A stretch of 64,000 nucleotides of DNA from Lachnospiraceae bacterium (GTDB taxonomy: Bacteria > Bacillota > Clostridia > Lachnospirales > Lachnospiraceae): NCBI GenBank assembly GCA_017396555.1, contig JAFQLS010000052.1, positions 17,782 to 81,781 of the forward strand, given 5' to 3'. Numbering within the stretch: position 1 is the first letter of the stretch; every line of letters starts with the position of its first letter. The notes under the pieces were generated by a model. It was not told the origin of the DNA. It made no database searches and saw nothing but the letters and a program-made list of their open reading frames with translations. The position numbers were made by a program, and so were the translations under genes. This document shows, piece by piece, positions 1 to 64,000 of the stretch.

Positions 1-1
1 G

Positions 2-3000
2 GAAATTATCGAAGATTATAAATGCTTTGATAGAAATGTCCTATACTATCCTGCAAAAGATTTTATTTTTTTTCAGGCAGACATTCATGGAAGGCTTCTG
101 GTGGAGCAAAGGCAAAAAGTAATAAAGAGTATAATTGAAGAAAAAGGTATAACCGTAGTAACTACAATTGATGGTTTGATGGATATGGTTATGCCTGTTT
201 CCTATATAAAAAATAATATCATTGAGTTTAAGGTTGGAGATATTATTGATATAAATAAAATAGTTAATAGGCTTGTGTTACTTGGTTATGAAAGATGTTC
301 TCAGGTTGAGGGAACGGGACAATTTGCCATAAGAGGAAGTATTATTGATATTTATCCGCTGACAGATGAAGTGCCTGTAAGAATTGATTTATGGGATGAT
401 GAAATAGATTCTATTAAATTATTTGATGTTGAAAGCCAGCGTTCAATAGAAAATCTTAAGGATATAATTATTTATCCTGCGGCTGAATATTTGCTATCAA
501 AGGACGAATTGGATGCCGGAGTGAATAGAATAAAAGAAGACGCGGGAGAACATTATGAAAAGCTTCGTAAGCAAATGAAAACAGCAGAAGCTCACAGATT
601 AATGAAGAATATTGAAGAGTTCGAAGAACAGGTTGGTATTTTTGGAGCAAATGGCGGAATTGACAGTTATATAAATTATTTTTGTGAAAATACATTGTCA
701 TTTATAGAGTACTTTGACAAAGAAGATACGTTATTTGTTGTGGACGAACCAAATAGAATTTCTGAAAGGTGTAAGGCTATTGAATTACAGCTTAAGGAAA
801 GTATGATTAATAGAATTGAGAAGGGGTATATTTTGCCTAAGCAGGCAGAGGTATATATGCCGTCAGCGCAGATATTTGCTGCCCTTGCTCTTAGAAAAAC
901 ACTGCTGTTAACAATGCTTGAGCAGAAGGTTGCAGATTTTAATCCGTCTGAAAAATTTACGATACAACAGAAGAACATACTTTCATATAATAATAGCTTT
1001 GAACTATTGATTAAGGATTTGGAGGCTTATAAAAAGAAGGGATATAAGGTGATAATTCTTGCGGGTTCTTCAAGCAGAGGCAAGAGAATGTCTGAGGATA
1101 TAAGAAACCTTGGAATAGAAAGCTATTATTCAAATGATTTAGACAGGGAATTAAGCAGTGGAGAAATAATGCTTACATCAGGAAGTGTTCATAAAGGTTT
1201 TGAATATCCTAATTTAAAATTTGCCGTAATAACACAAAATGATATCTTTGGTGTATCAAAAAACAAGAAGAAGAAAAAGAGGAAATTTTCGGGAAGCAAT
1301 ATACAAAGTTTTGCGGATTTGAATATTGGCGATTATGTCGTGCACGAAAATCATGGTCTTGGAGTTTACAGAGGTATCGAAAAGATAGAAGTAGACAAGG
1401 TAGAAAGAGATTATATTAAAATAGAATATGCAGGGAATAGTAATTTGTATATATTGGCTACCCAATTGGATTTGATTCAGAAATATGCGGGTTCAGACGC
1501 AAAAAAACCTAAGCTTAATAAGCTTGGTACTAAAGAGTGGACAAATACAAAGACGAGGGTGAGACGTGCTGTTAAGGATATGGCAGAGGAACTTGTTAAG
1601 CTATATGCAGTGCGTCAGGCAAAAAAAGGTTTTCAGTTTGAAAAGGATACTGTGTGGCAGACAGAATTCGAGGAAGAATTTCCGTATCAGGAGACAGATG
1701 ATCAGCTGGCAGCGATTGAAGAAACTAAGCGTGATATGGAAAGTACAAAGATAATGGACAGATTAATTTGTGGTGATGTTGGGTTTGGAAAAACTGAAAT
1801 TGCCATAAGAGCAGCATTTAAGGCAGTGCAGTCTGGAAAACAGGTCGCTTATCTTGTTCCTACTACAATTCTTGCAGGTCAGCATTATAGTACATTTGCA
1901 GAGAGAATGAAGGATTATCCGGTGAGGGTGGATATGCTCTCAAGGTTTAAGACTGCGACAGAACAAAAGGATACCATAGCAGGACTCAAATCGGGTGAAG
2001 TAGATATTGTTATTGGGACACATAGAATATTATCAAAAGATGTGGAATTTAAGAATCTGGGTCTTCTAATTGTTGATGAGGAGCAGAGGTTTGGAGTTGG
2101 TCATAAGGAGAAGATAAAACAGCTTAAAACAGATATAGATGTGTTGACGTTAACCGCAACGCCTATACCAAGAACACTTCATATGAGCCTTGTTGGCATC
2201 AGAGATATGAGTGTGTTAGAGGAAGCTCCGGTAGATAGACAACCGATACAGACTTATGTAATGGAATATGATGATGAAATGGTAAGAGAAGCTGTATCAA
2301 GAGAGATGTCAAGAGGTGGTCAGGTTTATTATGTATATAACAGAGTAAATGATATAGAAGAGGTAGCATTACGCGTGGCAAGTATTGTCCCAAATGCAAC
2401 TGTTGCTTATGCGCACGGACAGATGAGTGCGAGAAAAGTTGAGCAGATAATGTATGATTTCATCAGAGGAGATATAGATGTATTAGTTGCCACTACGATA
2501 ATAGAAACAGGTCTTGATATCTCAAATGTAAATACAATGATTATACATGATGCTGATAACCTGGGATTATCACAGCTATACCAGCTACGAGGAAGAGTTG
2601 GACGTTCCAATAGAACAGCATATGCATTTTTAATGTATAAAAGAGATAAACTTCTCAAAGAAATAGCAGAAAAGAGGCTTCATGCGATTAGGGAATTTAC
2701 TGAACTGGGTTCCGGATTTAAGATTGCAATGAAGGATTTGGAAATTAGAGGTGCAGGAAATATTTTAGGTGCAGAGCAGCATGGACATATGGAAGCTATT
2801 GGATATGATTTATACTGCAAGATGCTTAATGAAGCTGTTATGTTTATGAAAGGTGAGATAGAGGAAGCTAAAGATTATGAAACCTCTGTTGAGATTGATG
2901 TAGATGCATATATACCTGCATCATATATTAAAAATGAATACCAGAAGCTTGGTATTTATAAGAAAATTTCGTGTATATCTAATGAAGAGGAATTTATGGA

Positions 3001-3349
3001 TATGCAGGATGAATTGACAGATAGATTTGGAGACATACCAAGGACAGTTGATAATCTTATGAATATAGCCTTGATTAAGGCAATGGCGCACAAATTGTAT
3101 ATAACAGATATTAAAGGAGGGAAGAAAGGATTTAAGCTTGTTATGTATCCGCAAGCGAAGATTAATACGGAGAAAATACCGGAGTTAATCAATAAATATA
3201 ATAGAGCGTTAAAGTTCACAATGGATGCGAAGCCGTATTTTGAATATACAACATCCGCGGTAATGAAAGATATACATGATATAAAAAAAGAGTTGATATC
3301 TTTGTTATCCGATATGCAATGTCTTTTGGAAACAGATGGAACCTTTTAA
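2..3349 (+). CDS. mfd: Transcription-repair coupling factor Mfd (5' end outside window)
   Basis: Mfd is an ATP-driven DNA translocase that removes RNA polymerase stalled at lesions and recruits UvrA. The frame is open from base 2, so the GTG at 101 is internal; about 1115 residues are visible against roughly 1150-1180 for the family, so only the first tens of residues are missing. In order one sees the UvrB-like N-terminal part, a CarD/RID polymerase-binding domain (about 1320-1500, with YVVHENHGLGVYRG), the helicase Walker A (GDVGFGKTE, about 1770), the DEEQ box (about 2075), helicase motifs through 2650, and the C-terminal TRCF domain (about 2890-3250). In B. subtilis mfd lies next to spoVT; here about 33 kb of other genes separate them. 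Confidence 0.97.
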   Translation, partial: EIIEDYKCFDRNVLYYPAKDFIFFQADIHGRLLVEQRQKVIKSIIEEKGITVVTTIDGLMDMVMPVSYIKNNIIEFKVGDIIDINKIVNRLVLLGYERCSQVEGTGQFAIRGSIIDIYPLTDEVPVRIDLWDDEIDSIKLFDVESQRSIENLKDIIIYPAAEYLLSKDELDAGVNRIKEDAGEHYEKLRKQMKTAEAHRLMKNIEEFEEQVGIFGANGGIDSYINYFCENTLSFIEYFDKEDTLFVVDEPNRISERCKAIELQLKESMINRIEKGYILPKQAEVYMPSAQIFAALALRKTLLLTMLEQKVADFNPSEKFTIQQKNILSYNNSFELLIKDLEAYKKKGYKVIILAGSSSRGKRMSEDIRNLGIESYYSNDLDRELSSGEIMLTSGSVHKGFEYPNLKFAVITQNDIFGVSKNKKKKKRKFSGSNIQSFADLNIGDYVVHENHGLGVYRGIEKIEVDKVERDYIKIEYAGNSNLYILATQLDLIQKYAGSDAKKPKLNKLGTKEWTNTKTRVRRAVKDMAEELVKLYAVRQAKKGFQFEKDTVWQTEFEEEFPYQETDDQLAAIEETKRDMESTKIMDRLICGDVGFGKTEIAIRAAFKAVQSGKQVAYLVPTTILAGQHYSTFAERMKDYPVRVDMLSRFKTATEQKDTIAGLKSGEVDIVIGTHRILSKDVEFKNLGLLIVDEEQRFGVGHKEKIKQLKTDIDVLTLTATPIPRTLHMSLVGIRDMSVLEEAPVDRQPIQTYVMEYDDEMVREAVSREMSRGGQVYYVYNRVNDIEEVALRVASIVPNATVAYAHGQMSARKVEQIMYDFIRGDIDVLVATTIIETGLDISNVNTMIIHDADNLGLSQLYQLRGRVGRSNRTAYAFLMYKRDKLLKEIAEKRLHAIREFTELGSGFKIAMKDLEIRGAGNILGAEQHGHMEAIGYDLYCKMLNEAVMFMKGEIEEAKDYETSVEIDVDAYIPASYIKNEYQKLGIYKKISCISNEEEFMDMQDELTDRFGDIPRTVDNLMNIALIKAMAHKLYITDIKGGKKGFKLVMYPQAKINTEKIPELINKYNRALKFTMDAKPYFEYTTSAVMKDIHDIKKELISLLSDMQCLLETDGTF

Positions 3350-3398
3350 TGAACTTATGCATCTATATTATATACTGAAAGAAAAGGAGCGTGATGTT

Positions 3399-4319
3399 AT
3401 GAAAATAACACTAAAAAGAACATTGGCAATGGGGTTGATGGCAATTATGTTTGCATTAACCTTCTTTCCGGCAAATGTAGCATTTGCTGCACCAAAGAAA
3501 ATGTCATTAGAGGATTTTTACTATTACCTTCCGGATGGTTCGGACTGGAGCTTTATGGAGGTCGAGGATGAAGGTCCGAGAATGGAACTTTTAGGCGAAG
3601 ACTGTAAAACAAAAAGAGGAATTAAAGTAGGTGATAAGGCATCTAAGGTAACAAGCAAATATGGAAAAACTACTAAGAAGAAAGTTAGTAACAAGGATAG
3701 CTTTACAAAGTTTATGAGTTATTACAGTGAATATTATGAAAAAGACACATCTAAGTGGAAATATTACCTTGAATACACCTATAAGAAGGGAACAAAGAAC
3801 AGCCGTACACTTCGTTTTTATTTAAATGCAAAGAATAAGGTTGTAGATGTGTTATACATCCATCGTATCAATTATTTTAAATTAAATAAAAAGAGTATTG
3901 ATATTGATTTAAAATTTGTAGCTCCAAAGGGTAAGAAGATAACTACTAAGAAAATTGGTGGCAAGAAGGTTCAGATTTTACCAAATGGAACAAAAATCAA
4001 GTATAATAATAAGAAGGTTCCAAAGGATTCATGGGGCTATAATTATGGTTTGATGTTTGACATTAAGCAGATAAATAACAAAGGTAAGGAGATTGGAAAA
4101 TTAGATTATCCGATAACAATTGGCTTTATCAAAAATAATAGTGTATTCGATGAATTACTTGAAAGAGAGATGAATTCTGTATCTGCAAAGGATGGAGCTT
4201 ATAAAGGCGATTTGGATATGAATAAGCTTGGAAAATATAAATATTTCAAGATGACAATTTATGATAATGATTGGGAAGATGGTTTTGATAAACCAGTAAC
4301 AAGATATTTTAAATACTAG
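3399..4319 (+). CDS. Secreted lysine-rich protein of unknown function
   Basis: A 306-residue protein with a clear Sec signal peptide: MKITLKRT, a hydrophobic core, and a likely cut at AFA|AP near residue 31. An in-frame ATG at 3336 exists inside the end of mfd, but the ATG at 3399 follows a good ribosome binding site (AAAAGGAG) and starts the signal peptide, so it is preferred. The mature part is rich in lysine and tyrosine, has no cysteine pairs or anchor motif, and I recognise no domain. A weak hairpin follows it. It is probably an extracellular or wall-associated protein; function unknown. Confidence 0.8.
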   Translation: MKITLKRTLAMGLMAIMFALTFFPANVAFAAPKKMSLEDFYYYLPDGSDWSFMEVEDEGPRMELLGEDCKTKRGIKVGDKASKVTSKYGKTTKKKVSNKDSFTKFMSYYSEYYEKDTSKWKYYLEYTYKKGTKNSRTLRFYLNAKNKVVDVLYIHRINYFKLNKKSIDIDLKFVAPKGKKITTKKIGGKKVQILPNGTKIKYNNKKVPKDSWGYNYGLMFDIKQINNKGKEIGKLDYPITIGFIKNNSVFDELLEREMNSVSAKDGAYKGDLDMNKLGKYKYFKMTIYDNDWEDGFDKPVTRYFKY

Positions 4320-4325
4320 AAAAAA

Positions 4326-4360
4326 GAGTGCATTTTCGATAGTGGAGATGCACTCTTTAT
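4326..4360 (+). terminator. Weak hairpin terminator after the secreted lysine-rich protein
   Basis: GAGTGCAT (4326-4333) pairs with ATGCACTC (4348-4355) around a 14-nt loop, followed by a short interrupted T run. It lies between two convergently unrelated but same-strand genes and probably only attenuates transcription. Confidence 0.5.
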
Positions 4361-4393
4361 AGTAGAATGTAATACGAGAGGACGAACCAAGGT

Positions 4394-7360
4394 ATGATAA
4401 AAAAACGGCTTATATCAGGAATAATGGTGATAGCTATGCTAGGAACTGTATTATGTACGAATGATGATACGGTAAAGGCTGACGAGATAACAATAAGCAA
4501 TCCAAGAATAGAAAAGACAAGCGTGTATGATGGATATATGGATGTGGAATGGGATTGCTTGTGGTTTGGTAGTTACCCTCAGACAGAGATTACAAGTGAT
4601 GATGGAGAAATATATGAGCTACTAATTAGCTCGCCGGAGAATGAATGGGAAAACAATGATATTGTCATCAATGGAAATCAATACCGTAGAATGAATGGAC
4701 ATCAGGCATTATTTGCATATACGGAGAAGAAAACAGGTTATTATAAGTGGGATGATATTGATGAATATCATTATTTTAAGTATGAGCCTATTAAGTGGAG
4801 AGTGCTTGAGGTTGAAGGTGACAGGGCATTTCTTATGGCCGACGGAGCACTTGATACAAGGATGTACTCTGCAAGAGAAGAGGGGCTAGTCTGGGCTAAT
4901 AGTGACATTAGAAGCTGGCTTAATGGATATTCAGCTGAATTTAATAGAGAGGGAGCTGACTATACAGAGGATAATTTTATAGATAAGGCATTTACGAAGA
5001 AGGAACAGTCAGCTATTTTATTATCAGAGGTTGTAAATAATGATAACATTGAATATGGAACGGAAGCAGGAGAGGATACAGAGGATAAGATTTATCTTCT
5101 ATCAGAGGAAGAATTGCTAAATGAAAGTTATGGATTTGTTCCAGATGAAGATAATAACGATTATGCAAGACGTTTATGGGATGATCTGATGAGTGATTAC
5201 GTCATCCAGAAGGGTGCGTCTTATTCAACGAGAACTACCGGCTGGACAGAAGAAATGCAAATGCATGCAGCTATGTGGTGGACTCGTACACCGGGAATTA
5301 GTTCTGATACAGTTAGAATCGTGTATGAATGGGGGATTTTAAAAAGAGATTCTCTTCCAACTTTTATAGGAATAAGTATAAGACCTTGTATACAGTTGGA
5401 TTTATCGAAGACATCATTATATGCTTATGCAGGAACCATAACTAAAGATATGGAGATAAATGAAGTAGAAGAGCCGGGATTGTATGAAATGGTAACTTTA
5501 ACATTGAACGAAATACCGGTTGCTTCAGATATTACATATGGTCAGACGCTTGCTGATTCCGAACTGACAGGGGGAAAGGTAATATCAGGTGGCGAAGAAG
5601 TTGAAGGCGAATGGAAATTTATAGAAACATCTATTGCTCCAACAGTGAATGACAGTAATGAAACCGAATATGGGATAAGATTTTATCCGAAGGATTTTAA
5701 GCAGTATAAGAAAATAGATACGACTGTTACTATAAATGTTAAAAAGTCAGAAATTACTCCATACTATCCAAATTTAGGAGAGTCCTTTGCAGAGATAGTT
5801 ACGAATTATATAGATGGCAAGACGGTGTCTGATGTGATGCTTGCAGATTATCCGGGATGGCAATGGGCTGATGAGTGCAAAGATATGGAGCTGGTGCTTG
5901 ACGAATTTGTAGAGGCAACCGTGGAATATGTGGGTGAGGATAAGGATAATTACAGTAATATAACGGCTACCATAAAGGTTAAAATGAATGAATGTGATCA
6001 TAAATATACATGTACAGAGGTTAGTGAGCCTACTTGTCAGTTGCCGGGGGTTATGGTGTATAGTTGTAATTATTGTGATACCAGTTATAGAGTTAATAAT
6101 CCAAGAAAACCTCGTCTTGAGTGTGATTATCAATATAACGAGGAGGAGTCACAGCCTCTTACCTGTACTACACGAGGGGTAACGGTATATACATGCACTA
6201 TGTGTAAGAAGTCGTACAGTGAGGTTGTCAGATATACAGGTCACGAGTTTGGGTGTGCAGAGTATAAGGAACCAACCTGTGTAGAAGAGGGTTATAATAA
6301 TTATCCATGTAAAAAATGTGACTTTGTTATTGAAAATATATTGCCGACGCTTAGTCATAATTATAATATTGATGCATATTCAGCACCTACCTGTACGACA
6401 GAAGGAAGTGTTACAAAGACGTGTGATTTTTGTAATGAAACAGTTACGGAAACACTTGATGCAAGTGGGCATAAGTTTAGCATTGTAAGGGTTGAAGCAA
6501 CCTGTACTACAGATGGAAGTGAGGTGCGAACCTGTACACGAGGCAATTGTAATCATACAGAGACAGATATTTTGAAAGCATTCGGTCATAACATTCAGGC
6601 ATCATGGGTTGAAAAGCAGGCTACCTGTGAAACGGATGGTGTAGAGATTGATTACTGTACAACTTGTAAGAAAAATTTGCAAAGAACCATACATAAGAAG
6701 GGGCATAACTATAAAGAGATATTTTCGCATGCTTCATTTGGTGAAGACGGATATATTATTAAGAAATGTTCTAATAATTGTGGTTCTAATAAAATTACTA
6801 ATATTGACAGAATTATAAGTGTCGAGTTATCAGCAACAAGCTATACTTATGATGGGAAAGTGAAGACACCAAATGTTATAGTTAAAGATAGCAAGGGCAG
6901 GGTGTTGATTAAGAATACGGATTATACTGTAGTGTACCCGTCAGGAAGAAAGAATAAGGGTAAATATAAGGTTTTAGTTAAGTTTAAAGGGAATTATACC
7001 GGTGAGGTAAGCAGGGAATTTGAGATTAAGGCTATGCCTAAACCACAAAAGCCAAAATCTACATTAATAACTAAGCTAACAGCAAAGAAAAAGGGATTTG
7101 TGGTCAAATGGAGAAAAATCACAAAGGATAATACCGGATATCAGTTACAGTATTCAACATCGCGCTCATTTAGTAAAAAGACAACTAAGACGATTACAAT
7201 AGGTAAGACAAAGACAGTATCTAAGACGGTGTCTAAATTGAAGGCTAAGAAGAATTATTATGTAAGAGTTCGTTGTTATTATAAGGTTAAATATAATAAT
7301 AAAGTAAGGACATTGTATTCTAGCTGGACACAAACTAAAAAGGTAAAGACAAAGAAATAA
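4394..7360 (+). CDS. Large secreted protein: DUF6273-like domain, Cys-rich tandem repeats, C-terminal FN3-like module
   Basis: A 988-residue secreted protein. It has an N-terminal signal peptide (MIKKRL, hydrophobic core, likely cut near VKA|DE, about residue 30). Residues about 50-335 resemble DUF6273 (WFGSYPQTE; PIKWRVLEVEGDRAFLMAD; IRSWLNG). Residues about 340-530 look like beta-sandwich linker modules. From residue 534 to about 805 there are seven degenerate repeats of about 39 residues with the pattern H-x(n)-PTC-TT-G-x(4)-YTC-x2-C, then a YDGKVKTP module and a fibronectin-III-like end rich in lysine. There is no LPXTG or lipobox. The start has a modest ribosome binding site (GAGGA). Such modular proteins are common on the surface of gut Lachnospiraceae; the molecular role is not known. 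Confidence 0.8.
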   Translation: MIKKRLISGIMVIAMLGTVLCTNDDTVKADEITISNPRIEKTSVYDGYMDVEWDCLWFGSYPQTEITSDDGEIYELLISSPENEWENNDIVINGNQYRRMNGHQALFAYTEKKTGYYKWDDIDEYHYFKYEPIKWRVLEVEGDRAFLMADGALDTRMYSAREEGLVWANSDIRSWLNGYSAEFNREGADYTEDNFIDKAFTKKEQSAILLSEVVNNDNIEYGTEAGEDTEDKIYLLSEEELLNESYGFVPDEDNNDYARRLWDDLMSDYVIQKGASYSTRTTGWTEEMQMHAAMWWTRTPGISSDTVRIVYEWGILKRDSLPTFIGISIRPCIQLDLSKTSLYAYAGTITKDMEINEVEEPGLYEMVTLTLNEIPVASDITYGQTLADSELTGGKVISGGEEVEGEWKFIETSIAPTVNDSNETEYGIRFYPKDFKQYKKIDTTVTINVKKSEITPYYPNLGESFAEIVTNYIDGKTVSDVMLADYPGWQWADECKDMELVLDEFVEATVEYVGEDKDNYSNITATIKVKMNECDHKYTCTEVSEPTCQLPGVMVYSCNYCDTSYRVNNPRKPRLECDYQYNEEESQPLTCTTRGVTVYTCTMCKKSYSEVVRYTGHEFGCAEYKEPTCVEEGYNNYPCKKCDFVIENILPTLSHNYNIDAYSAPTCTTEGSVTKTCDFCNETVTETLDASGHKFSIVRVEATCTTDGSEVRTCTRGNCNHTETDILKAFGHNIQASWVEKQATCETDGVEIDYCTTCKKNLQRTIHKKGHNYKEIFSHASFGEDGYIIKKCSNNCGSNKITNIDRIISVELSATSYTYDGKVKTPNVIVKDSKGRVLIKNTDYTVVYPSGRKNKGKYKVLVKFKGNYTGEVSREFEIKAMPKPQKPKSTLITKLTAKKKGFVVKWRKITKDNTGYQLQYSTSRSFSKKTTKTITIGKTKTVSKTVSKLKAKKNYYVRVRCYYKVKYNNKVRTLYSSWTQTKKVKTKK

Positions 7361-7370
7361 AGGCATTACA

Positions 7371-7403
7371 AAACGCTGTAGGCATTAATTGCTTACAGCG
7401 TTT
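7371..7403. terminator. Bidirectional terminator between converging genes
   Basis: AAACGCTGTA (7371-7380) is perfectly complementary to TACAGCGTTT (7394-7403), with A-rich and T-rich flanks. It sits between the plus-strand secreted protein and the minus-strand LCP gene and can serve both. Confidence 0.75.
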
Positions 7404-7415
7404 ACTATATATACT

Positions 7416-8684
7416 CTATTCTGTTGCCTCAGACGAAGCTTCTGTTTCAGGTTCTTCATATATGATACCTGTTTCGTTGCTGATTGCCTCACTTATTGAC
7501 TTAAGTGTTGATGTAGGTTTGTACTTATCATCGCCATATAAAAACTTATGAAGTTCCATAGCTGTGTGCTCTAAATCCTTTGGAATCAAGGAGCCGTAAT
7601 AAGATTGTCCTTCTCCTGTAGTTCCGTAGAAATCTCTTGAAGGAAATCCAGAGCTTTCAGTTAGGTTGGCTTCAACTGCTATTGGAATTAAATCAAGAAC
7701 CTCATCCCATGGAAGGCTTGTCTCAATAATTTTTTCGCCGGAAGCCGTACTATTTTCAAGTACTGTATTGGCTATATCTACAAGTTGTGTAGCACCTGCC
7801 GATTTTGCTTTATTTAATAATTGATTGAGGACAAAACGTTGTCTTGCTGTACGTCCAAAATCATCATGGTAAGCATTTCCCTGTTCATCATAGAATGTTG
7901 TATATCTTATTCTGCAGTATGCTGTTGCCTGAAGTCCGTCTAAATGAACTAATCCGTGAGTTGTAATATTTGGTGAATCCATACCGGTAACAAGTCTTGT
8001 TTCTGTAAGATAGTTATTAATCCAGGTAGCTTCATCAGCAGTAATATTAACATCAATACCTCCAAGGGAATCGACTATAGTAGCAATACCGTTGAAGTTT
8101 ACAACTGCGTAATCTGTTATGTCTAAGTCAAAGTTCATATTTAGCATATCAATTGCATTTTTAGGACCTCCTGCACGATATGCAAAGTTTGATTTTCTAT
8201 ATTCGATTTCTGTATCACCTTCTAATAAAGGCATCTGAAGAAGCGTGTCTCTGTATACAGAAGCCATTCTTATTTCAGAAGTCTCGTGGTTAATACTAAC
8301 AATAATCATAACGTCGCTATTGGCAGACTCAAATGTATTAGTTCTAAGGTCTGTTTGCTCGGTACCGGCATCAATACCAAAAAGAACTATGTTTGTATAG
8401 CCTTTTTTCTTTTTTACGCCATCGTTGATATTAACCTTATCTCTGTCAAAGTCTTTGTTCAAAATATTGTTTACATAGTCTTCCTGACCAATACAGCTTA
8501 CTATCGAACGTCCAAAGCTACAGTTCATAAATGCCTTTAAGAACTTAACCTTGGAATTGGGAATAATCATAAATGCTGCAATCGTAAGTAATATAACAGC
8601 GACTAATATTTCGACTACAAATATGGTAATCTTAGTTTTCTTTTTAAACTGTTTTACATTTTTCATTTTTCTCTTTTTTTTCAT
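7416..8684 (-). CDS. LytR-CpsA-Psr (LCP) family cell-wall polymer transferase
   Basis: A 422-residue type II membrane protein. It has a basic cytoplasmic N-terminus (KKKRKMKNVKQFKKK), one transmembrane helix (about residues 19-42) and an extracellular LCP domain (about 95-300) with NIVLFGID, SDVMIIVSIN, the conserved arginine in SVYRDTLLQM, VVNFNGIATIVDSLGGIDV and YCRIRYT...R.QRFVLNQL. LCP enzymes attach anionic polymers such as teichoic acids or capsule from undecaprenyl-linked donors to peptidoglycan. The C-terminal tail is acidic and Glu/Thr-rich. An AAGGATG ribosome binding site precedes the ATG. It stands alone, so its polymer cannot be inferred from neighbours. Confidence 0.92.
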   Translation of the reverse strand: MKKKRKMKNVKQFKKKTKITIFVVEILVAVILLTIAAFMIIPNSKVKFLKAFMNCSFGRSIVSCIGQEDYVNNILNKDFDRDKVNINDGVKKKKGYTNIVLFGIDAGTEQTDLRTNTFESANSDVMIIVSINHETSEIRMASVYRDTLLQMPLLEGDTEIEYRKSNFAYRAGGPKNAIDMLNMNFDLDITDYAVVNFNGIATIVDSLGGIDVNITADEATWINNYLTETRLVTGMDSPNITTHGLVHLDGLQATAYCRIRYTTFYDEQGNAYHDDFGRTARQRFVLNQLLNKAKSAGATQLVDIANTVLENSTASGEKIIETSLPWDEVLDLIPIAVEANLTESSGFPSRDFYGTTGEGQSYYGSLIPKDLEHTAMELHKFLYGDDKYKPTSTLKSISEAISNETGIIYEEPETEASSEATE

Positions 8685-8927
8685 GGAAACACATCCTTTA
8701 TATATGTTAATACAACTATTTTCTGTAACTCATTGAGTAATGATACTACTTTTTGATGCAATTTTCAATACGAATTTTGTAAATGATGATTTAGTGAGAG
8801 GTTGATGTTGTATTTTGGATGAGACTTATACTAGGATGGGAAAGATATTTATATATATCAATATTCATCTTGCGGTTGATAAGGAGCTTGAGATATAATG
8901 TAATCGTAAAGGCAAGAAAGGAATTGT

Positions 8928-9851
8928 ATGCGAATGAACAGGAATAAAAAAGTAACAATGCGTGATGTAGCAAAAGAGGTTGGAGTATCTTTGGCTACGG
9001 TATCATATGTTCTTAACCATTCTGAAAAAGAGAAGATTAGTCATGAAATGAGATTAAAGGTAATGGAGACTGCCAAACGAATGAATTATGTTCCGAATCA
9101 GTCTGCCAGAGCATTGGCTGGTAAAAAAAGCAGCCTGATAGGAATAATAGTTAATATTGACGAAGGTAGTACAAGCTCTAAGAAGGGAAGATATTATGAT
9201 TTGGTTGCCGAGTTGCAGAGACAATTTCATCTTATGAATTATGATACAGTAGTGTCGTTTATGAGTAAAATGGATGATGTGGATATAATTTCTAAGAGAA
9301 GTATGGATGCAGCTTTTATAATTGATATTGATGAAAAAAATCTCAACGCTTCTACTAGAAATTACTATGTTCCGGTAATTTTTCTTGATTGTGATTTTGA
9401 AGAGAATCTATTTTATAAGATATTGCCTGATTATGATGGAATGTTTAGTGAAGCGAAGAAAGTACTTGGGACAGATAAAATGTTTTTGGTATGTGAAGAG
9501 GTGAAAAATAAGTCAGTAAGAGAAATCTATGAAAAACATTTTGCCTTGGAAGACATATTTGTAAATGGTGGGAGAGATAGTTTAAGCAGTTTTCTGGAAA
9601 GGAACAAGGGGCGTAAGGGTGTTATAATTGGTGACCTGTTGGGACTTCAGGTGGAAAGATATTTGGAGAATGACAGGTTTATTGTAATAAGTCATAGTGG
9701 TGACAATATGTTACTTGAGGGGACTAAGAGGTTTGTGGTAAAAAATGAAGAAATTGCCAGGTGCGCGGCAGGAGTATTAAAAAAATTACTTACACTTGAA
9801 TATGATGAAGCGAAAGAGAATAGAATATATCTTCCATTTACAATTGAATAG
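8928..9851 (+). CDS. LacI-family transcriptional regulator, probable maltodextrin repressor
   Basis: A 307-residue regulator. The N-terminal LacI helix-turn-helix is complete (VTMRDVAKEVGVSLATVSYV, residues about 8-27) with the hinge region LNHSEKEKISHE...YVPNQSARALAGKKS. The effector-binding part (SLIGIIVNIDEG onward) is present but somewhat shorter than the usual 330-340 residues, with divergent middle lobes. The ATG at 8928 follows AAGAAAGGAAT. It lies immediately upstream of, and on the same strand as, a maltodextrin uptake operon, from which it is separated by a terminator and a promoter, so it most likely represses that operon and responds to a maltooligosaccharide. The ligand assignment is inference from context. 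Confidence 0.88.
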   Translation: MRMNRNKKVTMRDVAKEVGVSLATVSYVLNHSEKEKISHEMRLKVMETAKRMNYVPNQSARALAGKKSSLIGIIVNIDEGSTSSKKGRYYDLVAELQRQFHLMNYDTVVSFMSKMDDVDIISKRSMDAAFIIDIDEKNLNASTRNYYVPVIFLDCDFEENLFYKILPDYDGMFSEAKKVLGTDKMFLVCEEVKNKSVREIYEKHFALEDIFVNGGRDSLSSFLERNKGRKGVIIGDLLGLQVERYLENDRFIVISHSGDNMLLEGTKRFVVKNEEIARCAAGVLKKLLTLEYDEAKENRIYLPFTIE

Positions 9852-9866
9852 AACAATATTTTAGTG

Positions 9867-9900
9867 CAGCTTATAGAATCTATCTATAAGCTGTATTTTT
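9867..9900 (+). terminator. Rho-independent terminator after the lacI-type gene
   Basis: CAGCTTATAGA (9867-9877) pairs perfectly with TCTATAAGCTG (9883-9893), followed by TATTTTTG. It separates the regulator from the transporter operon. Confidence 0.8.
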
Positions 9901-10065
9901 GTTCAACTTTGTTTAATTACTTAACAAAATTAAGAAAACGTCTATAACAGAGGAAATACAGTGGTTGAAAAATAAACACTTAACTTAACAGAAAAAATTT
10001 AAGTAAAATTTGTACAAAATAGATAAAAAAACTAAAAAAACATCCACGATTTTATGCAAATTTAC

Positions 10066-10094
10066 TTGACATGGATATGCGAAAGGCGTATATT
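10066..10094 (+). promoter_or_regulatory. Promoter of the maltodextrin operon with imperfect operator-like dyad
   Basis: TTGACA (10066-10071), a 17-nt spacer and TATATT (10089-10094) make a near-consensus housekeeping promoter about 40 nt before malF. The spacer and -10 contain the imperfect dyad ATATGCG/CGTATAT (10075-10093), a plausible site for the adjacent LacI-type protein. The 285-nt gap 9852-10136 otherwise holds the upstream terminator and AT-rich sequence. Confidence 0.7.
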
Positions 10095-10136
10095 TAAATT
10101 AACTTAAACGCATAAGTAGAATTTGGAGGTGTCGTA

Positions 10137-11480
10137 ATGAAAAGAAGATGGATATCACTTATTTCTTCAATTTTTGTATGGGGAAGCGGTCAATTTTTTG
10201 CGTGTAGGCAAAAGATAAAGGGGCTTATGTTCTTTTTAGTACAGCTTGTGGTAGTGTTCGTGGAAATTTCTACAGGGTACTGGATTGAGTATATGCAGGG
10301 GCTAATTCCGAAATTTAGGATTGGTACTTATGGCGGTTTTTTTTCAAAGGGAATCTGGGGCTTTGTAACACTCGGCACTTCACCTGGAATAAGGGGAGAT
10401 CATTCAACAAGTCTGCTTATTAACGGAATAATAGTAATTTTGATTCTTATGCTGGTTATTTTTGTATATGTATGGAATCTTATAGATGCATATAAAAGTG
10501 GCTTGGAGATAGAGAGGACTGGCAAATATATCAGTAGTAAGGACTACTGGAAAAAGCTGTATCAAAAATCTTTTGCATACATAGTTTTAACACCAATAGG
10601 AGTGTTGATTGTATTCTTTGTTTTAATGCCAATTATATTTTCGGTGCTTACAGCATTTACAAATTATAACAGAAACAATCTTCCGCCGGCAAATCTTGTT
10701 GACTGGGTGGGATTTGAGAATTTTACAAAATTGTTCAGGGTGCCTATATGGTCATCAACGTTTTTTAAGGTATTTAAGTGGACTGTTATCTGGACCTTGT
10801 GTGCTACTTTTAGTACTTATTTTTTTGGAATGCTTCAGGCGGTATTGCTTAATAGTAAATATGTAAGGTTTAAAAAAGTCTACAGAGGAATAATGATTCT
10901 TCCATGGGCAATACCACAGATGATTAGCTTATTAGTATTTAAGAATATGTTGAATGGACAATTTGGTCCGATTAATCAATTGCTACTAGATATTGGAATT
11001 ATTAACGAAAGGATCCCATTTCTTACGGACCCTATGATTGCAAAGATAACAGTTATTCTTGTTAATCTGTGGTTAGGTTTTCCGATGTTTATGATTATGA
11101 TTCAAGGATGTCTGTCTAATATTGATAATAGTTTGTACGAGTCAGCAGCAATGGATGGTGCAAATGGATGGCAATCATTTAGGAAGATTACACTTCCGCT
11201 TGTGCTTAGGGCGACAGGACCTTTGCTTATAATGAATCTTGCAGGTAACTTTAATGGGTTTGGTGCGGTGTTCTTTCTGACAGATGGTGGACCTTCAAAT
11301 GCTACTATGCAGTTTGCGGGAGAGACGGATATATTGATTTCATGGATTTATAAAATGACATTAGATCATCAAATGTACGATATGGCTGCTGTAATGTGTA
11401 TTATTTTGTTTGTGTTTATTGGAAGTGTTTCTTTGTGGAATTTCAAGAGAACAAGAGCATTTAAGGAGGTAACAGAATGA
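10137..11480 (+). CDS. malF: Maltodextrin ABC transporter permease, MalF type
   Basis: A 447-residue integral membrane protein with about eight hydrophobic segments. The cytoplasmic EAA loop that docks on the ATPase is clear (AAMDGANGWQSFRKITLP). The N-terminal extension with two or three additional helices (residues 1-120) is typical of Firmicute MalF-like permeases. The ATG follows GGAGG at good spacing. It overlaps the next permease gene by 4 nt (ATGA), indicating translational coupling. No ATP-binding subunit is encoded in the locus, so a shared MsmK-like ATPase elsewhere is probably used; that is inferred from family knowledge. Confidence 0.9.
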   Translation: MKRRWISLISSIFVWGSGQFFACRQKIKGLMFFLVQLVVVFVEISTGYWIEYMQGLIPKFRIGTYGGFFSKGIWGFVTLGTSPGIRGDHSTSLLINGIIVILILMLVIFVYVWNLIDAYKSGLEIERTGKYISSKDYWKKLYQKSFAYIVLTPIGVLIVFFVLMPIIFSVLTAFTNYNRNNLPPANLVDWVGFENFTKLFRVPIWSSTFFKVFKWTVIWTLCATFSTYFFGMLQAVLLNSKYVRFKKVYRGIMILPWAIPQMISLLVFKNMLNGQFGPINQLLLDIGIINERIPFLTDPMIAKITVILVNLWLGFPMFMIMIQGCLSNIDNSLYESAAMDGANGWQSFRKITLPLVLRATGPLLIMNLAGNFNGFGAVFFLTDGGPSNATMQFAGETDILISWIYKMTLDHQMYDMAAVMCIILFVFIGSVSLWNFKRTRAFKEVTE

Positions 11481-12298
11481 GAAGATTAAAGAGCATTTTA
11501 ATTAATCTGGAATTGATTATTGTATGCATTGTTGTCTTGTTGCCGATATCATGGATTGTGTTGTCTTCGTTTAATAAAGGGAAAGGTCTTGCCACTTCCT
11601 CCCTTATACCCAAAGAATTGACTATTGAAAACTACATAAGATTATTTGAAGAGACAAACTATGAACTGTGGTTTTCAAATACTATGACTATTGCCATATT
11701 TAATGCAATTACATCCGTAATACTTATAATGATTACGGCATGGGTAATGTCCAGGTTTAATTTTAAAGGAAAGAAAGCTAGTTTGCTTACAATTCTCATA
11801 TTGTCAATGTTTCCAAGCTTCTTATCCATGACAGCTATATATACATTATTTACAACTCTTGGAATTATAGGAGAACCGATGTCTTTGATTCTTGTATATT
11901 CATCGGGGGCAATACCTTATAATGTATGGCTTGTTAAGGGATACTTGGATGGTATACCAAAGTCTATTGACGAGGCAGCATATATGGATGGTAGTGGGAA
12001 GTTTAGAACATTTTTCAGTATTATTATTCCAATGTCAAAGCCTATAATAACCTATTGTGCAGTGTCGCAGTTTATGATGCCCTGGATGGATTACATATTG
12101 CCAAACCTGATACTTACTGGTGATAAGAATAAGACTTTGGCAGTGGGAATATACAGTATGATATCAGATCAGGAAAGTACAAACTTTACAATGTTTGCAG
12201 CGGGCGCAGTAATTGTCGCGGTTCCAATAACAATACTGTATCTGGTATTTCAAAAATATCTTGTTGAAGGTATTTCGGCAGGAGCAAGTAAAGAATAA
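11477..12298 (+). CDS. malG: Maltodextrin ABC transporter permease, MalG type
   Basis: A 273-residue permease with six predicted membrane helices and the EAA motif EAAYMDGSGKFRTFFSI followed by P-M-S-K-P. It forms the transport channel together with the MalF-type partner, whose stop codon it overlaps by 4 nt. The GAGGTAAC ribosome binding site lies inside the malF end. The binding protein follows 21 nt later, so the unit is permease-permease-binding protein, the reverse of the common binding-protein-first order. Confidence 0.9.
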   Translation: MRRLKSILINLELIIVCIVVLLPISWIVLSSFNKGKGLATSSLIPKELTIENYIRLFEETNYELWFSNTMTIAIFNAITSVILIMITAWVMSRFNFKGKKASLLTILILSMFPSFLSMTAIYTLFTTLGIIGEPMSLILVYSSGAIPYNVWLVKGYLDGIPKSIDEAAYMDGSGKFRTFFSIIIPMSKPIITYCAVSQFMMPWMDYILPNLILTGDKNKTLAVGIYSMISDQESTNFTMFAAGAVIVAVPITILYLVFQKYLVEGISAGASKE

Positions 12299-12319
12299 TA
12301 GAGAAATGGAGGGTTTGTT

Positions 12320-13600
12320 ATGAAAAGATTTATGGCGATTGTTATGGCAGGCGTGATGGTTGTGGCTATAACGGGATGTAACAAAAAAAGTTTGGAGGAG
12401 TTAAATTCTTCTGGAAATCAGACAAGTGGGACAGAAACAGAAGTCTCCTTTGAGGAATTAAAGCCAGAGGAGGGTGCAAGTCTCGTATTCTGGGCAACAG
12501 ATAAAGAATTTGGAGAAGAAATGGCAAAGAATTTTGAGGCTGAATATGGTGTGCCTGTACAGGTTGAAGAGGTTGGTCTTGGTGCTATTGACAAAATGAC
12601 GCTTGATGGTCCTACAGGAAAAGGTGCAGATGTATTTATGTGTCAGCATGATGCTTTTGCTCAGGGGATTGCTTCAGGGATTTTGAGACCGATTGATAAT
12701 GCTGTAGTTGAATACCTTAGTGGAAGAGTAGACGAAGTTGGTATAAAGACAGTAACTAATGAAGATAAGATATATGGTGTACCTGTATCCCTTGAAACAA
12801 GCTGTCTTTTCTATAACAAGGATATGGTGGGAGATAATCCTGCTACAACTTTAGAAGAAATAATGGAGGGTGCAGATGCTGTAAATGATCTTGATAATAA
12901 TATATTTCAGATACTTTATACGGTAGGGGATGGATATAAGATTTATCCAATTTTATCATCAGCAGGGTTTCAGTTATTTGGAGAAAATGGTACAAATGAA
13001 GCCAATCCGGGATTTGATACAGATGAATTTGAAAAAGGTTTGGAACTTTTATCCGAACTTCACGATGTAATGCCTATTTCTTCAGATGATTTAGGAAATG
13101 TAAGTTTCTTAAGTAATCAGTTTTGTGAAGGAAAGGTTGCATATGAAATTTCGGGACCGTGGGATATTGAGGCATTCAAAGAAAGCGGAGTTAACTTTGG
13201 GGTTACAACTCTTCCTACATATCAGGGAAATGAGCTTACTCCATTTGCAGGTGTAGTTAATGCACATATTTCTGCCTATACTGAGTATCCTATTGCAGCC
13301 CAGCTATTGGCGGCATATTTAGTTTCTGATGAGGCAGCGATTAAATTGTACGAAATTTCAGGAGATATAACTACTGTGAAATCTGTTGCGGAGATAGATG
13401 AATTTAAGAATGATGAGTGTGTAAAAGCGTTTACAGAGCAGTTTGCTAATTCTTATCCAATGCCTTCGGTTAAGAGAATATCTTATTATTGGACCGTGTC
13501 TAAGGCGGTGGCGAAGGCTGTGTTTGATCAGGAACTGACTCCGGCAGAGGGAAGAAAGAAAGCTGTTGATGACTGGAATGCACTTGTTGAATCAGAATAA
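12320..13600 (+). CDS. malE: Maltodextrin-binding lipoprotein of the ABC transporter
   Basis: A 426-residue extracellular solute-binding protein of family 1. Its lipoprotein signal is MKRFMAIVMAGVMVVAITGC with the lipidated Cys at residue 20, then a Ser/Thr/Glu linker. The mature domain has the family fold signature (SLVFWATDKEFGEEMAKNFE; GKGADVFMCQHD; YGVPVSLETSCLFYNKD; GKVAYEISGPWDI). It would be tethered to the outer face of the membrane and deliver maltooligosaccharides to the MalFG-type permeases. GGAGGG precedes the start. Sugar specificity is inferred from the adjacent GH13 enzyme and starch-binding protein. Confidence 0.9.
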   Translation: MKRFMAIVMAGVMVVAITGCNKKSLEELNSSGNQTSGTETEVSFEELKPEEGASLVFWATDKEFGEEMAKNFEAEYGVPVQVEEVGLGAIDKMTLDGPTGKGADVFMCQHDAFAQGIASGILRPIDNAVVEYLSGRVDEVGIKTVTNEDKIYGVPVSLETSCLFYNKDMVGDNPATTLEEIMEGADAVNDLDNNIFQILYTVGDGYKIYPILSSAGFQLFGENGTNEANPGFDTDEFEKGLELLSELHDVMPISSDDLGNVSFLSNQFCEGKVAYEISGPWDIEAFKESGVNFGVTTLPTYQGNELTPFAGVVNAHISAYTEYPIAAQLLAAYLVSDEAAIKLYEISGDITTVKSVAEIDEFKNDECVKAFTEQFANSYPMPSVKRISYYWTVSKAVAKAVFDQELTPAEGRKKAVDDWNALVESE

Positions 13601-13612
13601 AAGGATGGCGAG

Positions 13613-15373
13613 GTGACAGCGGTGAACTTGACGGCAATATGTCATATATCGGGAAGTAATTATGCTTATGCTTATAAGAATAATGAATTGCATATTAGGC
13701 TGCGAACAGGTAGAGATGATATAGATAAAGTTGAAATTTTTTACGGAAATAAATACGACTGGGTAAATAAAGTTAATTTTCCTATGAAAAAAATACTCAG
13801 CGATGATTTGTTTGATTACTATGAATATCGAATTGTGAGTGATGACACAAGACTTGGTTATTATTTCGGATTGACTAAGGGACACAAGATTCTGTATTAC
13901 ACGGAAGCAGGTTATGTTGAAGAATTTAATGATGAAAAAGCATATTGTTATTTTTTTCAATATCCATATATTAACGAAATTGATGTTCATCGTACTCCAG
14001 ACTGGGTAAATGATGCCAATTTTTATCAAATATTTGTAGAAAGATTTTGTAATGGCAATCCTAAAAACTCGCCGGATAATATTTCTCCTTGGGGAACAGA
14101 ACCAACTCCTATAACATTTATGGGAGGTGATTTGGAAGGGATAATTCAAAAGATGGATTATTTGGAAGAACTTGGTATAAATGGGCTGTATTTAACTCCA
14201 ATTTTTGAATCTGTATCTAATCATAAATATGACACCAAGGATTATATGGAAATCGACAAATATTTTGGAGATAAGGATACGTTAAAGAGGCTTATTAAAG
14301 AGTGTCATAAAAGAAATATAAAAATAGTTTTAGATGCTGTATTTAATCATTGTGGTTTGGGTTTTGCTCCGTTTCAAGATGTTGTAAAAAAAGGAAATAC
14401 TTCTAAATATTTTGACTGGTTCTATATAGATGGTGAAAGTGTTAAATTTGAACCGATTAATTTTCAGGCGTTCGGGTTTGTGCCATATATGCCAAAAATG
14501 AATACTAGTAATCCACAGGTGAAAAAATATTTATATGATGTAATCAGATATTGGACTGAGAATTTTGAAATAGACGGTTGGAGACTTGATGTGTCAGATG
14601 AGCTTGACCATGAGTTTTGGAGAGGATTTAGAAAGCTTGTAAAGGGAATAAATCCACAGGCGGTTATAATTGGTGAAAATTGGCATAATGCATATCCCTG
14701 GCTTATGGGAGAACAATTTGACAGTGTTATGAATTATTCTTTGACAAAATTATGCTTAGACTATTTTGCTACAAATGAAATAAATGCAATGACATTTATG
14801 TATGGAATTTCTTCATTGCTTATTAGATATTCTAAGCAGGTGAATGAAACAATGCTTAACCTTCTTGACAGCCATGATACGGAAAGATTTTTAACCACTT
14901 GTAAAGGCAAGGTGGAAAATCTTAAAAATGCAGCGGCATTTCTGTATGCATATATTGGGATGCCGTGCACGTATTATGGTACAGAAATAGGTATGGATGG
15001 GGTATATGATCCAGGTTGTAGAAAAGCATTTATATGGAATAAAGATGGTTGGAATAAGGAGCTGTACTCATATTATAAAAAACTAATTAGTATCAGAGGT
15101 AAGGAAATGCCATTTAGATATGGAGAAGTAGAATTTATTTATAACAATGATGTATTTGCAATGAAACGAATATATAAAGATGATGTTATATATGTTCTTA
15201 TTAACAACACAGATGAAATGCAGAGTGTAAATCTTGGTACAGAATGTAAGGATATGTATGACATTCTTAATGAAACAGAAATAAAAAGTAATTTAGGTAA
15301 AGTTAATGTATTGCCAAAAACAGCACACTATATTAAAAGGAAAGAGGGAAAATGGAATGAAAAAATTAGTTAG
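13613..15373 (+). CDS. Cytoplasmic GH13 glycosidase (neopullulanase/cyclomaltodextrinase type)
   Basis: A 586-residue alpha-amylase-family enzyme without signal peptide, so it acts inside the cell on imported maltodextrins. The N-terminal about 120 residues resemble a CBM34 module. The catalytic barrel shows all four conserved regions: DAVFNHCG, GWRLDVSDE (nucleophile Asp), VIIGENWHN (acid/base Glu) and NLLDSHDTERF (transition-state Asp). Two GTG starts compete: 13613 after AAGGA, and 13622 after GAGGTGA; both have acceptable spacing. It is the fourth gene of the maltodextrin operon, 12 nt after the binding protein, and overlaps the following gene. The exact product pattern cannot be read from sequence. 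Confidence 0.9.
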   Translation: MTAVNLTAICHISGSNYAYAYKNNELHIRLRTGRDDIDKVEIFYGNKYDWVNKVNFPMKKILSDDLFDYYEYRIVSDDTRLGYYFGLTKGHKILYYTEAGYVEEFNDEKAYCYFFQYPYINEIDVHRTPDWVNDANFYQIFVERFCNGNPKNSPDNISPWGTEPTPITFMGGDLEGIIQKMDYLEELGINGLYLTPIFESVSNHKYDTKDYMEIDKYFGDKDTLKRLIKECHKRNIKIVLDAVFNHCGLGFAPFQDVVKKGNTSKYFDWFYIDGESVKFEPINFQAFGFVPYMPKMNTSNPQVKKYLYDVIRYWTENFEIDGWRLDVSDELDHEFWRGFRKLVKGINPQAVIIGENWHNAYPWLMGEQFDSVMNYSLTKLCLDYFATNEINAMTFMYGISSLLIRYSKQVNETMLNLLDSHDTERFLTTCKGKVENLKNAAAFLYAYIGMPCTYYGTEIGMDGVYDPGCRKAFIWNKDGWNKELYSYYKKLISIRGKEMPFRYGEVEFIYNNDVFAMKRIYKDDVIYVLINNTDEMQSVNLGTECKDMYDILNETEIKSNLGKVNVLPKTAHYIKRKEGKWNEKIS

Positions 15374-16019
15374 TATTTTAAGTGTAGTTGCATTATTGCT
15401 TGTTAGTGTGTTTACAGTAAATGTAAATGAGGCTATGGCAGCAGAAAAGGTAGATATCCATATTAGAAATGGTGTTGGTTGGGAATCAATAAATATCTAT
15501 AACTGGGGTGATGATGGTGAAATAGCAGGTGCTTGGCCGGGAACTGCCATGACAGATGAAGGTAATGGCTGGTTTACAATAAGTTTTGAGGTAACAGGTA
15601 AAATGAACCTAGTATTTTGTGTGGATGCAGATGGAGATGGAACAGCAGAAGCTCAGAGTGGAGACCTTAATGATGTAGTAGCAACAGATGGTGAGGTTTG
15701 GATTGATTTCAACAGTGGTGAAGAGGCTGAAAATGCTTTGGGTGCAGCTGTGGCAGGAACACTTGAGCTTCTTGAAGGGCAACCAGATGATTATGTAGCT
15801 CCTAATGAGGAGGAAGAAACTTCTAAACAGCAAGAGGATACTTCGGAAGTTGTAGAAGAGGAAAACTCGGAAATTACAGAAGATACAGAGACTACTACAC
15901 AGGCAGCTACAGAAGAAGATGTACCTAAGACAGGAGATACGGTATGTGTTTCGGTATTAGTTTTGATGTGCGCAAGTGTTGTTACTTTTGTGGTATCCAA
16001 AAAAATTATTGCTGATTAA
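15357..16019 (+). CDS. Cell-wall-anchored starch-binding protein (CBM26-like, LPXTG-type)
   Basis: A 220-residue surface protein. The signal peptide runs MKKLVSILSVVALLL to about AMA|AE. Residues about 30-120 form a small starch-binding module of the CBM25/26 kind (INIYNWGDDG; AWPGTAMTDEGNGWFTISF). An acidic Glu/Thr-rich stretch follows, then the sortase motif VPKTG, a hydrophobic segment and a short basic end (KKIIAD). The chosen ATG overlaps the GH13 gene by 17 nt; an upstream ATG at 15306 lacks a signal peptide. It probably concentrates starch fragments at the surface for the ABC transporter. It has no catalytic domain. Confidence 0.82.
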   Translation: MKKLVSILSVVALLLVSVFTVNVNEAMAAEKVDIHIRNGVGWESINIYNWGDDGEIAGAWPGTAMTDEGNGWFTISFEVTGKMNLVFCVDADGDGTAEAQSGDLNDVVATDGEVWIDFNSGEEAENALGAAVAGTLELLEGQPDDYVAPNEEEETSKQQEDTSEVVEEENSEITEDTETTTQAATEEDVPKTGDTVCVSVLVLMCASVVTFVVSKKIIAD

Positions 16020-16056
16020 TAATACATTTTGTGCTGTTTGATATTTACTTTTTATA

Positions 16057-16108
16057 AAAAGCTGTTGTGTTAGTTGATATTTCATTCTAACATAGCAGCT
16101 TTTGTTAA
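16057..16108 (+). terminator. Strong terminator ending the maltodextrin operon
   Basis: AAAAGCTGTTGTGTTAG (16057-16073) pairs with CTAACATAGCAGCTTTT (16087-16103), with few mismatches and a T-rich end. Confidence 0.8.
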
Positions 16109-16138
16109 AAAAGAGAATTTTAATTGTAGGCTATATAA

Positions 16139-16167
16139 TTGACATAAAACGACAAATATGGTACGAT
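16139..16167 (+). promoter_or_regulatory. Promoter of the riboswitch-controlled transcript
   Basis: TTGACA (16139-16144), 17-nt spacer, TACGAT (16162-16167). The predicted start falls a few bases before the c-di-GMP riboswitch, which supports both calls. Confidence 0.7.
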
Positions 16168-16170
16168 ATG

Positions 16171-16262
16171 GCACAGGTAGAGATGATTATAAGGGCAAAC
16201 ATGTAGAGATATATGGACGCAAAGCTAGGAGTCTTAAGTAATATTACAAAGATAGTTCGGCT
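16171..16262 (+). ncRNA. Cyclic di-GMP-I (GEMM-I) riboswitch
   Basis: The two hallmark conserved strings of the GEMM-I aptamer are present in order: GGGCAAAC (16193-16200) and GGACGCAAAGC (16215-16225). They are followed by the pairing region AGGAGTCTTAAG and the tetraloop-receptor-like segment GATAGTTCGGCTGC (16251-16264). A promoter is just upstream and a terminator hairpin starts at the aptamer's 3' end, giving a classical transcriptional switch. In Clostridia such switches usually control surface or motility genes; here only small decayed frames follow. A covariance-model search would be decisive. Confidence 0.85.
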
Positions 16263-16297
16263 GCATTGATTTGTTTCAGTGCGGTCTTTTTTTATAT
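16263..16297 (+). terminator. Expression-platform terminator of the c-di-GMP riboswitch
   Basis: GCATTGA pairs with TCAGTGC (one G-U) around TTTGTT, followed by GGTCTTTTTTT. The 5' side overlaps the aptamer end (CGGCTGC), as needed for switching between aptamer and terminator forms. Confidence 0.7.
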
Positions 16298-16320
16298 TTG
16301 TTTGAAGAAGGAGTTTAATA

Positions 16321-16362
16321 ATGGAGGAAAAAATTGAATTACTTAATAAGCTTATTATATAA
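16321..16362 (+). pseudogene. 13-codon frame after the riboswitch, probably the remnant of a longer gene
   Basis: After AAGGAG (about 16308) an ATG opens a frame reading MEEKIELLNKLII and stopping at TAA. The good ribosome binding site with no sensible product suggests either a 13-residue peptide or, more likely, the 5' end of the gene once controlled by the riboswitch, now truncated. No family assignment is possible. Confidence 0.4.
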
Positions 16363-16391
16363 AATTCTAATAGGGAAATATAAGAATAGTA

Positions 16392-16640
16392 ATGTACGTT
16401 AAGAAAGATGGAGATAATACAGGAGATGTATATTGGTCATGGTCACATATGAAGAAAAGTGTATCTCTTGATATAGGCTCTGTTGTTTCAGCTTCGGTAT
16501 CATTGGTTGATTTAGATATACCGAGTGCATTGGTAACTTTATCAGATGGAACTGAGGTGTCGGTAAAGTATTCTAGTGCTGGCGCAAACCATGATGCTTG
16601 GACTGTTGAGTTCGAACCAGAAGTAAAAACATATAAATAA
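16392..16640 (+). pseudogene. Short frame, likely C-terminal fragment of a lost secreted protein
   Basis: An 82-codon frame without a convincing ribosome binding site and with an in-frame stop just upstream (16371). The product has no signal peptide but a beta-strand-rich composition (SVVSASVSLVDLDIPSALVT; SSAGANHDAWTVEFEPE) like the end of an extracellular module. Together with the 13-codon frame upstream it looks like what is left of the riboswitch target after a deletion. It could alternatively be a real small protein. Confidence 0.45.
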
Positions 16641-16655
16641 TAGTAGGGAGCAATT

Positions 16656-17774
16656 ATGGAAGAAAAAAACTTATATGAATTAATATCAAAAAATTATCGG
16701 CATATATATAACATTATTTATTTATGTACGGGTGAAAAAGAATTTTCTAAGGAAATATCGTTTAAAATCTTCGCAAAGTTGTATTATGATAATCCGTGGT
16801 TTATAGATGAGATTACATATAAGAAATGGATGCTGAGTCATACATTAAGTTTGATAAATGATATATATAAAAGTGCGGATAAAAAGAACAAAAAAGTAAA
16901 TGATGAATTGATAGCACTTGATTTTGAACAAATAGTGGCATTATATATGGATGAGTGTATGGAATTGCCCTTTGAAGTGATAGTGGAAGTGCTTGATAGA
17001 AAGTCGAAGACTGTAAGAAAGCTAATAACAAAGAGTAAAAAAATTTTAATGTCTCACAAAGAAATGAATGACATAAAAGAATACATAGAAAATATAGTGC
17101 TAGAGAACGGTGTGGTGTGTGATGACTATGCTGATCTGACACAGAACATATGTGACATTGATAAAGAAACATTATATATGTGGGAAGAAAGTTTAAAAAT
17201 AAAGATATTAAAAAAGAATATTATACGTTGTTGTGTATTAATATTACCGCCTATATTAGTTGTATTAATGGTGTGTTTGATTTCCTATATTAGATATGAT
17301 AATTATAATATTTTTGAAGTGATGAATTTTGGAGATAGGGGAGAATGGTTTGAAGCAGATTTAAGAGCTGTGGAGGATGGGAGATGTTTTACTTCAAAAA
17401 ACACAAAGATAACACTTGAAAAGTCATGGTATGATGAGGAGAAAAAAGAAGGCTATTGTTATTTTGTTATATCATGTGAAGGCGTGGATATGAGAACAGA
17501 GAGTATTGAAGTCTCAAGATATGGACAAAAATCTATAAAATTTGGTAAAAATAATAAATTAGAATTGTATTTATTAAATATAGATGGATTTGGAAGAATG
17601 TATGATATTAAGTATTATACAACTAAGGAAGCGTTATATCTTGGATTTAATTTTGAACTCGATAAAGTGTTATATGGTTGTATGTTTGGTATTGATTTTG
17701 TTGATTGGAATAATTATAAGAGTATGTCTTTTGAATTTGGAACATTGAATGGTGGAGAACCTAAGTATGAATAG
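16656..17774 (+). CDS. Degenerate ECF-sigma-like domain fused to a membrane-anchored extracellular domain
   Basis: A 372-residue protein of unknown function. Residues about 8-70 resemble sigma-70 region 2 of ECF factors (YRHIYNIIYLCTGEKEFSKE...IFAKLY...WMLSHTLSLINDIYK) and about 85-130 resemble region 4 (LDFEQIVALYMDECMELPFE...RKSKTVRKLITKSKKILM). The acidic region-2 signature is not conserved. A single transmembrane helix follows (about 190-210, CCVLILPPILVVLMVCLISY), then an about 150-residue outer domain. The layout would put the sigma-like part in the cytoplasm. GGGAG precedes the ATG. It is followed by a lipoprotein gene, probably co-transcribed. The sigma resemblance is my reading of pattern and needs a profile search. 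Confidence 0.6.
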   Translation: MEEKNLYELISKNYRHIYNIIYLCTGEKEFSKEISFKIFAKLYYDNPWFIDEITYKKWMLSHTLSLINDIYKSADKKNKKVNDELIALDFEQIVALYMDECMELPFEVIVEVLDRKSKTVRKLITKSKKILMSHKEMNDIKEYIENIVLENGVVCDDYADLTQNICDIDKETLYMWEESLKIKILKKNIIRCCVLILPPILVVLMVCLISYIRYDNYNIFEVMNFGDRGEWFEADLRAVEDGRCFTSKNTKITLEKSWYDEEKKEGYCYFVISCEGVDMRTESIEVSRYGQKSIKFGKNNKLELYLLNIDGFGRMYDIKYYTTKEALYLGFNFELDKVLYGCMFGIDFVDWNNYKSMSFEFGTLNGGEPKYE

Positions 17775-17836
17775 AAATACTAATAATACAAATTCAAGGA
17801 TTATATAATTTTAGATATATAAGGAGACTAACTATA

Positions 17837-18712
17837 ATGAAAAAAATTAAAAATGTAATAAAGAGATTTTGTATAATAGGTTGCTTATATATGATGTGCT
17901 TTATAAATACGGGATGTACAAGTACAGAAGGAAAGCTTGAGGTATATGGAGGAGAAATTGTAAAGAATAGTACATTAAGTTATTCGGAAAAATATTTGTC
18001 GTATGAGTTACCTATTATTTCAAGTCAGAAAATAAAAGATTTTAAAATAAATGAATATATTATATCTGGGAATGGTAGCTTTGATATTAAGTACAAAGAT
18101 TTGACAGGAGGGGAAAAGTATAAAGATTGGTATTATTATTTTGCAAATATTGAAGTCAAAATAGATTCTGATATTGATACAGAGATATCGGTTGATTCAA
18201 TTGATATGAGTATAAATGGTAATAGTATAAATTATGAGGTTGCAGATTTAAATTTTTCTAATACAAAAGCTGTTTTGGGTAATGATATTGATGTTGAAAA
18301 GAGAAGCTTTGTTTATGATATGGAAAAAGTATATTTATATCAATATATACCAGAGAATAAACAGATAATAGCTTTGGATATACAAGAGGATTGTACCATT
18401 ACAGGTTTTAAAATAATAGATTTTGTTGATATAGAAAACTTAGTAACTAAAGTTAATGATACTGAGAAAAATTTAGATGAAGGTATTGTTGTAAAGAAAG
18501 GTGATAAGGTTACATTTGAGTATAATCTAAAATATAAAGAAAATGTTTCTAAAAATAATTTAATAAAAACTACAAGTTATATTACATATTTGGAAGAAAA
18601 TAATAAAGATTGTGCCTTTATAGATGAGCAGGGTATTATGATAATAAACTATATGAATGACCAGTTTGTAAAAGATTACATCGATAATGATATCATCGCT
18701 GAAAACAATTAA
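17837..18712 (+). CDS. Putative lipoprotein of unknown function
   Basis: A 291-residue protein with a lipoprotein signal peptide ending in INTGC (Cys at residue 27). The rest is charged, Asn/Asp/Lys-rich, and beta-strand-like, without a family I recognise. AAGGAG lies at good spacing before the ATG. It follows the sigma-like membrane protein by 62 nt on the same strand and shares its very AT-rich codon use, so the two may form a signalling or surface pair; this is inference only. Confidence 0.7.
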   Translation: MKKIKNVIKRFCIIGCLYMMCFINTGCTSTEGKLEVYGGEIVKNSTLSYSEKYLSYELPIISSQKIKDFKINEYIISGNGSFDIKYKDLTGGEKYKDWYYYFANIEVKIDSDIDTEISVDSIDMSINGNSINYEVADLNFSNTKAVLGNDIDVEKRSFVYDMEKVYLYQYIPENKQIIALDIQEDCTITGFKIIDFVDIENLVTKVNDTEKNLDEGIVVKKGDKVTFEYNLKYKENVSKNNLIKTTSYITYLEENNKDCAFIDEQGIMIINYMNDQFVKDYIDNDIIAENN

Positions 18713-18829
18713 AGTCTTGCTTTTGGTATTAAAGGAAGGATATATCTTCAAGCATTTTTTTCATTATTACCCGGAATTTATGCAACAAAAATTAAGACCA
18801 TAGATGCCATAAATTTCATATAAAAATTG

Positions 18830-18858
18830 TTGACACATTTTAAAAGCAGGAGTAAGAT
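18830..18858 (+). promoter_or_regulatory. Promoter of ilvE
   Basis: TTGACA (18830-18835), 17-nt spacer, TAAGAT (18853-18858), about 55 nt before the coding start. No leader peptide or T-box features are visible in the short leader. Confidence 0.65.
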
Positions 18859-18913
18859 TAAATAATAGTATTTTACGTTAGTGTACTAAACTAGGGAAAG
18901 GAACGTGTTATTT

Positions 18914-19933
18914 ATGGAAAAGAAGAATATTGATTGGTCTAATCTTGGTTTTGCTTATATCGAGACAGAGAAGAGATTTGTATCTAATTATAAGGATGGA
19001 GCCTGGGATGAGGGAGCATTAGTTACGGATGCTAATATAGTTATGAATGAGTGTGCAGGTGTACTTCAGTATGCTCAGACTTGTTTTGAAGGTCTTAAGG
19101 CTTATACTACAGAGGATGGCAAGATTGTAACATTCCGTCCTGACCTTAATGCTCAGAGAATGGTTGACTCTTGTAAGAGACTTGAGATGCCTGTATTTCC
19201 GGCTGATAAATTTGTTGAAGCTGTTAAGGAAGTAGTTAAGGCAAATGCAGCATATGTGCCACCATATGGTTCGGGTGCTACATTATATTTAAGACCATAT
19301 ATGTTTGGTAGTTCACCGGTTATTGGTGTTAAGCCTGCTGATGAATACCAGTTCAGAATATTTGCAACACCAGTTGGTCCATATTTCAAGGGAGGAGCTA
19401 AGCCTATTACTATCAGAGTGTCTGATGTAGATAGAGCAGCACCTAATGGAACAGGTCATATCAAGGCTGGTCTTAACTATGCTATGAGTTTGTATAACAT
19501 AGTTGATGCACATAACAAGGGATTTGATGAAAATATGTACCTTGACCCTGCTACAAGAACTAAGGTAGAGGAGACAGGCGGAGCAAACTTCTTATTTATT
19601 ACTAAAGATAATAAGGTTGTAACACCTAAGTCAGGAAGTATCTTACCTTCGATCACACGTCGTTCACTTATGGTAGTAGCTGAGAAATATTTAGGCTTAG
19701 AGGTAGAGGAAAGAGAAGTATATGTTGATGAGCTTAAAGATTTCGTAGAATGTGGACTTTGTGGTACAGCAGCAGTTATTTCACCGGTTGGTAAGATTGT
19801 TAATCATGGCGAGGAGATTTGCTATGGTATGGAAGATATGGGACCAATCACTAAGAAGTTATATGATACACTTACAGGAATCCAGATGGGTAGAATTGAA
19901 GCACCGGAAGGCTGGATTCAGGTTATTGAATAG
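18914..19933 (+). CDS. ilvE: Branched-chain amino acid aminotransferase
   Basis: A PLP-dependent fold-IV transaminase of 339 residues, the usual size for the long bacterial form, that interconverts Leu/Ile/Val and their 2-oxo acids with glutamate. Visible family features are QTCFEGLKAY near the N-terminus, RPYMFGSSPVIGV, GHIKAGLNYA with the PLP-binding lysine, EETGGANFLFI and GSILPSITRRSLM. An upstream GTG (18905) is too close to AGGA (18899-18902), so the ATG at 18914 is preferred although its spacing is a little long. The gene is monocistronic, followed by a long imperfect hairpin. Confidence 0.95.
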   Translation: MEKKNIDWSNLGFAYIETEKRFVSNYKDGAWDEGALVTDANIVMNECAGVLQYAQTCFEGLKAYTTEDGKIVTFRPDLNAQRMVDSCKRLEMPVFPADKFVEAVKEVVKANAAYVPPYGSGATLYLRPYMFGSSPVIGVKPADEYQFRIFATPVGPYFKGGAKPITIRVSDVDRAAPNGTGHIKAGLNYAMSLYNIVDAHNKGFDENMYLDPATRTKVEETGGANFLFITKDNKVVTPKSGSILPSITRRSLMVVAEKYLGLEVEEREVYVDELKDFVECGLCGTAAVISPVGKIVNHGEEICYGMEDMGPITKKLYDTLTGIQMGRIEAPEGWIQVIE

Positions 19934-19955
19934 ACAATAGATATGAGTTGATTTG

Positions 19956-20019
19956 AGTACCTGTGTAGGCAGTTGTGCTGACATATATTTGTATGCGCAC
20001 ACTGAGATACATAGGTACT
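19956..20019 (+). terminator. Long imperfect hairpin after ilvE
   Basis: AGTACCTGTGTA (19956-19967) pairs with TACATAGGTACT (20008-20019) with one G-U, and the interior is partly complementary too (CAGTTGTGC / GCACACTG). Only a short T-rich tail follows, so it may be a terminator or a processed structured RNA. Confidence 0.5.
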
Positions 20020-20144
20020 TATTTGTTATGAGACGCAAAATGTAATAAATTACATAAATAAAAAATAATAAAAATATATTTACAATATAACCGATGCGTG
20101 ATATATTATAAATAGTTATTGGTATTATTCGGAAAGGAGATAAT

Positions 20145-21113
20145 ACGAAAAATTTAGATTCATATAAGGACATAACTAATATTCCTAAGAACATAAGGAA
20201 ATCTTTTAAACCATTATCTAAATTAAATCTAATAGACAATTTCTTGTTTTCAACTCTTATGGAGCAACCCGAAAATGCAAAGAAACTTGCGAGACTTATT
20301 ATAAAAAGATCAACTGGTAGAAATATTGATGATTTTACTGTGGAAATACAAAAAGAATTAAATGGAACAGACACTGACAAGCGAGGTGTTAGAATTGATG
20401 TGCTTGTTAAGGTGGATGATGAAACTAATTCGATAAAAGAAGTGTATGACATTGAACCGAATGCATATTATGAGAAAGATCTTGCAAAAAGAAATCGATA
20501 CTATAATGCACTTACTGACTCTAAGCTACTTCATACTGGCGAAGAGTTTGACAGCTTGCCGGAATTAATAACAATATGGATACTACCCTATGATCCGTTT
20601 GGAAAAGGTGAAGTAATATATACTATAAAAAATATAGTAGCAGAAAACCCCGACATAGTGTATAATGATGGTATGACAACACTGATATTGAATGCTAAAG
20701 GACATGGAAGCAATAATAAAGGACTTGAAGAACTACTTGAGTTTTTTATGAATACTGATAAGGTGGTAACAGATGTGGAACTACTAGATATTCAAAATAT
20801 TGTGAAAGCCATTAAAGGTGATGCGAAGGTGGGTGAAAGATATATGACTCTTGGAACGACATTGTATTACGAAAAGAGAATGAGCTATGATGAGGGAATT
20901 CAGATTGGCGAAAAACGTGGCAAGGAAGTTGGAATTCAGATTGGCGAAAAACGTGGCAAGGAAGTTGGAATTCAGATTGGCGAAGAACGTGGCAAGGAAG
21001 TTGGAATTCAGATTGGCGAAGAACAAGCCAGAGAACATATAACTGAAAAACTTCTTGAACTTGGAGTGGATCCTGCAATAATAAAGCAAGCAATAGAAGC
21101 TAAGAATATTTAA
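20145..21113 (+). CDS. Rpn/PD-(D/E)XK nuclease family transposase-like protein with ACG at the expected start
   Basis: The first ATG of this frame is 20244, but homologous sequence continues upstream (KPLSKLNLIDNFLFSTLME) back to codon 20145. That codon is ACG, five bases after a good AAAGGAG (20133-20139), so the original ATG appears to have mutated. The core shows RIDVLVKV, then DIEPNAYYEKDLAKRNRYY, where the usual E-x-Q of the family reads E-P-N. The C-terminus carries three perfect-to-near-perfect 12-residue repeats (GIQIGEKRGKEV) from 36-nt direct repeats. Rpn proteins promote RecA-independent recombination and belong to a transposase-like family. This copy may be inactive or translated weakly from ACG or a later codon. 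Confidence 0.75.
   Translation, partial: TKNLDSYKDITNIPKNIRKSFKPLSKLNLIDNFLFSTLMEQPENAKKLARLIIKRSTGRNIDDFTVEIQKELNGTDTDKRGVRIDVLVKVDDETNSIKEVYDIEPNAYYEKDLAKRNRYYNALTDSKLLHTGEEFDSLPELITIWILPYDPFGKGEVIYTIKNIVAENPDIVYNDGMTTLILNAKGHGSNNKGLEELLEFFMNTDKVVTDVELLDIQNIVKAIKGDAKVGERYMTLGTTLYYEKRMSYDEGIQIGEKRGKEVGIQIGEKRGKEVGIQIGEERGKEVGIQIGEEQAREHITEKLLELGVDPAIIKQAIEAKNI
20895..21020 (+). repeat. 36-nt in-frame tandem repeat (3.5 copies)
   Basis: Units begin at 20895, 20931 and 20967 with a partial fourth at 21003, each starting GGAATTCAGATTGGCGAA. They encode GIQIGE(K/E)RGKEV and are typical of the variable tail of this nuclease family. Confidence 0.9.
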
Positions 21114-21144
21114 ACTAATAATTTAAGTAACAAAAGGAAAACAA

Positions 21145-21720
21145 TTGAGAATAATGCCAATAATTCTTAATAGTATAACGGTTATGAGAGAGAAAAGAAC
21201 AAAAACTTACAATATAATAGTATGTGGTCTGATGGCTGCTGTATTATGTGTGCTGGCACCACTTGCAATACCTACGACAATTCCTATAACTCTAGCTACC
21301 TTTATTATATTTATAATTACCTACATTCTTGATTATAAATATGCGTTTGTAAGCTGTCTGATTTACATTTTACTTGGAATTGTGGGAATGCCGGTATTTT
21401 CCGGATATCAGGGAGGTATAGGTAAGATAATAGGCCCGACAGGAGGATATATAGTTGGATATTTGCTTCTTGTGCTTATAAGTGGATACATCAATAATAA
21501 ATGTAAATCGAATAGGTTAATACAGATGATTGGTATGATGACCGGGCTGGGTGTGTGTTATGCGCTGGGTACATTGTGGTTTGCATATCAGCAGAAGGTG
21601 AGTATATATGGAGCAATGACTGTATGCGTATTTCCATTTATAATAGGAGATGTGCTTAAGATAGCAGGGGCGCTTGCAGTAGGAAATATTTTAAGAAAAA
21701 GAATAGATTTAGGACACTAG
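21145..21720 (+). CDS. bioY: Biotin transporter substrate-binding component BioY
   Basis: A 191-residue S-component of the energy-coupling-factor transporter, with about six membrane segments. The signature G-M-P-V-F-S-G-Y-Q-G-G followed by GPTGGYIVGYLL is present. It binds biotin in the membrane and uses a shared EcfAAT module that is not encoded here. The TTG at 21145 sits 7 nt after AAGGA and is the best start; an ATG at 21154 is too far from it. No biotin synthesis gene or BirA-type palindrome is apparent nearby. Confidence 0.9.
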   Translation: MRIMPIILNSITVMREKRTKTYNIIVCGLMAAVLCVLAPLAIPTTIPITLATFIIFIITYILDYKYAFVSCLIYILLGIVGMPVFSGYQGGIGKIIGPTGGYIVGYLLLVLISGYINNKCKSNRLIQMIGMMTGLGVCYALGTLWFAYQQKVSIYGAMTVCVFPFIIGDVLKIAGALAVGNILRKRIDLGH

Positions 21721-21735
21721 AAAGGAAGAATAATT

Positions 21736-22212
21736 ATGGGTGAGATTAATTTAGAACAGAGCGAATATGCTAAAAAAGCAATGGAGCTATTTAAGGAAGG
21801 ATATAACTGTGCGCAGGCGGTGTTTCTGGCGTTTGAGGACAAATATGATATGAGTCATGAATTGGCACTTAAGATGAGTTCTTCATTTGGTGGTGGAATA
21901 GGAAGAATGAGAGAGGTATGTGGAGCTGTATCAGGTATGTGTATGGTAGCCGGTGCTATTTATGGATATGATTCACCTACAGATCATGAGGCTAAGACAG
22001 AACATTACAAGAGAATTCAAGAGCTTGCAGGTATATTTCGTGAGCAGAATGGTTCGATTGTATGTAGAGAGTTATTGGGCCTTGCAAAAAAAGGTAGTGA
22101 CAATCCGGAGCCAGAGAAAAGAACAGAGGAATATTACAAGAAACGTCCCTGTGTAGAGCTGGTTGGGATGGCAGCCGCTATTATGGAAAATTATATTAAA
22201 GGAAATGAATAG
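21736..22212 (+). CDS. C_GCAxxG_C_C family (redox-type cysteine) protein
   Basis: A 158-residue protein of the C_GCAxxG_C_C family. YNCAQAV is followed by an internal GGGIGRMREVCGAVSGMCMV and by conserved cysteines at VCRELLG and PCVELVG. Members are thought to be redox or metal-binding proteins associated with anaerobic metabolism; the exact role is unknown. It follows bioY by 15 nt with AAAGGAAG as ribosome binding site and precedes a methyltransferase by 2 nt, indicating one operon. Confidence 0.88.
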   Translation: MGEINLEQSEYAKKAMELFKEGYNCAQAVFLAFEDKYDMSHELALKMSSSFGGGIGRMREVCGAVSGMCMVAGAIYGYDSPTDHEAKTEHYKRIQELAGIFREQNGSIVCRELLGLAKKGSDNPEPEKRTEEYYKKRPCVELVGMAAAIMENYIKGNE

Positions 22213-22214
22213 TT

Positions 22215-22997
22215 ATGAAGCAGATGTCAGAGCTTGAGAAGCATTATAATAAATTTAATGAAGATAAGAGATTGTTAAGGAGACATGGTCAGGTCGAATA
22301 TATAACCTCTATGAAATATATTCATAAATATCTGGAGGGCTTGGATAAGAACGCAAAGATTCTTGATATAGGTGCAGGAACGGGAAGATATTCAGTTGCG
22401 TTGGCAGAGGAAGGATATGATGTAACTGCCGTTGAACTTGTAAGGTATAATCTTGGAATATTAAAGTCAAAGAACAGTACAGTTAAAGCTATGCAGGGAA
22501 ATGCAACAAATTTAAAAAAGCTTGAAGATAATACATTTGACTTAACACTTTTATTTGGCCCAATGTATCATTTATATACCTTTGAAGATAAATTAAAGGC
22601 ACTTAATGAGGCTAAGAGAGTTACAAAATCCGGCGGAATTATACTTGTTGCGTATGTTATGAATGAATATGGTGTTATAACTTACGGCTTCAAGGAAAAT
22701 AATGTGTTAGAGTGTCTTAAGGATGGAAGACTTACAGAAGATTTTAAATGTGTTTCAACTGAAAAAGATTTATATGATTATATGCGACTTGAAGATATTC
22801 AGAAATTAAATGAAGTGTCAGGGCTTGAAAGAATACAGATTATTTCTGCCGACGGACCGGCAGATTATTTAAGACCGATATTAAATGCAATGGATGAGGA
22901 AACCTTTGAGATATTTATCAAATATCATTTATCAACCTGTGAAAGATATGAACTACTTGGAGCATCAGCACATACGCTTGATATTCTAAGAAAATAG
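22215..22997 (+). CDS. Class I SAM-dependent methyltransferase
   Basis: A 260-residue methyltransferase. Motif I (ILDIGAGTGRYSVALAEEGY) and the acidic loop VTAVELV bind S-adenosylmethionine; NTFDLTLLFGPMYHL and GGIILVAYVMNEYG fit the later motifs. The substrate is unknown. It starts 2 nt after the C_GCAxxG_C_C gene and is probably translated in the same operon, ending at a hairpin at 23005-23039. Confidence 0.88.
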   Translation: MKQMSELEKHYNKFNEDKRLLRRHGQVEYITSMKYIHKYLEGLDKNAKILDIGAGTGRYSVALAEEGYDVTAVELVRYNLGILKSKNSTVKAMQGNATNLKKLEDNTFDLTLLFGPMYHLYTFEDKLKALNEAKRVTKSGGIILVAYVMNEYGVITYGFKENNVLECLKDGRLTEDFKCVSTEKDLYDYMRLEDIQKLNEVSGLERIQIISADGPADYLRPILNAMDEETFEIFIKYHLSTCERYELLGASAHTLDILRK

Positions 22998-23004
22998 TTT
23001 AAAA

Positions 23005-23039
23005 TTTACCATTTGCAATGTATAGGGAAAAATGGTAAA
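23005..23039 (+). promoter_or_regulatory. Inverted repeat upstream of the OPT transporter
   Basis: TTTACCATTT (23005-23014) and AAATGGTAAA (23030-23039) are perfect inverted repeats. They may be a weak terminator for the preceding operon or an operator for the OPT gene; there is no T tract. Confidence 0.4.
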
Positions 23040-23088
23040 ATCGTAAAGATTAAGTTACGAAAAAATAAAATATTTAACGGAGGTTACA

Positions 23089-24990
23089 ATGAAACAAGAC
23101 GAATTTAAGCCGTATGTACCGGCTAACAAAATTACGCCTGAAATTACATTTACATCAGTTATATTTGGTATTATTTTAGCTGTTGTATTTGGAGCTGCAA
23201 ATGCATACCTTGGACTTAGAGTAAGTATGACAGTATCTGCATCAATTCCAGCAGCAGTTATCTCAATGGGATTGATTAGAGGTTTACTTAGAAGAGATTC
23301 AATATTAGAGAACAATATGGTTCAGACTATTGGTTCAGCTGGTGAGTCATTAGCTGCCGGAGCTATTTTTACAATGCCAGTATTATATATGTGGGCAGAT
23401 GAAGGTAAAATGAGCGCACCGGATTTGGTTACAATTGCTCTTATAGCTCTTTGCGGTGGTGTGCTTGGTGTGTTATTTATGGTGCCACTTAGAAATGCTC
23501 TCATTGTCAAAGAACATGGAAAACTTCCTTATCCTGAAGGAACAGCTTGTGCAGAGGTTCTTTTAGCTGGAGAAGAAGGCGGATCAAGTGCTAAGTCTGT
23601 ATTCTCAGGACTTGGACTTGCAGCAGTATTTAAATTTGTAGTAGATGGTCTTAAGGTTATACCGGGAGTTATTACAGCACCTGTAAAAGCAATGAAGACA
23701 GCTGTTGCGGCAGAAGTATATCCTGCACTTATTGGTGTTGGTTATATCTGTGGACCAAAGATTGCTTCGTATATGTTTGCTGGTGGATTGCTCGGATGGT
23801 TAGTATTTATTCCACTTATTGTTACATTTGGAGCAGATATTATCCTTTATCCTGGAACAGAGACAATTGCAGAGATGTATAAAGCTGGTGGTCCAGACTT
23901 AATATGGAGTAAATATATTAGATATATCGGAGCTGGAGCAGTTGCAGCAGGTGGTATAATAAGTCTTATCAAGTCATTACCACTTATTGTTAAAACATTT
24001 ATAGATGCGATTAAAGGAATTAAGGCTGGAAGTAAGAAGAGTACCCTTCGTACAGACCAAGACCTTGATATAAGAATAATAGGAATTGGTATACTTTTAT
24101 GTATCGTTGCTATATGGTTATTACCACAGATTCCTGTATCATTCCTTGGAGCAGTAATTATTGTATTATTTGGTTTCTTCTTTGCAACTGTTTCTTCAAG
24201 AATGGTTGGTATTGTTGGAAGTAGCAACAATCCTGTATCAGGTATGGCAATTGCAACATTATTAGTAGCAACACTTTGTCTTAAGGCAACAGGGGATAAT
24301 GGTAACCATGGAATGATGGGTGCTATAGCAATTGGTTCTGTTATTTGTATAGTAGCAGCTATGGCGGGTGATACATCGCAGGATTTAAAGACAGGATTTA
24401 TCCTTGGTGCAACACCTAAAAAGCAGCAGATTGGAGAACTCATCGGTGCTGTTATATCAGCATTTGCAATTGGTTTAGTTTTAATGCTTCTTGGAAATGC
24501 ATGGGATTTTGGTTCTAAACAGTTACCTGCATCTCAGGCATCTATTATGAAGCTTATTGTAGAAGGTGTTATGGACGGAAATCTTCCTTGGGTTCTTATA
24601 TTTATAGGTGCATTTACAGCTATCGTTATAGAGGTTCTTGGAATATCTGTTCTTCCGGTAGCAATCGGACTTTACCTACCACTTGAATTAAGTTCAACTA
24701 TTATGATAGGTGGAGCAATTAAGTGGTTTGTTGATAAGAAATCAAAGGATGCTAATAAGAAGAAAGATGCTAGTAATGGTATTTTATTCTGTTCAGGTAT
24801 GATAGCAGGTGAAGGACTTATTGGTATATTGCTTGCGATATTAACTATTGCAGAATTGGATAAAAAAATCGATTTATCTGGAAAATTAAATACTGGTATC
24901 ATAGGTGGTATAGTGCTTATGGTAGTAATGATAGGTTGTGTATTATTTAGCGCACTTAAGGGCAGTAAGGTAAAAAATGAAAAGAAATAA
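23089..24990 (+). CDS. OPT-family oligopeptide/metal-complex transporter
   Basis: A 633-residue polytopic membrane protein of the oligopeptide transporter superfamily, with around 14-16 hydrophobic segments. Family features are AYLGLRVSMTVSASIPAAVI near the N-terminus, ENNMVQTIGSAGESLAAGAI and KLPYPEGTACAEVLLAGEEG. Members take up peptides or siderophore-like complexes by proton symport. GGAGG precedes the ATG. Its 3' end overlaps a PqqD-like gene by 14 nt, an arrangement that suggests coupled expression. Confidence 0.93.
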   Translation: MKQDEFKPYVPANKITPEITFTSVIFGIILAVVFGAANAYLGLRVSMTVSASIPAAVISMGLIRGLLRRDSILENNMVQTIGSAGESLAAGAIFTMPVLYMWADEGKMSAPDLVTIALIALCGGVLGVLFMVPLRNALIVKEHGKLPYPEGTACAEVLLAGEEGGSSAKSVFSGLGLAAVFKFVVDGLKVIPGVITAPVKAMKTAVAAEVYPALIGVGYICGPKIASYMFAGGLLGWLVFIPLIVTFGADIILYPGTETIAEMYKAGGPDLIWSKYIRYIGAGAVAAGGIISLIKSLPLIVKTFIDAIKGIKAGSKKSTLRTDQDLDIRIIGIGILLCIVAIWLLPQIPVSFLGAVIIVLFGFFFATVSSRMVGIVGSSNNPVSGMAIATLLVATLCLKATGDNGNHGMMGAIAIGSVICIVAAMAGDTSQDLKTGFILGATPKKQQIGELIGAVISAFAIGLVLMLLGNAWDFGSKQLPASQASIMKLIVEGVMDGNLPWVLIFIGAFTAIVIEVLGISVLPVAIGLYLPLELSSTIMIGGAIKWFVDKKSKDANKKKDASNGILFCSGMIAGEGLIGILLAILTIAELDKKIDLSGKLNTGIIGGIVLMVVMIGCVLFSALKGSKVKNEKK

Positions 24991-25345
24991 GAAAACTGTA
25001 TCCGCTAATTATCTTGATTATATTCCTGTGCATAATGAAAAATATGAATATTCAACAGATGATGCAGGAAATGTAACGATATTTATTGAAAATACAGGAT
25101 TATTTAATAAAATAGCACAAAAATGCTTTAAGAAGCCGGAAGTCAGCCAGATACATTTGGACGAAATGGGAAATTTTATTTGGCCGCTTATTGATGGTAA
25201 AAGAAGTATTTTGGATATATCTGTACTTGTTCATGAAGAGTTTGGTGAAAAGGCTGAACCGCTATATAACAGACTTGTTCAGTATATCAGGAATTTAGAA
25301 GGTTATGAGTTTATTAAACTTATAAAAACTGAAGAGAATAAATAA
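24977..25345 (+). CDS. PqqD-like (RiPP recognition element-type) small protein
   Basis: A 122-residue protein. Residues about 50-110 match the PqqD fold (IHLDEMGNFIWPLIDGKRS then LDISVLVHEEFGE), the domain that in RiPP pathways binds precursor peptides and presents them to a modifying enzyme. The N-terminal 45 residues are a separate extension. No radical SAM enzyme or precursor peptide is nearby; the only partner is the OPT transporter it overlaps by 14 nt. A free-standing PqqD with a peptide transporter is suggestive of peptide handling but not proof. Confidence 0.8.
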   Translation: MKRNKKTVSANYLDYIPVHNEKYEYSTDDAGNVTIFIENTGLFNKIAQKCFKKPEVSQIHLDEMGNFIWPLIDGKRSILDISVLVHEEFGEKAEPLYNRLVQYIRNLEGYEFIKLIKTEENK

Positions 25346-25348
25346 AAT

Positions 25349-25380
25349 AAGAACAGCGAGAGAAATCTTGCTGTTCTTTT
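25349..25380. terminator. Bidirectional terminator between the OPT-pqqD operon and the zinc-ribbon cluster
   Basis: AAGAACAGCGAG (25349-25360) pairs with CTTGCTGTTCTT (25367-25378) with one G-U, flanked by A and T runs on either side. Confidence 0.8.
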
Positions 25381-25384
25381 ATAT

Positions 25385-25618
25385 CTAATGAAAACGATAT
25401 CCGTCCCAAGGGTTAGAATCTTCACCTAAATCTCGAGATTCCTCAAATATAATTCCAAGTTCACTTTTTTTGCTTGTGTATTTTATGCGTTTTTCAGCAA
25501 AATGCTTAAAATTTCCTTTGTGTTTTCCACAATCATTATACTTATATGCAAAAAAGCTGTTTAGTGCATAGGCAAGGGGAAATCCAAGTCCTAATCCTAA
25601 AACTATTGAAAATACCAT
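25385..25618 (-). CDS. Small single-pass membrane protein, third copy of paralogous set
   Basis: A 77-residue protein with one N-terminal membrane helix (MVFSIVLGLGLGFPLAYAL) and a charged tail. It shares with the small genes at 26781 and 28118 the pattern G-x-G-x3-G/F-x2-AY-A/L-x2-F followed by K-x2-D-x-G-x-x-K-G-x-F-x-x-F. Its ribosome binding site (TAGGAGG) overlaps the stop codon of the upstream zinc-ribbon gene, 9 nt away. It has an extra C-terminal extension. Function unknown; strict pairing with the zinc-ribbon protein suggests a subunit or partner. Confidence 0.75.
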   Translation of the reverse strand: MVFSIVLGLGLGFPLAYALNSFFAYKYNDCGKHKGNFKHFAEKRIKYTSKKSELGIIFEESRDLGEDSNPWDGYRFH

Positions 25619-25627
25619 ATTAACCTC

Positions 25628-26764
25628 CTATCTATTATTTGCAAATCGTTTGGTTTTATGTAATGTTGTATAGTATAAGCTTTCATGAAGCTTGTTTAGA
25701 AATTTTTTGCCAATGAAAATTAGGCCTATACTAAACAAAGTTATTAATATAAATAAATTAAATTTTGTAAAGTAATCAGTAATCAAGTTAATCAGAAAAA
25801 TTAAAGGTATTGATATTGCTACGCCTGATAAGAAGGTAAATTTGTTAAAATTAGATTTAACAAAAGGTGTTGCCCCCACAACCTTGCCGGTTTGTCCATT
25901 TACCATCATTGTATAATTTATGTCATCATCTGAAAAAGATAGGAACCATACAGGCAATAATGCATAGTAAGCAGATTTTATTTTGTAAGAAGCAACATCA
26001 TATTCTATTTTAACCTGAAATGCTGTGTGAACACTCTGTTTGATTTTACTGTTATACGCCTCCTTAACCATATTCAATACACTGTATTCAGAAGTGTCTT
26101 GATCTTCATCATAACAGTCAGCATAGAAACCTGAGAGATAGCTTATATCAAAATCAACCATTTCTTTACAATTAAATGGAACTAAACGTTCAGAATAGTG
26201 ATTTTCCAGTTCTTTTGAGGCGTCAAAGGTAACATTTTTAAAAGAACATTTGCCTCTTCGTCTAAAATAACGGGTTAAGAGTTTCTTTTCTATTATTATT
26301 GGAAATTTACCACTTAAGAGGACTGAACTGGAATAATCAATATCATAAACCCAAAAAGGTACATAGATACCACATACTTTATCAAGTTCAATATTCTTAA
26401 CACTCTTTTTTGTGTAAAAGCTTTTCTTGAGTCTTCGGCTAAGTAGCTTCTCCGCCTCTTCCTTTGTAACCTTAAAAGGTATTATTTTCTGTGGTTTAGC
26501 CATTGAAGATACTCTGTCAAATATAATAGTTGGCTGTCCGCAGAAACCACAGAAGGTAGCCGCTTCTACATCATTAACTGTAATCTCAGCACCGCATGTA
26601 CTGCACTTATATATGTTAAAATCCATAGTCTCAAGCTGTGACCATAGAGCCTCAGTTATTATACTGTTTGAGTCAAAGCTGGATTTACAGCTTGAACATT
26701 TTAAAGACTTATCCTCAATGCTATATGTTATTGCGTCGCCGCAATTAGGACATTTACAAATCAT
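25628..26764 (-). CDS. Zinc-ribbon membrane protein, third paralogue
   Basis: A 378-residue protein. The N-terminal about 85 residues hold four CxxC knuckles (CPNC, CSSC, CSTC, CGFC), i.e. two zinc ribbons, the second ending in GQPTIIFDRVSS. The middle contains the block K-I-I-P-F-x-V-T followed by CGIYVPFWVYDIDY. Near residue 285 comes NYTMMVNGQTGKVVGATP, then two C-terminal membrane helices (about 310-350). It is about 380 residues like its two upstream paralogues. GGAGG precedes the ATG. The function is unknown to me; membrane attachment with cytoplasmic zinc ribbons is inferred. Confidence 0.8.
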   Translation of the reverse strand: MICKCPNCGDAITYSIEDKSLKCSSCKSSFDSNSIITEALWSQLETMDFNIYKCSTCGAEITVNDVEAATFCGFCGQPTIIFDRVSSMAKPQKIIPFKVTKEEAEKLLSRRLKKSFYTKKSVKNIELDKVCGIYVPFWVYDIDYSSSVLLSGKFPIIIEKKLLTRYFRRRGKCSFKNVTFDASKELENHYSERLVPFNCKEMVDFDISYLSGFYADCYDEDQDTSEYSVLNMVKEAYNSKIKQSVHTAFQVKIEYDVASYKIKSAYYALLPVWFLSFSDDDINYTMMVNGQTGKVVGATPFVKSNFNKFTFLSGVAISIPLIFLINLITDYFTKFNLFILITLFSIGLIFIGKKFLNKLHESLYYTTLHKTKRFANNR

Positions 26765-26780
26765 AATAGACCTCCATTTA

Positions 26781-26978
26781 CTATTTATAATAAGAATAGG
26801 ATTTAGATTCTCGTATATGGTCTTGTCTTTTTAGTACGGAAAGATGTCTTTTAGAAAAATCATAAAATCTTCCTTTTGAATTGCCGTTATCGTGAAGCTT
26901 AAACAATATAAATCCCATTAGTGCATAAGAAGCTCCAAATCCTAAAAAACATCCTATAATTAATGCTATATATGTCAT
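26781..26978 (-). CDS. Small single-pass membrane protein, second copy
   Basis: A 65-residue protein (MTYIALIIGCFLGFGASYAL, then D-N-G-N-S-K-G-R-F-Y-D-F). A longer frame begins at 27005, but the ATG at 26978 follows AGGAGGAG and matches the paralogues. The start lies a single base after the stop of the upstream zinc-ribbon gene, implying translational coupling. Confidence 0.75.
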   Translation of the reverse strand: MTYIALIIGCFLGFGASYALMGFILFKLHDNGNSKGRFYDFSKRHLSVLKRQDHIRESKSYSYYK

Positions 26979-26979
26979 A

Positions 26980-28128
26980 TTACTCCTCCTGTCTTTCTTC
27001 TGCATATTTATTAATATCTGAAGCGGTGGTTAAATAAATACTGGTTCGTATTTTATCCCAATATTTAATTCCAAACTTGAAAATAGCTACAATAGCAGCT
27101 ATAAGTGCGATTAACACTTCAAAAGTTTTTGAAATATCATCACCGGTAAGAAGTGTTTCCACGAATTTAAAACTAGTCATGGATAACAAACTTCCTAAGA
27201 CAAGTGTAGGAATAATTATTCTTGCTTTTACATATGGTAGAGCACCGATAACTTTACCCGTTTGCCCGTTGACCATTATTGTATAACACTTTTTTTTATC
27301 ATCCAGAAATGAAAGAAACCATACAGGTAATAGTGCATAAGTAACAGAGTTTATCTTATATGTAGGGGAATCTGCTGTTATCGAAACGCTGTGTGCAGGA
27401 ATGGTTTTTATAACTTCCTCATTGTATAGTTCTCTTGCATTGTAGGTAGCATCATATTTTCCATATTCTGATGTTACATCATAGCGATCGGCGTAAAAAC
27501 CTGACAAATAGCCTATATTAAAATCCTTTGCATCGCTAAAATCATAGGGTTCAAGACGCTGCGAAGACCTGTTATCAAGTCTCTTAGAAGCGTCTACAGT
27601 TAAATTGCTGAAACTGCATTCACACTCTCTAAAATAATAATATGTACGAGCATCTTTACCATGACCTTCAGTACCTTTTATGGTCTGCTGACTACGATAA
27701 TCCATATCGTATAGCCAGAATGGTACATATATTCCGCAAATTCGTTCTGTCTTAAAATTTCTTAATTTTTTTTTAGTAAAAATACTTTTTCTTAAATATT
27801 TGCGAATAGCACGCTCGGCTTCGTCTCTTGTAACAGAAAAAGGAATTATCTTTTCGGGCTTTTCCCATGAGGAAACCCTGTTAAATACAATAGTTGGCTG
27901 ACCACAATAACCACAGAATGTAGCAGCTTCCACGTCATTAATAGTAAGTTCAGCGCCACAGGTGGTACATTTATATATGTCACACTCCATGGATTCAAAC
28001 TGTGAATATAGTTCTTCTTCAATTGTTCCGCTAGGGCTGAATTTACTGTTACAGCTAGGGCATGTAAGAGATTTATTTTCAATACTATATATTAATGCTT
28101 TACCGCAATTAGGACATTTACAAATCAT
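26980..28128 (-). CDS. Zinc-ribbon membrane protein, second paralogue
   Basis: A 382-residue protein with the same plan as its neighbours. Four CxxC knuckles (CPNC, CPSC, CTTC, CGYC) sit in the first 85 residues, then RICGIYVPFWLYDMDY, YTIMVNGQTGKVIGALPYVK and two C-terminal membrane helices. The ATG at 28128 after GGGGG is preferred over an upstream start at 28149. It overlaps the end of the upstream small gene by 11 nt, as expected in a tightly packed operon that arose by tandem duplication. Confidence 0.8.
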   Translation of the reverse strand: MICKCPNCGKALIYSIENKSLTCPSCNSKFSPSGTIEEELYSQFESMECDIYKCTTCGAELTINDVEAATFCGYCGQPTIVFNRVSSWEKPEKIIPFSVTRDEAERAIRKYLRKSIFTKKKLRNFKTERICGIYVPFWLYDMDYRSQQTIKGTEGHGKDARTYYYFRECECSFSNLTVDASKRLDNRSSQRLEPYDFSDAKDFNIGYLSGFYADRYDVTSEYGKYDATYNARELYNEEVIKTIPAHSVSITADSPTYKINSVTYALLPVWFLSFLDDKKKCYTIMVNGQTGKVIGALPYVKARIIIPTLVLGSLLSMTSFKFVETLLTGDDISKTFEVLIALIAAIVAIFKFGIKYWDKIRTSIYLTTASDINKYAEERQEE

Positions 28129-28309
28129 AAAAATTACCCCCACTAACATTGTTTTCTGCGACTTTTATATGTACAGTATTGTCTGCAAAATCTTGAAAGT
28201 CTCCTTTTGAATTGCCAATGTCATTTGATTTGACAGCAAGGAAACCAACCATGGCATATGCTAGACCAAATCCTATTCCGATTCCTAATATTAAAGGTAA
28301 TAAAAACAT
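28118..28309 (-). CDS. Small single-pass membrane protein, first copy
   Basis: A 63-residue protein: membrane helix MFLLPLILGIGIGFGLAYAM, then ND-I-GNSKGDFQDF. The ATG at 28309 lies one base after the stop of the zinc-ribbon gene upstream and is preceded by AGGATGG. Same family as the small genes at 25385 and 26781. Confidence 0.75.
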   Translation of the reverse strand: MFLLPLILGIGIGFGLAYAMVGFLAVKSNDIGNSKGDFQDFADNTVHIKVAENNVSGGNFYDL

Positions 28310-28310
28310 A

Positions 28311-29453
28311 TTAACCATCCTGCCTTTCTTTAGCAAATTTGTTAATGGATTCGGCTGTGGTTAGACCGATACTCTTCTTAAGCTTTTTAAATTGCTTAGC
28401 TCCATAACTGAAAGAAATAAAAATTAATACAATATATATAAATAATGATTCTCTGAAATCTTTTGGATGACTATATAAATCGCTTTCTAGAAATTTAATA
28501 GCTAATCCAGATAATAATGTACCAAGAATCATAATAGCTGCTTTTATTTTAAATTTGACATAAGGTACAGCACCAACCGTTTTGCCGGTTTGTCCATTAA
28601 CCATTATGGTATATCCTTTATCTTCGTGAATAAATGACAAGAACCACACCGGTAGCATTGCATAGGTTTCTGAAAGAATTTCATGTGTGGGATTATCTTG
28701 TGTTATCTTAACGTTGTCAGCCGGTACAGATTTAATGACTTCCTGATTAAAAAGTTCTTTAACTTTGTATACAGCAAAGAACTTTTTATCCTGAGATGTA
28801 CTGTCATAGCAGTCGGCATAAAAACCTGACAAATATCCTGCCTCAAAAGGCTTCAGTGCAGTGGTATCAAAGGGCTCTAAACGTTGTGAAGATTCATCCT
28901 GAAGTCTTCTGGATGCGTCAACAGTAACTTTATTAAAAGTACATTCTGAAATTCTGCGATAATAATGCGTTTGTCGATATTTTCCATGTTTAATAGTGCC
29001 TCTTAATACCTGATTGCTGGAATAAAACACGTCATATAACCAAAAAGGAACATATATACCGCAGATACGTTCTGTTTGAAAGTTCTTGACTCCTCCATCG
29101 ACAAAAAACCCTCTGCGTAAATGATTACGAATAGCTTCTTCAGCTTGTTCTCTTGTGATAGAAAAGGGTATTATAAATTCTGGCTTTTTTTGAGAAGCAA
29201 CTCTGTTAAAAATTATGGTAGGTTGTCCGCAATAAGCACAAAAAGTAGCAGCTTCTACATCATTTACTGCTATTTCCGCACCACAGGTAGTACATGAATA
29301 TATATCACATTGCATAGTCTCATATTCGGATATAGTTTCTTCATCTACTGCATCATTTGGATTAAAATTACTATCACATGCAGGACATAAAAGCAGTTGT
29401 TCATCAATATTATAGCTTAATGCTTCTCCGCAATTAGGACATTTACAAATCAT
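28311..29453 (-). CDS. Zinc-ribbon membrane protein, first paralogue
   Basis: A 380-residue protein and the first gene of the six-gene minus-strand operon. Four CxxC knuckles (CPNC, CPAC, CTTC, CAYC), the RICGIYVPFWLYDVFY block, YTIMVNGQTGKTVGAVPYVK and two membrane helices near the end are all conserved with the other copies. The ATG at 29453 follows AAGGTGA; a GTG 12 nt upstream lies inside that ribosome binding site. A TATACT sequence (minus strand, 29484-29489) may be the -10 of the operon promoter. Confidence 0.8.
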   Translation of the reverse strand: MICKCPNCGEALSYNIDEQLLLCPACDSNFNPNDAVDEETISEYETMQCDIYSCTTCGAEIAVNDVEAATFCAYCGQPTIIFNRVASQKKPEFIIPFSITREQAEEAIRNHLRRGFFVDGGVKNFQTERICGIYVPFWLYDVFYSSNQVLRGTIKHGKYRQTHYYRRISECTFNKVTVDASRRLQDESSQRLEPFDTTALKPFEAGYLSGFYADCYDSTSQDKKFFAVYKVKELFNQEVIKSVPADNVKITQDNPTHEILSETYAMLPVWFLSFIHEDKGYTIMVNGQTGKTVGAVPYVKFKIKAAIMILGTLLSGLAIKFLESDLYSHPKDFRESLFIYIVLIFISFSYGAKQFKKLKKSIGLTTAESINKFAKERQDG

Positions 29454-29535
29454 TTTAAGAATCACCTTTTCTAAAAATAAACTAGTATAATCTTATCATA
29501 TAAACAAATAATTGTAAATTTTTATTATAAACTAG

Positions 29536-29564
29536 TTGACTTTGTTGGTTTAAAGTGCTATTAT
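29536..29564 (+). promoter_or_regulatory. Promoter of the aromatic amino acid operon
   Basis: TTGACT (29536-29541), 17-nt spacer, TATTAT (29559-29564), placing the start about 30 nt before the leader peptide. It diverges from the zinc-ribbon operon. Confidence 0.75.
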
Positions 29565-29600
29565 AGTGACTATCAAAAAATTATGAAGGAGGCAGTTAAA

Positions 29601-29678
29601 ATGAAAAACAATAAATTTTATTACTTTTATTACTTTTTTAATAAGGACTGCCCGGCTTCAATGATGTTCAAAGATTAG
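29601..29678 (+). CDS. Phe/Tyr-rich attenuator leader peptide of the aro operon
   Basis: A 25-codon frame with a strong GAAGGAGG ribosome binding site. Residues 6-13 are FYYFYYFF, eight consecutive Phe or Tyr codons, and the stop TAG lies at 29676. It resembles pheL-type leaders in which ribosome stalling at scarce charged tRNA decides between antiterminator and terminator. GGACTGCCCG (29645-29654), just after the Phe/Tyr run, can pair with CGGACAGTCC (29700-29709), which overlaps the terminator's 5' arm. It is too short for ordinary gene finders. Confidence 0.88.
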   Translation: MKNNKFYYFYYFFNKDCPASMMFKD

Positions 29679-29750
29679 ATTCTTTGAATTGAATAAAAAC
29701 GGACAGTCCGAATTTGATGTACTATTTGGTACACAAATCGGACTTTTTTT
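29645..29750 (+). terminator. Attenuator: antiterminator and terminator hairpins
   Basis: Three elements are visible. The antiterminator pairs 29645-29654 with 29700-29709 (one mismatch). A middle hairpin pairs TTCAAAGA with TCTTTGAA (29667-29689). The terminator is GTCCGAATTTGATGTAC (29706-29722) with GTACACAAATCGGAC (29729-29743) and seven T (29744-29750). Antiterminator and terminator share 29706-29709 and are mutually exclusive. A ribosome finishing the leader would cover the first strand and allow termination. Confidence 0.85.
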
Positions 29751-29789
29751 ATTCCTTAAATAAAAAATAAGAAAAGAGAGGTATTTATT

Positions 29790-30818
29790 ATGAGAATGAA
29801 TTTTAAGAGAAAGCTTCCAATTCCACAGGAGGTTAAAAAAGAATTTGCATTAACTGAAAAAATGGTACAGGTAAAGGAAAATAGAGATTACGAGATAAGA
29901 AGCGTATTTGAAGGACAGCTTGATAAATTTATCCTTATTATAGGACCATGTTCTGCTGATCAGAGTGAACCTGTTCTTGAATATATTTCCCGTCTTCGTA
30001 AGATAGAGGATCAGGTTTCAGACAAGATGATAATTATTCCTCGTATATACACCAATAAGCCAAGAACTACAGGTCAGGGATATAAAGGAATGTTACATCA
30101 GCCGGATCCTAATGCTGAACCGGATATGTACAAAGGTATTGTCGCAATTAGAGAATTACATTTAGCAGCGCTTAGAGACTACGATTTTTCATGTGCGGAT
30201 GAAATGTTATATCCTGAAAATTACAGATATCTTTCAGACCTTCTTTCATATGTTGCAATTGGTGCCCGTTCGGTTGAAAATCAGCAACACAGATTAACAG
30301 CTAGTGGAATTGAGGTGCCGGTTGGAATGAAGAATCCTACAGGTGGAGACTTAAGTGTTATGATGAATTCTATAGTAGCTGCACAGTCAAGCCATACATT
30401 TTTATATCGTGGCTGGGAAGTTACAAGCAAGGGTAATCCTTGGTCACATGCAATTCTTAGAGGCTATATTGATTACACGGGTAAGAGTACATCAAATTAC
30501 CATTACGAAGACCTTGTTCAGGTAAATGAATTGTATGCAAAGTCAGGACTTGCAAATCCTTCTGTTATTGTTGATACAAATCACAACAATTCAGGAAAAC
30601 AATATCTTGAACAGGTGCGTATTGCAAAGGATATCGTTCATAGCCGCAATCAGAATCCGGATATCAAGAAGCTTGTAAAGGGCTTGATGATTGAGAGTTA
30701 TCTTGAGGATGGTGCTCAGGGTATAGGAGAAAATGTTTTTGGAAAATCTATCACAGACCCTTGTCTTGGATGGGAAAAGACAGAAAGCCTTATTTTCGAT
30801 ATTGCTGATAAACTATAA
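29790..30818 (+). CDS. aroF: 3-Deoxy-7-phosphoheptulonate (DAHP) synthase, AroG/AroF class I
   Basis: First enzyme of the shikimate pathway, condensing phosphoenolpyruvate and erythrose 4-phosphate. The 342-residue protein matches the AroFGH class: IGPCSADQSE, IYTNKPRTTGQGYKGML, GARSVENQQHR, GMKNPTGGDL and GLMIESYLEDGAQ, ending with GKSITDPCLGWE. AGAGAGG precedes the ATG. It is the first structural gene after the Phe/Tyr attenuator, so flux into the pathway would be set by aromatic amino acid supply. Whether the enzyme is also feedback-inhibited cannot be told. Confidence 0.95.
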   Translation: MRMNFKRKLPIPQEVKKEFALTEKMVQVKENRDYEIRSVFEGQLDKFILIIGPCSADQSEPVLEYISRLRKIEDQVSDKMIIIPRIYTNKPRTTGQGYKGMLHQPDPNAEPDMYKGIVAIRELHLAALRDYDFSCADEMLYPENYRYLSDLLSYVAIGARSVENQQHRLTASGIEVPVGMKNPTGGDLSVMMNSIVAAQSSHTFLYRGWEVTSKGNPWSHAILRGYIDYTGKSTSNYHYEDLVQVNELYAKSGLANPSVIVDTNHNNSGKQYLEQVRIAKDIVHSRNQNPDIKKLVKGLMIESYLEDGAQGIGENVFGKSITDPCLGWEKTESLIFDIADKL

Positions 30819-30849
30819 ACAAATTTATTATTGAAATGGATGATGAAAA

Positions 30850-31938
30850 ATGAGTGAACTTCAAAATGCAAGAGAAATAATTAACAAAGTTGATAAAGAA
30901 ATGGCGCGTTTATTCGAAATCCGTATGGATGCGGCTAAAGAGGTTGCAAAATACAAAAAAGAAAACGGCTTACCGATTGATGATTTTGTGAGAGAAAATG
31001 AAATAATAAAAAGAAATTCAAATTATATAGAGAATGAAGAATATCGCTCTTATTATGTGAATTTTTTAAAGAAGAATATTAAGCTGTCTAAAGATTTGCA
31101 GCATCGTCTTCTTGAAGGAATGACGGTTGCATATAGTGGTGTGGAAGGTGCATTTGCGAATGTTGCAGCTCGCCGTATATTTCCGGATGCAAGATGCATT
31201 CCTTATGCCGATTTTAAAGCGGCATACAGAGCTGTAGAGAAAGGAGAATGTGATTGTGTAATTCTTCCTATCGAGAATAGTTTTAATGGTGATGTAGGAA
31301 ATGTTTTAGATCTTGCATTCTTTGGTTCGCTATACATAAATGGTGTATATGAGGCTGAAATTGTTCAAAATCTTCTCGGAGTTAAGGGAGCAAGGATTTC
31401 GGATATTAAAAAAGTAATCAGTCATCCACAGGCACTTGGGCAATGTGCCACTTATATTGATAACCATGGTTTTGAAAGTGAAGATGCTGTAAATACTGCG
31501 ATTGCAGCTAAAATGGTTGCCGAAATGAGTGATAAAAGTATAGCGGCTATTGGCAGCGCAGAAGCGGCACAACAATTTGGTTTACAAATAATATCAGAGA
31601 AAATAAATGATAGTGGAACCAATACAACCAGATTTGCAATTTTTTCACGTTCAAACAGAACACCTCAACAGGGTGATGAGAGATTTATTATGATGTTTAC
31701 AGTTAAAAACGCTGCCGGTTCCCTTGGTGAAGCGATATCTGTTATAGGAAAGTACGGCTTTAACCTTAGGGCTTTAAAAAGCCGTCCAACTAAGGAGCTT
31801 GTATGGGATTATTTCTTTTACGTTGAAGGTGAAGGAAATATTAACAGTCAAGAGGGTGAGGCTATGTTGGAACAGTTGAAGGATTGTTGTTCAAATTTGA
31901 AAATTGCGGGTTCCTATGAAAAGGAAATACATATTTAA
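30850..31938 (+). CDS. pheA: Bifunctional chorismate mutase/prephenate dehydratase
   Basis: A 362-residue P-protein that makes phenylpyruvate from chorismate. An AroQ-type chorismate mutase helix bundle occupies residues 1-85 (INKVDKEMARLFEIRM), the dehydratase follows (VAYSGVEGAFANVAARRIFP; NDSGTNTTRFAIF with the catalytic T-R-F), and an ACT domain lies at about 280-355. In the ACT domain the usual Phe-binding ESRP appears as KSRP (RALKSRPTKE), which may affect feedback inhibition. It is the second gene after the attenuator. Confidence 0.95.
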   Translation: MSELQNAREIINKVDKEMARLFEIRMDAAKEVAKYKKENGLPIDDFVRENEIIKRNSNYIENEEYRSYYVNFLKKNIKLSKDLQHRLLEGMTVAYSGVEGAFANVAARRIFPDARCIPYADFKAAYRAVEKGECDCVILPIENSFNGDVGNVLDLAFFGSLYINGVYEAEIVQNLLGVKGARISDIKKVISHPQALGQCATYIDNHGFESEDAVNTAIAAKMVAEMSDKSIAAIGSAEAAQQFGLQIISEKINDSGTNTTRFAIFSRSNRTPQQGDERFIMMFTVKNAAGSLGEAISVIGKYGFNLRALKSRPTKELVWDYFFYVEGEGNINSQEGEAMLEQLKDCCSNLKIAGSYEKEIHI

Positions 31939-31953
31939 GAGGCGGTGAATAGA

Positions 31954-33492
31954 ATGATTATTCCAGTAAAAACACAAAATGGTTCATATAATATTTACCT
32001 TGAGAGAGGTGCATTATCCAAGGCCGGAGAATATTTTAAGCTTGACAGAAAGGTTCTTATAGTTACGGATTCAGGTGTTCCGGTCGAGTATGCAAAAACA
32101 GTAGCCAAATGTTGTAAGATTCCTGTTATAGTTACCATAGAAATGGGTGAAAGGTCTAAGAATATGGATACATTTAAGGAGCTGCTTGGTTATATGGTTG
32201 AAAATAATTTTACCCGTACAGACTGTGTCGTAGCAGTTGGTGGTGGAGTAGTAGGTGACCTTAGTGGATTTGTTGCATCAACATTTATGCGAGGCGTGGA
32301 TTTTTACAATATTCCAACGACGATGCTTTCACAGGTGGATTCTTCCATAGGTGGAAAAACAGCAATTGATTTTATGGGATATAAAAATATTGTGGGTGCA
32401 TTTTATCCGCCAATGGGAGTGTTGATTGACCCGGATACATTGAAGACACTTCCAAAACGCCAGTTGTCAAATGGACTTGCGGAGGCTTTAAAGATGTCTG
32501 CAACAAGTGATAAAGACCTTTTTGCAATATTTGAAAATGATGATATAGAAGCTAGTATTGATACCATTATTGAACGCTCTCTTCGTATTAAAAAATATGT
32601 GGTTGAGGAGGATGAGAAGGAAGCCGGACTTAGAAAAATTTTGAATTTTGGTCATACGCTTGCACATGCAATTGAGAGTGCAAATGACCTTGAAAAATAT
32701 TATCACGGTGAATGTGTAGGAATAGGTATGCTTCCTATGTGTGATTATAAGGTGAGAGAAAGACTTTTACCTGTTCTAAAAAAGCTTCAATTACCTACAA
32801 ATACAGAGTATACAATAGATGATTTGCTTGAAGCATGCAGGCATGATAAGAAAGCATCGGGAGATACTATTACTATTGTATATGTTTCTGAAATTGGAAA
32901 TGCAGAGTTAAAAAATATGAGCTTTGAGGAATACGAAGATTTAGTGCGGGAGGGTTTAGAATTTGATCCGAATTATCGTGAAACCGTAAACTTAAAGCAA
33001 AATATTGTTTTAACCGGAATGCCTGGAAGTGGAAAGACAACTATCGGAAAACTAATTGCAGAAGAAACAGGGATGAAATTTATTGATACAGACGAAGAAA
33101 TAGTTAAAAGAGAAAATAAAACGATTCCTGAGATATTTGAAGAGAGTGGTGAAAAAGGATTCCGTAAGATTGAAACTGAGGTAATAGCAGACATATCAGT
33201 TGTAGAAAATGCAGTTATTTCTACCGGTGGAGGAGCAATACTTAATAAGACTAATATAGATATGCTTAGGGAAAATGGAAGAATTTATTTTATTGACAGA
33301 GCACTTGAAGATATAGTTGCAACCTCTGACAGACCTTTATCAAGTAACAGAACTGACCTTGAAAAGAGATATTCAGAGAGATATGAGTTATATTGTTCAA
33401 GATGTGACAAACAAATAAAGATTAGTAATGAAGCTTATTCAAATATGAAAATAATTTTAGAGGACTTTTATGATGAAAATACTTGTGATTAA
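31954..33492 (+). CDS. aroB-aroK: Fused 3-dehydroquinate synthase / shikimate kinase
   Basis: A 512-residue fusion of two shikimate-pathway enzymes. Residues 1 to about 340 are dehydroquinate synthase (VAVGGGVVGDLSGFVASTFM; QVDSSIGGKTAIDF; KILNFGHTLAHAIE with metal-binding histidines). Residues about 345-512 are shikimate kinase (GMPGSGKTTIGK Walker A; DTDEEIV; STGGGAI; DRPLS lid). A GTG at 31945 is too close to the ribosome binding site; ATG 31954 after GGTGA is preferred. Separate aroB and aroK are the usual state in Bacillus; fusions occur in some Clostridia. Confidence 0.93.
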   Translation: MIIPVKTQNGSYNIYLERGALSKAGEYFKLDRKVLIVTDSGVPVEYAKTVAKCCKIPVIVTIEMGERSKNMDTFKELLGYMVENNFTRTDCVVAVGGGVVGDLSGFVASTFMRGVDFYNIPTTMLSQVDSSIGGKTAIDFMGYKNIVGAFYPPMGVLIDPDTLKTLPKRQLSNGLAEALKMSATSDKDLFAIFENDDIEASIDTIIERSLRIKKYVVEEDEKEAGLRKILNFGHTLAHAIESANDLEKYYHGECVGIGMLPMCDYKVRERLLPVLKKLQLPTNTEYTIDDLLEACRHDKKASGDTITIVYVSEIGNAELKNMSFEEYEDLVREGLEFDPNYRETVNLKQNIVLTGMPGSGKTTIGKLIAEETGMKFIDTDEEIVKRENKTIPEIFEESGEKGFRKIETEVIADISVVENAVISTGGGAILNKTNIDMLRENGRIYFIDRALEDIVATSDRPLSSNRTDLEKRYSERYELYCSRCDKQIKISNEAYSNMKIILEDFYDENTCD

Positions 33493-33901
33493 CGGACCAA
33501 ATCTTAACATGCTCGGTATCAGAGAACCAGATCATTATGGCAGAGAGACATATGCTGATCTTGTAAAAAAAATTAATAATTATTGTGAATTAAAGGGAAT
33601 AGAGGTAAAACTATTTCAGTCAAATCACGAAGGGGCACTTGTTGATGAAATTCAAAATGCATATGGAAATATTGATGGAATTGTTATTAATCCAGGTGCG
33701 TATACACATACAAGTATAGCTATATTAGATGCTGTAAAATCAGTGAACATTCCAACCGTTGAGGTTCATATTTCAAAGGTTGAGGAACGTGAAGAATTCA
33801 GACAGATAAGTTATGTGCGACTTGCCTGTGTAAAAACTATTACAGGTCATGGAACAGATGGCTATCTTGAAGCTATTGATTATTTAGTTGGGAGCAAATA
33901 G
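33470..33901 (+). CDS. aroQ: Type II 3-dehydroquinate dehydratase
   Basis: A 143-residue type II enzyme converting dehydroquinate to dehydroshikimate. KILVINGPNLNMLGIREP, the catalytic tyrosine region (H-Y-G-R-E-T-Y), QSNHEGALVDEIQ, GIVINPGAYTHTSIA and EVHISKVEEREEFR are all present. It overlaps the aroB-aroK end by 23 nt. Two ATG codons in tandem (33470, 33473) can serve as start after GAGG. Confidence 0.95.
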   Translation: MMKILVINGPNLNMLGIREPDHYGRETYADLVKKINNYCELKGIEVKLFQSNHEGALVDEIQNAYGNIDGIVINPGAYTHTSIAILDAVKSVNIPTVEVHISKVEEREEFRQISYVRLACVKTITGHGTDGYLEAIDYLVGSK

Positions 33902-33902
33902 T

Positions 33903-35105
33903 ATGAAGGCAGTATTCAAACCTAGTAAACTTAATGGAACCATATCAGCGCCACCTTCAAAAAGTATGGCACACAGATACTTAATTGGTGCAGCTCTGTC
34001 TGGTCAAAAATGTATTTTGTCAGGTGTTGACTATAGTGAAGATATACTTGCAAGTATTGATTGTTTAAAGGCACTTGGGGCTGAAATAACAGCTGAAAAA
34101 GATACTGTAATTGTAGAGTCTTGCGATTTTATGAAGGCAAAAAATCCCGTATTAGAATGTAGGGAAAGTGGGAGCACTCTTAGATTTTTTATCCCGCTTG
34201 CATTATGTATGGGGAATGAGGTTGTTTTAAATGGAAGTGAGAGACTTTTGGAGAGACCTCTTGGTGTCTACGAGGAGCTGTGCAGTGAAAATGGCTTTAA
34301 GTTTGATAAGAATAAAAATAGTGTAACAGTTTGTGGAAATCTTAAGAGTGGAAATTATAAGCTCAGAGGTGATATAAGCAGTCAGTTTATTACAGGATTA
34401 ATTTTTGCCCTTATTTATCTTAATGAGGATAGCGAGATTGAAATTATCCCGCCCTTTGAAAGCAGGTCTTATATTAATTTAACAATCAGTGCGTTAAAAT
34501 CCTTTGGTGCAGATATTGAATTTATGGATGAATACAAAATTGCGATTAAGAAGTCAGAGTTAAATGCTTTTTCGGGAAGAATTGAAGGTGATTATTCTAA
34601 TGCAGCATTTCTTGATGCATTTAATTATATAGGTTCGAATGTAAATATATCTAATTTAAACCCTTATAGCTTGCAGGGTGACAGGGTTTATGCAGAATAT
34701 TTTGAACAAATTTCAAAGGGAGTACCGACTCTTGATATTTCTGATTGCCCGGATTTGGGACCGATTTTATTTGCTCTTGCCGCAATGAAAAATGGGGCTG
34801 TATTTACAGGAACTAACAGGCTTAAGGCAAAAGAAAGTGACAGAGGTCAGGCTATGTATGACGAGCTTAAGAAGCTTGGAGTTGAGTTAGAAATACGTGA
34901 TAATTCTATTATTGTGCCCAAGCAGAAGCTTGAGTTTAATGGAGAGATTCTTGACGCTCATAACGACCATAGAATTGTTATGTCGATGTCGGTTATTTTA
35001 TCAGAAATTGGCGGAGAAATTGAAGGAGTACAGGCGGTAAGAAAGAGTTATCCGGGATTTTTTGAGGATATAAAGGAACTTGGAGCAAAGGTGGAATTAA
35101 TATGA
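33903..35105 (+). CDS. aroA: 3-Phosphoshikimate 1-carboxyvinyltransferase (EPSP synthase)
   Basis: A 400-residue EPSP synthase. Signatures are PPSKSMAHRYLIGAAL, ESGSTLRFFIPLAL, GDISSQFITGLIFAL, GDYSNAAFLDAF and RLKAKESDRGQAM. It transfers the enolpyruvyl group of PEP to shikimate 3-phosphate. The ATG at 33903 after GGGAG is preferred over an in-frame TTG at 33888. It overlaps tyrA by 4 nt, so the operon is translationally coupled. Confidence 0.95.
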   Translation: MKAVFKPSKLNGTISAPPSKSMAHRYLIGAALSGQKCILSGVDYSEDILASIDCLKALGAEITAEKDTVIVESCDFMKAKNPVLECRESGSTLRFFIPLALCMGNEVVLNGSERLLERPLGVYEELCSENGFKFDKNKNSVTVCGNLKSGNYKLRGDISSQFITGLIFALIYLNEDSEIEIIPPFESRSYINLTISALKSFGADIEFMDEYKIAIKKSELNAFSGRIEGDYSNAAFLDAFNYIGSNVNISNLNPYSLQGDRVYAEYFEQISKGVPTLDISDCPDLGPILFALAAMKNGAVFTGTNRLKAKESDRGQAMYDELKKLGVELEIRDNSIIVPKQKLEFNGEILDAHNDHRIVMSMSVILSEIGGEIEGVQAVRKSYPGFFEDIKELGAKVELI

Positions 35106-35959
35106 TAGTTGATATAAGAAAAAGAATACTGATAGTTGGATTAGGACTTTTGGGTGGCAGCTATGCAAAGGTATTGAAAAGATTTGGGTTTCATATCAGT
35201 GCTATAACCAAGGAGCAAGGTTCGATAGATTATGCAATTAAAGAAAACATTATAGATGACGGTTCAACGGAGCTTGATAAGGAATTGATAGGAAATGCAG
35301 ATATTGTTATATTTGCATTATATCCTCATGTGTTTGTGGAATGGATTGAGGAGAACCAGAGCCTTCTTAAAAGCGGAGCACTTATAACAGACGTTACCGG
35401 TGTTAAAGGAAGTATTGTGTATAAGATTCAGGATATGCTTCGTCCGGATGTTGAGTTTATTGCAGCTCACCCAATGGCAGGACGCGAAGTGTCGGGCGTT
35501 GAAAATAGCTCTGATAAGATATTTATTGGAGCAAACTATATTGTAACGCCTACTGAAAAAAATACGGAGGAAGCCATTGAAACCTGTATGGAGCTTGGCA
35601 GACTTCTTGGTTTTTCAAATGTAACTACACTTTCACCGAAAGAGCATGACGAAATGATTGGTTTCCTTTCACAGCTTACACATTGCATTGCAATTACATT
35701 AATGACCTGCAATGACAAAGAAGATATGGAAAAATTTACGGGTGATTCATTTAGAGACCTCACACGTATCGCTCGTATAAATGACCTTATGTGGAGTGAA
35801 TTGTTTGTTGCAAATAAGCAGGCACTTTTAGAGCAGATGAATTTATTTATGGATAAGTTTAAAGAATTAAAAACTATGCTTGAGGAAGAGGATATTGACG
35901 GTATGAGAAAAATGATGCGCCATTCGACAGAAAGACGTGCGTTATTTGATAAGAAATAG
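35102..35959 (+). CDS. tyrA: Prephenate dehydrogenase
   Basis: A 285-residue enzyme making 4-hydroxyphenylpyruvate for tyrosine. The nucleotide-binding motif is VGLGLLGGSYAKVL, and ITDVTGVKGSIV, AAHPMAGREVSGVE and SQLTHCIAITLM are characteristic. No ACT domain is attached, in contrast to B. subtilis TyrA. With pheA and the leader's Phe+Tyr codons it shows that the operon serves both end products. Confidence 0.94.
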   Translation: MIVDIRKRILIVGLGLLGGSYAKVLKRFGFHISAITKEQGSIDYAIKENIIDDGSTELDKELIGNADIVIFALYPHVFVEWIEENQSLLKSGALITDVTGVKGSIVYKIQDMLRPDVEFIAAHPMAGREVSGVENSSDKIFIGANYIVTPTEKNTEEAIETCMELGRLLGFSNVTTLSPKEHDEMIGFLSQLTHCIAITLMTCNDKEDMEKFTGDSFRDLTRIARINDLMWSELFVANKQALLEQMNLFMDKFKELKTMLEEEDIDGMRKMMRHSTERRALFDKK

Positions 35960-35974
35960 GTAGGGATTGAAATT

Positions 35975-36439
35975 ATGATTCGAAGAGCTAAAGAAAAGGA
36001 CATTTATAAAATTGGAGATTTGTTATCTCAGGTTGATTTAGTGCATCACAATGGCAGACCGGATATTTTTAAAATTGGCAGGAAATACTCTGATGAGGAG
36101 CTAAAAGAGCTTTTGGAGGATGAGAAGCGCCCGATACTTGTAGCCGTAGATGAAAATGACGAGGTAATGGGATATTGCTTCTGCATTTACCAACAGCATT
36201 TTGATAATTCGGTTCTTACGGACATCAAGACTTTATATATTGATGACCTTTGCGTGGATGAGAAACTACGTGGCAAACATATCGGCAGGGAATTATATGA
36301 GGCAGCAGTTAAGCTTGCAAAAGACAATGCTTGCTACAATCTTACACTTAATGTGTGGAGCTGTAATCCATCTGCCATGCGTTTCTATGAGGCATGCGGT
36401 TTGATTCCACAGAAGGTGGGAATGGAATTGATATTGTAA
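35975..36439 (+). CDS. GNAT-family N-acetyltransferase
   Basis: A 154-residue acetyltransferase. The acetyl-CoA-binding motif A is clear (LYIDDLCVDEKLRGKHIGRELYEAA) with a standard C-terminal NLTLNVWSCNPSAMRFYEACGL. It begins 15 nt after tyrA and may be cotranscribed, but nothing links it to aromatic synthesis. Substrate unknown. Confidence 0.88.
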   Translation: MIRRAKEKDIYKIGDLLSQVDLVHHNGRPDIFKIGRKYSDEELKELLEDEKRPILVAVDENDEVMGYCFCIYQQHFDNSVLTDIKTLYIDDLCVDEKLRGKHIGRELYEAAVKLAKDNACYNLTLNVWSCNPSAMRFYEACGLIPQKVGMELIL

Positions 36440-36466
36440 TTTTAATAATTAGATAGAAACATATTG

Positions 36467-36495
36467 GTATAAATCCGTTATTTTTCCACATACTA
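36467..36495 (+). promoter_or_regulatory. Forespore-type (sigma-F/sigma-G) promoter of spoVT
   Basis: GTATA (36467-36471), 17-nt spacer, CATACTA (36489-36495). Both elements fit the forespore consensus (GHATR near -35, CATNHTA near -10); B. subtilis spoVT is sigma-G dependent. It lies about 40 nt before the spoVT start, in front of the left half of the interrupted gene. Confidence 0.7.
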
Positions 36496-36533
36496 ACTTC
36501 ATATCCAATTATAAGGAAAAGGAGTTAAGATAT

Positions 36534-36749
36534 ATGAAAGCAACAGGTATAGTCCGTCGTATAGACGAGCTTGGAAGAATAGTAATACCAAAGGAAATAA
36601 GAAGAACTTTACGTATTAGAGAAAGTGACCCGCTACTGACAATGTTGACAGAGTGTGGAAGGTCTGATGGAGAGGGAGTTTGTGGGAAGGTTAAAAGAAA
36701 TCTGTTCGTTAGTGGGGTGGTTGGACTCTGTGAGAGAGTGGGAAAGTGA
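36534..36749 (+). pseudogene. spoVT: spoVT 5' segment (31 codons) joined to the left-end tail of the inserted island
   Basis: The frame starts MKATGIVRRIDELGRIVIPK and continues to IRESDPL, the canonical SpoVT N-terminus of the AbrB-type swapped-hairpin domain. From the GTGACCC core (36625-36631) it runs into unrelated sequence (LTMLTECGRSDGEG...) and stops after 71 codons. SpoVT is normally about 178 residues, and even the about 50-residue DNA-binding domain is incomplete here, so this product cannot be functional. The missing part lies at 49559-50001. The 40 codons after the junction are in frame to serve as the C-terminus of the recombinase in the excised circle. AAAAGGAG precedes the ATG. 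Confidence 0.92.
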
Positions 36750-36784
36750 ATAAGGAAGCTTTAAGTTAGAAAATGTATGTGTTA

Positions 36785-36818
36785 AGCGCTAGTTGGAGAG
36801 ATCTGACTGGTGCTTTTT
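36785..36818 (+). terminator. Terminator inside the left end of the island
   Basis: AGCGCTAGT (36785-36793) pairs with ACTGGTGCT (36806-36814) using two G-U pairs, followed by TTTTTG. It would end transcripts from the spoVT promoter in the integrated state and recombinase transcripts in the circle. Confidence 0.65.
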
Positions 36819-36950
36819 GTCATATAAAAAAATTCTTGATGATAATATGAGTGGGAAAAAAATTTGATATAATAAAATTATTTAAGGATTATTTAATAAT
36901 TTAAGATTTATACTGTGACCTGTAAGAAAAAAAGGAATGGAGTTGTACAA

Positions 36951-39323
36951 ATGTTTTTAAATATTCTAAAAAAAGACTTAAAACGCAAGAAAACAATGAA
37001 TGTAATTCTGCTTATATTTATTTTGATGTCTGCTATGTTTATGTCAAGCAGTGCAAATAATATCATTGCGGTTACATCAGGTCTTGATTATTTCTTTAAA
37101 AAAGCAGATATGGCAGACTATTATGTTTTAGCTCTTGATGGTGATGGCAAGAAAATGCAGACCTCGCTTGATGGGTTAGATTCAGTAATTGATTATCGAA
37201 GAGAAGAGTCAATCTATATTTCAGGCAAAAATGTCGAAATAAACGGCAAAACTCTTAACGACCTGAACAGAGCAGCTATTGTTATGTCCATTGATAATGC
37301 TAAGCTAAACTACTTTACTCCGGATAACGAGCAAATAGCTACAGTGGAATCAGGCAAAGCATATGTTTCAGGAGTGTTTGCAAGTGAAAATAATCTTGAT
37401 ATCGGTGATAAGTTCACCCTTATAGTTGGCGACACCAAAAAAGAGTTTGAATATTTAGGCAGAGCTAAGGATGCTTTATTAGGTTCAGACTTTATGGGGA
37501 ATCCAAAATTCATTATTAATGACGAAGACTATGAATATCTGAATAGTGATAAAGAAGTAAAGAATCGTCAAGGAAGTACTTATTACATCAACACTACCGA
37601 CACTTCTAAAATCGAGGCAATGTTAGGTGAGCAGAGTGGAATATTGTTCAATGCAAACAATGACACCATTAAAACAACCTACATTATGTCGATGATTGTA
37701 GCAGCTTTGCTTCTTATTGTGAGTATATTTCTAATTGTAATATCTTTTGTAGTTCTTAAATACACAATAGGTTTTACTCTGGCAGAAGAATTTCGTGAAA
37801 TTGGTGTTATGAAAGCTATAGGTATGAAAAATAGCAGTATCAGAGCACTCTACCTTATAAAATATTTTGCAATTACAGTAGTAGGTTCTGCAATAGGTTT
37901 TGCTGTTAGTATGCCGTTTTCAGACATGATGCTCAAGGCTGTAAGTTCCTCGATGTATATTGACAGCGAAAACTCTGTTATGGTTTCCCTTCTTTGCAGT
38001 ATTGTAGTAATCTTTATAACATTATGTTTTTGTTGGAGCAGTACAAGAAGGATAAAAAAACTTTCTCCTATTGATGCCGTAAGGAACGGAACTACAGGCG
38101 AGCGATTCAAAAAGAAAAGTCTTATGCAACTTAGAAAAAGCAAACTTAATTCTACTGTATTTCTTTCAACTAACGATATTTTAAGTGCGCCTAAGAAATA
38201 TTCAATCGTTACATTTATATTTACTATACTTATGCTTCTTGTAATGATTCTTGCCAACACAGCAAATACATTAAACAGCGACAAGCTTTTGTTTTTACTT
38301 GGTTGTACAGAAAGCGATGTTTATCTGACTCTTACTGATGAAGTGATGCAAGCTACCGGTTCAAATGTAGATTCGCAGGCTATACTTAATGAAACTATTA
38401 AAGATGTTGAAAAAACACTTAGTGATAACGATATGACAGGCAAGGTACATGTTGAAACAATGTACAACACAACGGTTTTTACAAACGATACAAAAACAGG
38501 TGTCATGTTCCAGCATTGTCCTGACACAAAGGCAGATGACTACACATACAGCGAAGGAGTAGCTCCTGAAAATGCAAATGAAATTGCAGTATCATATCTT
38601 ATAGCAGAACGTCTTAACGTAGGTATTGGTGATACTGTTACCTTCATTATAGATGGTGAAGAATGCGAATGTATGATAACGGCACTTTTTCAGACTTTTA
38701 ATCAACTTGGTAACGTAGGTAGACTACACGAAGATTTTGATGTATCAAAGCTTGACTTATTAAATGCTTTCTCATTCCAGATTGATTTTGATGATGAAAT
38801 TAGCGAAGCTGAATGTGAAAAACGAATTGAAAAAATCAAGGATATATATGACACCAAACACGTTTACAACTGTGCTGATTTCGTAAAAGATTCAACCGGT
38901 GCAGCTGATATAATAAGTGCAGTTAAAAATATGGTACTTATCATAACACTCATTATTGTAGTTCTAATTGCAGTACTTATGGAGCGTTCATTTATCTCAG
39001 CAGAAAAAACAGAAATTGCTTTGATGAAAGCTATAGGATTCTCAAATAAATCTATTATTTGGCATCATACACTCAGATTTGCTATAGTAGCGGTTATCGC
39101 TTCAATACTTGCCGTAATTCTGTGTATGCCAATAACTAAGCTTGTTATAGACCCTGTAATGGGAGTAATGGGTGCTGTAAGTGGTGTAGGATACGAAATC
39201 ATACCTTTTGAAATCTTCGTTTTTTACCCTGCAATTCTTGTTGCTGTTACAATTATTGCTGCATTTTTTACATCAATTTATACAAATAAAATCAAGTCAA
39301 GTGATGCCTCTAACATAGAGTAA
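36951..39323 (+). CDS. FtsX-like ABC transporter permease
   Basis: A 790-residue permease with an N-terminal helix, an extracytoplasmic domain (about 50-245), a three-helix FtsX block (about 255-385, with EFREIGVMKAIGMKNSSI), a second helix and outer domain, and a final FtsX block (about 670-785, with EKTEIALMKAIGFSNKS). It belongs to the MacB/FtsX-type exporters, often for peptides or lipoproteins. ATG 36951 after GGAG is preferred to 36915. The ATPase follows 20 nt later and a two-component system after it, the usual layout of antimicrobial peptide resistance modules; the substrate is not determinable. Confidence 0.9.
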   Translation: MFLNILKKDLKRKKTMNVILLIFILMSAMFMSSSANNIIAVTSGLDYFFKKADMADYYVLALDGDGKKMQTSLDGLDSVIDYRREESIYISGKNVEINGKTLNDLNRAAIVMSIDNAKLNYFTPDNEQIATVESGKAYVSGVFASENNLDIGDKFTLIVGDTKKEFEYLGRAKDALLGSDFMGNPKFIINDEDYEYLNSDKEVKNRQGSTYYINTTDTSKIEAMLGEQSGILFNANNDTIKTTYIMSMIVAALLLIVSIFLIVISFVVLKYTIGFTLAEEFREIGVMKAIGMKNSSIRALYLIKYFAITVVGSAIGFAVSMPFSDMMLKAVSSSMYIDSENSVMVSLLCSIVVIFITLCFCWSSTRRIKKLSPIDAVRNGTTGERFKKKSLMQLRKSKLNSTVFLSTNDILSAPKKYSIVTFIFTILMLLVMILANTANTLNSDKLLFLLGCTESDVYLTLTDEVMQATGSNVDSQAILNETIKDVEKTLSDNDMTGKVHVETMYNTTVFTNDTKTGVMFQHCPDTKADDYTYSEGVAPENANEIAVSYLIAERLNVGIGDTVTFIIDGEECECMITALFQTFNQLGNVGRLHEDFDVSKLDLLNAFSFQIDFDDEISEAECEKRIEKIKDIYDTKHVYNCADFVKDSTGAADIISAVKNMVLIITLIIVVLIAVLMERSFISAEKTEIALMKAIGFSNKSIIWHHTLRFAIVAVIASILAVILCMPITKLVIDPVMGVMGAVSGVGYEIIPFEIFVFYPAILVAVTIIAAFFTSIYTNKIKSSDASNIE

Positions 39324-39343
39324 TCAAGAATAGGAGAATTATT

Positions 39344-40102
39344 ATGAATACAATACTTAACGTAAAAGACCTTTGCAAAACATATATCACAAACAAAAGA
39401 CAAAACAACGTTTTAAAGAATGTAAATTTCCAGGTAGAAGAAGGCGAAATGGTTGCTATCATGGGACCATCCGGCTCTGGTAAATCTACACTTCTCTATA
39501 CAGTTTCAAGTATGGATAAAATGACCGCAGGGGAAGTAAATTTCTGCGGAAAGAATATTGAAAAGTTAAATGACAATGAACTTGCTAAGCTTCGTCTTGA
39601 GGATATGGGATTTATTTTCCAACAAATGTATATGCTAAAAAATCTTTCGGTTCTTGATAATATCATTCTTCCAGCAGTTAAGTCTGCAAAGACTAAGGAA
39701 AGCAGAGCTGAAATTGCTGAACGCGGCTTAATGCTTATGAAAAAGCTTGGGATTGAAGAAATTGCTGACAATGATATCAATGAAGTATCAGGTGGACAGC
39801 TTCAGCGTGCTTGTATTTGCCGTAGTATGATAAATAATCCAAAGGTTATTTTTGCAGATGAGCCTACAGGTGCATTAAATCGTACATCTTCTGATGAAGT
39901 TATGAATGAACTTACAAAACTTAACAACGAAGGAACAACAATAATGCTTGTTACACATGACGCTAAGGTTGCCGCAAAATGTAAAAGAGTTCTATTTATA
40001 GTTGATGGAAATATTAAAGGTGAGTATAATTTGGATGTAACATCTAATGCTCGAGATAGAGAGCGTGCACTCAATAATTGGCTTATGGAAATGGGATTTT
40101 AG
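39344..40102 (+). CDS. ABC transporter ATP-binding protein (MacB/LolD type)
   Basis: A 252-residue ATPase with Walker A GPSGSGKST, Q-loop (FQQMYMLKNLSVLDNIILPA), signature VSGGQLQRACICRSM, Walker B VIFADEPTGALN and H-loop VTHD. It energises the adjacent FtsX-like permease, 20 nt upstream. AGGAG precedes the ATG. Confidence 0.95.
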   Translation: MNTILNVKDLCKTYITNKRQNNVLKNVNFQVEEGEMVAIMGPSGSGKSTLLYTVSSMDKMTAGEVNFCGKNIEKLNDNELAKLRLEDMGFIFQQMYMLKNLSVLDNIILPAVKSAKTKESRAEIAERGLMLMKKLGIEEIADNDINEVSGGQLQRACICRSMINNPKVIFADEPTGALNRTSSDEVMNELTKLNNEGTTIMLVTHDAKVAAKCKRVLFIVDGNIKGEYNLDVTSNARDRERALNNWLMEMGF

Positions 40103-40132
40103 TATAAAAATCCCTCGGAAATGGTGACTAAT

Positions 40133-40795
40133 ATGGATATACTTATTGTTGAAGATAATAAAGAACTTTTAACACTTTTAACTGACTTTTTGCGTGCGGA
40201 AGGGTATATAGTCAGCACAGCTGAAAATGGAGAAAAAGCCTTGCACCTATACGAAAAGTATGGGGCAAGGCTTGTGTTACTTGATATAAATTTGCCGGGA
40301 ATGGACGGCTTTGCAGTATGTGAGAAAATCCGTAGTGAAGGTAACACTCCTATTATTATGCTTACAGCTCGTGTTAGTAAAGAGGATAAATTAAATGGTC
40401 TTATTTTGGGAGCTGATGACTATATGGAAAAGCCTTATGATATTGATATTCTACTTGCAAAAATTAAGGGCATTTTCAAACGCAGATTTGCTGAAGACAA
40501 GATAACAGAGGGAAATTTGACTCTGAATCTTGTAACACAATCAGTTACAAAAGCAGGTAAAGCCGTTGAAATGACAGCAAAGGAGTTTGAACTCCTCAAA
40601 ATGCTTATTGAAAACAAGGGGCAAGTCCTTACGAAAGATAGGTTATTTAATCGAATATGGGGAATTGATAGTGAATCTGAACCCCAGACTCTTACAGTTC
40701 ATATCAAATGGTTAAGAGAAAAAATAGAGTCAGATCCTAAGAAGCCTATACACATACTTACAGTGTGGGGTAAGGGTTACCGTTGGGAGGAGTAG
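40133..40795 (+). CDS. OmpR-family response regulator
   Basis: A 220-residue regulator. The receiver domain has the phospho-acceptor in LVLLDINLPGMDG and the lysine in MEKPYD; the C-terminal winged helix shows MTAKEFELLKMLIENKGQVL...HIKWLREKI. Start 40133 follows GGTGA; an ATG at 40121 is also possible. It forms a pair with the histidine kinase at 40797 and presumably controls the ABC exporter just upstream. Confidence 0.94.
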   Translation: MDILIVEDNKELLTLLTDFLRAEGYIVSTAENGEKALHLYEKYGARLVLLDINLPGMDGFAVCEKIRSEGNTPIIMLTARVSKEDKLNGLILGADDYMEKPYDIDILLAKIKGIFKRRFAEDKITEGNLTLNLVTQSVTKAGKAVEMTAKEFELLKMLIENKGQVLTKDRLFNRIWGIDSESEPQTLTVHIKWLREKIESDPKKPIHILTVWGKGYRWEE

Positions 40796-40796
40796 G

Positions 40797-42014
40797 ATGA
40801 AAAGTTTTAATAAAATTATAGCTCTGGCGGTTGTTTTTATTATTCTTATGTTTGTAATTGTTAATGTTATTCCAGAGTTTTCAAAAGAATATTCAAGGGT
40901 TCTTAAGGTTGAAATTAATCGCACTGTTCGTGAAATCGATGAGACGGGCAAGATTCCTGATATAGATAAATATAAGACGATTGTAGGCATATCTAAGCAA
41001 TTAGATAGTGATGATTTTTGGATATCAGAAAACGAATATGTAATTCGAGAGATTGATGGAGAGCTTTATCGAATTGATTATATCGAAGATACGGACAGCT
41101 CAAAAGAGATGCTTTATATAAATATTGCTTTGGGAATAGTTTCCCTGTTTATGATTGTTGGCCTTTTTTATATTCGTCAGAATATTTTAAAGCCTTTCTC
41201 AGAAATCACAAATCTGCCTTATGAATTGTCAAAAGGTAATTTAACAATTCCACTTAAGGAAAGTAAAAATCGATTTTTTGGGAAATTTTTGTGGGGTCTT
41301 GATATGCTAAGAGAGAAACTGGAAGAAACGCGTCAGTCTGAGCTTGAACTGAAAAAAGAGAAAAAGACTATGATTCTTTCGCTTTCACATGATATTAAAA
41401 CACCACTTTCAGCTATAAAGCTATATGCAAAAGCTCTCTCAAATGGAATATATAAAGAGCCGCAAAAACAGTATGAGGTGTATGAAAGTATAAATGCAAA
41501 AGCAGATGAAATTGAAAAACTTGTATCTGAAATTATGAGGAATGAAACAGAAGAAATTATTGCTTTTGATGTTAAAGAAGGTGAATTTTATTTATCAGAG
41601 GTTATAGATAGTATAAAGGCATATTATGGTGATAAACTTGAAAATACTTGTTTTAATATAGACAACTATAATGATTGTATGCTTAATGGTGATGCAGACA
41701 GATTGACGGAAGTATTACAGAATATTATAGAAAATGCTATTAAATACGGCGATGGTAGAAACATAAGTCTTAGTTTTTTCGACGAAGAAGATTGTCGTAT
41801 TATTACTGTGAGAAATAGTGGCTGTACTTTACAACAAAATGAGCTTACTTACATCTTTGACAGCTTTTACAGAGGTTCGAATGTAGGTTCAAAAGCAGGA
41901 AATGGACTTGGACTTTATATCTGTCGTCAGTTAACCAAAGCTATGGGTGGAGATGTATTTGCAGAGATAGAGAACGATGATATGTGTGTGTCGGTGGTAT
42001 GCAGAAAGAAGTAA
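40797..42014 (+). CDS. Sensor histidine kinase
   Basis: A 405-residue kinase. Two membrane helices (about 7-25 and 103-123) flank a short outer loop of about 75 residues. A HAMP-like linker, the H-box LSHDIKTPLSAIKLYAKAL, an N-box (ENAIKYGDG) and G-box (GNGLGLYICRQL) follow. Its ATG lies 1 nt after the response regulator stop. A short sensing loop next to an ABC exporter is typical of systems that sense through the transporter. Confidence 0.94.
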   Translation: MKSFNKIIALAVVFIILMFVIVNVIPEFSKEYSRVLKVEINRTVREIDETGKIPDIDKYKTIVGISKQLDSDDFWISENEYVIREIDGELYRIDYIEDTDSSKEMLYINIALGIVSLFMIVGLFYIRQNILKPFSEITNLPYELSKGNLTIPLKESKNRFFGKFLWGLDMLREKLEETRQSELELKKEKKTMILSLSHDIKTPLSAIKLYAKALSNGIYKEPQKQYEVYESINAKADEIEKLVSEIMRNETEEIIAFDVKEGEFYLSEVIDSIKAYYGDKLENTCFNIDNYNDCMLNGDADRLTEVLQNIIENAIKYGDGRNISLSFFDEEDCRIITVRNSGCTLQQNELTYIFDSFYRGSNVGSKAGNGLGLYICRQLTKAMGGDVFAEIENDDMCVSVVCRKK

Positions 42015-42050
42015 GATTTTTATTGATAAAAAAATACGAGGAGGTAAAAT

Positions 42051-43337
42051 GTGGATTACATATTTTCATACTTAGAATTTTTAGTGCAATATATTGCGAT
42101 GTTTTTAATACAGCGTTATGTCTTTTTGGAAAGAGGTTTAGATAAGACAAAGCAAAAGATTTATTACGTTGTTACAATAACAATAGGAATAATTATTTGT
42201 GCATTCTTATCTGTAGAGATGGCATCTGTATTTGCAATGCTCGTGTGTGGTTTGAATATTATGCTTGCTAGAGAAAAGCATAAACTGTCGGGTTTTTTCT
42301 TGGTAATTCCGATTGTTGGAATGATGGATGGATTAGTAATTCCGATTATGGTATTGCCAGATAGTTTGATTTCATTTGATAAAAAGGGTTTGATTCTTTA
42401 CCAAGTAGGTGTATACGTAATTGTTATTGTTTTACTGCTACTTTTCTACAAACACGGAAAAGAATGGAGAAAGCGTTTTGAGTTAGAAATGAGACACCGT
42501 TATGTACAGAAGTGGGAGCAGGTGCTTTTGTGGATAGTAGGTTGTATGATGATGTTGTTTTCTGTGTTTATGACAAGAGATGTTGAATCTATTTCGCATG
42601 TATTTGGAGTGGGGGTGGCAAAGGATATTGCCTCTTCTATGATAGCGGAAGGTCTTATGTCTTTTGTACTGACAATAACAACAATTATCCTTATTATGCA
42701 GGGAAATAAGCGTTCTTATTATAATGGTATTGCTGAGAGTCGACGAGAAAGTGGTGAGCGACTTACCATACAGATGGTAAAGGCATTGGCAAATACTATT
42801 GATGCTAAGGATTCGTATACCAATGGACATTCGACAAGAGTGGCAGAGTATTCTGTTATGATTGCAAAGCGTATGGGATATATAGGAGAGAAACTGGAAC
42901 ATTTATATTATGCAGCTGTTTTGCATGATATTGGTAAAATTGGTGTACCAAGAGAAATAATTAATAAACCTTCACGATTGACGGATGAAGAATATGCCAT
43001 GATAAAATCTCATCCAGTTACAGGAAGTAATATTTTGAAAGAGGTGACAGAGATACCAGACATTTCTATTGGTGCAAAATATCATCATGAACGTTATGAT
43101 GGAAAAGGATATCCGGATGGATTAAGTGGCACAGATATTCCGGAGATAGCGAGAATAATTGGTGTGGCAGATGCTTATGATGCAATGACCTCCAAAAGAA
43201 GTTATCGTGATACATTAGAGCAGGAAGTCGTAAGAAAAGAAATTATTAATGGAAAAGGAACACAGTTTGATCCTGAGATTGCAGAGGTTATGTTGGAATT
43301 AATAGATGAGGATATGGAGTATCGGATGCATGAATAA
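42051..43337 (+). CDS. Membrane HD-GYP domain protein, probable c-di-GMP phosphodiesterase
   Basis: A 428-residue protein. About 200 residues of membrane helices are followed by an HD-GYP domain: NGHSTRVAEYS, LHDIGKIGVP, the HHERYDGKGYPDGL block and ADAYDAMTSKRSYR. HD-GYP proteins hydrolyse c-di-GMP to pGpG or GMP. The start is GTG at 42051 after GAGGAGG. It follows the histidine kinase by 36 nt. The chromosome outside the island carries a c-di-GMP riboswitch at 16171, so island gain or loss could alter a signal that the host reads. Confidence 0.9.
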   Translation: MDYIFSYLEFLVQYIAMFLIQRYVFLERGLDKTKQKIYYVVTITIGIIICAFLSVEMASVFAMLVCGLNIMLAREKHKLSGFFLVIPIVGMMDGLVIPIMVLPDSLISFDKKGLILYQVGVYVIVIVLLLLFYKHGKEWRKRFELEMRHRYVQKWEQVLLWIVGCMMMLFSVFMTRDVESISHVFGVGVAKDIASSMIAEGLMSFVLTITTIILIMQGNKRSYYNGIAESRRESGERLTIQMVKALANTIDAKDSYTNGHSTRVAEYSVMIAKRMGYIGEKLEHLYYAAVLHDIGKIGVPREIINKPSRLTDEEYAMIKSHPVTGSNILKEVTEIPDISIGAKYHHERYDGKGYPDGLSGTDIPEIARIIGVADAYDAMTSKRSYRDTLEQEVVRKEIINGKGTQFDPEIAEVMLELIDEDMEYRMHE

Positions 43338-43414
43338 AGGGTAAATTCGAATATATGAACTTTGAATGACTAAATGGTTAGAAAAATACTATTATTTATG
43401 CTCAAAGTTGTGTG

Positions 43415-43461
43415 ATTTATCTACCCATAGAAGTGCTAAAGAAGTGCGTGGGTAGATAAAT
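43415..43461 (+). terminator. Perfect 13-bp inverted repeat after the HD-GYP gene
   Basis: ATTTATCTACCCA (43415-43427) and TGGGTAGATAAAT (43449-43461) are exact inverted repeats with a 21-nt loop. There is no clear T run, so it is a terminator or a stable RNA end. Another TGGGTAGAA follows near 43511. The rest of the gap 43338-43580 is AT-rich without a recognisable gene. Confidence 0.45.
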
Positions 43462-43580
43462 ATGGTGAAAAGAATGTATTTTTCTTCTCATTAAGTATAA
43501 ATAATGCAATATGGGTAGAATTTTTTATTTGTCTTGTTAAAGAAATAAACTTGAATTTGTAGTTGTGAAAGGAGATATGT

Positions 43581-43895
43581 ATGTTAGCAATAGACCAGTC
43601 TGGTAATAAATTATTAGAGTTTATAAAAATAACTGAAGAGGATGCGGTTTTGCAATTTTCGCCGATAACGGTTTGCCTACTTGTTGTAAAGATAGGCAAA
43701 GATTATCTTATGGGATTCAATCATTGGCGAAAAGTCTGGGAAATATTTGGGGTATCATTAGTCGAAGAATATTTGGAGCAAATTGAGAAATTGCGAATAG
43801 ATAGAGAAGAAATCGAAAAAATTGCTTTGTTAGGAGAGATTTCTTCTAATGAAGAAATAAGAGAACTTGACAGAAAACTAACTGAGTTTTATTAA
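43581..43895 (+). pseudogene. Nudix hydrolase remnant with internal deletion
   Basis: A 104-codon frame. ITVCLLVVKIGKDYLMGFNHWRKVWEIFG matches the entry of Nudix hydrolases up to the W-E-x-F/P-G that should be followed by GGxxExGE. Instead the sequence jumps to VSLVEEYLEQIEKLR, so the catalytic Nudix box is missing. A good ribosome binding site (AAAGGAG) is kept. Probably a decayed gene; the shortened product could still be made. Confidence 0.6.
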
Positions 43896-44078
43896 GGCTA
43901 TTTTGGGATGTTGTTGAGTTGGGAGGCACACAAAACTTTCAGTTAACAGTTGTGATTAACTGAGGTACGGATTTTGGATTTTTACACAGAACATGTTTGC
44001 TTATAAATAAGAATGAGCTTGCAATCAAGCTTTGATATATTTATTATAAAAATAGCGATGTGAAAGGAGAGAACTTAT

Positions 44079-44144
44079 ATGTGCAACAGATATGTTATTG
44101 CTCAGTAGTCTGAGCTTAAAATAAAATGAATAGTTAAGCTCGGA
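44079..44144 (+). promoter_or_regulatory. Nine-codon leader frame with alternative hairpins before the HTH-GNAT gene
   Basis: AAAGGAG is followed by ATG and the frame MCNRYVIAQ-stop (44079-44108). Overlapping this end are two mutually exclusive stems: CTCAG/CTGAG (44101-44105 with 44110-44114) and GAGCTTAA/TTAAGCTC (44112-44119 with 44134-44141). The layout recalls translational attenuators of resistance genes. The wider gap 43896-44175 has no other gene. Confidence 0.4.
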
Positions 44145-44175
44145 TGAATCCCCACAAAATAATAGGAGGATTAAA

Positions 44176-44901
44176 ATGAGCTATATAAGTGCAGAAAATG
44201 TTCTGCCAAAAGAACTTATAGAAATGATTCAGCAGTATGTAAGTGGTAAAAGTATATATATTCCATGTAAAGAGAAAAAAGACTGGGGCAGTCTGACTAA
44301 ATCAAAGGAGTATTACAATAAGCGAAATTATGAAATATGTGAAAAACATAAATCTGGAGCTTCGATAAAAGTACTTGCTACTATATATTCCTTGTCAGAA
44401 AAGAGCATACAAAGAATCATTAGAACGACTAACAGGAGGGTATTAGCTATGAAGGAATATAGATATATTACACTTCGTGAAGAGCCAATGATGAAAGAGA
44501 TAGCTGCCCTATGGTTTAACAGTAAATGGGGTGTTCCGCAAGAGGCATATCTTGAATGTATGAATGCATATTTGAATAAAGAAACAGAATATGGTTGGTA
44601 TCTATGTCTTGATGGTGAGAAAATTGTTGCCGGAATGGGAGTGATAGAAAATGATTTCCACGACAGAAAAGAACTTTCACCAAATGTTTGTGCTGTCTAC
44701 ACAGAAGAAGAGTATCGCGGTAAAGGAATAGCTGGTAATCTGTTAAATATGGTGGTTGCAGATATGAAGGACAAGGGAATAAGTCCGATATATTTGGTAA
44801 CAGACCATACAGGCTTCTATGAAAGATATGGTTGGGAATTCTTATGTATGGTTCAGGGAGATGATGAACCAGAGATGACAAGAATGTACATACATAGATA
44901 A
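44176..44901 (+). CDS. HTH domain fused to GNAT acetyltransferase
   Basis: A 241-residue protein of two joined parts. Residues 1-90 (MSYISAENVLPKELIEMIQQ...SLSEKSIQRIIR) form the small helix-turn-helix protein common in Clostridia, usually a stand-alone protein of about 90 residues. From residue 92 (MKEYRYITLREEPM) begins a complete GNAT enzyme (AVYTEEEYRGKGIAGNLLN; HTGFYERYGWEFL). The junction at 44434-44451 contains AGGAGGG followed at good spacing by ATG, i.e. the acetyltransferase keeps its own ribosome binding site inside the fused frame. Either a stop codon was lost or both full-length and short forms are made. Confidence 0.8.
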   Translation: MSYISAENVLPKELIEMIQQYVSGKSIYIPCKEKKDWGSLTKSKEYYNKRNYEICEKHKSGASIKVLATIYSLSEKSIQRIIRTTNRRVLAMKEYRYITLREEPMMKEIAALWFNSKWGVPQEAYLECMNAYLNKETEYGWYLCLDGEKIVAGMGVIENDFHDRKELSPNVCAVYTEEEYRGKGIAGNLLNMVVADMKDKGISPIYLVTDHTGFYERYGWEFLCMVQGDDEPEMTRMYIHR

Positions 44902-45010
44902 AGCTATGATGCTACAATATATTTACAATTATTAAAATACTATTTCAGGGAACTTTTGGATACAATGTTATGCATATGTTCCCTGAAAATATTTCTACAG
45001 GAAAAAAATC

Positions 45011-45856
45011 ATGTTAAAAATAATAGAAACTGAAAACCTAGAGAAAATATATAATTATCAAATAAAGTTTAACGCTCCTTTTTTCATTTCAAAAGATTTC
45101 GCTCTATGGAGAAAATCTTTTGAGGAGGATGTTGACGGTGAAGGAAGAGTTTTATTTAAAGAGCTTTTTGTAAAAGCTGCATATGAAGAGAATGAAATTG
45201 TTGGATTTATTCAGTACGGAAAAACAGCATTTGGATTCGACAATCAAGGAGAGATTTCTTCAGATATATCCTACCCGATTATTCGTAATCTGTATTTTGA
45301 TGAAAACAGAGAAGATATAGGGGAATTGTTGCTGAAAGATGCTTTAAATGAATTTGCAGCATCCAATAAAATATATGCATTTTTTCACTATTTTGGAATG
45401 AGTTGCTTTGCTCGACATGGAAAGCTGTTTGAAAAGTATGGTCACATTGAAGATGTATTGAAAAAGAACGGATTTGAAACAGAACATGAAAATGTATACT
45501 ATTCATCTACCCTAAAGGGGAATGTTGAATATGAAATCGAAATAAAGCCACACAATATGACGAAAGGTAATCAACAGTATATAGATTTTATACTTTCAGG
45601 TAATCATGTTGGAGGTTGTGAGGTGCACTTTCTTGACCGTAAAAGTACATATCTTCGCTGGATATATGTTAATGATAATATCACAGGTAAGGGGATTGGT
45701 ACAAAATGTATGGAGGCATTAAAGCACTGGCTTTATGATAAAGGTGTTACAAGGTTTGATACTGACACTGCTATTTCTAACGCGATAGCGCAACACTATT
45801 ATGATAAAAACGGATTCATTCGTGAGGGTATAACAAGGAGTTATTATCGGGAATAG
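45011..45856 (+). CDS. Two-lobed GNAT-family acetyltransferase
   Basis: A 281-residue protein. The C-terminal half has a normal GNAT core (RWIYVNDNITGKGIGTKCMEAL; AIAQHYYDKNGFIREG). The N-terminal half (about 1-165) has the look of a degenerate GNAT fold (ELFVKAAYEENEIVGFIQYG). It is encoded on the island with the HTH-GNAT fusion. Substrate unknown; some island-borne GNAT enzymes give drug resistance, but nothing here shows that. Confidence 0.8.
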   Translation: MLKIIETENLEKIYNYQIKFNAPFFISKDFALWRKSFEEDVDGEGRVLFKELFVKAAYEENEIVGFIQYGKTAFGFDNQGEISSDISYPIIRNLYFDENREDIGELLLKDALNEFAASNKIYAFFHYFGMSCFARHGKLFEKYGHIEDVLKKNGFETEHENVYYSSTLKGNVEYEIEIKPHNMTKGNQQYIDFILSGNHVGGCEVHFLDRKSTYLRWIYVNDNITGKGIGTKCMEALKHWLYDKGVTRFDTDTAISNAIAQHYYDKNGFIREGITRSYYRE

Positions 45857-46200
45857 TCACTAACAAGACCGAATTTTGGAGATGTAGTCCACAAATACGT
45901 ATCTTGCCATGTAGGGGTGACCATTTCAGCAACCATTTTTATCCTCATTTATTCGATGGAATATTCATCACATCCCAAGTGCATTTCTAATAATAAATTT
46001 CATCTGAAACATCAAAATAGACCCCCCAACTGTCAAATTCATAGTAACACTATGACAAACTCATAGTACCGCTTTATGTTCATTATCAGTAAAAAAGTTC
46101 TATCATAATATGTGCCAAGGTAAATATCGATAATACTTCATTTGCCGGCATAGAAGTGGTAGTTATTGGCAATACTGAAATGAGAAGGAGGAGGGCATAT
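45857..46200. other. Gene-free stretch of the island
   Basis: No frame with a ribosome binding site is visible. There are short CATAGTA repeats around 46038-46071 and an out-of-place C-rich stretch (GACCCCCC, near 46020). It may hold the remains of an older gene on the minus strand, but I cannot identify it. Confidence 0.4.
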
Positions 46201-46464
46201 ATGAATCTGACTGTTAATAATGAAAGCAAATATGCAATTGTTTGGATGAATAATGTGGAAAAGGATGATCCTGAGATGATGAAAAGCCTGCAGCCTTTGA
46301 TTGAGGAATGTAAGGAAAAGAAATACAGACTTGTTATCTTTGAATCCGGAGAGCAGGATTTGGTGGAGAAGACTTCGGATTTGCTTATTCATAATCGAGG
46401 ATTGGAAAGAGTGGAGAATGAAGATGTAACTGTATTACCTAAGAGTGTGGCAAAGTCAAGATAA
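46201..46464 (+). CDS. Small conserved-looking protein of the island
   Basis: An 87-residue acidic protein (MNLTVNNESKYAIVWMNNVE...). The ATG at 46201 follows AAGGAGGAGGG; the longer frame from 46156 is less likely. I recall similar small frames on Clostridial mobile elements but cannot name a function. It lies just upstream of the operator-like repeats of the fic gene. Confidence 0.6.
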   Translation: MNLTVNNESKYAIVWMNNVEKDDPEMMKSLQPLIEECKEKKYRLVIFESGEQDLVEKTSDLLIHNRGLERVENEDVTVLPKSVAKSR

Positions 46465-46482
46465 TAATGATAGAGGGAAACA

Positions 46483-46579
46483 TTTCTACCCCATTTTTTA
46501 TCTTTCTACCCCAATAACAATAAAATGGGGTAGAAAAATATTGATATTCTATGTCATTTTTGCTAAAATGGGGTAGAAA
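46483..46579. promoter_or_regulatory. Four operator-like repeats before the Fic gene
   Basis: TTTCTACCCCA occurs at 46483-46493 and 46503-46513, and its exact inverse TGGGGTAGAAA at 46526-46536 and 46569-46579. The last copy ends directly at the fic ribosome binding site. The symmetry and position indicate a binding site, most simply for the wHTH-like C-terminus of the Fic protein. Confidence 0.7.
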
Positions 46580-46593
46580 AGGATGTGGTGACT

Positions 46594-47649
46594 ATGAAAG
46601 AAATAAATTATAGAGCAATAGAAAAAATGCCAATTACTATTGAGGTTATGAATATGATTTCGTTACTCCATGAGTATAAAGGTCGACAGGAATTATATAT
46701 AGAAACTCAGCCGGAAATATTAGATAAATTAATGGAGGTTGCAAGAATACAAAGTACAGAAGCTTCCAACAAGATTGAAGGTATATATACATCAGATACA
46801 AGATTGAAAGAACTTGTGCAGAAAAAGAGTGAACCAAGAAATAGAAATGAAAAAGAGATTGCTGGTTATAGAGAAGTTTTAGGAATGATTCACGATAGTT
46901 ATTCTTATATACAATTAAAGCCTAATGATATATTAACATTGCATAAATATCTTTATAGTTATTCGGAATCAGGTAATGGTGGACATTATAAAATGGTCGA
47001 TAATTGTATTGAGGAGGAAGATGAATATGGAAACAAAAGTGTGAGATTTCAGCCAGTTTCTGCAATTCTAACTAAGGAATATATGGAATCGTTGTGTGAA
47101 CAATTTGAAGAGGTGATGAATCACACAGATATTGATCCATTGCTTGTTATTCCTTGTGTAATTCTTGATTTTTTGTGTATTCATCCTTTTGGTGATGGTA
47201 ATGGCAGAATGTCAAGACTTTTAACTTTGTTACTTTTATACAAGGCAGGATATTTGGTTGGTAAATATATCAGTATTGAAATGGTGATAGAAAAATCAAA
47301 AGAAACATATTATGAAGCGTTGCAGGATAGTTCAATTAATTGGCATGAGAATACAAATGATTATATGCCATTTATTAGATACACATTGGGAACAATCATT
47401 AATGCATATAAAGATTTTGAAGAAAGATTTGTGTTGCTTGAAAAGAAGAAAATGACATCTGTAGAAAGAGTCTACAGTGTTATTGAACGATCATTGGTTA
47501 AGCTTGGAAAATCGGACATTATGATACTTTGCCCAGAACTTAGTCAGAAAACCATAGAAAGGGCCTTAAAGAAATTGACAGATGAAGGAAAGATTGTAAA
47601 GATTGGAGCAAGTAAAAATACAGCATATGTAGATGCGAAAAGATTATAA
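46594..47649 (+). CDS. Fic-domain AMPylase-type protein with C-terminal winged-helix-like part
   Basis: A 351-residue Fic protein. The catalytic motif is HPFGDGNGRMSRLL. An N-terminal inhibitory-type sequence, SNKIEG, sits at about residue 60, as in class II Fic proteins that block their own ATP site. Residues about 290-350 resemble a winged helix (MILCPELSQKTIERALKKLT...GKIVKIGASKNTAYVDA). Such proteins transfer AMP or related groups to target proteins and some act as toxin-like regulators. ATG 46594 is preferred over GTG 46585, which is too close to AGGA. A terminator follows. Confidence 0.9.
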   Translation: MKEINYRAIEKMPITIEVMNMISLLHEYKGRQELYIETQPEILDKLMEVARIQSTEASNKIEGIYTSDTRLKELVQKKSEPRNRNEKEIAGYREVLGMIHDSYSYIQLKPNDILTLHKYLYSYSESGNGGHYKMVDNCIEEEDEYGNKSVRFQPVSAILTKEYMESLCEQFEEVMNHTDIDPLLVIPCVILDFLCIHPFGDGNGRMSRLLTLLLLYKAGYLVGKYISIEMVIEKSKETYYEALQDSSINWHENTNDYMPFIRYTLGTIINAYKDFEERFVLLEKKKMTSVERVYSVIERSLVKLGKSDIMILCPELSQKTIERALKKLTDEGKIVKIGASKNTAYVDAKRL

Positions 47650-47667
47650 TATGATGATACTAGGGTC

Positions 47668-47697
47668 AAAAAGGCAAGCATTTCCACTTGCCTTTTT
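47668..47697 (+). terminator. Strong terminator between fic and the recombinase
   Basis: AAAAAGGCAAG (47668-47678) pairs perfectly with CTTGCCTTTTT (47687-47697). A possible recombinase promoter (TTGCCT, 18-nt spacer, TACAAT at 47712-47717) starts inside it. Confidence 0.8.
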
Positions 47698-47751
47698 CTA
47701 TCCCTACAACTTACAATGTTGTTAGAACTACAAGAAAGGAGAAATATCGAC

Positions 47752-50001
47752 ATGGAAAAACATACCACTGACATTATAGTTAACAAGGAAATAGCCGGCT
47801 ATTGCCGTATCTCTGTTGACGAAGAACTTGACAGAGACAATACATCCATCGAGAATCAGAAGAAGATTATCGAAGAATTTGTTAAAGCAAAATTTCCTAA
47901 GTGCAAGCTTGCCATATATGAAGACAGAGACCGCTCGGGTTACACCTTTGAGCAGCGTGAGCAGTACCAGCAGCTTAGAAAGCGGCTTATGAATGGCGAG
48001 ATAAGTATACTTATAGTCAAAGACTTTAGCCGATTTTCCCGTCGTAACAGTAAGGGACTTGTAGAACTTGAAGACTTAAGAGATGCAGGTGTTAGAATTA
48101 TTTCCATTGGTGATGCAATTGATTATCCAACTTATGATGACTGGACTGCCATACAGTTTCGCTTTCTTATAAATGAAATGCCTGTTACGGATACCAGCAA
48201 AAAGGTTCGTAGTGTTATTAGTAGACGACAGTCTGATGGTGAGTGGATTTGCTCTGTTCCCTATGGATATATCATCTCAAATATGAAGAAACAGGAAATA
48301 TCCGTAGTAGAAGATGAAGCTGATGTTATCCGCAAAGTCTTTGAATTATATAATGAGGGATGGGGGTACAAAAAGATTGCCAATTATCTTACGGATAAAA
48401 AGATTCCTACACCTCGTATGAAAGAAATAGAACGAGCTACACAGCGTGGTGATGAGTGCAAATTAAAGGCTAAGCCTGAATGGAGTATTATCACTATTCA
48501 AGGGATTTTAGCAAATGACTTTTATATAGGAACTCTCAGACAACACAAATACACCAGAAAGAAAATTCATGGAATAGACATTAAGGTAGACGAGTCGGAG
48601 CATTTTGTATTTGAGAATCATCATGAACCAATAGTTGAATATAAGACATTTGCCTATACTAAGGAGCAGCTTAATAAAAGAACCACAACACATTATCGTG
48701 GCGTGAAGAAATATGAAAATGTGTATTCGGGATTTATGTTTTGCGGAGATTGCGGTGCACCAATGTTTTCAATGAGTAGGAGTGACATTGCACCTGCATA
48801 TACTTGCGGTACTTATCATAGAAGGGGATTGAAGGGCTGTACTTCCCATCATATAAGAGTTGATTTTCTTGATAAGATATTAAAGGAATATGTGAAGCTT
48901 GTAAGAGATAATTCATCAGATATGATAAAGGAGCTTGAAACTGCTATTAAGAAAGAGTCGACAGAAGTAAAGGAAAATGAAAACACGTTTGCCATTCTTG
49001 AAAATCAATTAGCAGATGCTAAGAATGAGTTAAAGGCTGTTAAGAAGCGCAAAATCAAAGAGATAGCCAGAGCTGATGAAGACACAGTTGACATTATTGA
49101 AGAAACTTATGTTGAAATTGAGGAAGAGCTTGTGAACAGAATCAAGGGACTTCAAAATCAGATTAATCTAAGTGTTGATAAAAGAAATGACATTATCAGG
49201 GTTAACAGACTAGCTAAAACTGCCATAGATATTTTTAATGATATATTAAATAAGAAAAGCCTTGATAAAAAAGATTTGGAACTGATTATTGATAAGATTA
49301 TTGTTTTTGAAGATAGGATTCATGTGAAGCTTAAAGCTGATATTGATAATCTTCTAAAGGTTGGAGTAGTTACCACATTTTACTATGAAGAGGTGGAAGG
49401 TAAGGAAGAACTTCTAAAGGTTGCGGAAAACTCAGAGTATAATGTAGTAAATTTTAAGTATGACAGTAAAGTTATAGAAAAGTATTTAACCACTAAGTTT
49501 GACCTTAAAACAAGAAATAAGGCTAAACGACTCTTTACTGTCAATGTTATCAGTAGTGGTGACCCACTGGAAATCTTCACTGATAGAGAGGGTGAAATAA
49601 TACTTAAGAAATATTCCCCGCTTGGAGAACTTACACAGTTTGCATCTCAATTTGCAGATAGCCTTGCGGTGACATCCGGATGTGGTATAATAATAACAGA
49701 CAGAGACCATGTAATTGCAGGTGCCGGTGGAAAAAAAGAATGTATTAATAAGAGAATTACACCGGAGCTTGAAGAAGTTATCGGTGAGAGAAAAAGCATA
49801 AAGGCAGATGACAGACCAATTTCTGTAGTTGAAGATTCTAAGGAGAAATTTAACCAGGTAATAGTTCCTATCATTTGTGAAGGTGATGTAATAGGTTCTG
49901 TTATACTTGTGGCGAAGGATATAAGAGACAAGCTTGGTGAAGAAGAGTATAAAATGGCTCAGCTATCAGCAGGCTTCTTAGGAAAACAAATGGAGAATTA
50001 A
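47752..50001 (+). CDS. Large serine recombinase whose 3' end is fused to spoVT
   Basis: A 749-residue chimera. Residues about 14-160 are the resolvase catalytic domain with the active serine in YCRIS (Ser21) and KDFSRFSRR. The recombinase domain follows (RQSDGEWICSVPYGYI...GYKKIANYL...TPRM), then a zinc ribbon (CGDCGAPMFS...YTCG...GCTSH) and a coiled coil (about 385-500). Up to about residue 603 this is a typical integrase of transposon or skin-element type. From D604 (DPLEIFTDREGEIILKKYSP) to the end it is the SpoVT GAF-like part. ATG 47752 follows AAAGGAG. In the circular form the same frame would instead end with a 40-residue island-encoded tail (about 643 residues in total). Confidence 0.92.
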   Translation: MEKHTTDIIVNKEIAGYCRISVDEELDRDNTSIENQKKIIEEFVKAKFPKCKLAIYEDRDRSGYTFEQREQYQQLRKRLMNGEISILIVKDFSRFSRRNSKGLVELEDLRDAGVRIISIGDAIDYPTYDDWTAIQFRFLINEMPVTDTSKKVRSVISRRQSDGEWICSVPYGYIISNMKKQEISVVEDEADVIRKVFELYNEGWGYKKIANYLTDKKIPTPRMKEIERATQRGDECKLKAKPEWSIITIQGILANDFYIGTLRQHKYTRKKIHGIDIKVDESEHFVFENHHEPIVEYKTFAYTKEQLNKRTTTHYRGVKKYENVYSGFMFCGDCGAPMFSMSRSDIAPAYTCGTYHRRGLKGCTSHHIRVDFLDKILKEYVKLVRDNSSDMIKELETAIKKESTEVKENENTFAILENQLADAKNELKAVKKRKIKEIARADEDTVDIIEETYVEIEEELVNRIKGLQNQINLSVDKRNDIIRVNRLAKTAIDIFNDILNKKSLDKKDLELIIDKIIVFEDRIHVKLKADIDNLLKVGVVTTFYYEEVEGKEELLKVAENSEYNVVNFKYDSKVIEKYLTTKFDLKTRNKAKRLFTVNVISSGDPLEIFTDREGEIILKKYSPLGELTQFASQFADSLAVTSGCGIIITDRDHVIAGAGGKKECINKRITPELEEVIGERKSIKADDRPISVVEDSKEKFNQVIVPIICEGDVIGSVILVAKDIRDKLGEEEYKMAQLSAGFLGKQMEN
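49559..50001 (+). pseudogene. spoVT: spoVT 3' segment (146 codons), right half of the interrupted gene
   Basis: From the core GTGACCC the frame reads DPLEIFTDREGEIILKKYSP, then the SpoVT signal-sensing domain (SGCGIIITDRDHVIAGAGG; VIVPIICEGDVIGSVILVAK; AQLSAGFLGKQMEN). Joined at the core to the left segment (36534-36624) it gives a 177-residue SpoVT with the expected IRESDPLEIF junction; the B. subtilis protein has about 178. The gene is followed after 1 nt by mazG, the conserved neighbour region of spoVT. Confidence 0.93.
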
Positions 50002-50002
50002 T

Positions 50003-50413
50003 ATGAAAAATCATTATACAATGGATGAATTTATTGAAATAATAAGAAGATTGAGAGCCGAGGATGGTTGCCCATGGGACAGAGAGCAGACACACGAAAG
50101 TCTTAAGAAATGTCTTACAGATGAGTGTGATGAGGTGATAGAAGCAATTGATAATAAGGATTATGAGAATTTACTTGAAGAGCTTGGGGATGTGTTGCTT
50201 CAGGTGGTAATGCACAGTCAGATTGCTTCTGAGCGTGGAGATTTTAACTTTGATGATGTTGTTACCTGTGTAACAAGAAAGATGGTACGAAGGCATCCAC
50301 ACGTGTTTGGTAAGGAAGAATCTGAGACCGGAGATGCTACAACGTGGGAGGAAATCAAGGCGTTAGAGAAAAAACTTAAGAAAAAAGCTTCTCAAACATC
50401 GAAAAATCCTTAA
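50003..50413 (+). CDS. mazG: MazG-family nucleoside triphosphate pyrophosphohydrolase
   Basis: A 136-residue single MazG domain: GCPWDREQTHESLKKCL, the metal-binding DECDEVIEA and EELGDVLLQVVMHSQIA, ending with VRRHPHVFG. It corresponds to the MazG part of B. subtilis YabN, which there is fused to a methylase-like domain. It starts 1 nt after the spoVT stop and so depends on transcription through the recombinase-spoVT chimera in the integrated state, unless an internal promoter exists. Confidence 0.93.
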   Translation: MKNHYTMDEFIEIIRRLRAEDGCPWDREQTHESLKKCLTDECDEVIEAIDNKDYENLLEELGDVLLQVVMHSQIASERGDFNFDDVVTCVTRKMVRRHPHVFGKEESETGDATTWEEIKALEKKLKKKASQTSKNP

Positions 50414-50419
50414 TAATTC

Positions 50420-50448
50420 TTGACAAATTATGAGAAAACGTTTATAAA
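50420..50448 (+). promoter_or_regulatory. Promoter of hup
   Basis: TTGACA (50420-50425), 17-nt spacer, TATAAA (50443-50448), about 95 nt before the HU start; the leader is AG-rich with no clear hairpin. Confidence 0.75.
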
Positions 50449-50544
50449 TAAACGTGAAGGTTATAACGAGAGACGTTAAACCGTTCTAAAGGCTCAATAA
50501 CAGGGTCAATAAAAAACAAGAAAAAACAGAGGAGGAGCTAATCC

Positions 50545-50817
50545 ATGAACAAGACAGAATTAGTAGCAGCTATCGCAGCTAAGACAGAATTATCTAAGAA
50601 AGATGCTGAAAAGGCATTAGCAGCTTTTACAGAAGTTGTTGCAGAAGAATTAAAGAAGGGCGAAAAAATCCAGTTAGTTGGATTTGGTACTTTCGAAGTA
50701 TCTAAGAGAGCAGAAAGAGAAGGAAGAAACCCACTTACAGGTGAGACAATCAAGATCGCTGCATCTAACGCTCCAAAGTTCAAAGCTGGTAAGGCATTAA
50801 AGGATGCTCTTAACTAA
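50545..50817 (+). CDS. hup: HU-family DNA-binding protein
   Basis: A 90-residue nucleoid protein of standard size: [40 protein letters not shown] and the C-terminal [14 protein letters not shown]. The beta-arm Arg/Pro pair (RNPLTGE) that intercalates into bent DNA is present. GGAGGAG precedes the ATG. It has its own strong promoter and terminator, matching high expression. Confidence 0.97.
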
Positions 50818-50837
50818 TTTGTAAATGAGATTAACGG

Positions 50838-50869
50838 AAATTGCTCTGCACTACGCAGAGCAATTTTTT
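50838..50869 (+). terminator. Terminator after hup
   Basis: AAATTGCTCTGC (50838-50849) pairs perfectly with GCAGAGCAATTT (50855-50866), followed by TTT. Confidence 0.85.
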
Positions 50870-50894
50870 CTTTATGTAAAAAAGGAGGTCAATT

Positions 50895-51134
50895 ATGAGA
50901 CTAGATAAATATCTTAAGGTATCAAGATTGATTAAAAGAAGAACAATTGCTAATGAAGCATGTGACGCAGGAAGAGTATTAATAAATGATAAGGTTGCTA
51001 AAGCCTCTGTAAATGTTAAGGCTGGAGATATTATAGAGATACAATTTGGAAATAAATCACTTAAGGTAGAGGTTCTTAATGTGCAGGATAATGTTAAGAA
51101 AGATGATGCCAGAGAAATGTATCGTGAAATATAA
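50895..51134 (+). CDS. rqcP: RqcP/YabO S4-domain ribosome quality control protein
   Basis: A 79-residue S4 RNA-binding protein (MRLDKYLKVSRLIKRRTIAN; GRVLINDKVAKAS). In Firmicutes RqcP works with RqcH in alanine tailing of stalled nascent chains on the 50S subunit. AAAGGAGG precedes the ATG. Its place between hup and yabP matches the B. subtilis order (yabN-yabO-yabP). Confidence 0.93.
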   Translation: MRLDKYLKVSRLIKRRTIANEACDAGRVLINDKVAKASVNVKAGDIIEIQFGNKSLKVEVLNVQDNVKKDDAREMYREI

Positions 51135-51202
51135 ATTTAAGAATAAATTTTTGGTGTTTCAAATATATTATTTATAAGTGAAATAAATAGAGGGACATCA
51201 TA

Positions 51203-51487
51203 ATGGAAGAAATACAAAGCCTTAGAGGGCATAAGATTATTATGACAGGAAGAAAAAGTCTTCAGATTACAGGAGTAAAGGATGTCAGAGAATTTGATGA
51301 AAAAGAAACTGAGATGGAGACTTCTGCCGGAATGCTTAACATTAAAGGTGAGGGGCTTCACGTAAGAAATCTGAATCTTGAACGCGGTGAAGTCGATATG
51401 GATGGTATGGTCAACAATCTTACATACACTGACATAACATCCTTTAAGAAGAAAAGTGAATCTTTATTGTCAAGGATGTTTAAATGA
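51203..51487 (+). CDS. yabP: Sporulation protein YabP
   Basis: A 94-residue YabP-family protein (HKIIMTGRKSLQITGVKDVR, DEKETEMETSAGMLNIKGEG). The family is required for spore coat or cortex formation in the mother cell by an unknown mechanism. It overlaps yabQ by 4 nt. Confidence 0.9.
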   Translation: MEEIQSLRGHKIIMTGRKSLQITGVKDVREFDEKETEMETSAGMLNIKGEGLHVRNLNLERGEVDMDGMVNNLTYTDITSFKKKSESLLSRMFK

Positions 51488-51885
51488 GTAACGACATATT
51501 ATTGGAGCTATATGTATTTTGTGAAGCACTCATTCATGGTGTTGCTCTGGCAGTTATGTATGATGTTGTAAGAATATTTCGCAGGATATTAAAAAGAAAT
51601 GCAGTGCTGGTTGCGATTGAAGATGTTATTATAAGTCTCATTGCAACATTTGTAACATTTAACATGATATATAGAGAAAATCAGGGTAGTCTTAGAGCCT
51701 ATATATTTACAGGAATGTTTATGGGAATAGTGGTATATCATTTGTCTGTAAGCAGATTTTTGGTAAATATTACTTCAAAATGTTTACTGATACTATTGCA
51801 AAAAATTATTAAACTGTTTAAAATAAGTGAGAGAAAAATAATTTCAAAGGTGATGATTAACAGTGAAAAAGAAGACTGCAAATAA
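51484..51885 (+). CDS. yabQ: Sporulation membrane protein YabQ
   Basis: A 133-residue membrane protein with about three to four helices (LYVFCEALIHGVALAVMYDV; VIISLIATFVTFNMIY). YabQ is needed for spore cortex formation in B. subtilis. It overlaps yabP by 4 nt and divIC by 23 nt. Confidence 0.9.
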   Translation: MSNDILLELYVFCEALIHGVALAVMYDVVRIFRRILKRNAVLVAIEDVIISLIATFVTFNMIYRENQGSLRAYIFTGMFMGIVVYHLSVSRFLVNITSKCLLILLQKIIKLFKISERKIISKVMINSEKEDCK

Positions 51886-52168
51886 ATTTAAACAGTCAAA
51901 TAAGTTGGGTATGTTCTCAGTACTAATTATAGTAGTGAGTATTTGCGGTGTTTTATTATACCAGATGAAGGATCTTAATGCTAAAGACAAGGAGCTTGAA
52001 AAAACACAGAGCGAATTGAAGCAACAGCTTGAGGATGAGAAAGAACGTTCGGAGTATTTAGAGGAACAAAGAATTTATGTTCAGACAAAGAAATATGTAG
52101 AAGAAGTGGCTAAAAAGCTTGGCTATGTGTATCCGGATGAAATTATTTTTAAACCCTATGAAGATTAA
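51863..52168 (+). CDS. divIC: Septum formation initiator DivIC/FtsB family
   Basis: A 101-residue bitopic protein. A basic N-terminus is followed by one membrane helix (LGMFSVLIIVVSICGVLLYQ) and an extracellular coiled coil (KDKELEKTQSELKQQLEDEK), then YVEEVAKKLGYVYPDEIIF. It acts in the divisome with FtsL and DivIB. The start is GTG at 51863 inside the end of yabQ. Confidence 0.9.
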   Translation: MKKKTANKFKQSNKLGMFSVLIIVVSICGVLLYQMKDLNAKDKELEKTQSELKQQLEDEKERSEYLEEQRIYVQTKKYVEEVAKKLGYVYPDEIIFKPYED

Positions 52169-52258
52169 TATCTTTAGAACTCTTAAGTCCATAAATTCGA
52201 TTCAAAAGAATTTTCGATAGAGAAAATGTCTAAATCTTTTAAGTAAATCGTACAATCC

Positions 52259-52292
52259 TTTGACAAATTTATTTTTGGAAAATGGTTATTAT
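52259..52292 (+). promoter_or_regulatory. Spo0A-type promoter of spoIIE with 21-bp spacing
   Basis: TTGACA (52260-52265) and TATTAT (52287-52292) are 21 nt apart. B. subtilis spoIIE has this same abnormal spacing and needs phosphorylated Spo0A. TTTGACAAA (52259-52267), overlapping the -35, matches the inverse 0A box TTCGACAAA at 8 of 9 bases; a weaker match, TTCGATAGA, lies at 52213-52221. Confidence 0.7.
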
Positions 52293-52329
52293 TAGTCCAT
52301 TCAAAAAATAAATTTAAGGAGGATTTCAT

Positions 52330-54573
52330 ATGAAAACAACAAAAATCAACATAAGATTAATTTTATTACAATGCATAGGATTTATTTTAACAGGGTGTAC
52401 TATTTACGGGTATGCTCCGATTGGAATAGGTTATTTCGGAGCTATGTATGCAACAGGTCAATACCGGTTTATTACTTTGTTAACGACAACAATAGGATTG
52501 ACGTGTAACCTAGGATACATTGATGCTACCAAATATTTAATGGTAATGCTTATAATTGCAGGAATAATATCAATATACGAAAATTATAGAAAAGAAAATA
52601 TATCTACATATGTAAGTGGAGTATTAGTAGCTATTTCGATTGGACTGATGGAATTTACAGATGCTTTCCTATCATTTAATAATGAAATTAATACCTATAT
52701 AGTTGTGACGGGTGTCTGCGTTCTTGCAGGCGCAATAATGATTGTATTTGCAAGAGGTATTGAAGGCGTCTTAAATAGTAGTGGGGAAAATGAAATACAA
52801 AGTGAGGAAATGATAGGTATTTCCGTTATTTGCGGAATATGCTTCTATTATTTGGTAACAAGTATAAATGTTCCTTATTCAATTGTGGAAGGTATTACAT
52901 TTTTGCTGATGCTATATTTTCCGTATAAATATGGTGCAGGTATTGGAGCAATAGCCGGTGCAGGATTTGGTATTGCAATGGGGTTGAAGTCAGACCATAT
53001 AGAAATTGTAAGCATTATGTGTGTCGCCGCAATTGCTGCAGGAGGAATGAGGGAACTTGGAAGAATTGCTGCTGCAACTGCAATGATGTGTACAGTGGTA
53101 TCGGGAAGCTTGCTATTTGCTCCTGATACGTTAAATGAGGTTGTCATTAAAGGGATGTTAGCAGGGGTAATTATATTTCTGCTGTTGCCAAAGAAGCTTA
53201 TTTATAGAGATAAATATGAACGAATGGATTTAAAAAATGCACCAAGTGAAATGGAAAACCAGAAATTAACAGCCTTAAAATCAGCAGTAAATATTTTATA
53301 TGAAGCTATGCAAACGGAAATTATTATAAACGGCCCTGATGATAATAAAATGAAGGTTGGAAAAATTATAAATGAGGTTTGCGGTGAGTGTGCTAAATGT
53401 GGCAGGTGCAAGGACAAGGGAAAAGTGATTAAAGCTTTTGAAGATAAGGGAAAGGTAGATGTATCAGATAAAGGAAACTGTCCATACATATATAAAATGG
53501 AGAATGAAATACGTTTTATGGAGGAACGTAGAAGATCAGACGATTTGTGGAAAAACAGAGTTAATCATTTAAGAGAAAATATTAATTTGCAACTCAAAGA
53601 AATTACGACATTGCTCAATGACTGTACTAAAGAACCGGTAGATATAAGGGATAATAGAATGTTTGGGAAATTATATAGAAAACTCAGAAGCCGGTTTGTG
53701 ACGTTATTGGAATTTCATATTAATGAAAATGACTCAGGAATGGATACTATAAATATTACAGTTAAATGTGATGAAGGAAAGGCTGTCACTATAAAGGAAA
53801 TTGCATCTGTAATATCAGAGGTTATGGGTCAGAAAATGGAGCCTGATAATAATGATAGTATGGTTGTGGGGGATAGCTATAAGACTTTGTTTTTTAGACA
53901 AGCAGAACATTTTTCATTATCCTGCTCTGTGGCTAAAAGCGTTAAAAAGGATGGAGAAATATCAGGAGACAATCAGCAGATTACGGAAATTGGAAACGGA
54001 AAATGGCTTATCACACTTGCTGATGGCATGGGCTCGGGTGAGGATGCATTTAAAGGGAGTGAAAATGTTATTGATCTTCTGAGCAATATGTTAAAAAAAG
54101 GTTTTGGAAGAGAAAGCGCAGTAAGGCTCGTAAATTCCATTTCCTCTATGAACTGGAAGAAGGAGCAGACAACCTCTGTTGATATGGGAATTGTTGATAT
54201 GTATTCGGGAGTTTGCAATATTATGAAAATGGGTGGTGCAAGTACATTTATTAAAAGAGAAGGATGGGTGGATGTTATGAAGTCAACAAGTCTGCCGGTT
54301 GGAATTGTGGACAAGGTTGACATAGACAGTGCAACAAAGAAATTATATTCAGGTGATAAGATTGTTCTTGTATCGGATGGAGTTTTGGAGGGAATAGACA
54401 GTGATAATGCAGAACTTGAGATAAGCAGGATTTTACTTGAAAATAATTTAGATACTCCGAGTGAGCTTGCAAATAGAATTCTTGAGAAGGCAATGGAAGA
54501 TTCGTATTATCTGCCAAATGATGATATGACTGTAATTGTGGCGGCAATTAGCGAAAATCTTAAATCGGCTTGA
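52330..54573 (+). CDS. spoIIE: Stage II sporulation protein E (PP2C-type phosphatase)
   Basis: A 747-residue protein. An N-terminal region of about ten membrane helices (to about residue 290) is followed by a central FtsZ-interacting region with a cysteine cluster (CGECAKCGRCKDKG). The C-terminal PP2C phosphatase domain has LITLADGMGSGEDAFKGS, VDMGIVDMYSGVCNIMKMGG and KIVLVSDGVLEG with metal-binding aspartates. SpoIIE sits at the asymmetric septum and dephosphorylates SpoIIAA to free sigma-F. Slightly shorter than the about 827 residues of B. subtilis, as in other Clostridia. AAGGAGG precedes the ATG. Confidence 0.96.
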   Translation: MKTTKINIRLILLQCIGFILTGCTIYGYAPIGIGYFGAMYATGQYRFITLLTTTIGLTCNLGYIDATKYLMVMLIIAGIISIYENYRKENISTYVSGVLVAISIGLMEFTDAFLSFNNEINTYIVVTGVCVLAGAIMIVFARGIEGVLNSSGENEIQSEEMIGISVICGICFYYLVTSINVPYSIVEGITFLLMLYFPYKYGAGIGAIAGAGFGIAMGLKSDHIEIVSIMCVAAIAAGGMRELGRIAAATAMMCTVVSGSLLFAPDTLNEVVIKGMLAGVIIFLLLPKKLIYRDKYERMDLKNAPSEMENQKLTALKSAVNILYEAMQTEIIINGPDDNKMKVGKIINEVCGECAKCGRCKDKGKVIKAFEDKGKVDVSDKGNCPYIYKMENEIRFMEERRRSDDLWKNRVNHLRENINLQLKEITTLLNDCTKEPVDIRDNRMFGKLYRKLRSRFVTLLEFHINENDSGMDTINITVKCDEGKAVTIKEIASVISEVMGQKMEPDNNDSMVVGDSYKTLFFRQAEHFSLSCSVAKSVKKDGEISGDNQQITEIGNGKWLITLADGMGSGEDAFKGSENVIDLLSNMLKKGFGRESAVRLVNSISSMNWKKEQTTSVDMGIVDMYSGVCNIMKMGGASTFIKREGWVDVMKSTSLPVGIVDKVDIDSATKKLYSGDKIVLVSDGVLEGIDSDNAELEISRILLENNLDTPSELANRILEKAMEDSYYLPNDDMTVIVAAISENLKSA

Positions 54574-54636
54574 TTTTACCAAGGATTTAAAGTAATCTAG
54601 TATGGTGCAGAGGTTAAATCAAAGGAGGATACGTGA

Positions 54637-56019
54637 ATGCTAGTAAATGAAGTGAAAAACTACATAGAACAGCATGGTATGATTAAAAATGGCGACAGGA
54701 TTGTGGTTGGAATATCCGGTGGCGCTGATTCAGTGTGCCTTCTTAAGCTTTTGTGTGAAATGAAGAAATATTATGATATAGATTTGTTGGCGGTACATAT
54801 ACATCACGGAATTAGAGAGGGAGAGGCAGACAGGGATATGAATTTTACAATATCCTTGTGTGACAGGCTTGGTGTAGAGTGCAGAGTTTATAAATATAAT
54901 ATTCCAGAGCTTTCTAAAGAAAGAAGTACTACAGAGGAAGAAACAGGAAGAGATGTAAGATATGAAACCTTTAGACAGGTAATGAAGGATGAGGGCTATA
55001 ACAAAATAGCAGTTGCACATAATTTGGGAGATAATTGCGAAACAATTTTGTTTAATATGTGTAGAGGGAGTGAATTAAAAGGGATTGGGGGGATTTTGCC
55101 TGTAAGAAATGATATAATAAGACCACTTTTAAATACAGACAGATGCGAGATAGAAGAATACCTTGAGAAATCAGGCATAGAATATATAGTGGATTCTACT
55201 AATCTTACAAATGATTATGGAAGAAACAAAATTAGGAATGTTGTTATTCCTTATTTGGAGAAAAATATTAATTTGAGAACGTCGGAGCATATTGTTAATG
55301 CAGGTATGGCAGCACTTGAAGCTGAAGAATATCTTGAATACCAGACAGATATTGCAATGGATAAATATGTAACAGGTGAAAATCGCATTATAATAAGCGA
55401 TAAAATTACATCTGAACACAGTATAATTATTAAAAGGGTTATTAGAGAGGTTATTAAGCTTAAGGCAGGGAAATTAAAAGATATTACTAATGTACATATA
55501 AGAAATGTAGAAGCCTTATTTAAAAGAGAGGTTTCAAAATCCATAAGCCTGCCTTATAACTTGGTGGCACTTAGAACCTATGATGGAGTTGTAATTAAAA
55601 ATGATGAGATTGTCGAATATGAAAAAGTAGATTTTGTGCCGTGTGAGGGCAAGGTGTATGATATTTTAGGTGAAATGACTTTGGAAATAAAGGTGTATTC
55701 GATAGAAAAAGGAAAAAATTTCAAGGAAATTCAAGAAAAGATGTATACGAAATGCTTTGATTATGATAAAATAAAAGATACTTTGCGAATCAGAAACCGA
55801 CTTGTCGGTGATTATCTTGTTGTCGACGATAAAGGTAGTCGTAAAAAAATAAAAGATTATTTTATTAATGAGAAGATTCCAAAGGAAGATAGAGACAGGA
55901 TTATTTTGGTTGCAGATGGAAATCATATAATATGGGTTATCGGGCGAAGAATAAGCGAGTATTATAAAGTGTCCGATGCGACTACAAGGATAATTCAGAT
56001 AAATGTTAATCTTATTTAA
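54637..56019 (+). CDS. tilS: tRNA(Ile)-lysidine synthase
   Basis: A 460-residue enzyme that modifies C34 of the AUA-reading tRNA-Ile to lysidine. The PP-loop is IVVGISGGADSVCLLKLL, followed by VHIHHGIREGEADRD, HNLGDNCETILFNM and SGIEYIVDSTN. The C-terminal domain (about 370-460, IRNRLVGDYLV...KIKDYFINEKIPKEDRD) matches the Firmicute form. AAAGGAGG precedes the ATG. The gene is essential in most bacteria. Confidence 0.95.
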   Translation: MLVNEVKNYIEQHGMIKNGDRIVVGISGGADSVCLLKLLCEMKKYYDIDLLAVHIHHGIREGEADRDMNFTISLCDRLGVECRVYKYNIPELSKERSTTEEETGRDVRYETFRQVMKDEGYNKIAVAHNLGDNCETILFNMCRGSELKGIGGILPVRNDIIRPLLNTDRCEIEEYLEKSGIEYIVDSTNLTNDYGRNKIRNVVIPYLEKNINLRTSEHIVNAGMAALEAEEYLEYQTDIAMDKYVTGENRIIISDKITSEHSIIIKRVIREVIKLKAGKLKDITNVHIRNVEALFKREVSKSISLPYNLVALRTYDGVVIKNDEIVEYEKVDFVPCEGKVYDILGEMTLEIKVYSIEKGKNFKEIQEKMYTKCFDYDKIKDTLRIRNRLVGDYLVVDDKGSRKKIKDYFINEKIPKEDRDRIILVADGNHIIWVIGRRISEYYKVSDATTRIIQINVNLI

Positions 56020-56052
56020 CTATGCATTTGAATCAAAAAGGAGAAAAGACAT

Positions 56053-56580
56053 ATGACAGAACATAAGGTAAGAGTTCTGATCGAGGAATCAGAGGTTGAT
56101 AAACGCATTGAAGAGATTGGTAAAAAGATTAGTGAAGAATATGCAGGAAAATCAATTCATCTTGTGTGTGTTCTTAAGGGTGGAGCTTTTTTTATGTGTG
56201 AGCTCGCTAAAAGAATAACTGTTCCGGTATCCATGGATTTTATGGCTGTAGGAAGCTATGGTAATGGAACAGCAAGTAGCGGTGTTCTTAAAATTAAGAA
56301 GGATCTTGATGAAACAATTGAAGGCAAGGAAGTATTAATTGTAGAGGACATTATTGATTCAGGGAATACACTTTATAAATTAACAAACATGTTAAGAGCT
56401 AGAAATCCTAAGTCTCTTGAGGTGTGTGCATTGCTTGATAAACCGGATAGAAGAGAGGTAGATGTGGATGTAAAATACACATGCTTTTCGATTCCGGATG
56501 AATTTGTGGTGGGATATGGTCTTGACTATGCCCAGCTATACAGAAACCTTCCATATATTGGTGTGGTAGAATTTGAATAA
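56053..56580 (+). CDS. hpt: Hypoxanthine phosphoribosyltransferase
   Basis: A 175-residue purine salvage enzyme. The PRPP-binding motif is EVLIVEDIIDSGNTLYKL, the N-terminal loop VCVLKGGAFFMCELA, and the end VGYGLDYAQLYRNLPYIGVV. In B. subtilis the same tilS-hprT-ftsH order occurs and Hpt/TilS can activate ftsH transcription. AAAAGGAG precedes the ATG. Confidence 0.95.
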   Translation: MTEHKVRVLIEESEVDKRIEEIGKKISEEYAGKSIHLVCVLKGGAFFMCELAKRITVPVSMDFMAVGSYGNGTASSGVLKIKKDLDETIEGKEVLIVEDIIDSGNTLYKLTNMLRARNPKSLEVCALLDKPDRREVDVDVKYTCFSIPDEFVVGYGLDYAQLYRNLPYIGVVEFE

Positions 56581-56601
56581 TATTTAAGGAGGATTGGATA
56601 A

Positions 56602-58404
56602 TTGAAGAAACAAATGAGAGGTGTTGGCTTTTATATTGTTATTGCAATTTTGATATGTGTTGGTGCATATTTTATATTCTTTGCTAATAATTCTGATGAC
56701 AGCTATACCTACAGCAATTTTTTAGAAGATTTAAAGGAAAAGAAAGTAGAGGAAATTACTATTATTCAAAACAAAGAGGTGCCAACAGGTAAACTCACCT
56801 TTAAGGTTGATGGTAAACAAAAGACATTAAATATACCGGATGTTAATGAGGTTACAAAGGAAATACGTGATGCCAAATTAACATATGTCATGAAGGATGT
56901 TAAGAGAGATAGTGTATTTCTTACAACTATTTTGCCACTTATAATTATGGCGATTATTGCATTTTTGATTTTTGGTATGATAAGTGGAAGTTCATCAGGC
57001 GGCAATGGCGGAAAAATGATGAATTTTGGCAAAAGCAGAGCGAAGCTTTATGCAGATATGGGTAAGAGAGTTACTTTTACAAATGTAGCAGGCTTACACG
57101 AAGAAAGAGAAGAACTTGAGGAGATAGTCGATTTCCTTAAGAGACCGCTTAAGTACATGGAAGTTGGTGCGAGAATACCTAAGGGTGTAATTCTTACAGG
57201 ACCTCCGGGAACAGGTAAGACATTGCTTGCAAAGGCTGTTGCCGGTGAAGCAGGAGTACCGTTCTTTAGTATTTCAGGTTCAGATTTTGTAGAAATGTTT
57301 GTTGGTGTTGGTGCTTCCAGAGTAAGAGATTTGTTTGAGGAAGCTAAGAAAAATGCCCCTTGTATAGTGTTTATTGATGAGATTGATGCTGTTGCAAGAA
57401 GACGTGGTACCGGTATGGGTGGCGGACACGATGAAAGAGAGCAGACACTTAACCAGATGTTGGTTGAGATGGATGGTTTCGGTATTAATGAAGGAATTAT
57501 CGTAATGGCAGCTACTAACAGAGTTGATATTCTGGATCCGGCAATTCTTCGTCCGGGTCGTTTTGACAGAAAGGTTGTTGTTGGAAGACCAGATGTCAGA
57601 GGTAGAAGAGAAATTCTTGATGTTCATATTAAAAATAAGCCACTTGGTGAAGATGTTGACTTGGATAAGATTGCCCAGACAACTGCCGGATTTACAGGAG
57701 CTGATCTTGAAAATCTTATGAATGAATCAGCTATTCTTGCGGCTAGAAATGAAAGAAAATTCATTACCCAGGAAGATATTGATAAGTCATTTATTAAGAT
57801 TGGTATTGGTACTGAGAAGAAGAGCAAAATTATTTCAGAAAAGGAAAAGAGAATTACAGCCTTCCACGAGGCAGGACATGCGATTCTTTTCCATGTGTTG
57901 TCAGAGGTGGGACCTGTTCATACGGTATCAGTAATACCTACAGGAACAGGTGCGGCAGGTTACACAATGCCGCTTCCTGAAAAGGACGAAATGTTTAATA
58001 CAAAGGGAAAAATGCTTCAGGAAATTATGGTAGGTCTTGGAGGACGTATTGCTGAAGAAATAGTGCTTGATGATATTACAACTGGTGCTTCTCAGGATAT
58101 TAAGCAGGCAACAGCTCTTGCGAAGGCTATGGTTACAAAATATGGTATGTCAGATAAGCTTGGTCTTATTAATTATGGTGAAAATGAAGATGAAGTATTT
58201 ATTGGTCGTGATCTCGCTCATTCGAGAGGATATGCAGATACAACTGCAGCAGCAATTGACGGTGAGGTTAAGAACATTATTGATGATTGTTATGCAAAGG
58301 CCAAGGATATTATTTTAGAATATAGATATGTTCTTGATAAGGCAGCAGAGCTTTTAATCGAAAAAGAGAAGATTACAGGAGAGGAATTCGAGGCTTTATT
58401 CTAA
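56602..58404 (+). CDS. ftsH: ATP-dependent zinc metalloprotease FtsH
   Basis: A 600-residue membrane protease. Two helices (about 7-26 and 110-130) flank an outer domain. The AAA domain has [22 protein letters not shown] and the second region of homology ([20 protein letters not shown]); the protease carries HEAGH with zinc-binding histidines. The start is TTG at 56602, 9 nt after AAGGAGG; the next ATG lies four codons on. Last gene of the conserved cluster. Confidence 0.97.
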
Positions 58405-58571
58405 AAATCGAGGGCGATTTGTGCAATGTGCACAAAAAAACATTGATGTTTTTGTGAAGTTTATGCACACTTTATGTTTAGGCTGTGCTATTATAATTAA
58501 CGTAAACCCCCCCAATACATTATATAGTTTTTGCTACACCCCATAAGAAAAAACGAAAAATACCTTCTCCT

Positions 58572-58601
58572 AAAAAGACGGCAACGTGAAGCCGTCTTTT
58601 T
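58572..58601 (+). terminator. Strong terminator before the second GH13 gene
   Basis: AAAAAGACGGC (58572-58582) pairs perfectly with GCCGTCTTTTT (58591-58601). Confidence 0.9.
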
Positions 58602-58642
58602 ACTTTGTCTAAATTTATATTATATTATCGAAAAGTATGGTC

Positions 58643-58671
58643 TTGTGAAAATGGTAAAAATAGAGTAAAAT
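58643..58671 (+). promoter_or_regulatory. Promoter of the second GH13 gene
   Basis: TTGTGA (58643-58648), 17-nt spacer, TAAAAT (58666-58671), about 35 nt before the ATG. Confidence 0.6.
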
Positions 58672-58705
58672 AATAAGGTATTTTAAATAAAGGTTTGGTG
58701 CTAAA

Positions 58706-60817
58706 ATGGTAATTAATGTTAACACAGATTTTCTTAATTCAATAGAAAAGAAATTATTATATATTCAAAGTGTTCGTCCAGCACTTAACAGGTCGGCATT
58801 ATTCAGTGATGAGACAGGCGGATTCAGAAGTCCGGCAGAACCGGAGAAGTTTTCGGAAGTAACTGTTTATTTCAGAACCAAGAAGGAAAATGTAGATGCT
58901 GTGTATATATGCATTGGTTCTACAGAGATTCCTATGAGTTTTTCTCATAATGATGAGTTATTTGATTACTTTTTTTATAATATAAAGCTACAGGATCAGC
59001 AGGTAAGATATCATTTTAAGGTAGTGTCAGGATATGAGAAATGTTATTTTGACAAGGCTGGTATATGTGATAATATTACGGGCTGGTATGAATTTGTCAT
59101 TACTCCCGGATTTCATACACCTGAATGGGCTAAGGGAGCAGTTATGTACCAGATTTATACAGACCGTTTCTTTAATGGCGATAAGACCAATGATGTTGAG
59201 ACAGACGAATATCACTATATAGGTGAAAATACAGTTAAGGTTGATGATTGGTTTAAATATCCGGCAACTATGGGGGTAAGAGAATTCTACGGTGGTGATC
59301 TTCAAGGTATCTTAGATAAGCTTGATTATTTAGAGAAACTTGGTGTTGAGGTTATTTATTTGAATCCTATTTTTGTTTCTCCTTCTAATCATAAATATGA
59401 TATTCAGGATTACGATTATATAGACCCACATATTGCAAAAATTGTTAAAGATGAGGGGGAGCTTCTTTTAAATGGTGCAAGAGAAAATAAGTACGCTTCA
59501 AGATATATAACAAGAGTTACAGATAAGATTAATCTTGAGGCTAGTAATAAATTTTTTGTTGAATTTGTTGAGGAAGTACATAGAAGAGGAATGAAGGTTA
59601 TTCTTGATGGTGTATTTAATCACTGTGGTTCGTTTAATAAGTGGCTTGACAGAGAGCAGATATACGAGAATCAGGAAGGTTATTCTAAGGGAGCCTTTGT
59701 GTCAGCAGACAGTCCATACAGAAATTTCTTTAAATTTTACGGCGAAGATTGGCCATATAATTCTAATTACAATGGCTGGTGGGGACATGATACTCTTCCT
59801 AAGCTTAATTACGAGGAATCGGATGAATTATATAATTATGTTATGGGAATTGCAAGAAAATGGGTATCAGCTCCATTTAATGTAGATGGATGGAGACTTG
59901 ATGTGGCAGCTGACCTTGGTCAGAGTGGAGATTTTAACCACAAGTTCTGGAAGGATTTCAGAAAGAATGTAAAGGAAGCTAATCCGAATGCAATAATTCT
60001 TGCTGAACATTACGGAGACCCGGGAGCATGGCTTCAGGGTGAAGAATGGGATACAGTAATGAACTATGATGCTTTTATGGAGCCTATTTCATGGTTTTTA
60101 ACAGGTATGGAAAAGCATAGTGATGAAAAGAGGGGCGACCTTAGAGGTGATGCTCACAGCTTCTTTGCTTCTATGAGACATCATATGTCAAGAATGCAGG
60201 GACAGTCTCTCCACATTGCCATGAATGAGTTGTCAAATCACGACCATTCAAGATTTTTGACAAGAACTAATGGAAATGTAGGTAGAGTCGGAAGTCACGG
60301 TTCAGAATCAGCTAATGCTTATGTGAACAAAGGTATAATGAAGGAAGCGGTTGTTATGCAGATGACATGGCCTGGTGCACCTACTTTGTATTACGGTGAT
60401 GAAGCTGGGTTATGTGGATGGACAGATCCTGACAACAGAAGAACATATCCATGGGGCAGAGAGGATTTAGAGCTTATTGAATTTCACAGAGATGCAATAA
60501 GAATTCATAAGGAAAATCCTGCATTAAGACGTGGTTCATTTGTACCATTATATGAGGAATATAATGTCATTGGATACGGACGTTTCTTAAATGACAATAA
60601 GTTAGGTGTTATTATTAATAATAATGGTGAACACAAGACAGTCAGAATTCCGGTATGGCAGCTTGGTGTTACTGATGAGGAAGGTATGGAGAGACTTATT
60701 CTTTCTGAACAGGAAAATTACAATGTTGGCAAGATGGAATATCAGGTTAAGAATGGTATATTAGAGGCAGTAATGCCACCATTCTCAGCAGCAATATTTG
60801 GAAATATTAAGAAATAA
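58706..60817 (+). CDS. GH13 alpha-amylase-family enzyme (neopullulanase-like), cytoplasmic
   Basis: A 703-residue alpha-amylase-family enzyme without signal peptide. An N-terminal beta domain (about 1-140) precedes the barrel. Conserved regions are DGVFNHCG, GWRLDVAAD (nucleophile Asp), IILAEHYGDPG (acid/base Glu) and NELSNHDHSRFL (third acid). It is longer than the operon enzyme at 13613, mainly through an insertion of about 45 residues after KYDIQDYDYIDP and a longer segment near the active site. Probably intracellular maltodextrin or glycogen degradation; substrate not determined. GGTTTGG is a weak ribosome binding site. Confidence 0.88.
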   Translation: MVINVNTDFLNSIEKKLLYIQSVRPALNRSALFSDETGGFRSPAEPEKFSEVTVYFRTKKENVDAVYICIGSTEIPMSFSHNDELFDYFFYNIKLQDQQVRYHFKVVSGYEKCYFDKAGICDNITGWYEFVITPGFHTPEWAKGAVMYQIYTDRFFNGDKTNDVETDEYHYIGENTVKVDDWFKYPATMGVREFYGGDLQGILDKLDYLEKLGVEVIYLNPIFVSPSNHKYDIQDYDYIDPHIAKIVKDEGELLLNGARENKYASRYITRVTDKINLEASNKFFVEFVEEVHRRGMKVILDGVFNHCGSFNKWLDREQIYENQEGYSKGAFVSADSPYRNFFKFYGEDWPYNSNYNGWWGHDTLPKLNYEESDELYNYVMGIARKWVSAPFNVDGWRLDVAADLGQSGDFNHKFWKDFRKNVKEANPNAIILAEHYGDPGAWLQGEEWDTVMNYDAFMEPISWFLTGMEKHSDEKRGDLRGDAHSFFASMRHHMSRMQGQSLHIAMNELSNHDHSRFLTRTNGNVGRVGSHGSESANAYVNKGIMKEAVVMQMTWPGAPTLYYGDEAGLCGWTDPDNRRTYPWGREDLELIEFHRDAIRIHKENPALRRGSFVPLYEEYNVIGYGRFLNDNKLGVIINNNGEHKTVRIPVWQLGVTDEEGMERLILSEQENYNVGKMEYQVKNGILEAVMPPFSAAIFGNIKK

Positions 60818-60874
60818 AACGCTTGCATAATAACCTGATTTGTGATATAAATATTACTTGTCAGAGCAAGTTTT

Positions 60875-60956
60875 GGATGGTTTCCCGAGTGGCCAAAGGG
60901 GACAGACTGTAAATCTGCTGCAAATTGCTTCGGTGGTTCGAATCCACCACCATCCA
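60875..60956 (+). tRNA. tRNA-Tyr (anticodon GTA)
   Basis: An 82-nt class II tRNA. The acceptor GGATGGT pairs with ACCATCC, the T arm is GGTGG-TTCGAAT-CCACC, the anticodon loop TGTAAAT gives GTA, and a long variable arm is present. The CCA end is not encoded. Confidence 0.95.
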
Positions 60957-60984
60957 CTCAGCATGAATGAAGTAATGCTAGAAT

Positions 60985-61070
60985 GCCGGCGTGGCGGAAC
61001 TGGCAGACGCACAGGACTTAAAATCCTGCGGGACTTACCTCCCGTACCGGTTCGATTCCGGTCGCCGGCA
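60985..61070 (+). tRNA. tRNA-Leu (anticodon TAA)
   Basis: An 86-nt class II tRNA. The acceptor GCCGGCG pairs with CGCCGGC, the anticodon arm CAGGA-CTTAAAA-TCCTG gives TAA, the variable arm is CGGGA/TCCCG, and the T arm CCGG-TTCGATT-CCGG. CCA is not encoded. Confidence 0.95.
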
Positions 61071-61072
61071 TT

Positions 61073-61106
61073 AAAAAAAGTATCATCGTAAGATGGTACT
61101 TTTTTT
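61073..61106 (+). terminator. Terminator of the tRNA operon
   Basis: AAAAAAAGTATCAT pairs with ATGGTACTTTTTTT (one G-U) around CGTAAG. An exact second copy is at 61216-61249. Confidence 0.85.
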
Positions 61107-61148
61107 AATGCTTATGAATGAAATTAAATGGTATGTAGAGGTAAGTTC

Positions 61149-61214
61149 CGCCCGGGACTTACGACACCAACGGAACGTTGGTGTTGGTGCCGGTTCGATT
61201 CCGGTCGCCGGCAT
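61149..61214 (+). pseudogene. tRNA-Leu 3'-half pseudogene with altered variable arm
   Basis: The sequence keeps the variable-arm start (GGGACTTAC) and the entire T arm and acceptor 3' strand of tRNA-Leu, but the 5' half is absent and the variable arm is replaced by a longer stem. A third, weaker relic (CCCGGGACTTAC, then ATGCCAAC/GTTGGCAT, then GGTACCGG) is at 61295-61334. Confidence 0.7.
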
Positions 61215-61255
61215 TAAAAAAAGTATCATCGTAAGATGGTACTTTTTTTAATGCT

Positions 61256-61558
61256 GCTGATAGGGATAAAATGTGGTAGGAGGAGAAAGTCTTGCCCGGG
61301 ACTTACATGCCAACTTTGTTGGCATTGGTACCGGAGAGATGAAGGGAGCAATTGAGGGGATGAAAAAATAAGGATAACGAAATGAGAATAAGTTTAAGAT
61401 ATATAGATTCTATTAATATATCCATTGACTATACTAATAAAATTAAATATAATATCAAATATAATAATTACATTTTATCTCCCTTAGGATGTAGGTAATC
61501 AGGAGGAAAATTTACAAGCGACACTCCTGATTAGAAGTATTCATATGGGGGCAAAATA
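61256..61558 (+). other. Intergenic region with third tRNA-like relic and a hairpin
   Basis: It contains the third relic (61295-61334), AT-rich sequence without frames, and a perfect 9-bp inverted repeat, AATCAGGAG/CTCCTGATT (61498-61506 and 61524-61532), which would hide an AGGAGG-like sequence in a stem just before the next gene. Confidence 0.5.
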
Positions 61559-62389
61559 TTGAACAAAGATAATACCTTATTTGCAGTGGCATTTGAGGAT
61601 AAAGCTCCTTGTCAGGAACTTATCAGAATTGTTACAGGTGATGAAAGTCTTGTTGTTATCGACAACAAAACACAATATACTATACGCAATGTAGAAAATC
61701 ATTCTGTAACACTTGACCTTATAGTAAAAGATTCCAGGGGTAAAAAGTATGCTATAGAACTTCAGAAAAAAGATGAAAGAAATGCTGAAAAAAGAATTCG
61801 TTATAACAATTCATTATATGACACACTGTTGTTGGATAAAGGTGTGGATTATTGTGAATTGCCAACAGTAATTAGCATTTTTGTCTCGAAGTTTGATGTA
61901 CACAAAACGGGGTTGCCTATCTATCATATTAAAATGACAATAGAGGAAACGGGACAAACATATGATGAAGGCAGACAAATAATCTTTGTTAATTCTTGTA
62001 ATGATAATGGAAGCAAAATTGCCAGGTTGATGAACGAATTTTCAAATAAAGAACGAATAAGTAGTGAATTTACTCATATTTCAGAAAGGGTAAGAAGTCT
62101 TAAGGAAGAGTTAGGAGGCGAAGTGATTATGCGTGAAAAGATGGAAGCATTAGCAAAAGAATATGCAGAATATGTAGTAGCTGAAAATGATATAGATTAT
62201 GTTAGAAAAATGCTTAAAAAAGGATATCCTATAGCAGAGATAGCAGAAATTTCTCCTCTCTCTTTGGAGGAAATCGAAAAAATGAAAGCAAAGGTGGAAA
62301 AAGAAAATCGCACCAAGAAATCAAGATATTTAAAGAAATCACTGGAAAAAGTCTTTGCCAGATATTTCAGAAAGAGTAAGAAGTCTTAA
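61559..62389 (+). CDS. PD-(D/E)XK nuclease family transposase-like protein
   Basis: A 276-residue protein of the Rpn-like transposase/nuclease family common in Lachnospiraceae. NKDNTLFAVAFEDKAPCQEL at the N-terminus, LDLIVKDSRGKKYAIELQKK (catalytic D and E-x-Q) and KRIRYNNSLYDTLLLDKG are all typical, followed by LPTVISIFVSKFDVHK. Here the active residues are kept, unlike the copy at 20145. The start appears to be TTG 61559 after GGGGG; no ATG is available upstream before a stop, so the extreme N-terminus is slightly short. It lies next to duplicated tRNA sequences. Confidence 0.8.
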   Translation: MNKDNTLFAVAFEDKAPCQELIRIVTGDESLVVIDNKTQYTIRNVENHSVTLDLIVKDSRGKKYAIELQKKDERNAEKRIRYNNSLYDTLLLDKGVDYCELPTVISIFVSKFDVHKTGLPIYHIKMTIEETGQTYDEGRQIIFVNSCNDNGSKIARLMNEFSNKERISSEFTHISERVRSLKEELGGEVIMREKMEALAKEYAEYVVAENDIDYVRKMLKKGYPIAEIAEISPLSLEEIEKMKAKVEKENRTKKSRYLKKSLEKVFARYFRKSKKS

Positions 62390-62443
62390 GAAGGGAATAA
62401 GAGGCTAAATGGTTTCTAGATATAAAGAGAAGGATTTGACACT

Positions 62444-63769
62444 ATGCTTTCAAAACTAAAATTATCGCTACTAAAAATAGATTATAGACTTTACATATCC
62501 CTCTTGGTTATGGGATTTGTACCGACTATTTATACTACAGTACGTATCTTCTTTTTAGGAGAATTGCCGGAAGAATGGTCGTTTTCGATTGCGGGTCAGC
62601 TTGCATGGGTAAATCTTTTATATGAGATTTTAAATGAAGCGATTATATTGCCGTTATTTTATTTTGTGGGCAAAATAAGAGAGAATAAGGAAGAATTTTC
62701 AAATCGTGTGAGGACGGGAATGATAATTTCTTTCTGTGTATATGCCATCTTATCTGTGATTATAATTATTTTTGCAGAACCACTTCTTGAAATTATGGCG
62801 ACAGATAGAAACATAATAAAAGAAACGGTTACATATGTCAGAATTGAAAGTGTTGCGAATATATTCCTGATTCTAACACAATTTACTCTAGTTGCACTTA
62901 TAGCGTTAAATAAAAGCAAATACTTATATATGTTGACAGGCATGAGGCTTGTTATGTGTCTGATTTCTGATACATTCTTAGTGTCTGGATTATCTGTATC
63001 AGCGAGGCTGGGAGTAAATGGTATTGGCTATTCCAATATAATTGTAAATGTTGCTTTGCTTATTTTATCTATTGCATTTTTGATGAGAGAAAACATTAAG
63101 GTCTTTTCGAGCAAAAAACTTGATTTTAAATGGTGCAAGGAATTTGTCAAAGTTGGTGCTGTGTCAGGAATGGAATCTATGGTACGCAATGTTGCATATA
63201 TGGTGATGATTGCCAGAATGGTTAACATTGTGAGTGAGCAGGGAACTTACTGGGTAGCAAATAACTTTATATGGGGATGGCTCCTTTTGCCAATAATTCA
63301 GTTGGGTGAACTTATAAAGCAAGAGGTTGCAGCGAATAAAGAAAATGTCAGACAAAATACTTTAGGATATTTTGGAATAACAACAATTGTTTCAGTATTG
63401 TGGATTGTTAGTATTCCAAGTTGGAAACCATTTATGGCATATGTGCTTGGATTTTCAGATGTAGATAAGCTATTTGAACTTGTGTTGATTCTTGTGGGAT
63501 TTTATGTATTATATGCTTTTCAGAATGTGTTTGATTCTACATTCTATGGACTGGGCAAAACAAATTATATGCTTTTTGAATCGGTGGTTACAAATACTGT
63601 ATATTATGGAGCTGCGTTTATCCTGTATGTAACAAATCTGTGGACACCAACGCTTATAGGTATTGCTTTATTATTTGGAATTGGAAATGCATTTGATAGT
63701 ATTGTTTCATTTGTTGCTTACGAATATTTATTGAAAAAAGAAAAGATTAATATAATGGATGTTAAATGA
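62444..63769 (+). CDS. MATE-family efflux protein
   Basis: A 441-residue polytopic protein with about twelve helices. GFVPTIYTTVRIFFLGELPEE, the long conserved block from VGAVSGMESMVRNVAYMVMI and the internal pseudo-repeat fit MATE cation/drug antiporters, though the first half diverges from classical NorM/DinF. AAGGA precedes the ATG. Substrate unknown. Confidence 0.85.
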   Translation: MLSKLKLSLLKIDYRLYISLLVMGFVPTIYTTVRIFFLGELPEEWSFSIAGQLAWVNLLYEILNEAIILPLFYFVGKIRENKEEFSNRVRTGMIISFCVYAILSVIIIIFAEPLLEIMATDRNIIKETVTYVRIESVANIFLILTQFTLVALIALNKSKYLYMLTGMRLVMCLISDTFLVSGLSVSARLGVNGIGYSNIIVNVALLILSIAFLMRENIKVFSSKKLDFKWCKEFVKVGAVSGMESMVRNVAYMVMIARMVNIVSEQGTYWVANNFIWGWLLLPIIQLGELIKQEVAANKENVRQNTLGYFGITTIVSVLWIVSIPSWKPFMAYVLGFSDVDKLFELVLILVGFYVLYAFQNVFDSTFYGLGKTNYMLFESVVTNTVYYGAAFILYVTNLWTPTLIGIALLFGIGNAFDSIVSFVAYEYLLKKEKINIMDVK

Positions 63770-63798
63770 AAATGCTTACCGTTTGATAGGCATTTTTT
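63770..63798 (+). terminator. Terminator after the MATE gene
   Basis: AAATGCTTA (63770-63778) pairs with TAGGCATTT (63787-63795) with one G-U, followed by a run of T. Confidence 0.75.
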
Positions 63799-63875
63799 TG
63801 AGGGGTGAGAATTGACTGCACGTTGGGGACAGGTGTAGGATTTGGATGATGAGAATTGCAAATATATATCATAGA

Positions 63876-63904
63876 TTGACTTGTAACGCAATTTGCGTTA
63901 CAAT
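63876..63904 (+). promoter_or_regulatory. Promoter with perfect operator palindrome before the relB-type gene
   Basis: TTGACT (63876-63881), 17-nt spacer, TACAAT (63899-63904). The region between and over the -10 is a perfect palindrome with arms TTGTAACGCAA and TTGCGTTACAA around one base (63881-63903), as expected for autoregulation by an antitoxin. Confidence 0.85.
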
Positions 63905-63927
63905 AAAGAAAAATGGAGGTGCATATA

Positions 63928-64000
63928 ATGGGAAAAACAGCAACATTAAATTTAAGAGTGAATCCGGATGTGAAAGAAAATGCAGAAAGTGTGTTAGCAC
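63928..64000 (+). CDS. RelB/DinJ-type antitoxin, 5' part only
   Basis: The visible 24 codons begin MGKTATLNLRVNPDVKEN, the ribbon-helix-helix N-terminus of RelB/DinJ antitoxins. GGAGG precedes the ATG at good spacing and the operator palindrome lies just upstream. A RelE/YafQ-type toxin gene is expected beyond the window. Confidence 0.8.
   Translation, partial: MGKTATLNLRVNPDVKENAESVLA

Follow-up and report, generated by a model that had tools for sequence, protein, structure and literature searches.

Nearly all known sporulation gene-intervening elements sit in mother-cell genes, and the sections of PMC6957869 used here state that islands are tolerated in such genes because they leave only a doomed mother cell. 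The skin element in sigK (B. subtilis, C. difficile) has a serine recombinase and repairs its target in frame on excision, and the parts of PMC6957869 and PMC10747680 that we used do not describe a recombinase frame fused to the target. According to the excerpts used, spsM is rebuilt by SPbeta excision (PMC4191935), gin is a non-phage island with a serine recombinase (three recombinase genes in all) in gerE, a mother-cell sporulation regulator of B. cereus ATCC10987 (PMC5595907), and the prophage-like yin, reported as unique to one strain, interrupts the sigmaK-dependent (mother-cell) sporulation gene yabG of C. botulinum, a single culture containing both integrated and circular subpopulations (PMC10747680).

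The island described here splits spoVT and, by analogy, would work like the skin and SPbeta elements, but with a forespore gene as target and with both reading frames swapping ends. The likeness to these elements proposed in a sequence-only reading of this DNA holds for the split gene, the element's own recombinase and the in-frame repair, but not for the target: sigK is a mother-cell gene, from which loss of skin is terminal, whereas spoVT is a forespore gene. SPbeta, whose YokA is the nearest solved relative of the island recombinase (PDB 9dxh, E=2.1e-17), is an active phage in the mother-cell gene spsM, whereas no structural phage genes were found among the island proteins scanned with Pfam and NCBIfam (PHROGs on small proteins only). 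In mycobacteriophage integration-dependent immunity attP likewise lies in a coding region, and integration alters the C-terminus of an element protein; in the spoVT island, however, the altered protein would be the recombinase and its partner a host sporulation regulator. Literature searches for an intervening element in spoVT found no description; the sequence-only reading knew of none either. The window, i.e., the whole analysed stretch of 64,000 nucleotides, contains the following features of the island and its flanks (coordinates, strand, feature):

36467..36495, +, sigmaF/sigmaG-like promoter of spoVT (GTATA-17-CATACTA, 38 nt before ATG; 9/9 consensus positions)
36534..36626, +, spoVT 5' part, codons 1-31 (TIGR02851 positions 1-35; joined frame)
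36625..36631, no strand, attL core GTGACCC (crossover GA at 36627-36628)
36633..36651, no strand, left-end half of the predicted circle-site palindrome, CTACTGACAATGTTGACAG (sequence; symmetry over 24 elements)
36629..36749, +, element tail, predicted to form the recombinase C-terminus in the circle and at present attached to SpoVT 1-31 (in-silico join; constraint)
36915..42014, +, cargo block, FtsX-type permease to histidine kinase (domain searches)
36915-39323, +, FtsX-type permease (domain search)
39344-40102, +, ABC ATPase (domain search)
40121-40795, +, response regulator (domain search)
40797-42014, +, histidine kinase (domain search)
42051..43337, +, HD-domain protein, cargo (domain search)
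44176..45856, +, two GNAT-type acetyltransferases, cargo, 44176-44901 and 45011-45856 (domain search)
46201..46464, +, 87-aa protein, candidate recombination directionality factor (conserved near the recombinase; role inferred)
46585..47649, +, Fic-like protein, cargo (NCBIfam E=1.7e-14, under the model's cut-off)
47716..49557, +, large serine recombinase, as far as the junction (domains Resolvase, Recombinase and Zn_ribbon_recom)
49538..49556, no strand, right-end half of the predicted circle-site palindrome, CTGTCAATGTTATCAGTAG, within the recombinase frame (sequence; symmetry over 24 elements)
49559..49565, no strand, attR core GTGACCC (crossover GA at 49561-49562)
49558..50001, +, spoVT 3' part, in frame with the recombinase (SpoVT_C E=9.4e-40; TIGR02851 positions 27-180)

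Rechecking of coordinates, phase and joins bore out the original description of the locus: spoVT codons 1-31 and the remainder of the gene lie 12,934 bp apart in the same phase, with the 12.9-kb island between them. The ORF at 36534-36749 (71 aa) begins with SpoVT residues 1-31, and that at 47716-50001 (761 aa) comprises the large serine recombinase and, at residues 638-760, the whole of a SpoVT_C domain (Pfam E=9.4e-40). Joined in silico at GTGACCC, the halves give a single open frame for the 177-aa SpoVT that had been proposed, and the circle join gives a recombinase ending in a 40-codon tail in place of the SpoVT sequence that its frame enters in the chromosome; these in-frame joins support the claim that an exact excision would restore spoVT and at the same time exchange the C-terminus of the recombinase. 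The window genome shows the integrated state only. MazG-, HU- and RqcP-like genes do follow spoVT in the window, but not as the conserved neighbours they were taken for: a crude motif search of same-family loci found them after intact spoVT in 6/41 (MazG-like), 12/41 (HU-like) and 12/41 (RqcP-like) cases, and the neighbourhood is no general feature of spoVT loci. The two GTGACCC copies (36625-36631 and 49559-49565) are spaced by exactly 12,934 bp; they are the only ones across the 64 kb, but chance alone would give 1.57, so the 7-bp repeat has no force of proof in isolation and was rejected as stand-alone evidence. The junction nevertheless goes beyond chance, because it recurs in relatives, coincides with a sharp identity break and has a palindrome at GA.

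SpoVT is fused at identical codons in 41 of 43 recombinase relatives (at least 51% identity), three of them from the named strains Anaerotignum lactatifermentans DSM 14214, Anaerotruncus massiliensis AT3 and Eubacterium sp. MSJ-21, and the separate spoVT 5' part is also present in 28/42 genomes, nine times on the same contig. Among 31 stretches searched for the spoVT start, five had none by the first pattern and four were recovered with GTG starts; the second G314 hit had no start even when GTG was allowed. In favour of an assembly or binning artefact, the genome that contains the window is a draft in 57 contigs with 85% completeness and the sole one of its genus in the set used, but the identical junction in so many independent assemblies makes an artefact exceedingly improbable. 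A SpoVT match above threshold was found in 145/299 genomes drawn from the family; intact spoVT is therefore the norm, and the related genomes with an intact gene to which the sequence-only reading looked for comparison do exist. Empty and occupied spoVT sites occur together in the assemblies G305 (99 identical nt) and G064 (174 nt with one mismatch), with intact spoVT alongside the attR junction in both, which may be strain mixtures. Where the recombinase is not fused to SpoVT and spoVT is intact (L104/G330), a pattern search of 28 kb gave no tail. A search of plasmid and phage collections for circular copies gave no record with at least 60% identity; the two best phage-collection records are both linear, one (59.5%) stopping before the junction and the other (51.1%) carrying the SpoVT fusion.

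The recombinases of L096 and L098 are 98.9% identical over 1,500 nt, whereas the first 100 nt of the adjoining SpoVT are 73% identical, and identity breaks directly after GA; G323 and G332 present the mirror image. Because near-identical recombinases abut diverged spoVT halves, the alignments show the putative 2-bp crossover to be GA within a GAC (Asp) codon, and show movement of the islands, as read from these comparisons, between diverged hosts of different species at the spoVT site. The rejoined circle site is predicted to be a strong palindrome centred on GA (mean 19.3/24 pairs over 24 elements), compared with 9.7 for the empty site, 8.3 for attL, 7.7 for attR and 5.9 for other centres. 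The reconstructed joins place the predicted attP inside the recombinase frame, and both frames are in phase, so that integration trades their 3' ends, making the recombinase C-terminus dependent on integration state. The tail has a pooled pS of 0.26 and pN of 0.066 in the relatives; on this measure it is under protein-level constraint and part of the recombinase frame. With both frames open and the tail constrained, the SpoVT1-31/tail peptide might be a functional product, and so might the recombinase-SpoVT fusion, spoVT never being rebuilt. We regard this as very unlikely: SpoVT halves that differ greatly from one another adjoin one and the same recombinase, which speaks against co-evolution of the fusion, and two assemblies contain both intact and split junctions. 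Recombinase and SpoVT distances are correlated (Mantel r 0.59, 39 loci, 0/2,000 shuffles as high) with clear exceptions, in which close recombinases adjoin distant SpoVT halves. Because the two histories differ, the insertions look recent, and the intact spoVT halves are therefore no proof of selection for repair; long vertical residence, considered as such proof, was rejected on account of these exceptions.

The recombinase has the Resolvase, Recombinase and zinc-ribbon domains of the large serine class. The island resembles gene-intervening elements in that a sporulation gene is split into halves that join in frame and in that it encodes a site-specific recombinase and is bounded by att sites, but its target, judged from the literature (C. 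difficile spoVT under sigmaF/sigmaG) and the forespore-type promoter, is not a mother-cell gene. It also has the integrase and specific att sites of an integrative and mobilizable element. The compared islands (12.7-33.6 kb, recombinase at one end) are like the integrative and mobilizable elements of Bacillota in size, terminal recombinase and a relaxase-type cluster (5/11 islands; one cluster member is a MobA/VirD2 relaxase), whereas the window island has no relaxase among its proteins scanned with Pfam and NCBIfam. Type I restriction genes occur in 4/11 islands, and no phage structural genes were found among the best 25 of 134 families (96 cargo proteins). The spoVT island is a member of a widespread, large, horizontally moving family. 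This ties mobile cargo, defence genes among it, to the making of spores by gut Clostridia. Homologues of the 87-aa protein lie near the recombinase in 34/43 close loci, 11/11 compared islands and 27/37 more distant loci; it had no convincing match in family-profile searches (including NCBIfam and PHROGs), and this association makes it a candidate directionality factor, pointing to a candidate family of such factors without a name.

In C. difficile, heat-resistant spores require spoVT, which is under sigmaF/sigmaG (sections used of PMC3789822). If SpoVT acts in the forespore here too, an argument from other species, excision would happen in the germline, and this sets a limit to the likeness with skin. 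We scored promoters against what we take to be the sigmaF/sigmaG consensus: 17/27 split spoVT starts reached 8 or 9, against 11.2% of shuffles, as did 16/31 intact spoVT genes. SpoIVA is present in 42/45 genomes checked, and SigG-type matches are strong in 41/45, with none above the curated cut-off.

The explanation that we hold to be probable is that a mobile island has integrated here through its large serine recombinase, for which spoVT serves as attB, with a frame swap that would be reversible and an excision that would let carriers sporulate. The attB would consist of spoVT codons 31-33, which specify Gly/Ser-Asp-Pro; on integration, the recombinase gains SpoVT from residue 32 on and SpoVT 1-31 the recombinase tail, and reversal would give both frames back their own ends. 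The reaction likely runs both ways in nature, aided by the 87-aa protein as directionality factor. Because the forespore needs SpoVT, the island would have to be removed exactly before spore formation, and excision in or before the forespore would let carriers make spores. The element would then have to persist in the germline, either circular or reintegrated. We infer from sequences both the excision and its timing to sporulation. A forespore-gene island family fits poorly with the rule placing such islands in doomed mother-cell genes: either the element is lost from the germline and regained there with every spore cycle, or carriers form no spores until they are cured of it.

It may simply be that carriers are asporogenous. 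A plain mobile island would excise only for transfer, with no developmental timing, leaving its carriers asporogenous meanwhile and using spoVT as a conserved target dispensable in growth. Rapid turnover and horizontal spread, the relaxase-type and restriction genes and the promoter scores before the 87-aa gene (2/18 score 8, background 9%; no sporulation-type signal) agree with it, as does the fact that excision has been seen in no cell; carriers do retain other sporulation genes and frames that permit exact repair, but neither point excludes such an island, which we hold to be quite possible, if somewhat short of probable. Similarly placed, a little below an even chance, is a skin-like excision triggered by sporulation that would rebuild spoVT in the cell needing it; it has the analogy with known intervening elements (as far as described in the parts used of PMC6957869, PMC5595907 and PMC10747680) and the forespore-type promoter retained before split spoVT, but the logic of loss from a dying mother cell fails for a forespore gene and the insertions look recent. 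An unlikely elaboration is that the element times its own germline excision: the forespore promoter would fire, split spoVT would make the SpoVT1-31/tail peptide with the recombinase's missing C-terminal segment, and the peptide and the 87-aa partner would switch the SpoVT-fused recombinase to excision. Rebuilding of spoVT in the forespore would then end peptide production, and the circle, its recombinase tail regained, would travel in the spore and reintegrate after germination.

In G303, no second contig carrying the tail was found within that bin; its contig with the spoVT 5' part breaks off at a distance of exactly 77 nt from the GA of the crossover. G047 carries two copies of spoVT, separated by about 18 kb, and was set aside on its ORF list.

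The sequence-only reading had proposed that spoVT is split by an island which exchanges reading-frame ends with it, and both joins held: the two pieces united at their common GTGACCC give a SpoVT of 177 aa, and in the excised circle, joined at the same sequence, the recombinase would end with the 40-codon tail now attached to the spoVT start. These two pieces are the only SpoVT-family matches in the window genome, a draft of 2.34 Mb in 57 contigs that is 85% complete. It is close to certain that the island is a site-specific element with its attP within the recombinase frame and its attB in spoVT, and very likely that it excises. The features concerned are:

36534, spoVT start: 31 spoVT codons kept, then 40 further codons, 71 aa in total
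46201-46464: 87-aa ORF upstream of the recombinase
47716-50001, recombinase ORF, 761 aa: Resolvase, Recombinase and zinc-ribbon domains, with a complete SpoVT_C at the end
circle-site palindrome arms: CTGTCAATGTTATCAGTAG and CTACTGACAATGTTGACAG

Relatives were searched with the recombinase part alone, one genome per species, and the best 80 of 167 were examined. Among the 43 with at least 51% identity (loci L072-L114), the recombinase frame of 41 carries over in phase into SpoVT at one and the same set of codons, G[DE]PLEI (a contig end truncates two of these); of the exceptions, L104 ends otherwise and L114 is cut short by the end of its contig while still within the recombinase. L115 (33% identity) is also SpoVT-fused, and the remaining 36 of the best 80 (31-34%) are unfused. 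Fused carriers include Eubacterium sp. MSJ-21, Anaerotruncus massiliensis AT3 and Anaerotignum lactatifermentans DSM 14214. Of these loci, 46 come from 45 genomes, of which three (G330, G342, G343) have recombinases unjoined to SpoVT; in the other 42, a separate spoVT 5' part is present in 28 (on the same contig in nine) and none was found in 14, and a full-length SpoVT stands alongside the fusion in G305 only. In a separate draw of 299 genomes from the window's family, some SpoVT match occurred in 206 and an over-threshold match in 145; 25 selected lower-scoring genomes of this draw yielded three more fused cases, G287, G060 and G064, of which the first two hold the contigs already counted as L074 and L075. 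The L104 recombinase (also L226:8401, genome G330) is a relative with its own 39-aa tail in a genome whose spoVT is intact, either an off-target insertion or a relic.

The crossover could be placed from near-identical recombinases beside diverged spoVT halves. L096 and L098 share 98.9% of recombinase DNA over 1,500 nt and 73% of the initial 100 nt of SpoVT, and they diverge for the first time immediately 3' of GGCGA, while between G323 and G332 mismatches run throughout the spoVT start and identity holds from GACCC onward; the 2-bp exchange is therefore GA, and as it lies inside a GAC codon both frames stay in phase. Near-identical recombinases were found in clearly different hosts, and in the reverse case (L083 and L100) SpoVT differs by 1.9% and the recombinases by 17%, so that elements come and go at one site. 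The attP of a serine recombinase is expected to be a palindrome that appears once its halves are rejoined. In 24 elements (in 15 of which the two halves sit on separate contigs of one assembly), a mean of 19.3 of 24 positions of the rejoined circle site pair symmetrically about GA, as against 5.9 at other centres, 9.7 in the empty host site, 8.3 in attL and 7.7 in attR.

The tails were compared in 27 spoVT-start pieces from 25 genomes (two each in G287 and G315), many of them related and hence not independent. Past the junction 26/27 pieces keep the frame open over 20 codons or more, compared with 0/27 and 10/27 for the other two frames; the exception, G340, has a stop after two codons and another in its SpoVT 3' part. 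Four further pieces having GTG starts also carry open tails. Many tails have a common motif (LT, variable spacing, F-x-x-A-M-[LIV], late R), which fits G303, G314 and G334 poorly. Beyond the att arm, seven pooled pairs show 26 synonymous differences over 99.8 sites and 29 non-synonymous differences over 437.2 sites, most of the latter from two pairs, one being the two G287 copies. On this sequence evidence the tail is part of the recombinase frame, and integration thus swaps a constrained recombinase C-terminal segment for the SpoVT domain.

A comparison of eleven islands, 12.7-33.6 kb in length (that of G287 crosses a contig gap), found little in common beyond the recombinase and the small gene: clusters include a DNA-methylase of type I restriction (4 islands), a relaxase-type protein (5; the single member examined matches MobA/VirD2) and a Fic-like protein (4). 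Pfam and PADLOC scans covered 96 selected proteins of 10 islands. The window island carries an ABC exporter with a two-component system, an HD-domain protein, two acetyltransferases and a Fic-like protein, and no relaxase was seen among its scanned proteins. Homologues of the 87-aa protein occur in 11/11 islands, upstream of the recombinase in 34/43 close loci (of the nine without one, six have less than 300 nt of upstream sequence) and in 27/37 more distant loci (L117, L119-L149), there beside recombinases unjoined to SpoVT. It had no convincing match in Pfam, NCBIfam, PHROGs or PDB sequences; its constant position beside recombinases, SpoVT-unjoined ones included, suggests a candidate directionality factor.

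The window spoVT has a GTATA-17-CATACTA site 38 nt upstream of its start, 9/9 against a sigmaF/sigmaG-like consensus. Scores of 8 or 9 were reached by 17/27 split copies versus 11.2% of shuffles, and similarly by 16/31 intact genes. SpoIVA is above its cut-off in 42 of the 45 genomes checked, and 41/45 have a strong match of SigG type (E 1e-103 or better), none of them above the cut-off of that family. Together these data make the carriers look like members of spore-forming lineages, in which spoVT would be off until the element leaves. According to PMC3789822, spoVT of C. difficile depends on sigmaF and sigmaG and its mutant forms no heat-resistant spores. Almost all intervening elements are reported to lie in mother-cell-specific genes, where loss costs the element nothing (PMC6957869), and the interrupted genes named in PMC6957869 and in the introduction of PMC10747680 are sigK, spsM, spoVFB, spoVR, gerE, kamA and yabG; spoVT falls outside this mother-cell pattern. 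No description of a spoVT element was found in the open-licence literature searched. The question of interest is a possible timing of excision to sporulation, and the cell in which it would take place.

Integrated and empty states may occur together. In G305 a 149-kb contig carries an intact spoVT and a 3.4-kb contig the recombinase-SpoVT junction; the shorter one runs out at a distance of 96 nt from the crossover GA, its last 99 nt identical to the 149-kb contig, as at an assembly-graph branch. In G064 an intact junction, whose contig breaks off 86 codons into SpoVT, has 174 nt in common with an attR, at one mismatch, and the IMG/VR contig behind L153 terminates exactly at the crossover GA. 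These three cases show, or at least suggest, both states side by side; a sample containing two strains would give the same picture. A spoVT-start contig of G303 (L202, end of G303:C48) breaks off at precisely 77 nt from the crossover GA and has the look of an assembly branch where attL and attP part; its bin contains no other contig with the same tail.

Some genomes carry more than one spoVT piece. In G287 (L065:11969-14645) the spoVT start, tail and start of a ParA-like gene occur in two copies, 2.4 kb apart and ~89% identical, the left one looking like what is left of another element of the same family. A second spoVT-start piece with a different tail in G315 (L197, G315:C52) and a second spoVT-start match, not recovered, in G314 (L213, G314:C25) are possibly further elements in the same genome. 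In G047 an intact spoVT (L070:2031-2564) and, ~18 kb farther along, a second copy without codons 1-9 (L071:107-622) enclose several ORFs of great length (1195, 1172 and 867 aa), an arrangement that reads as a further spoVT island whose target duplication is long.
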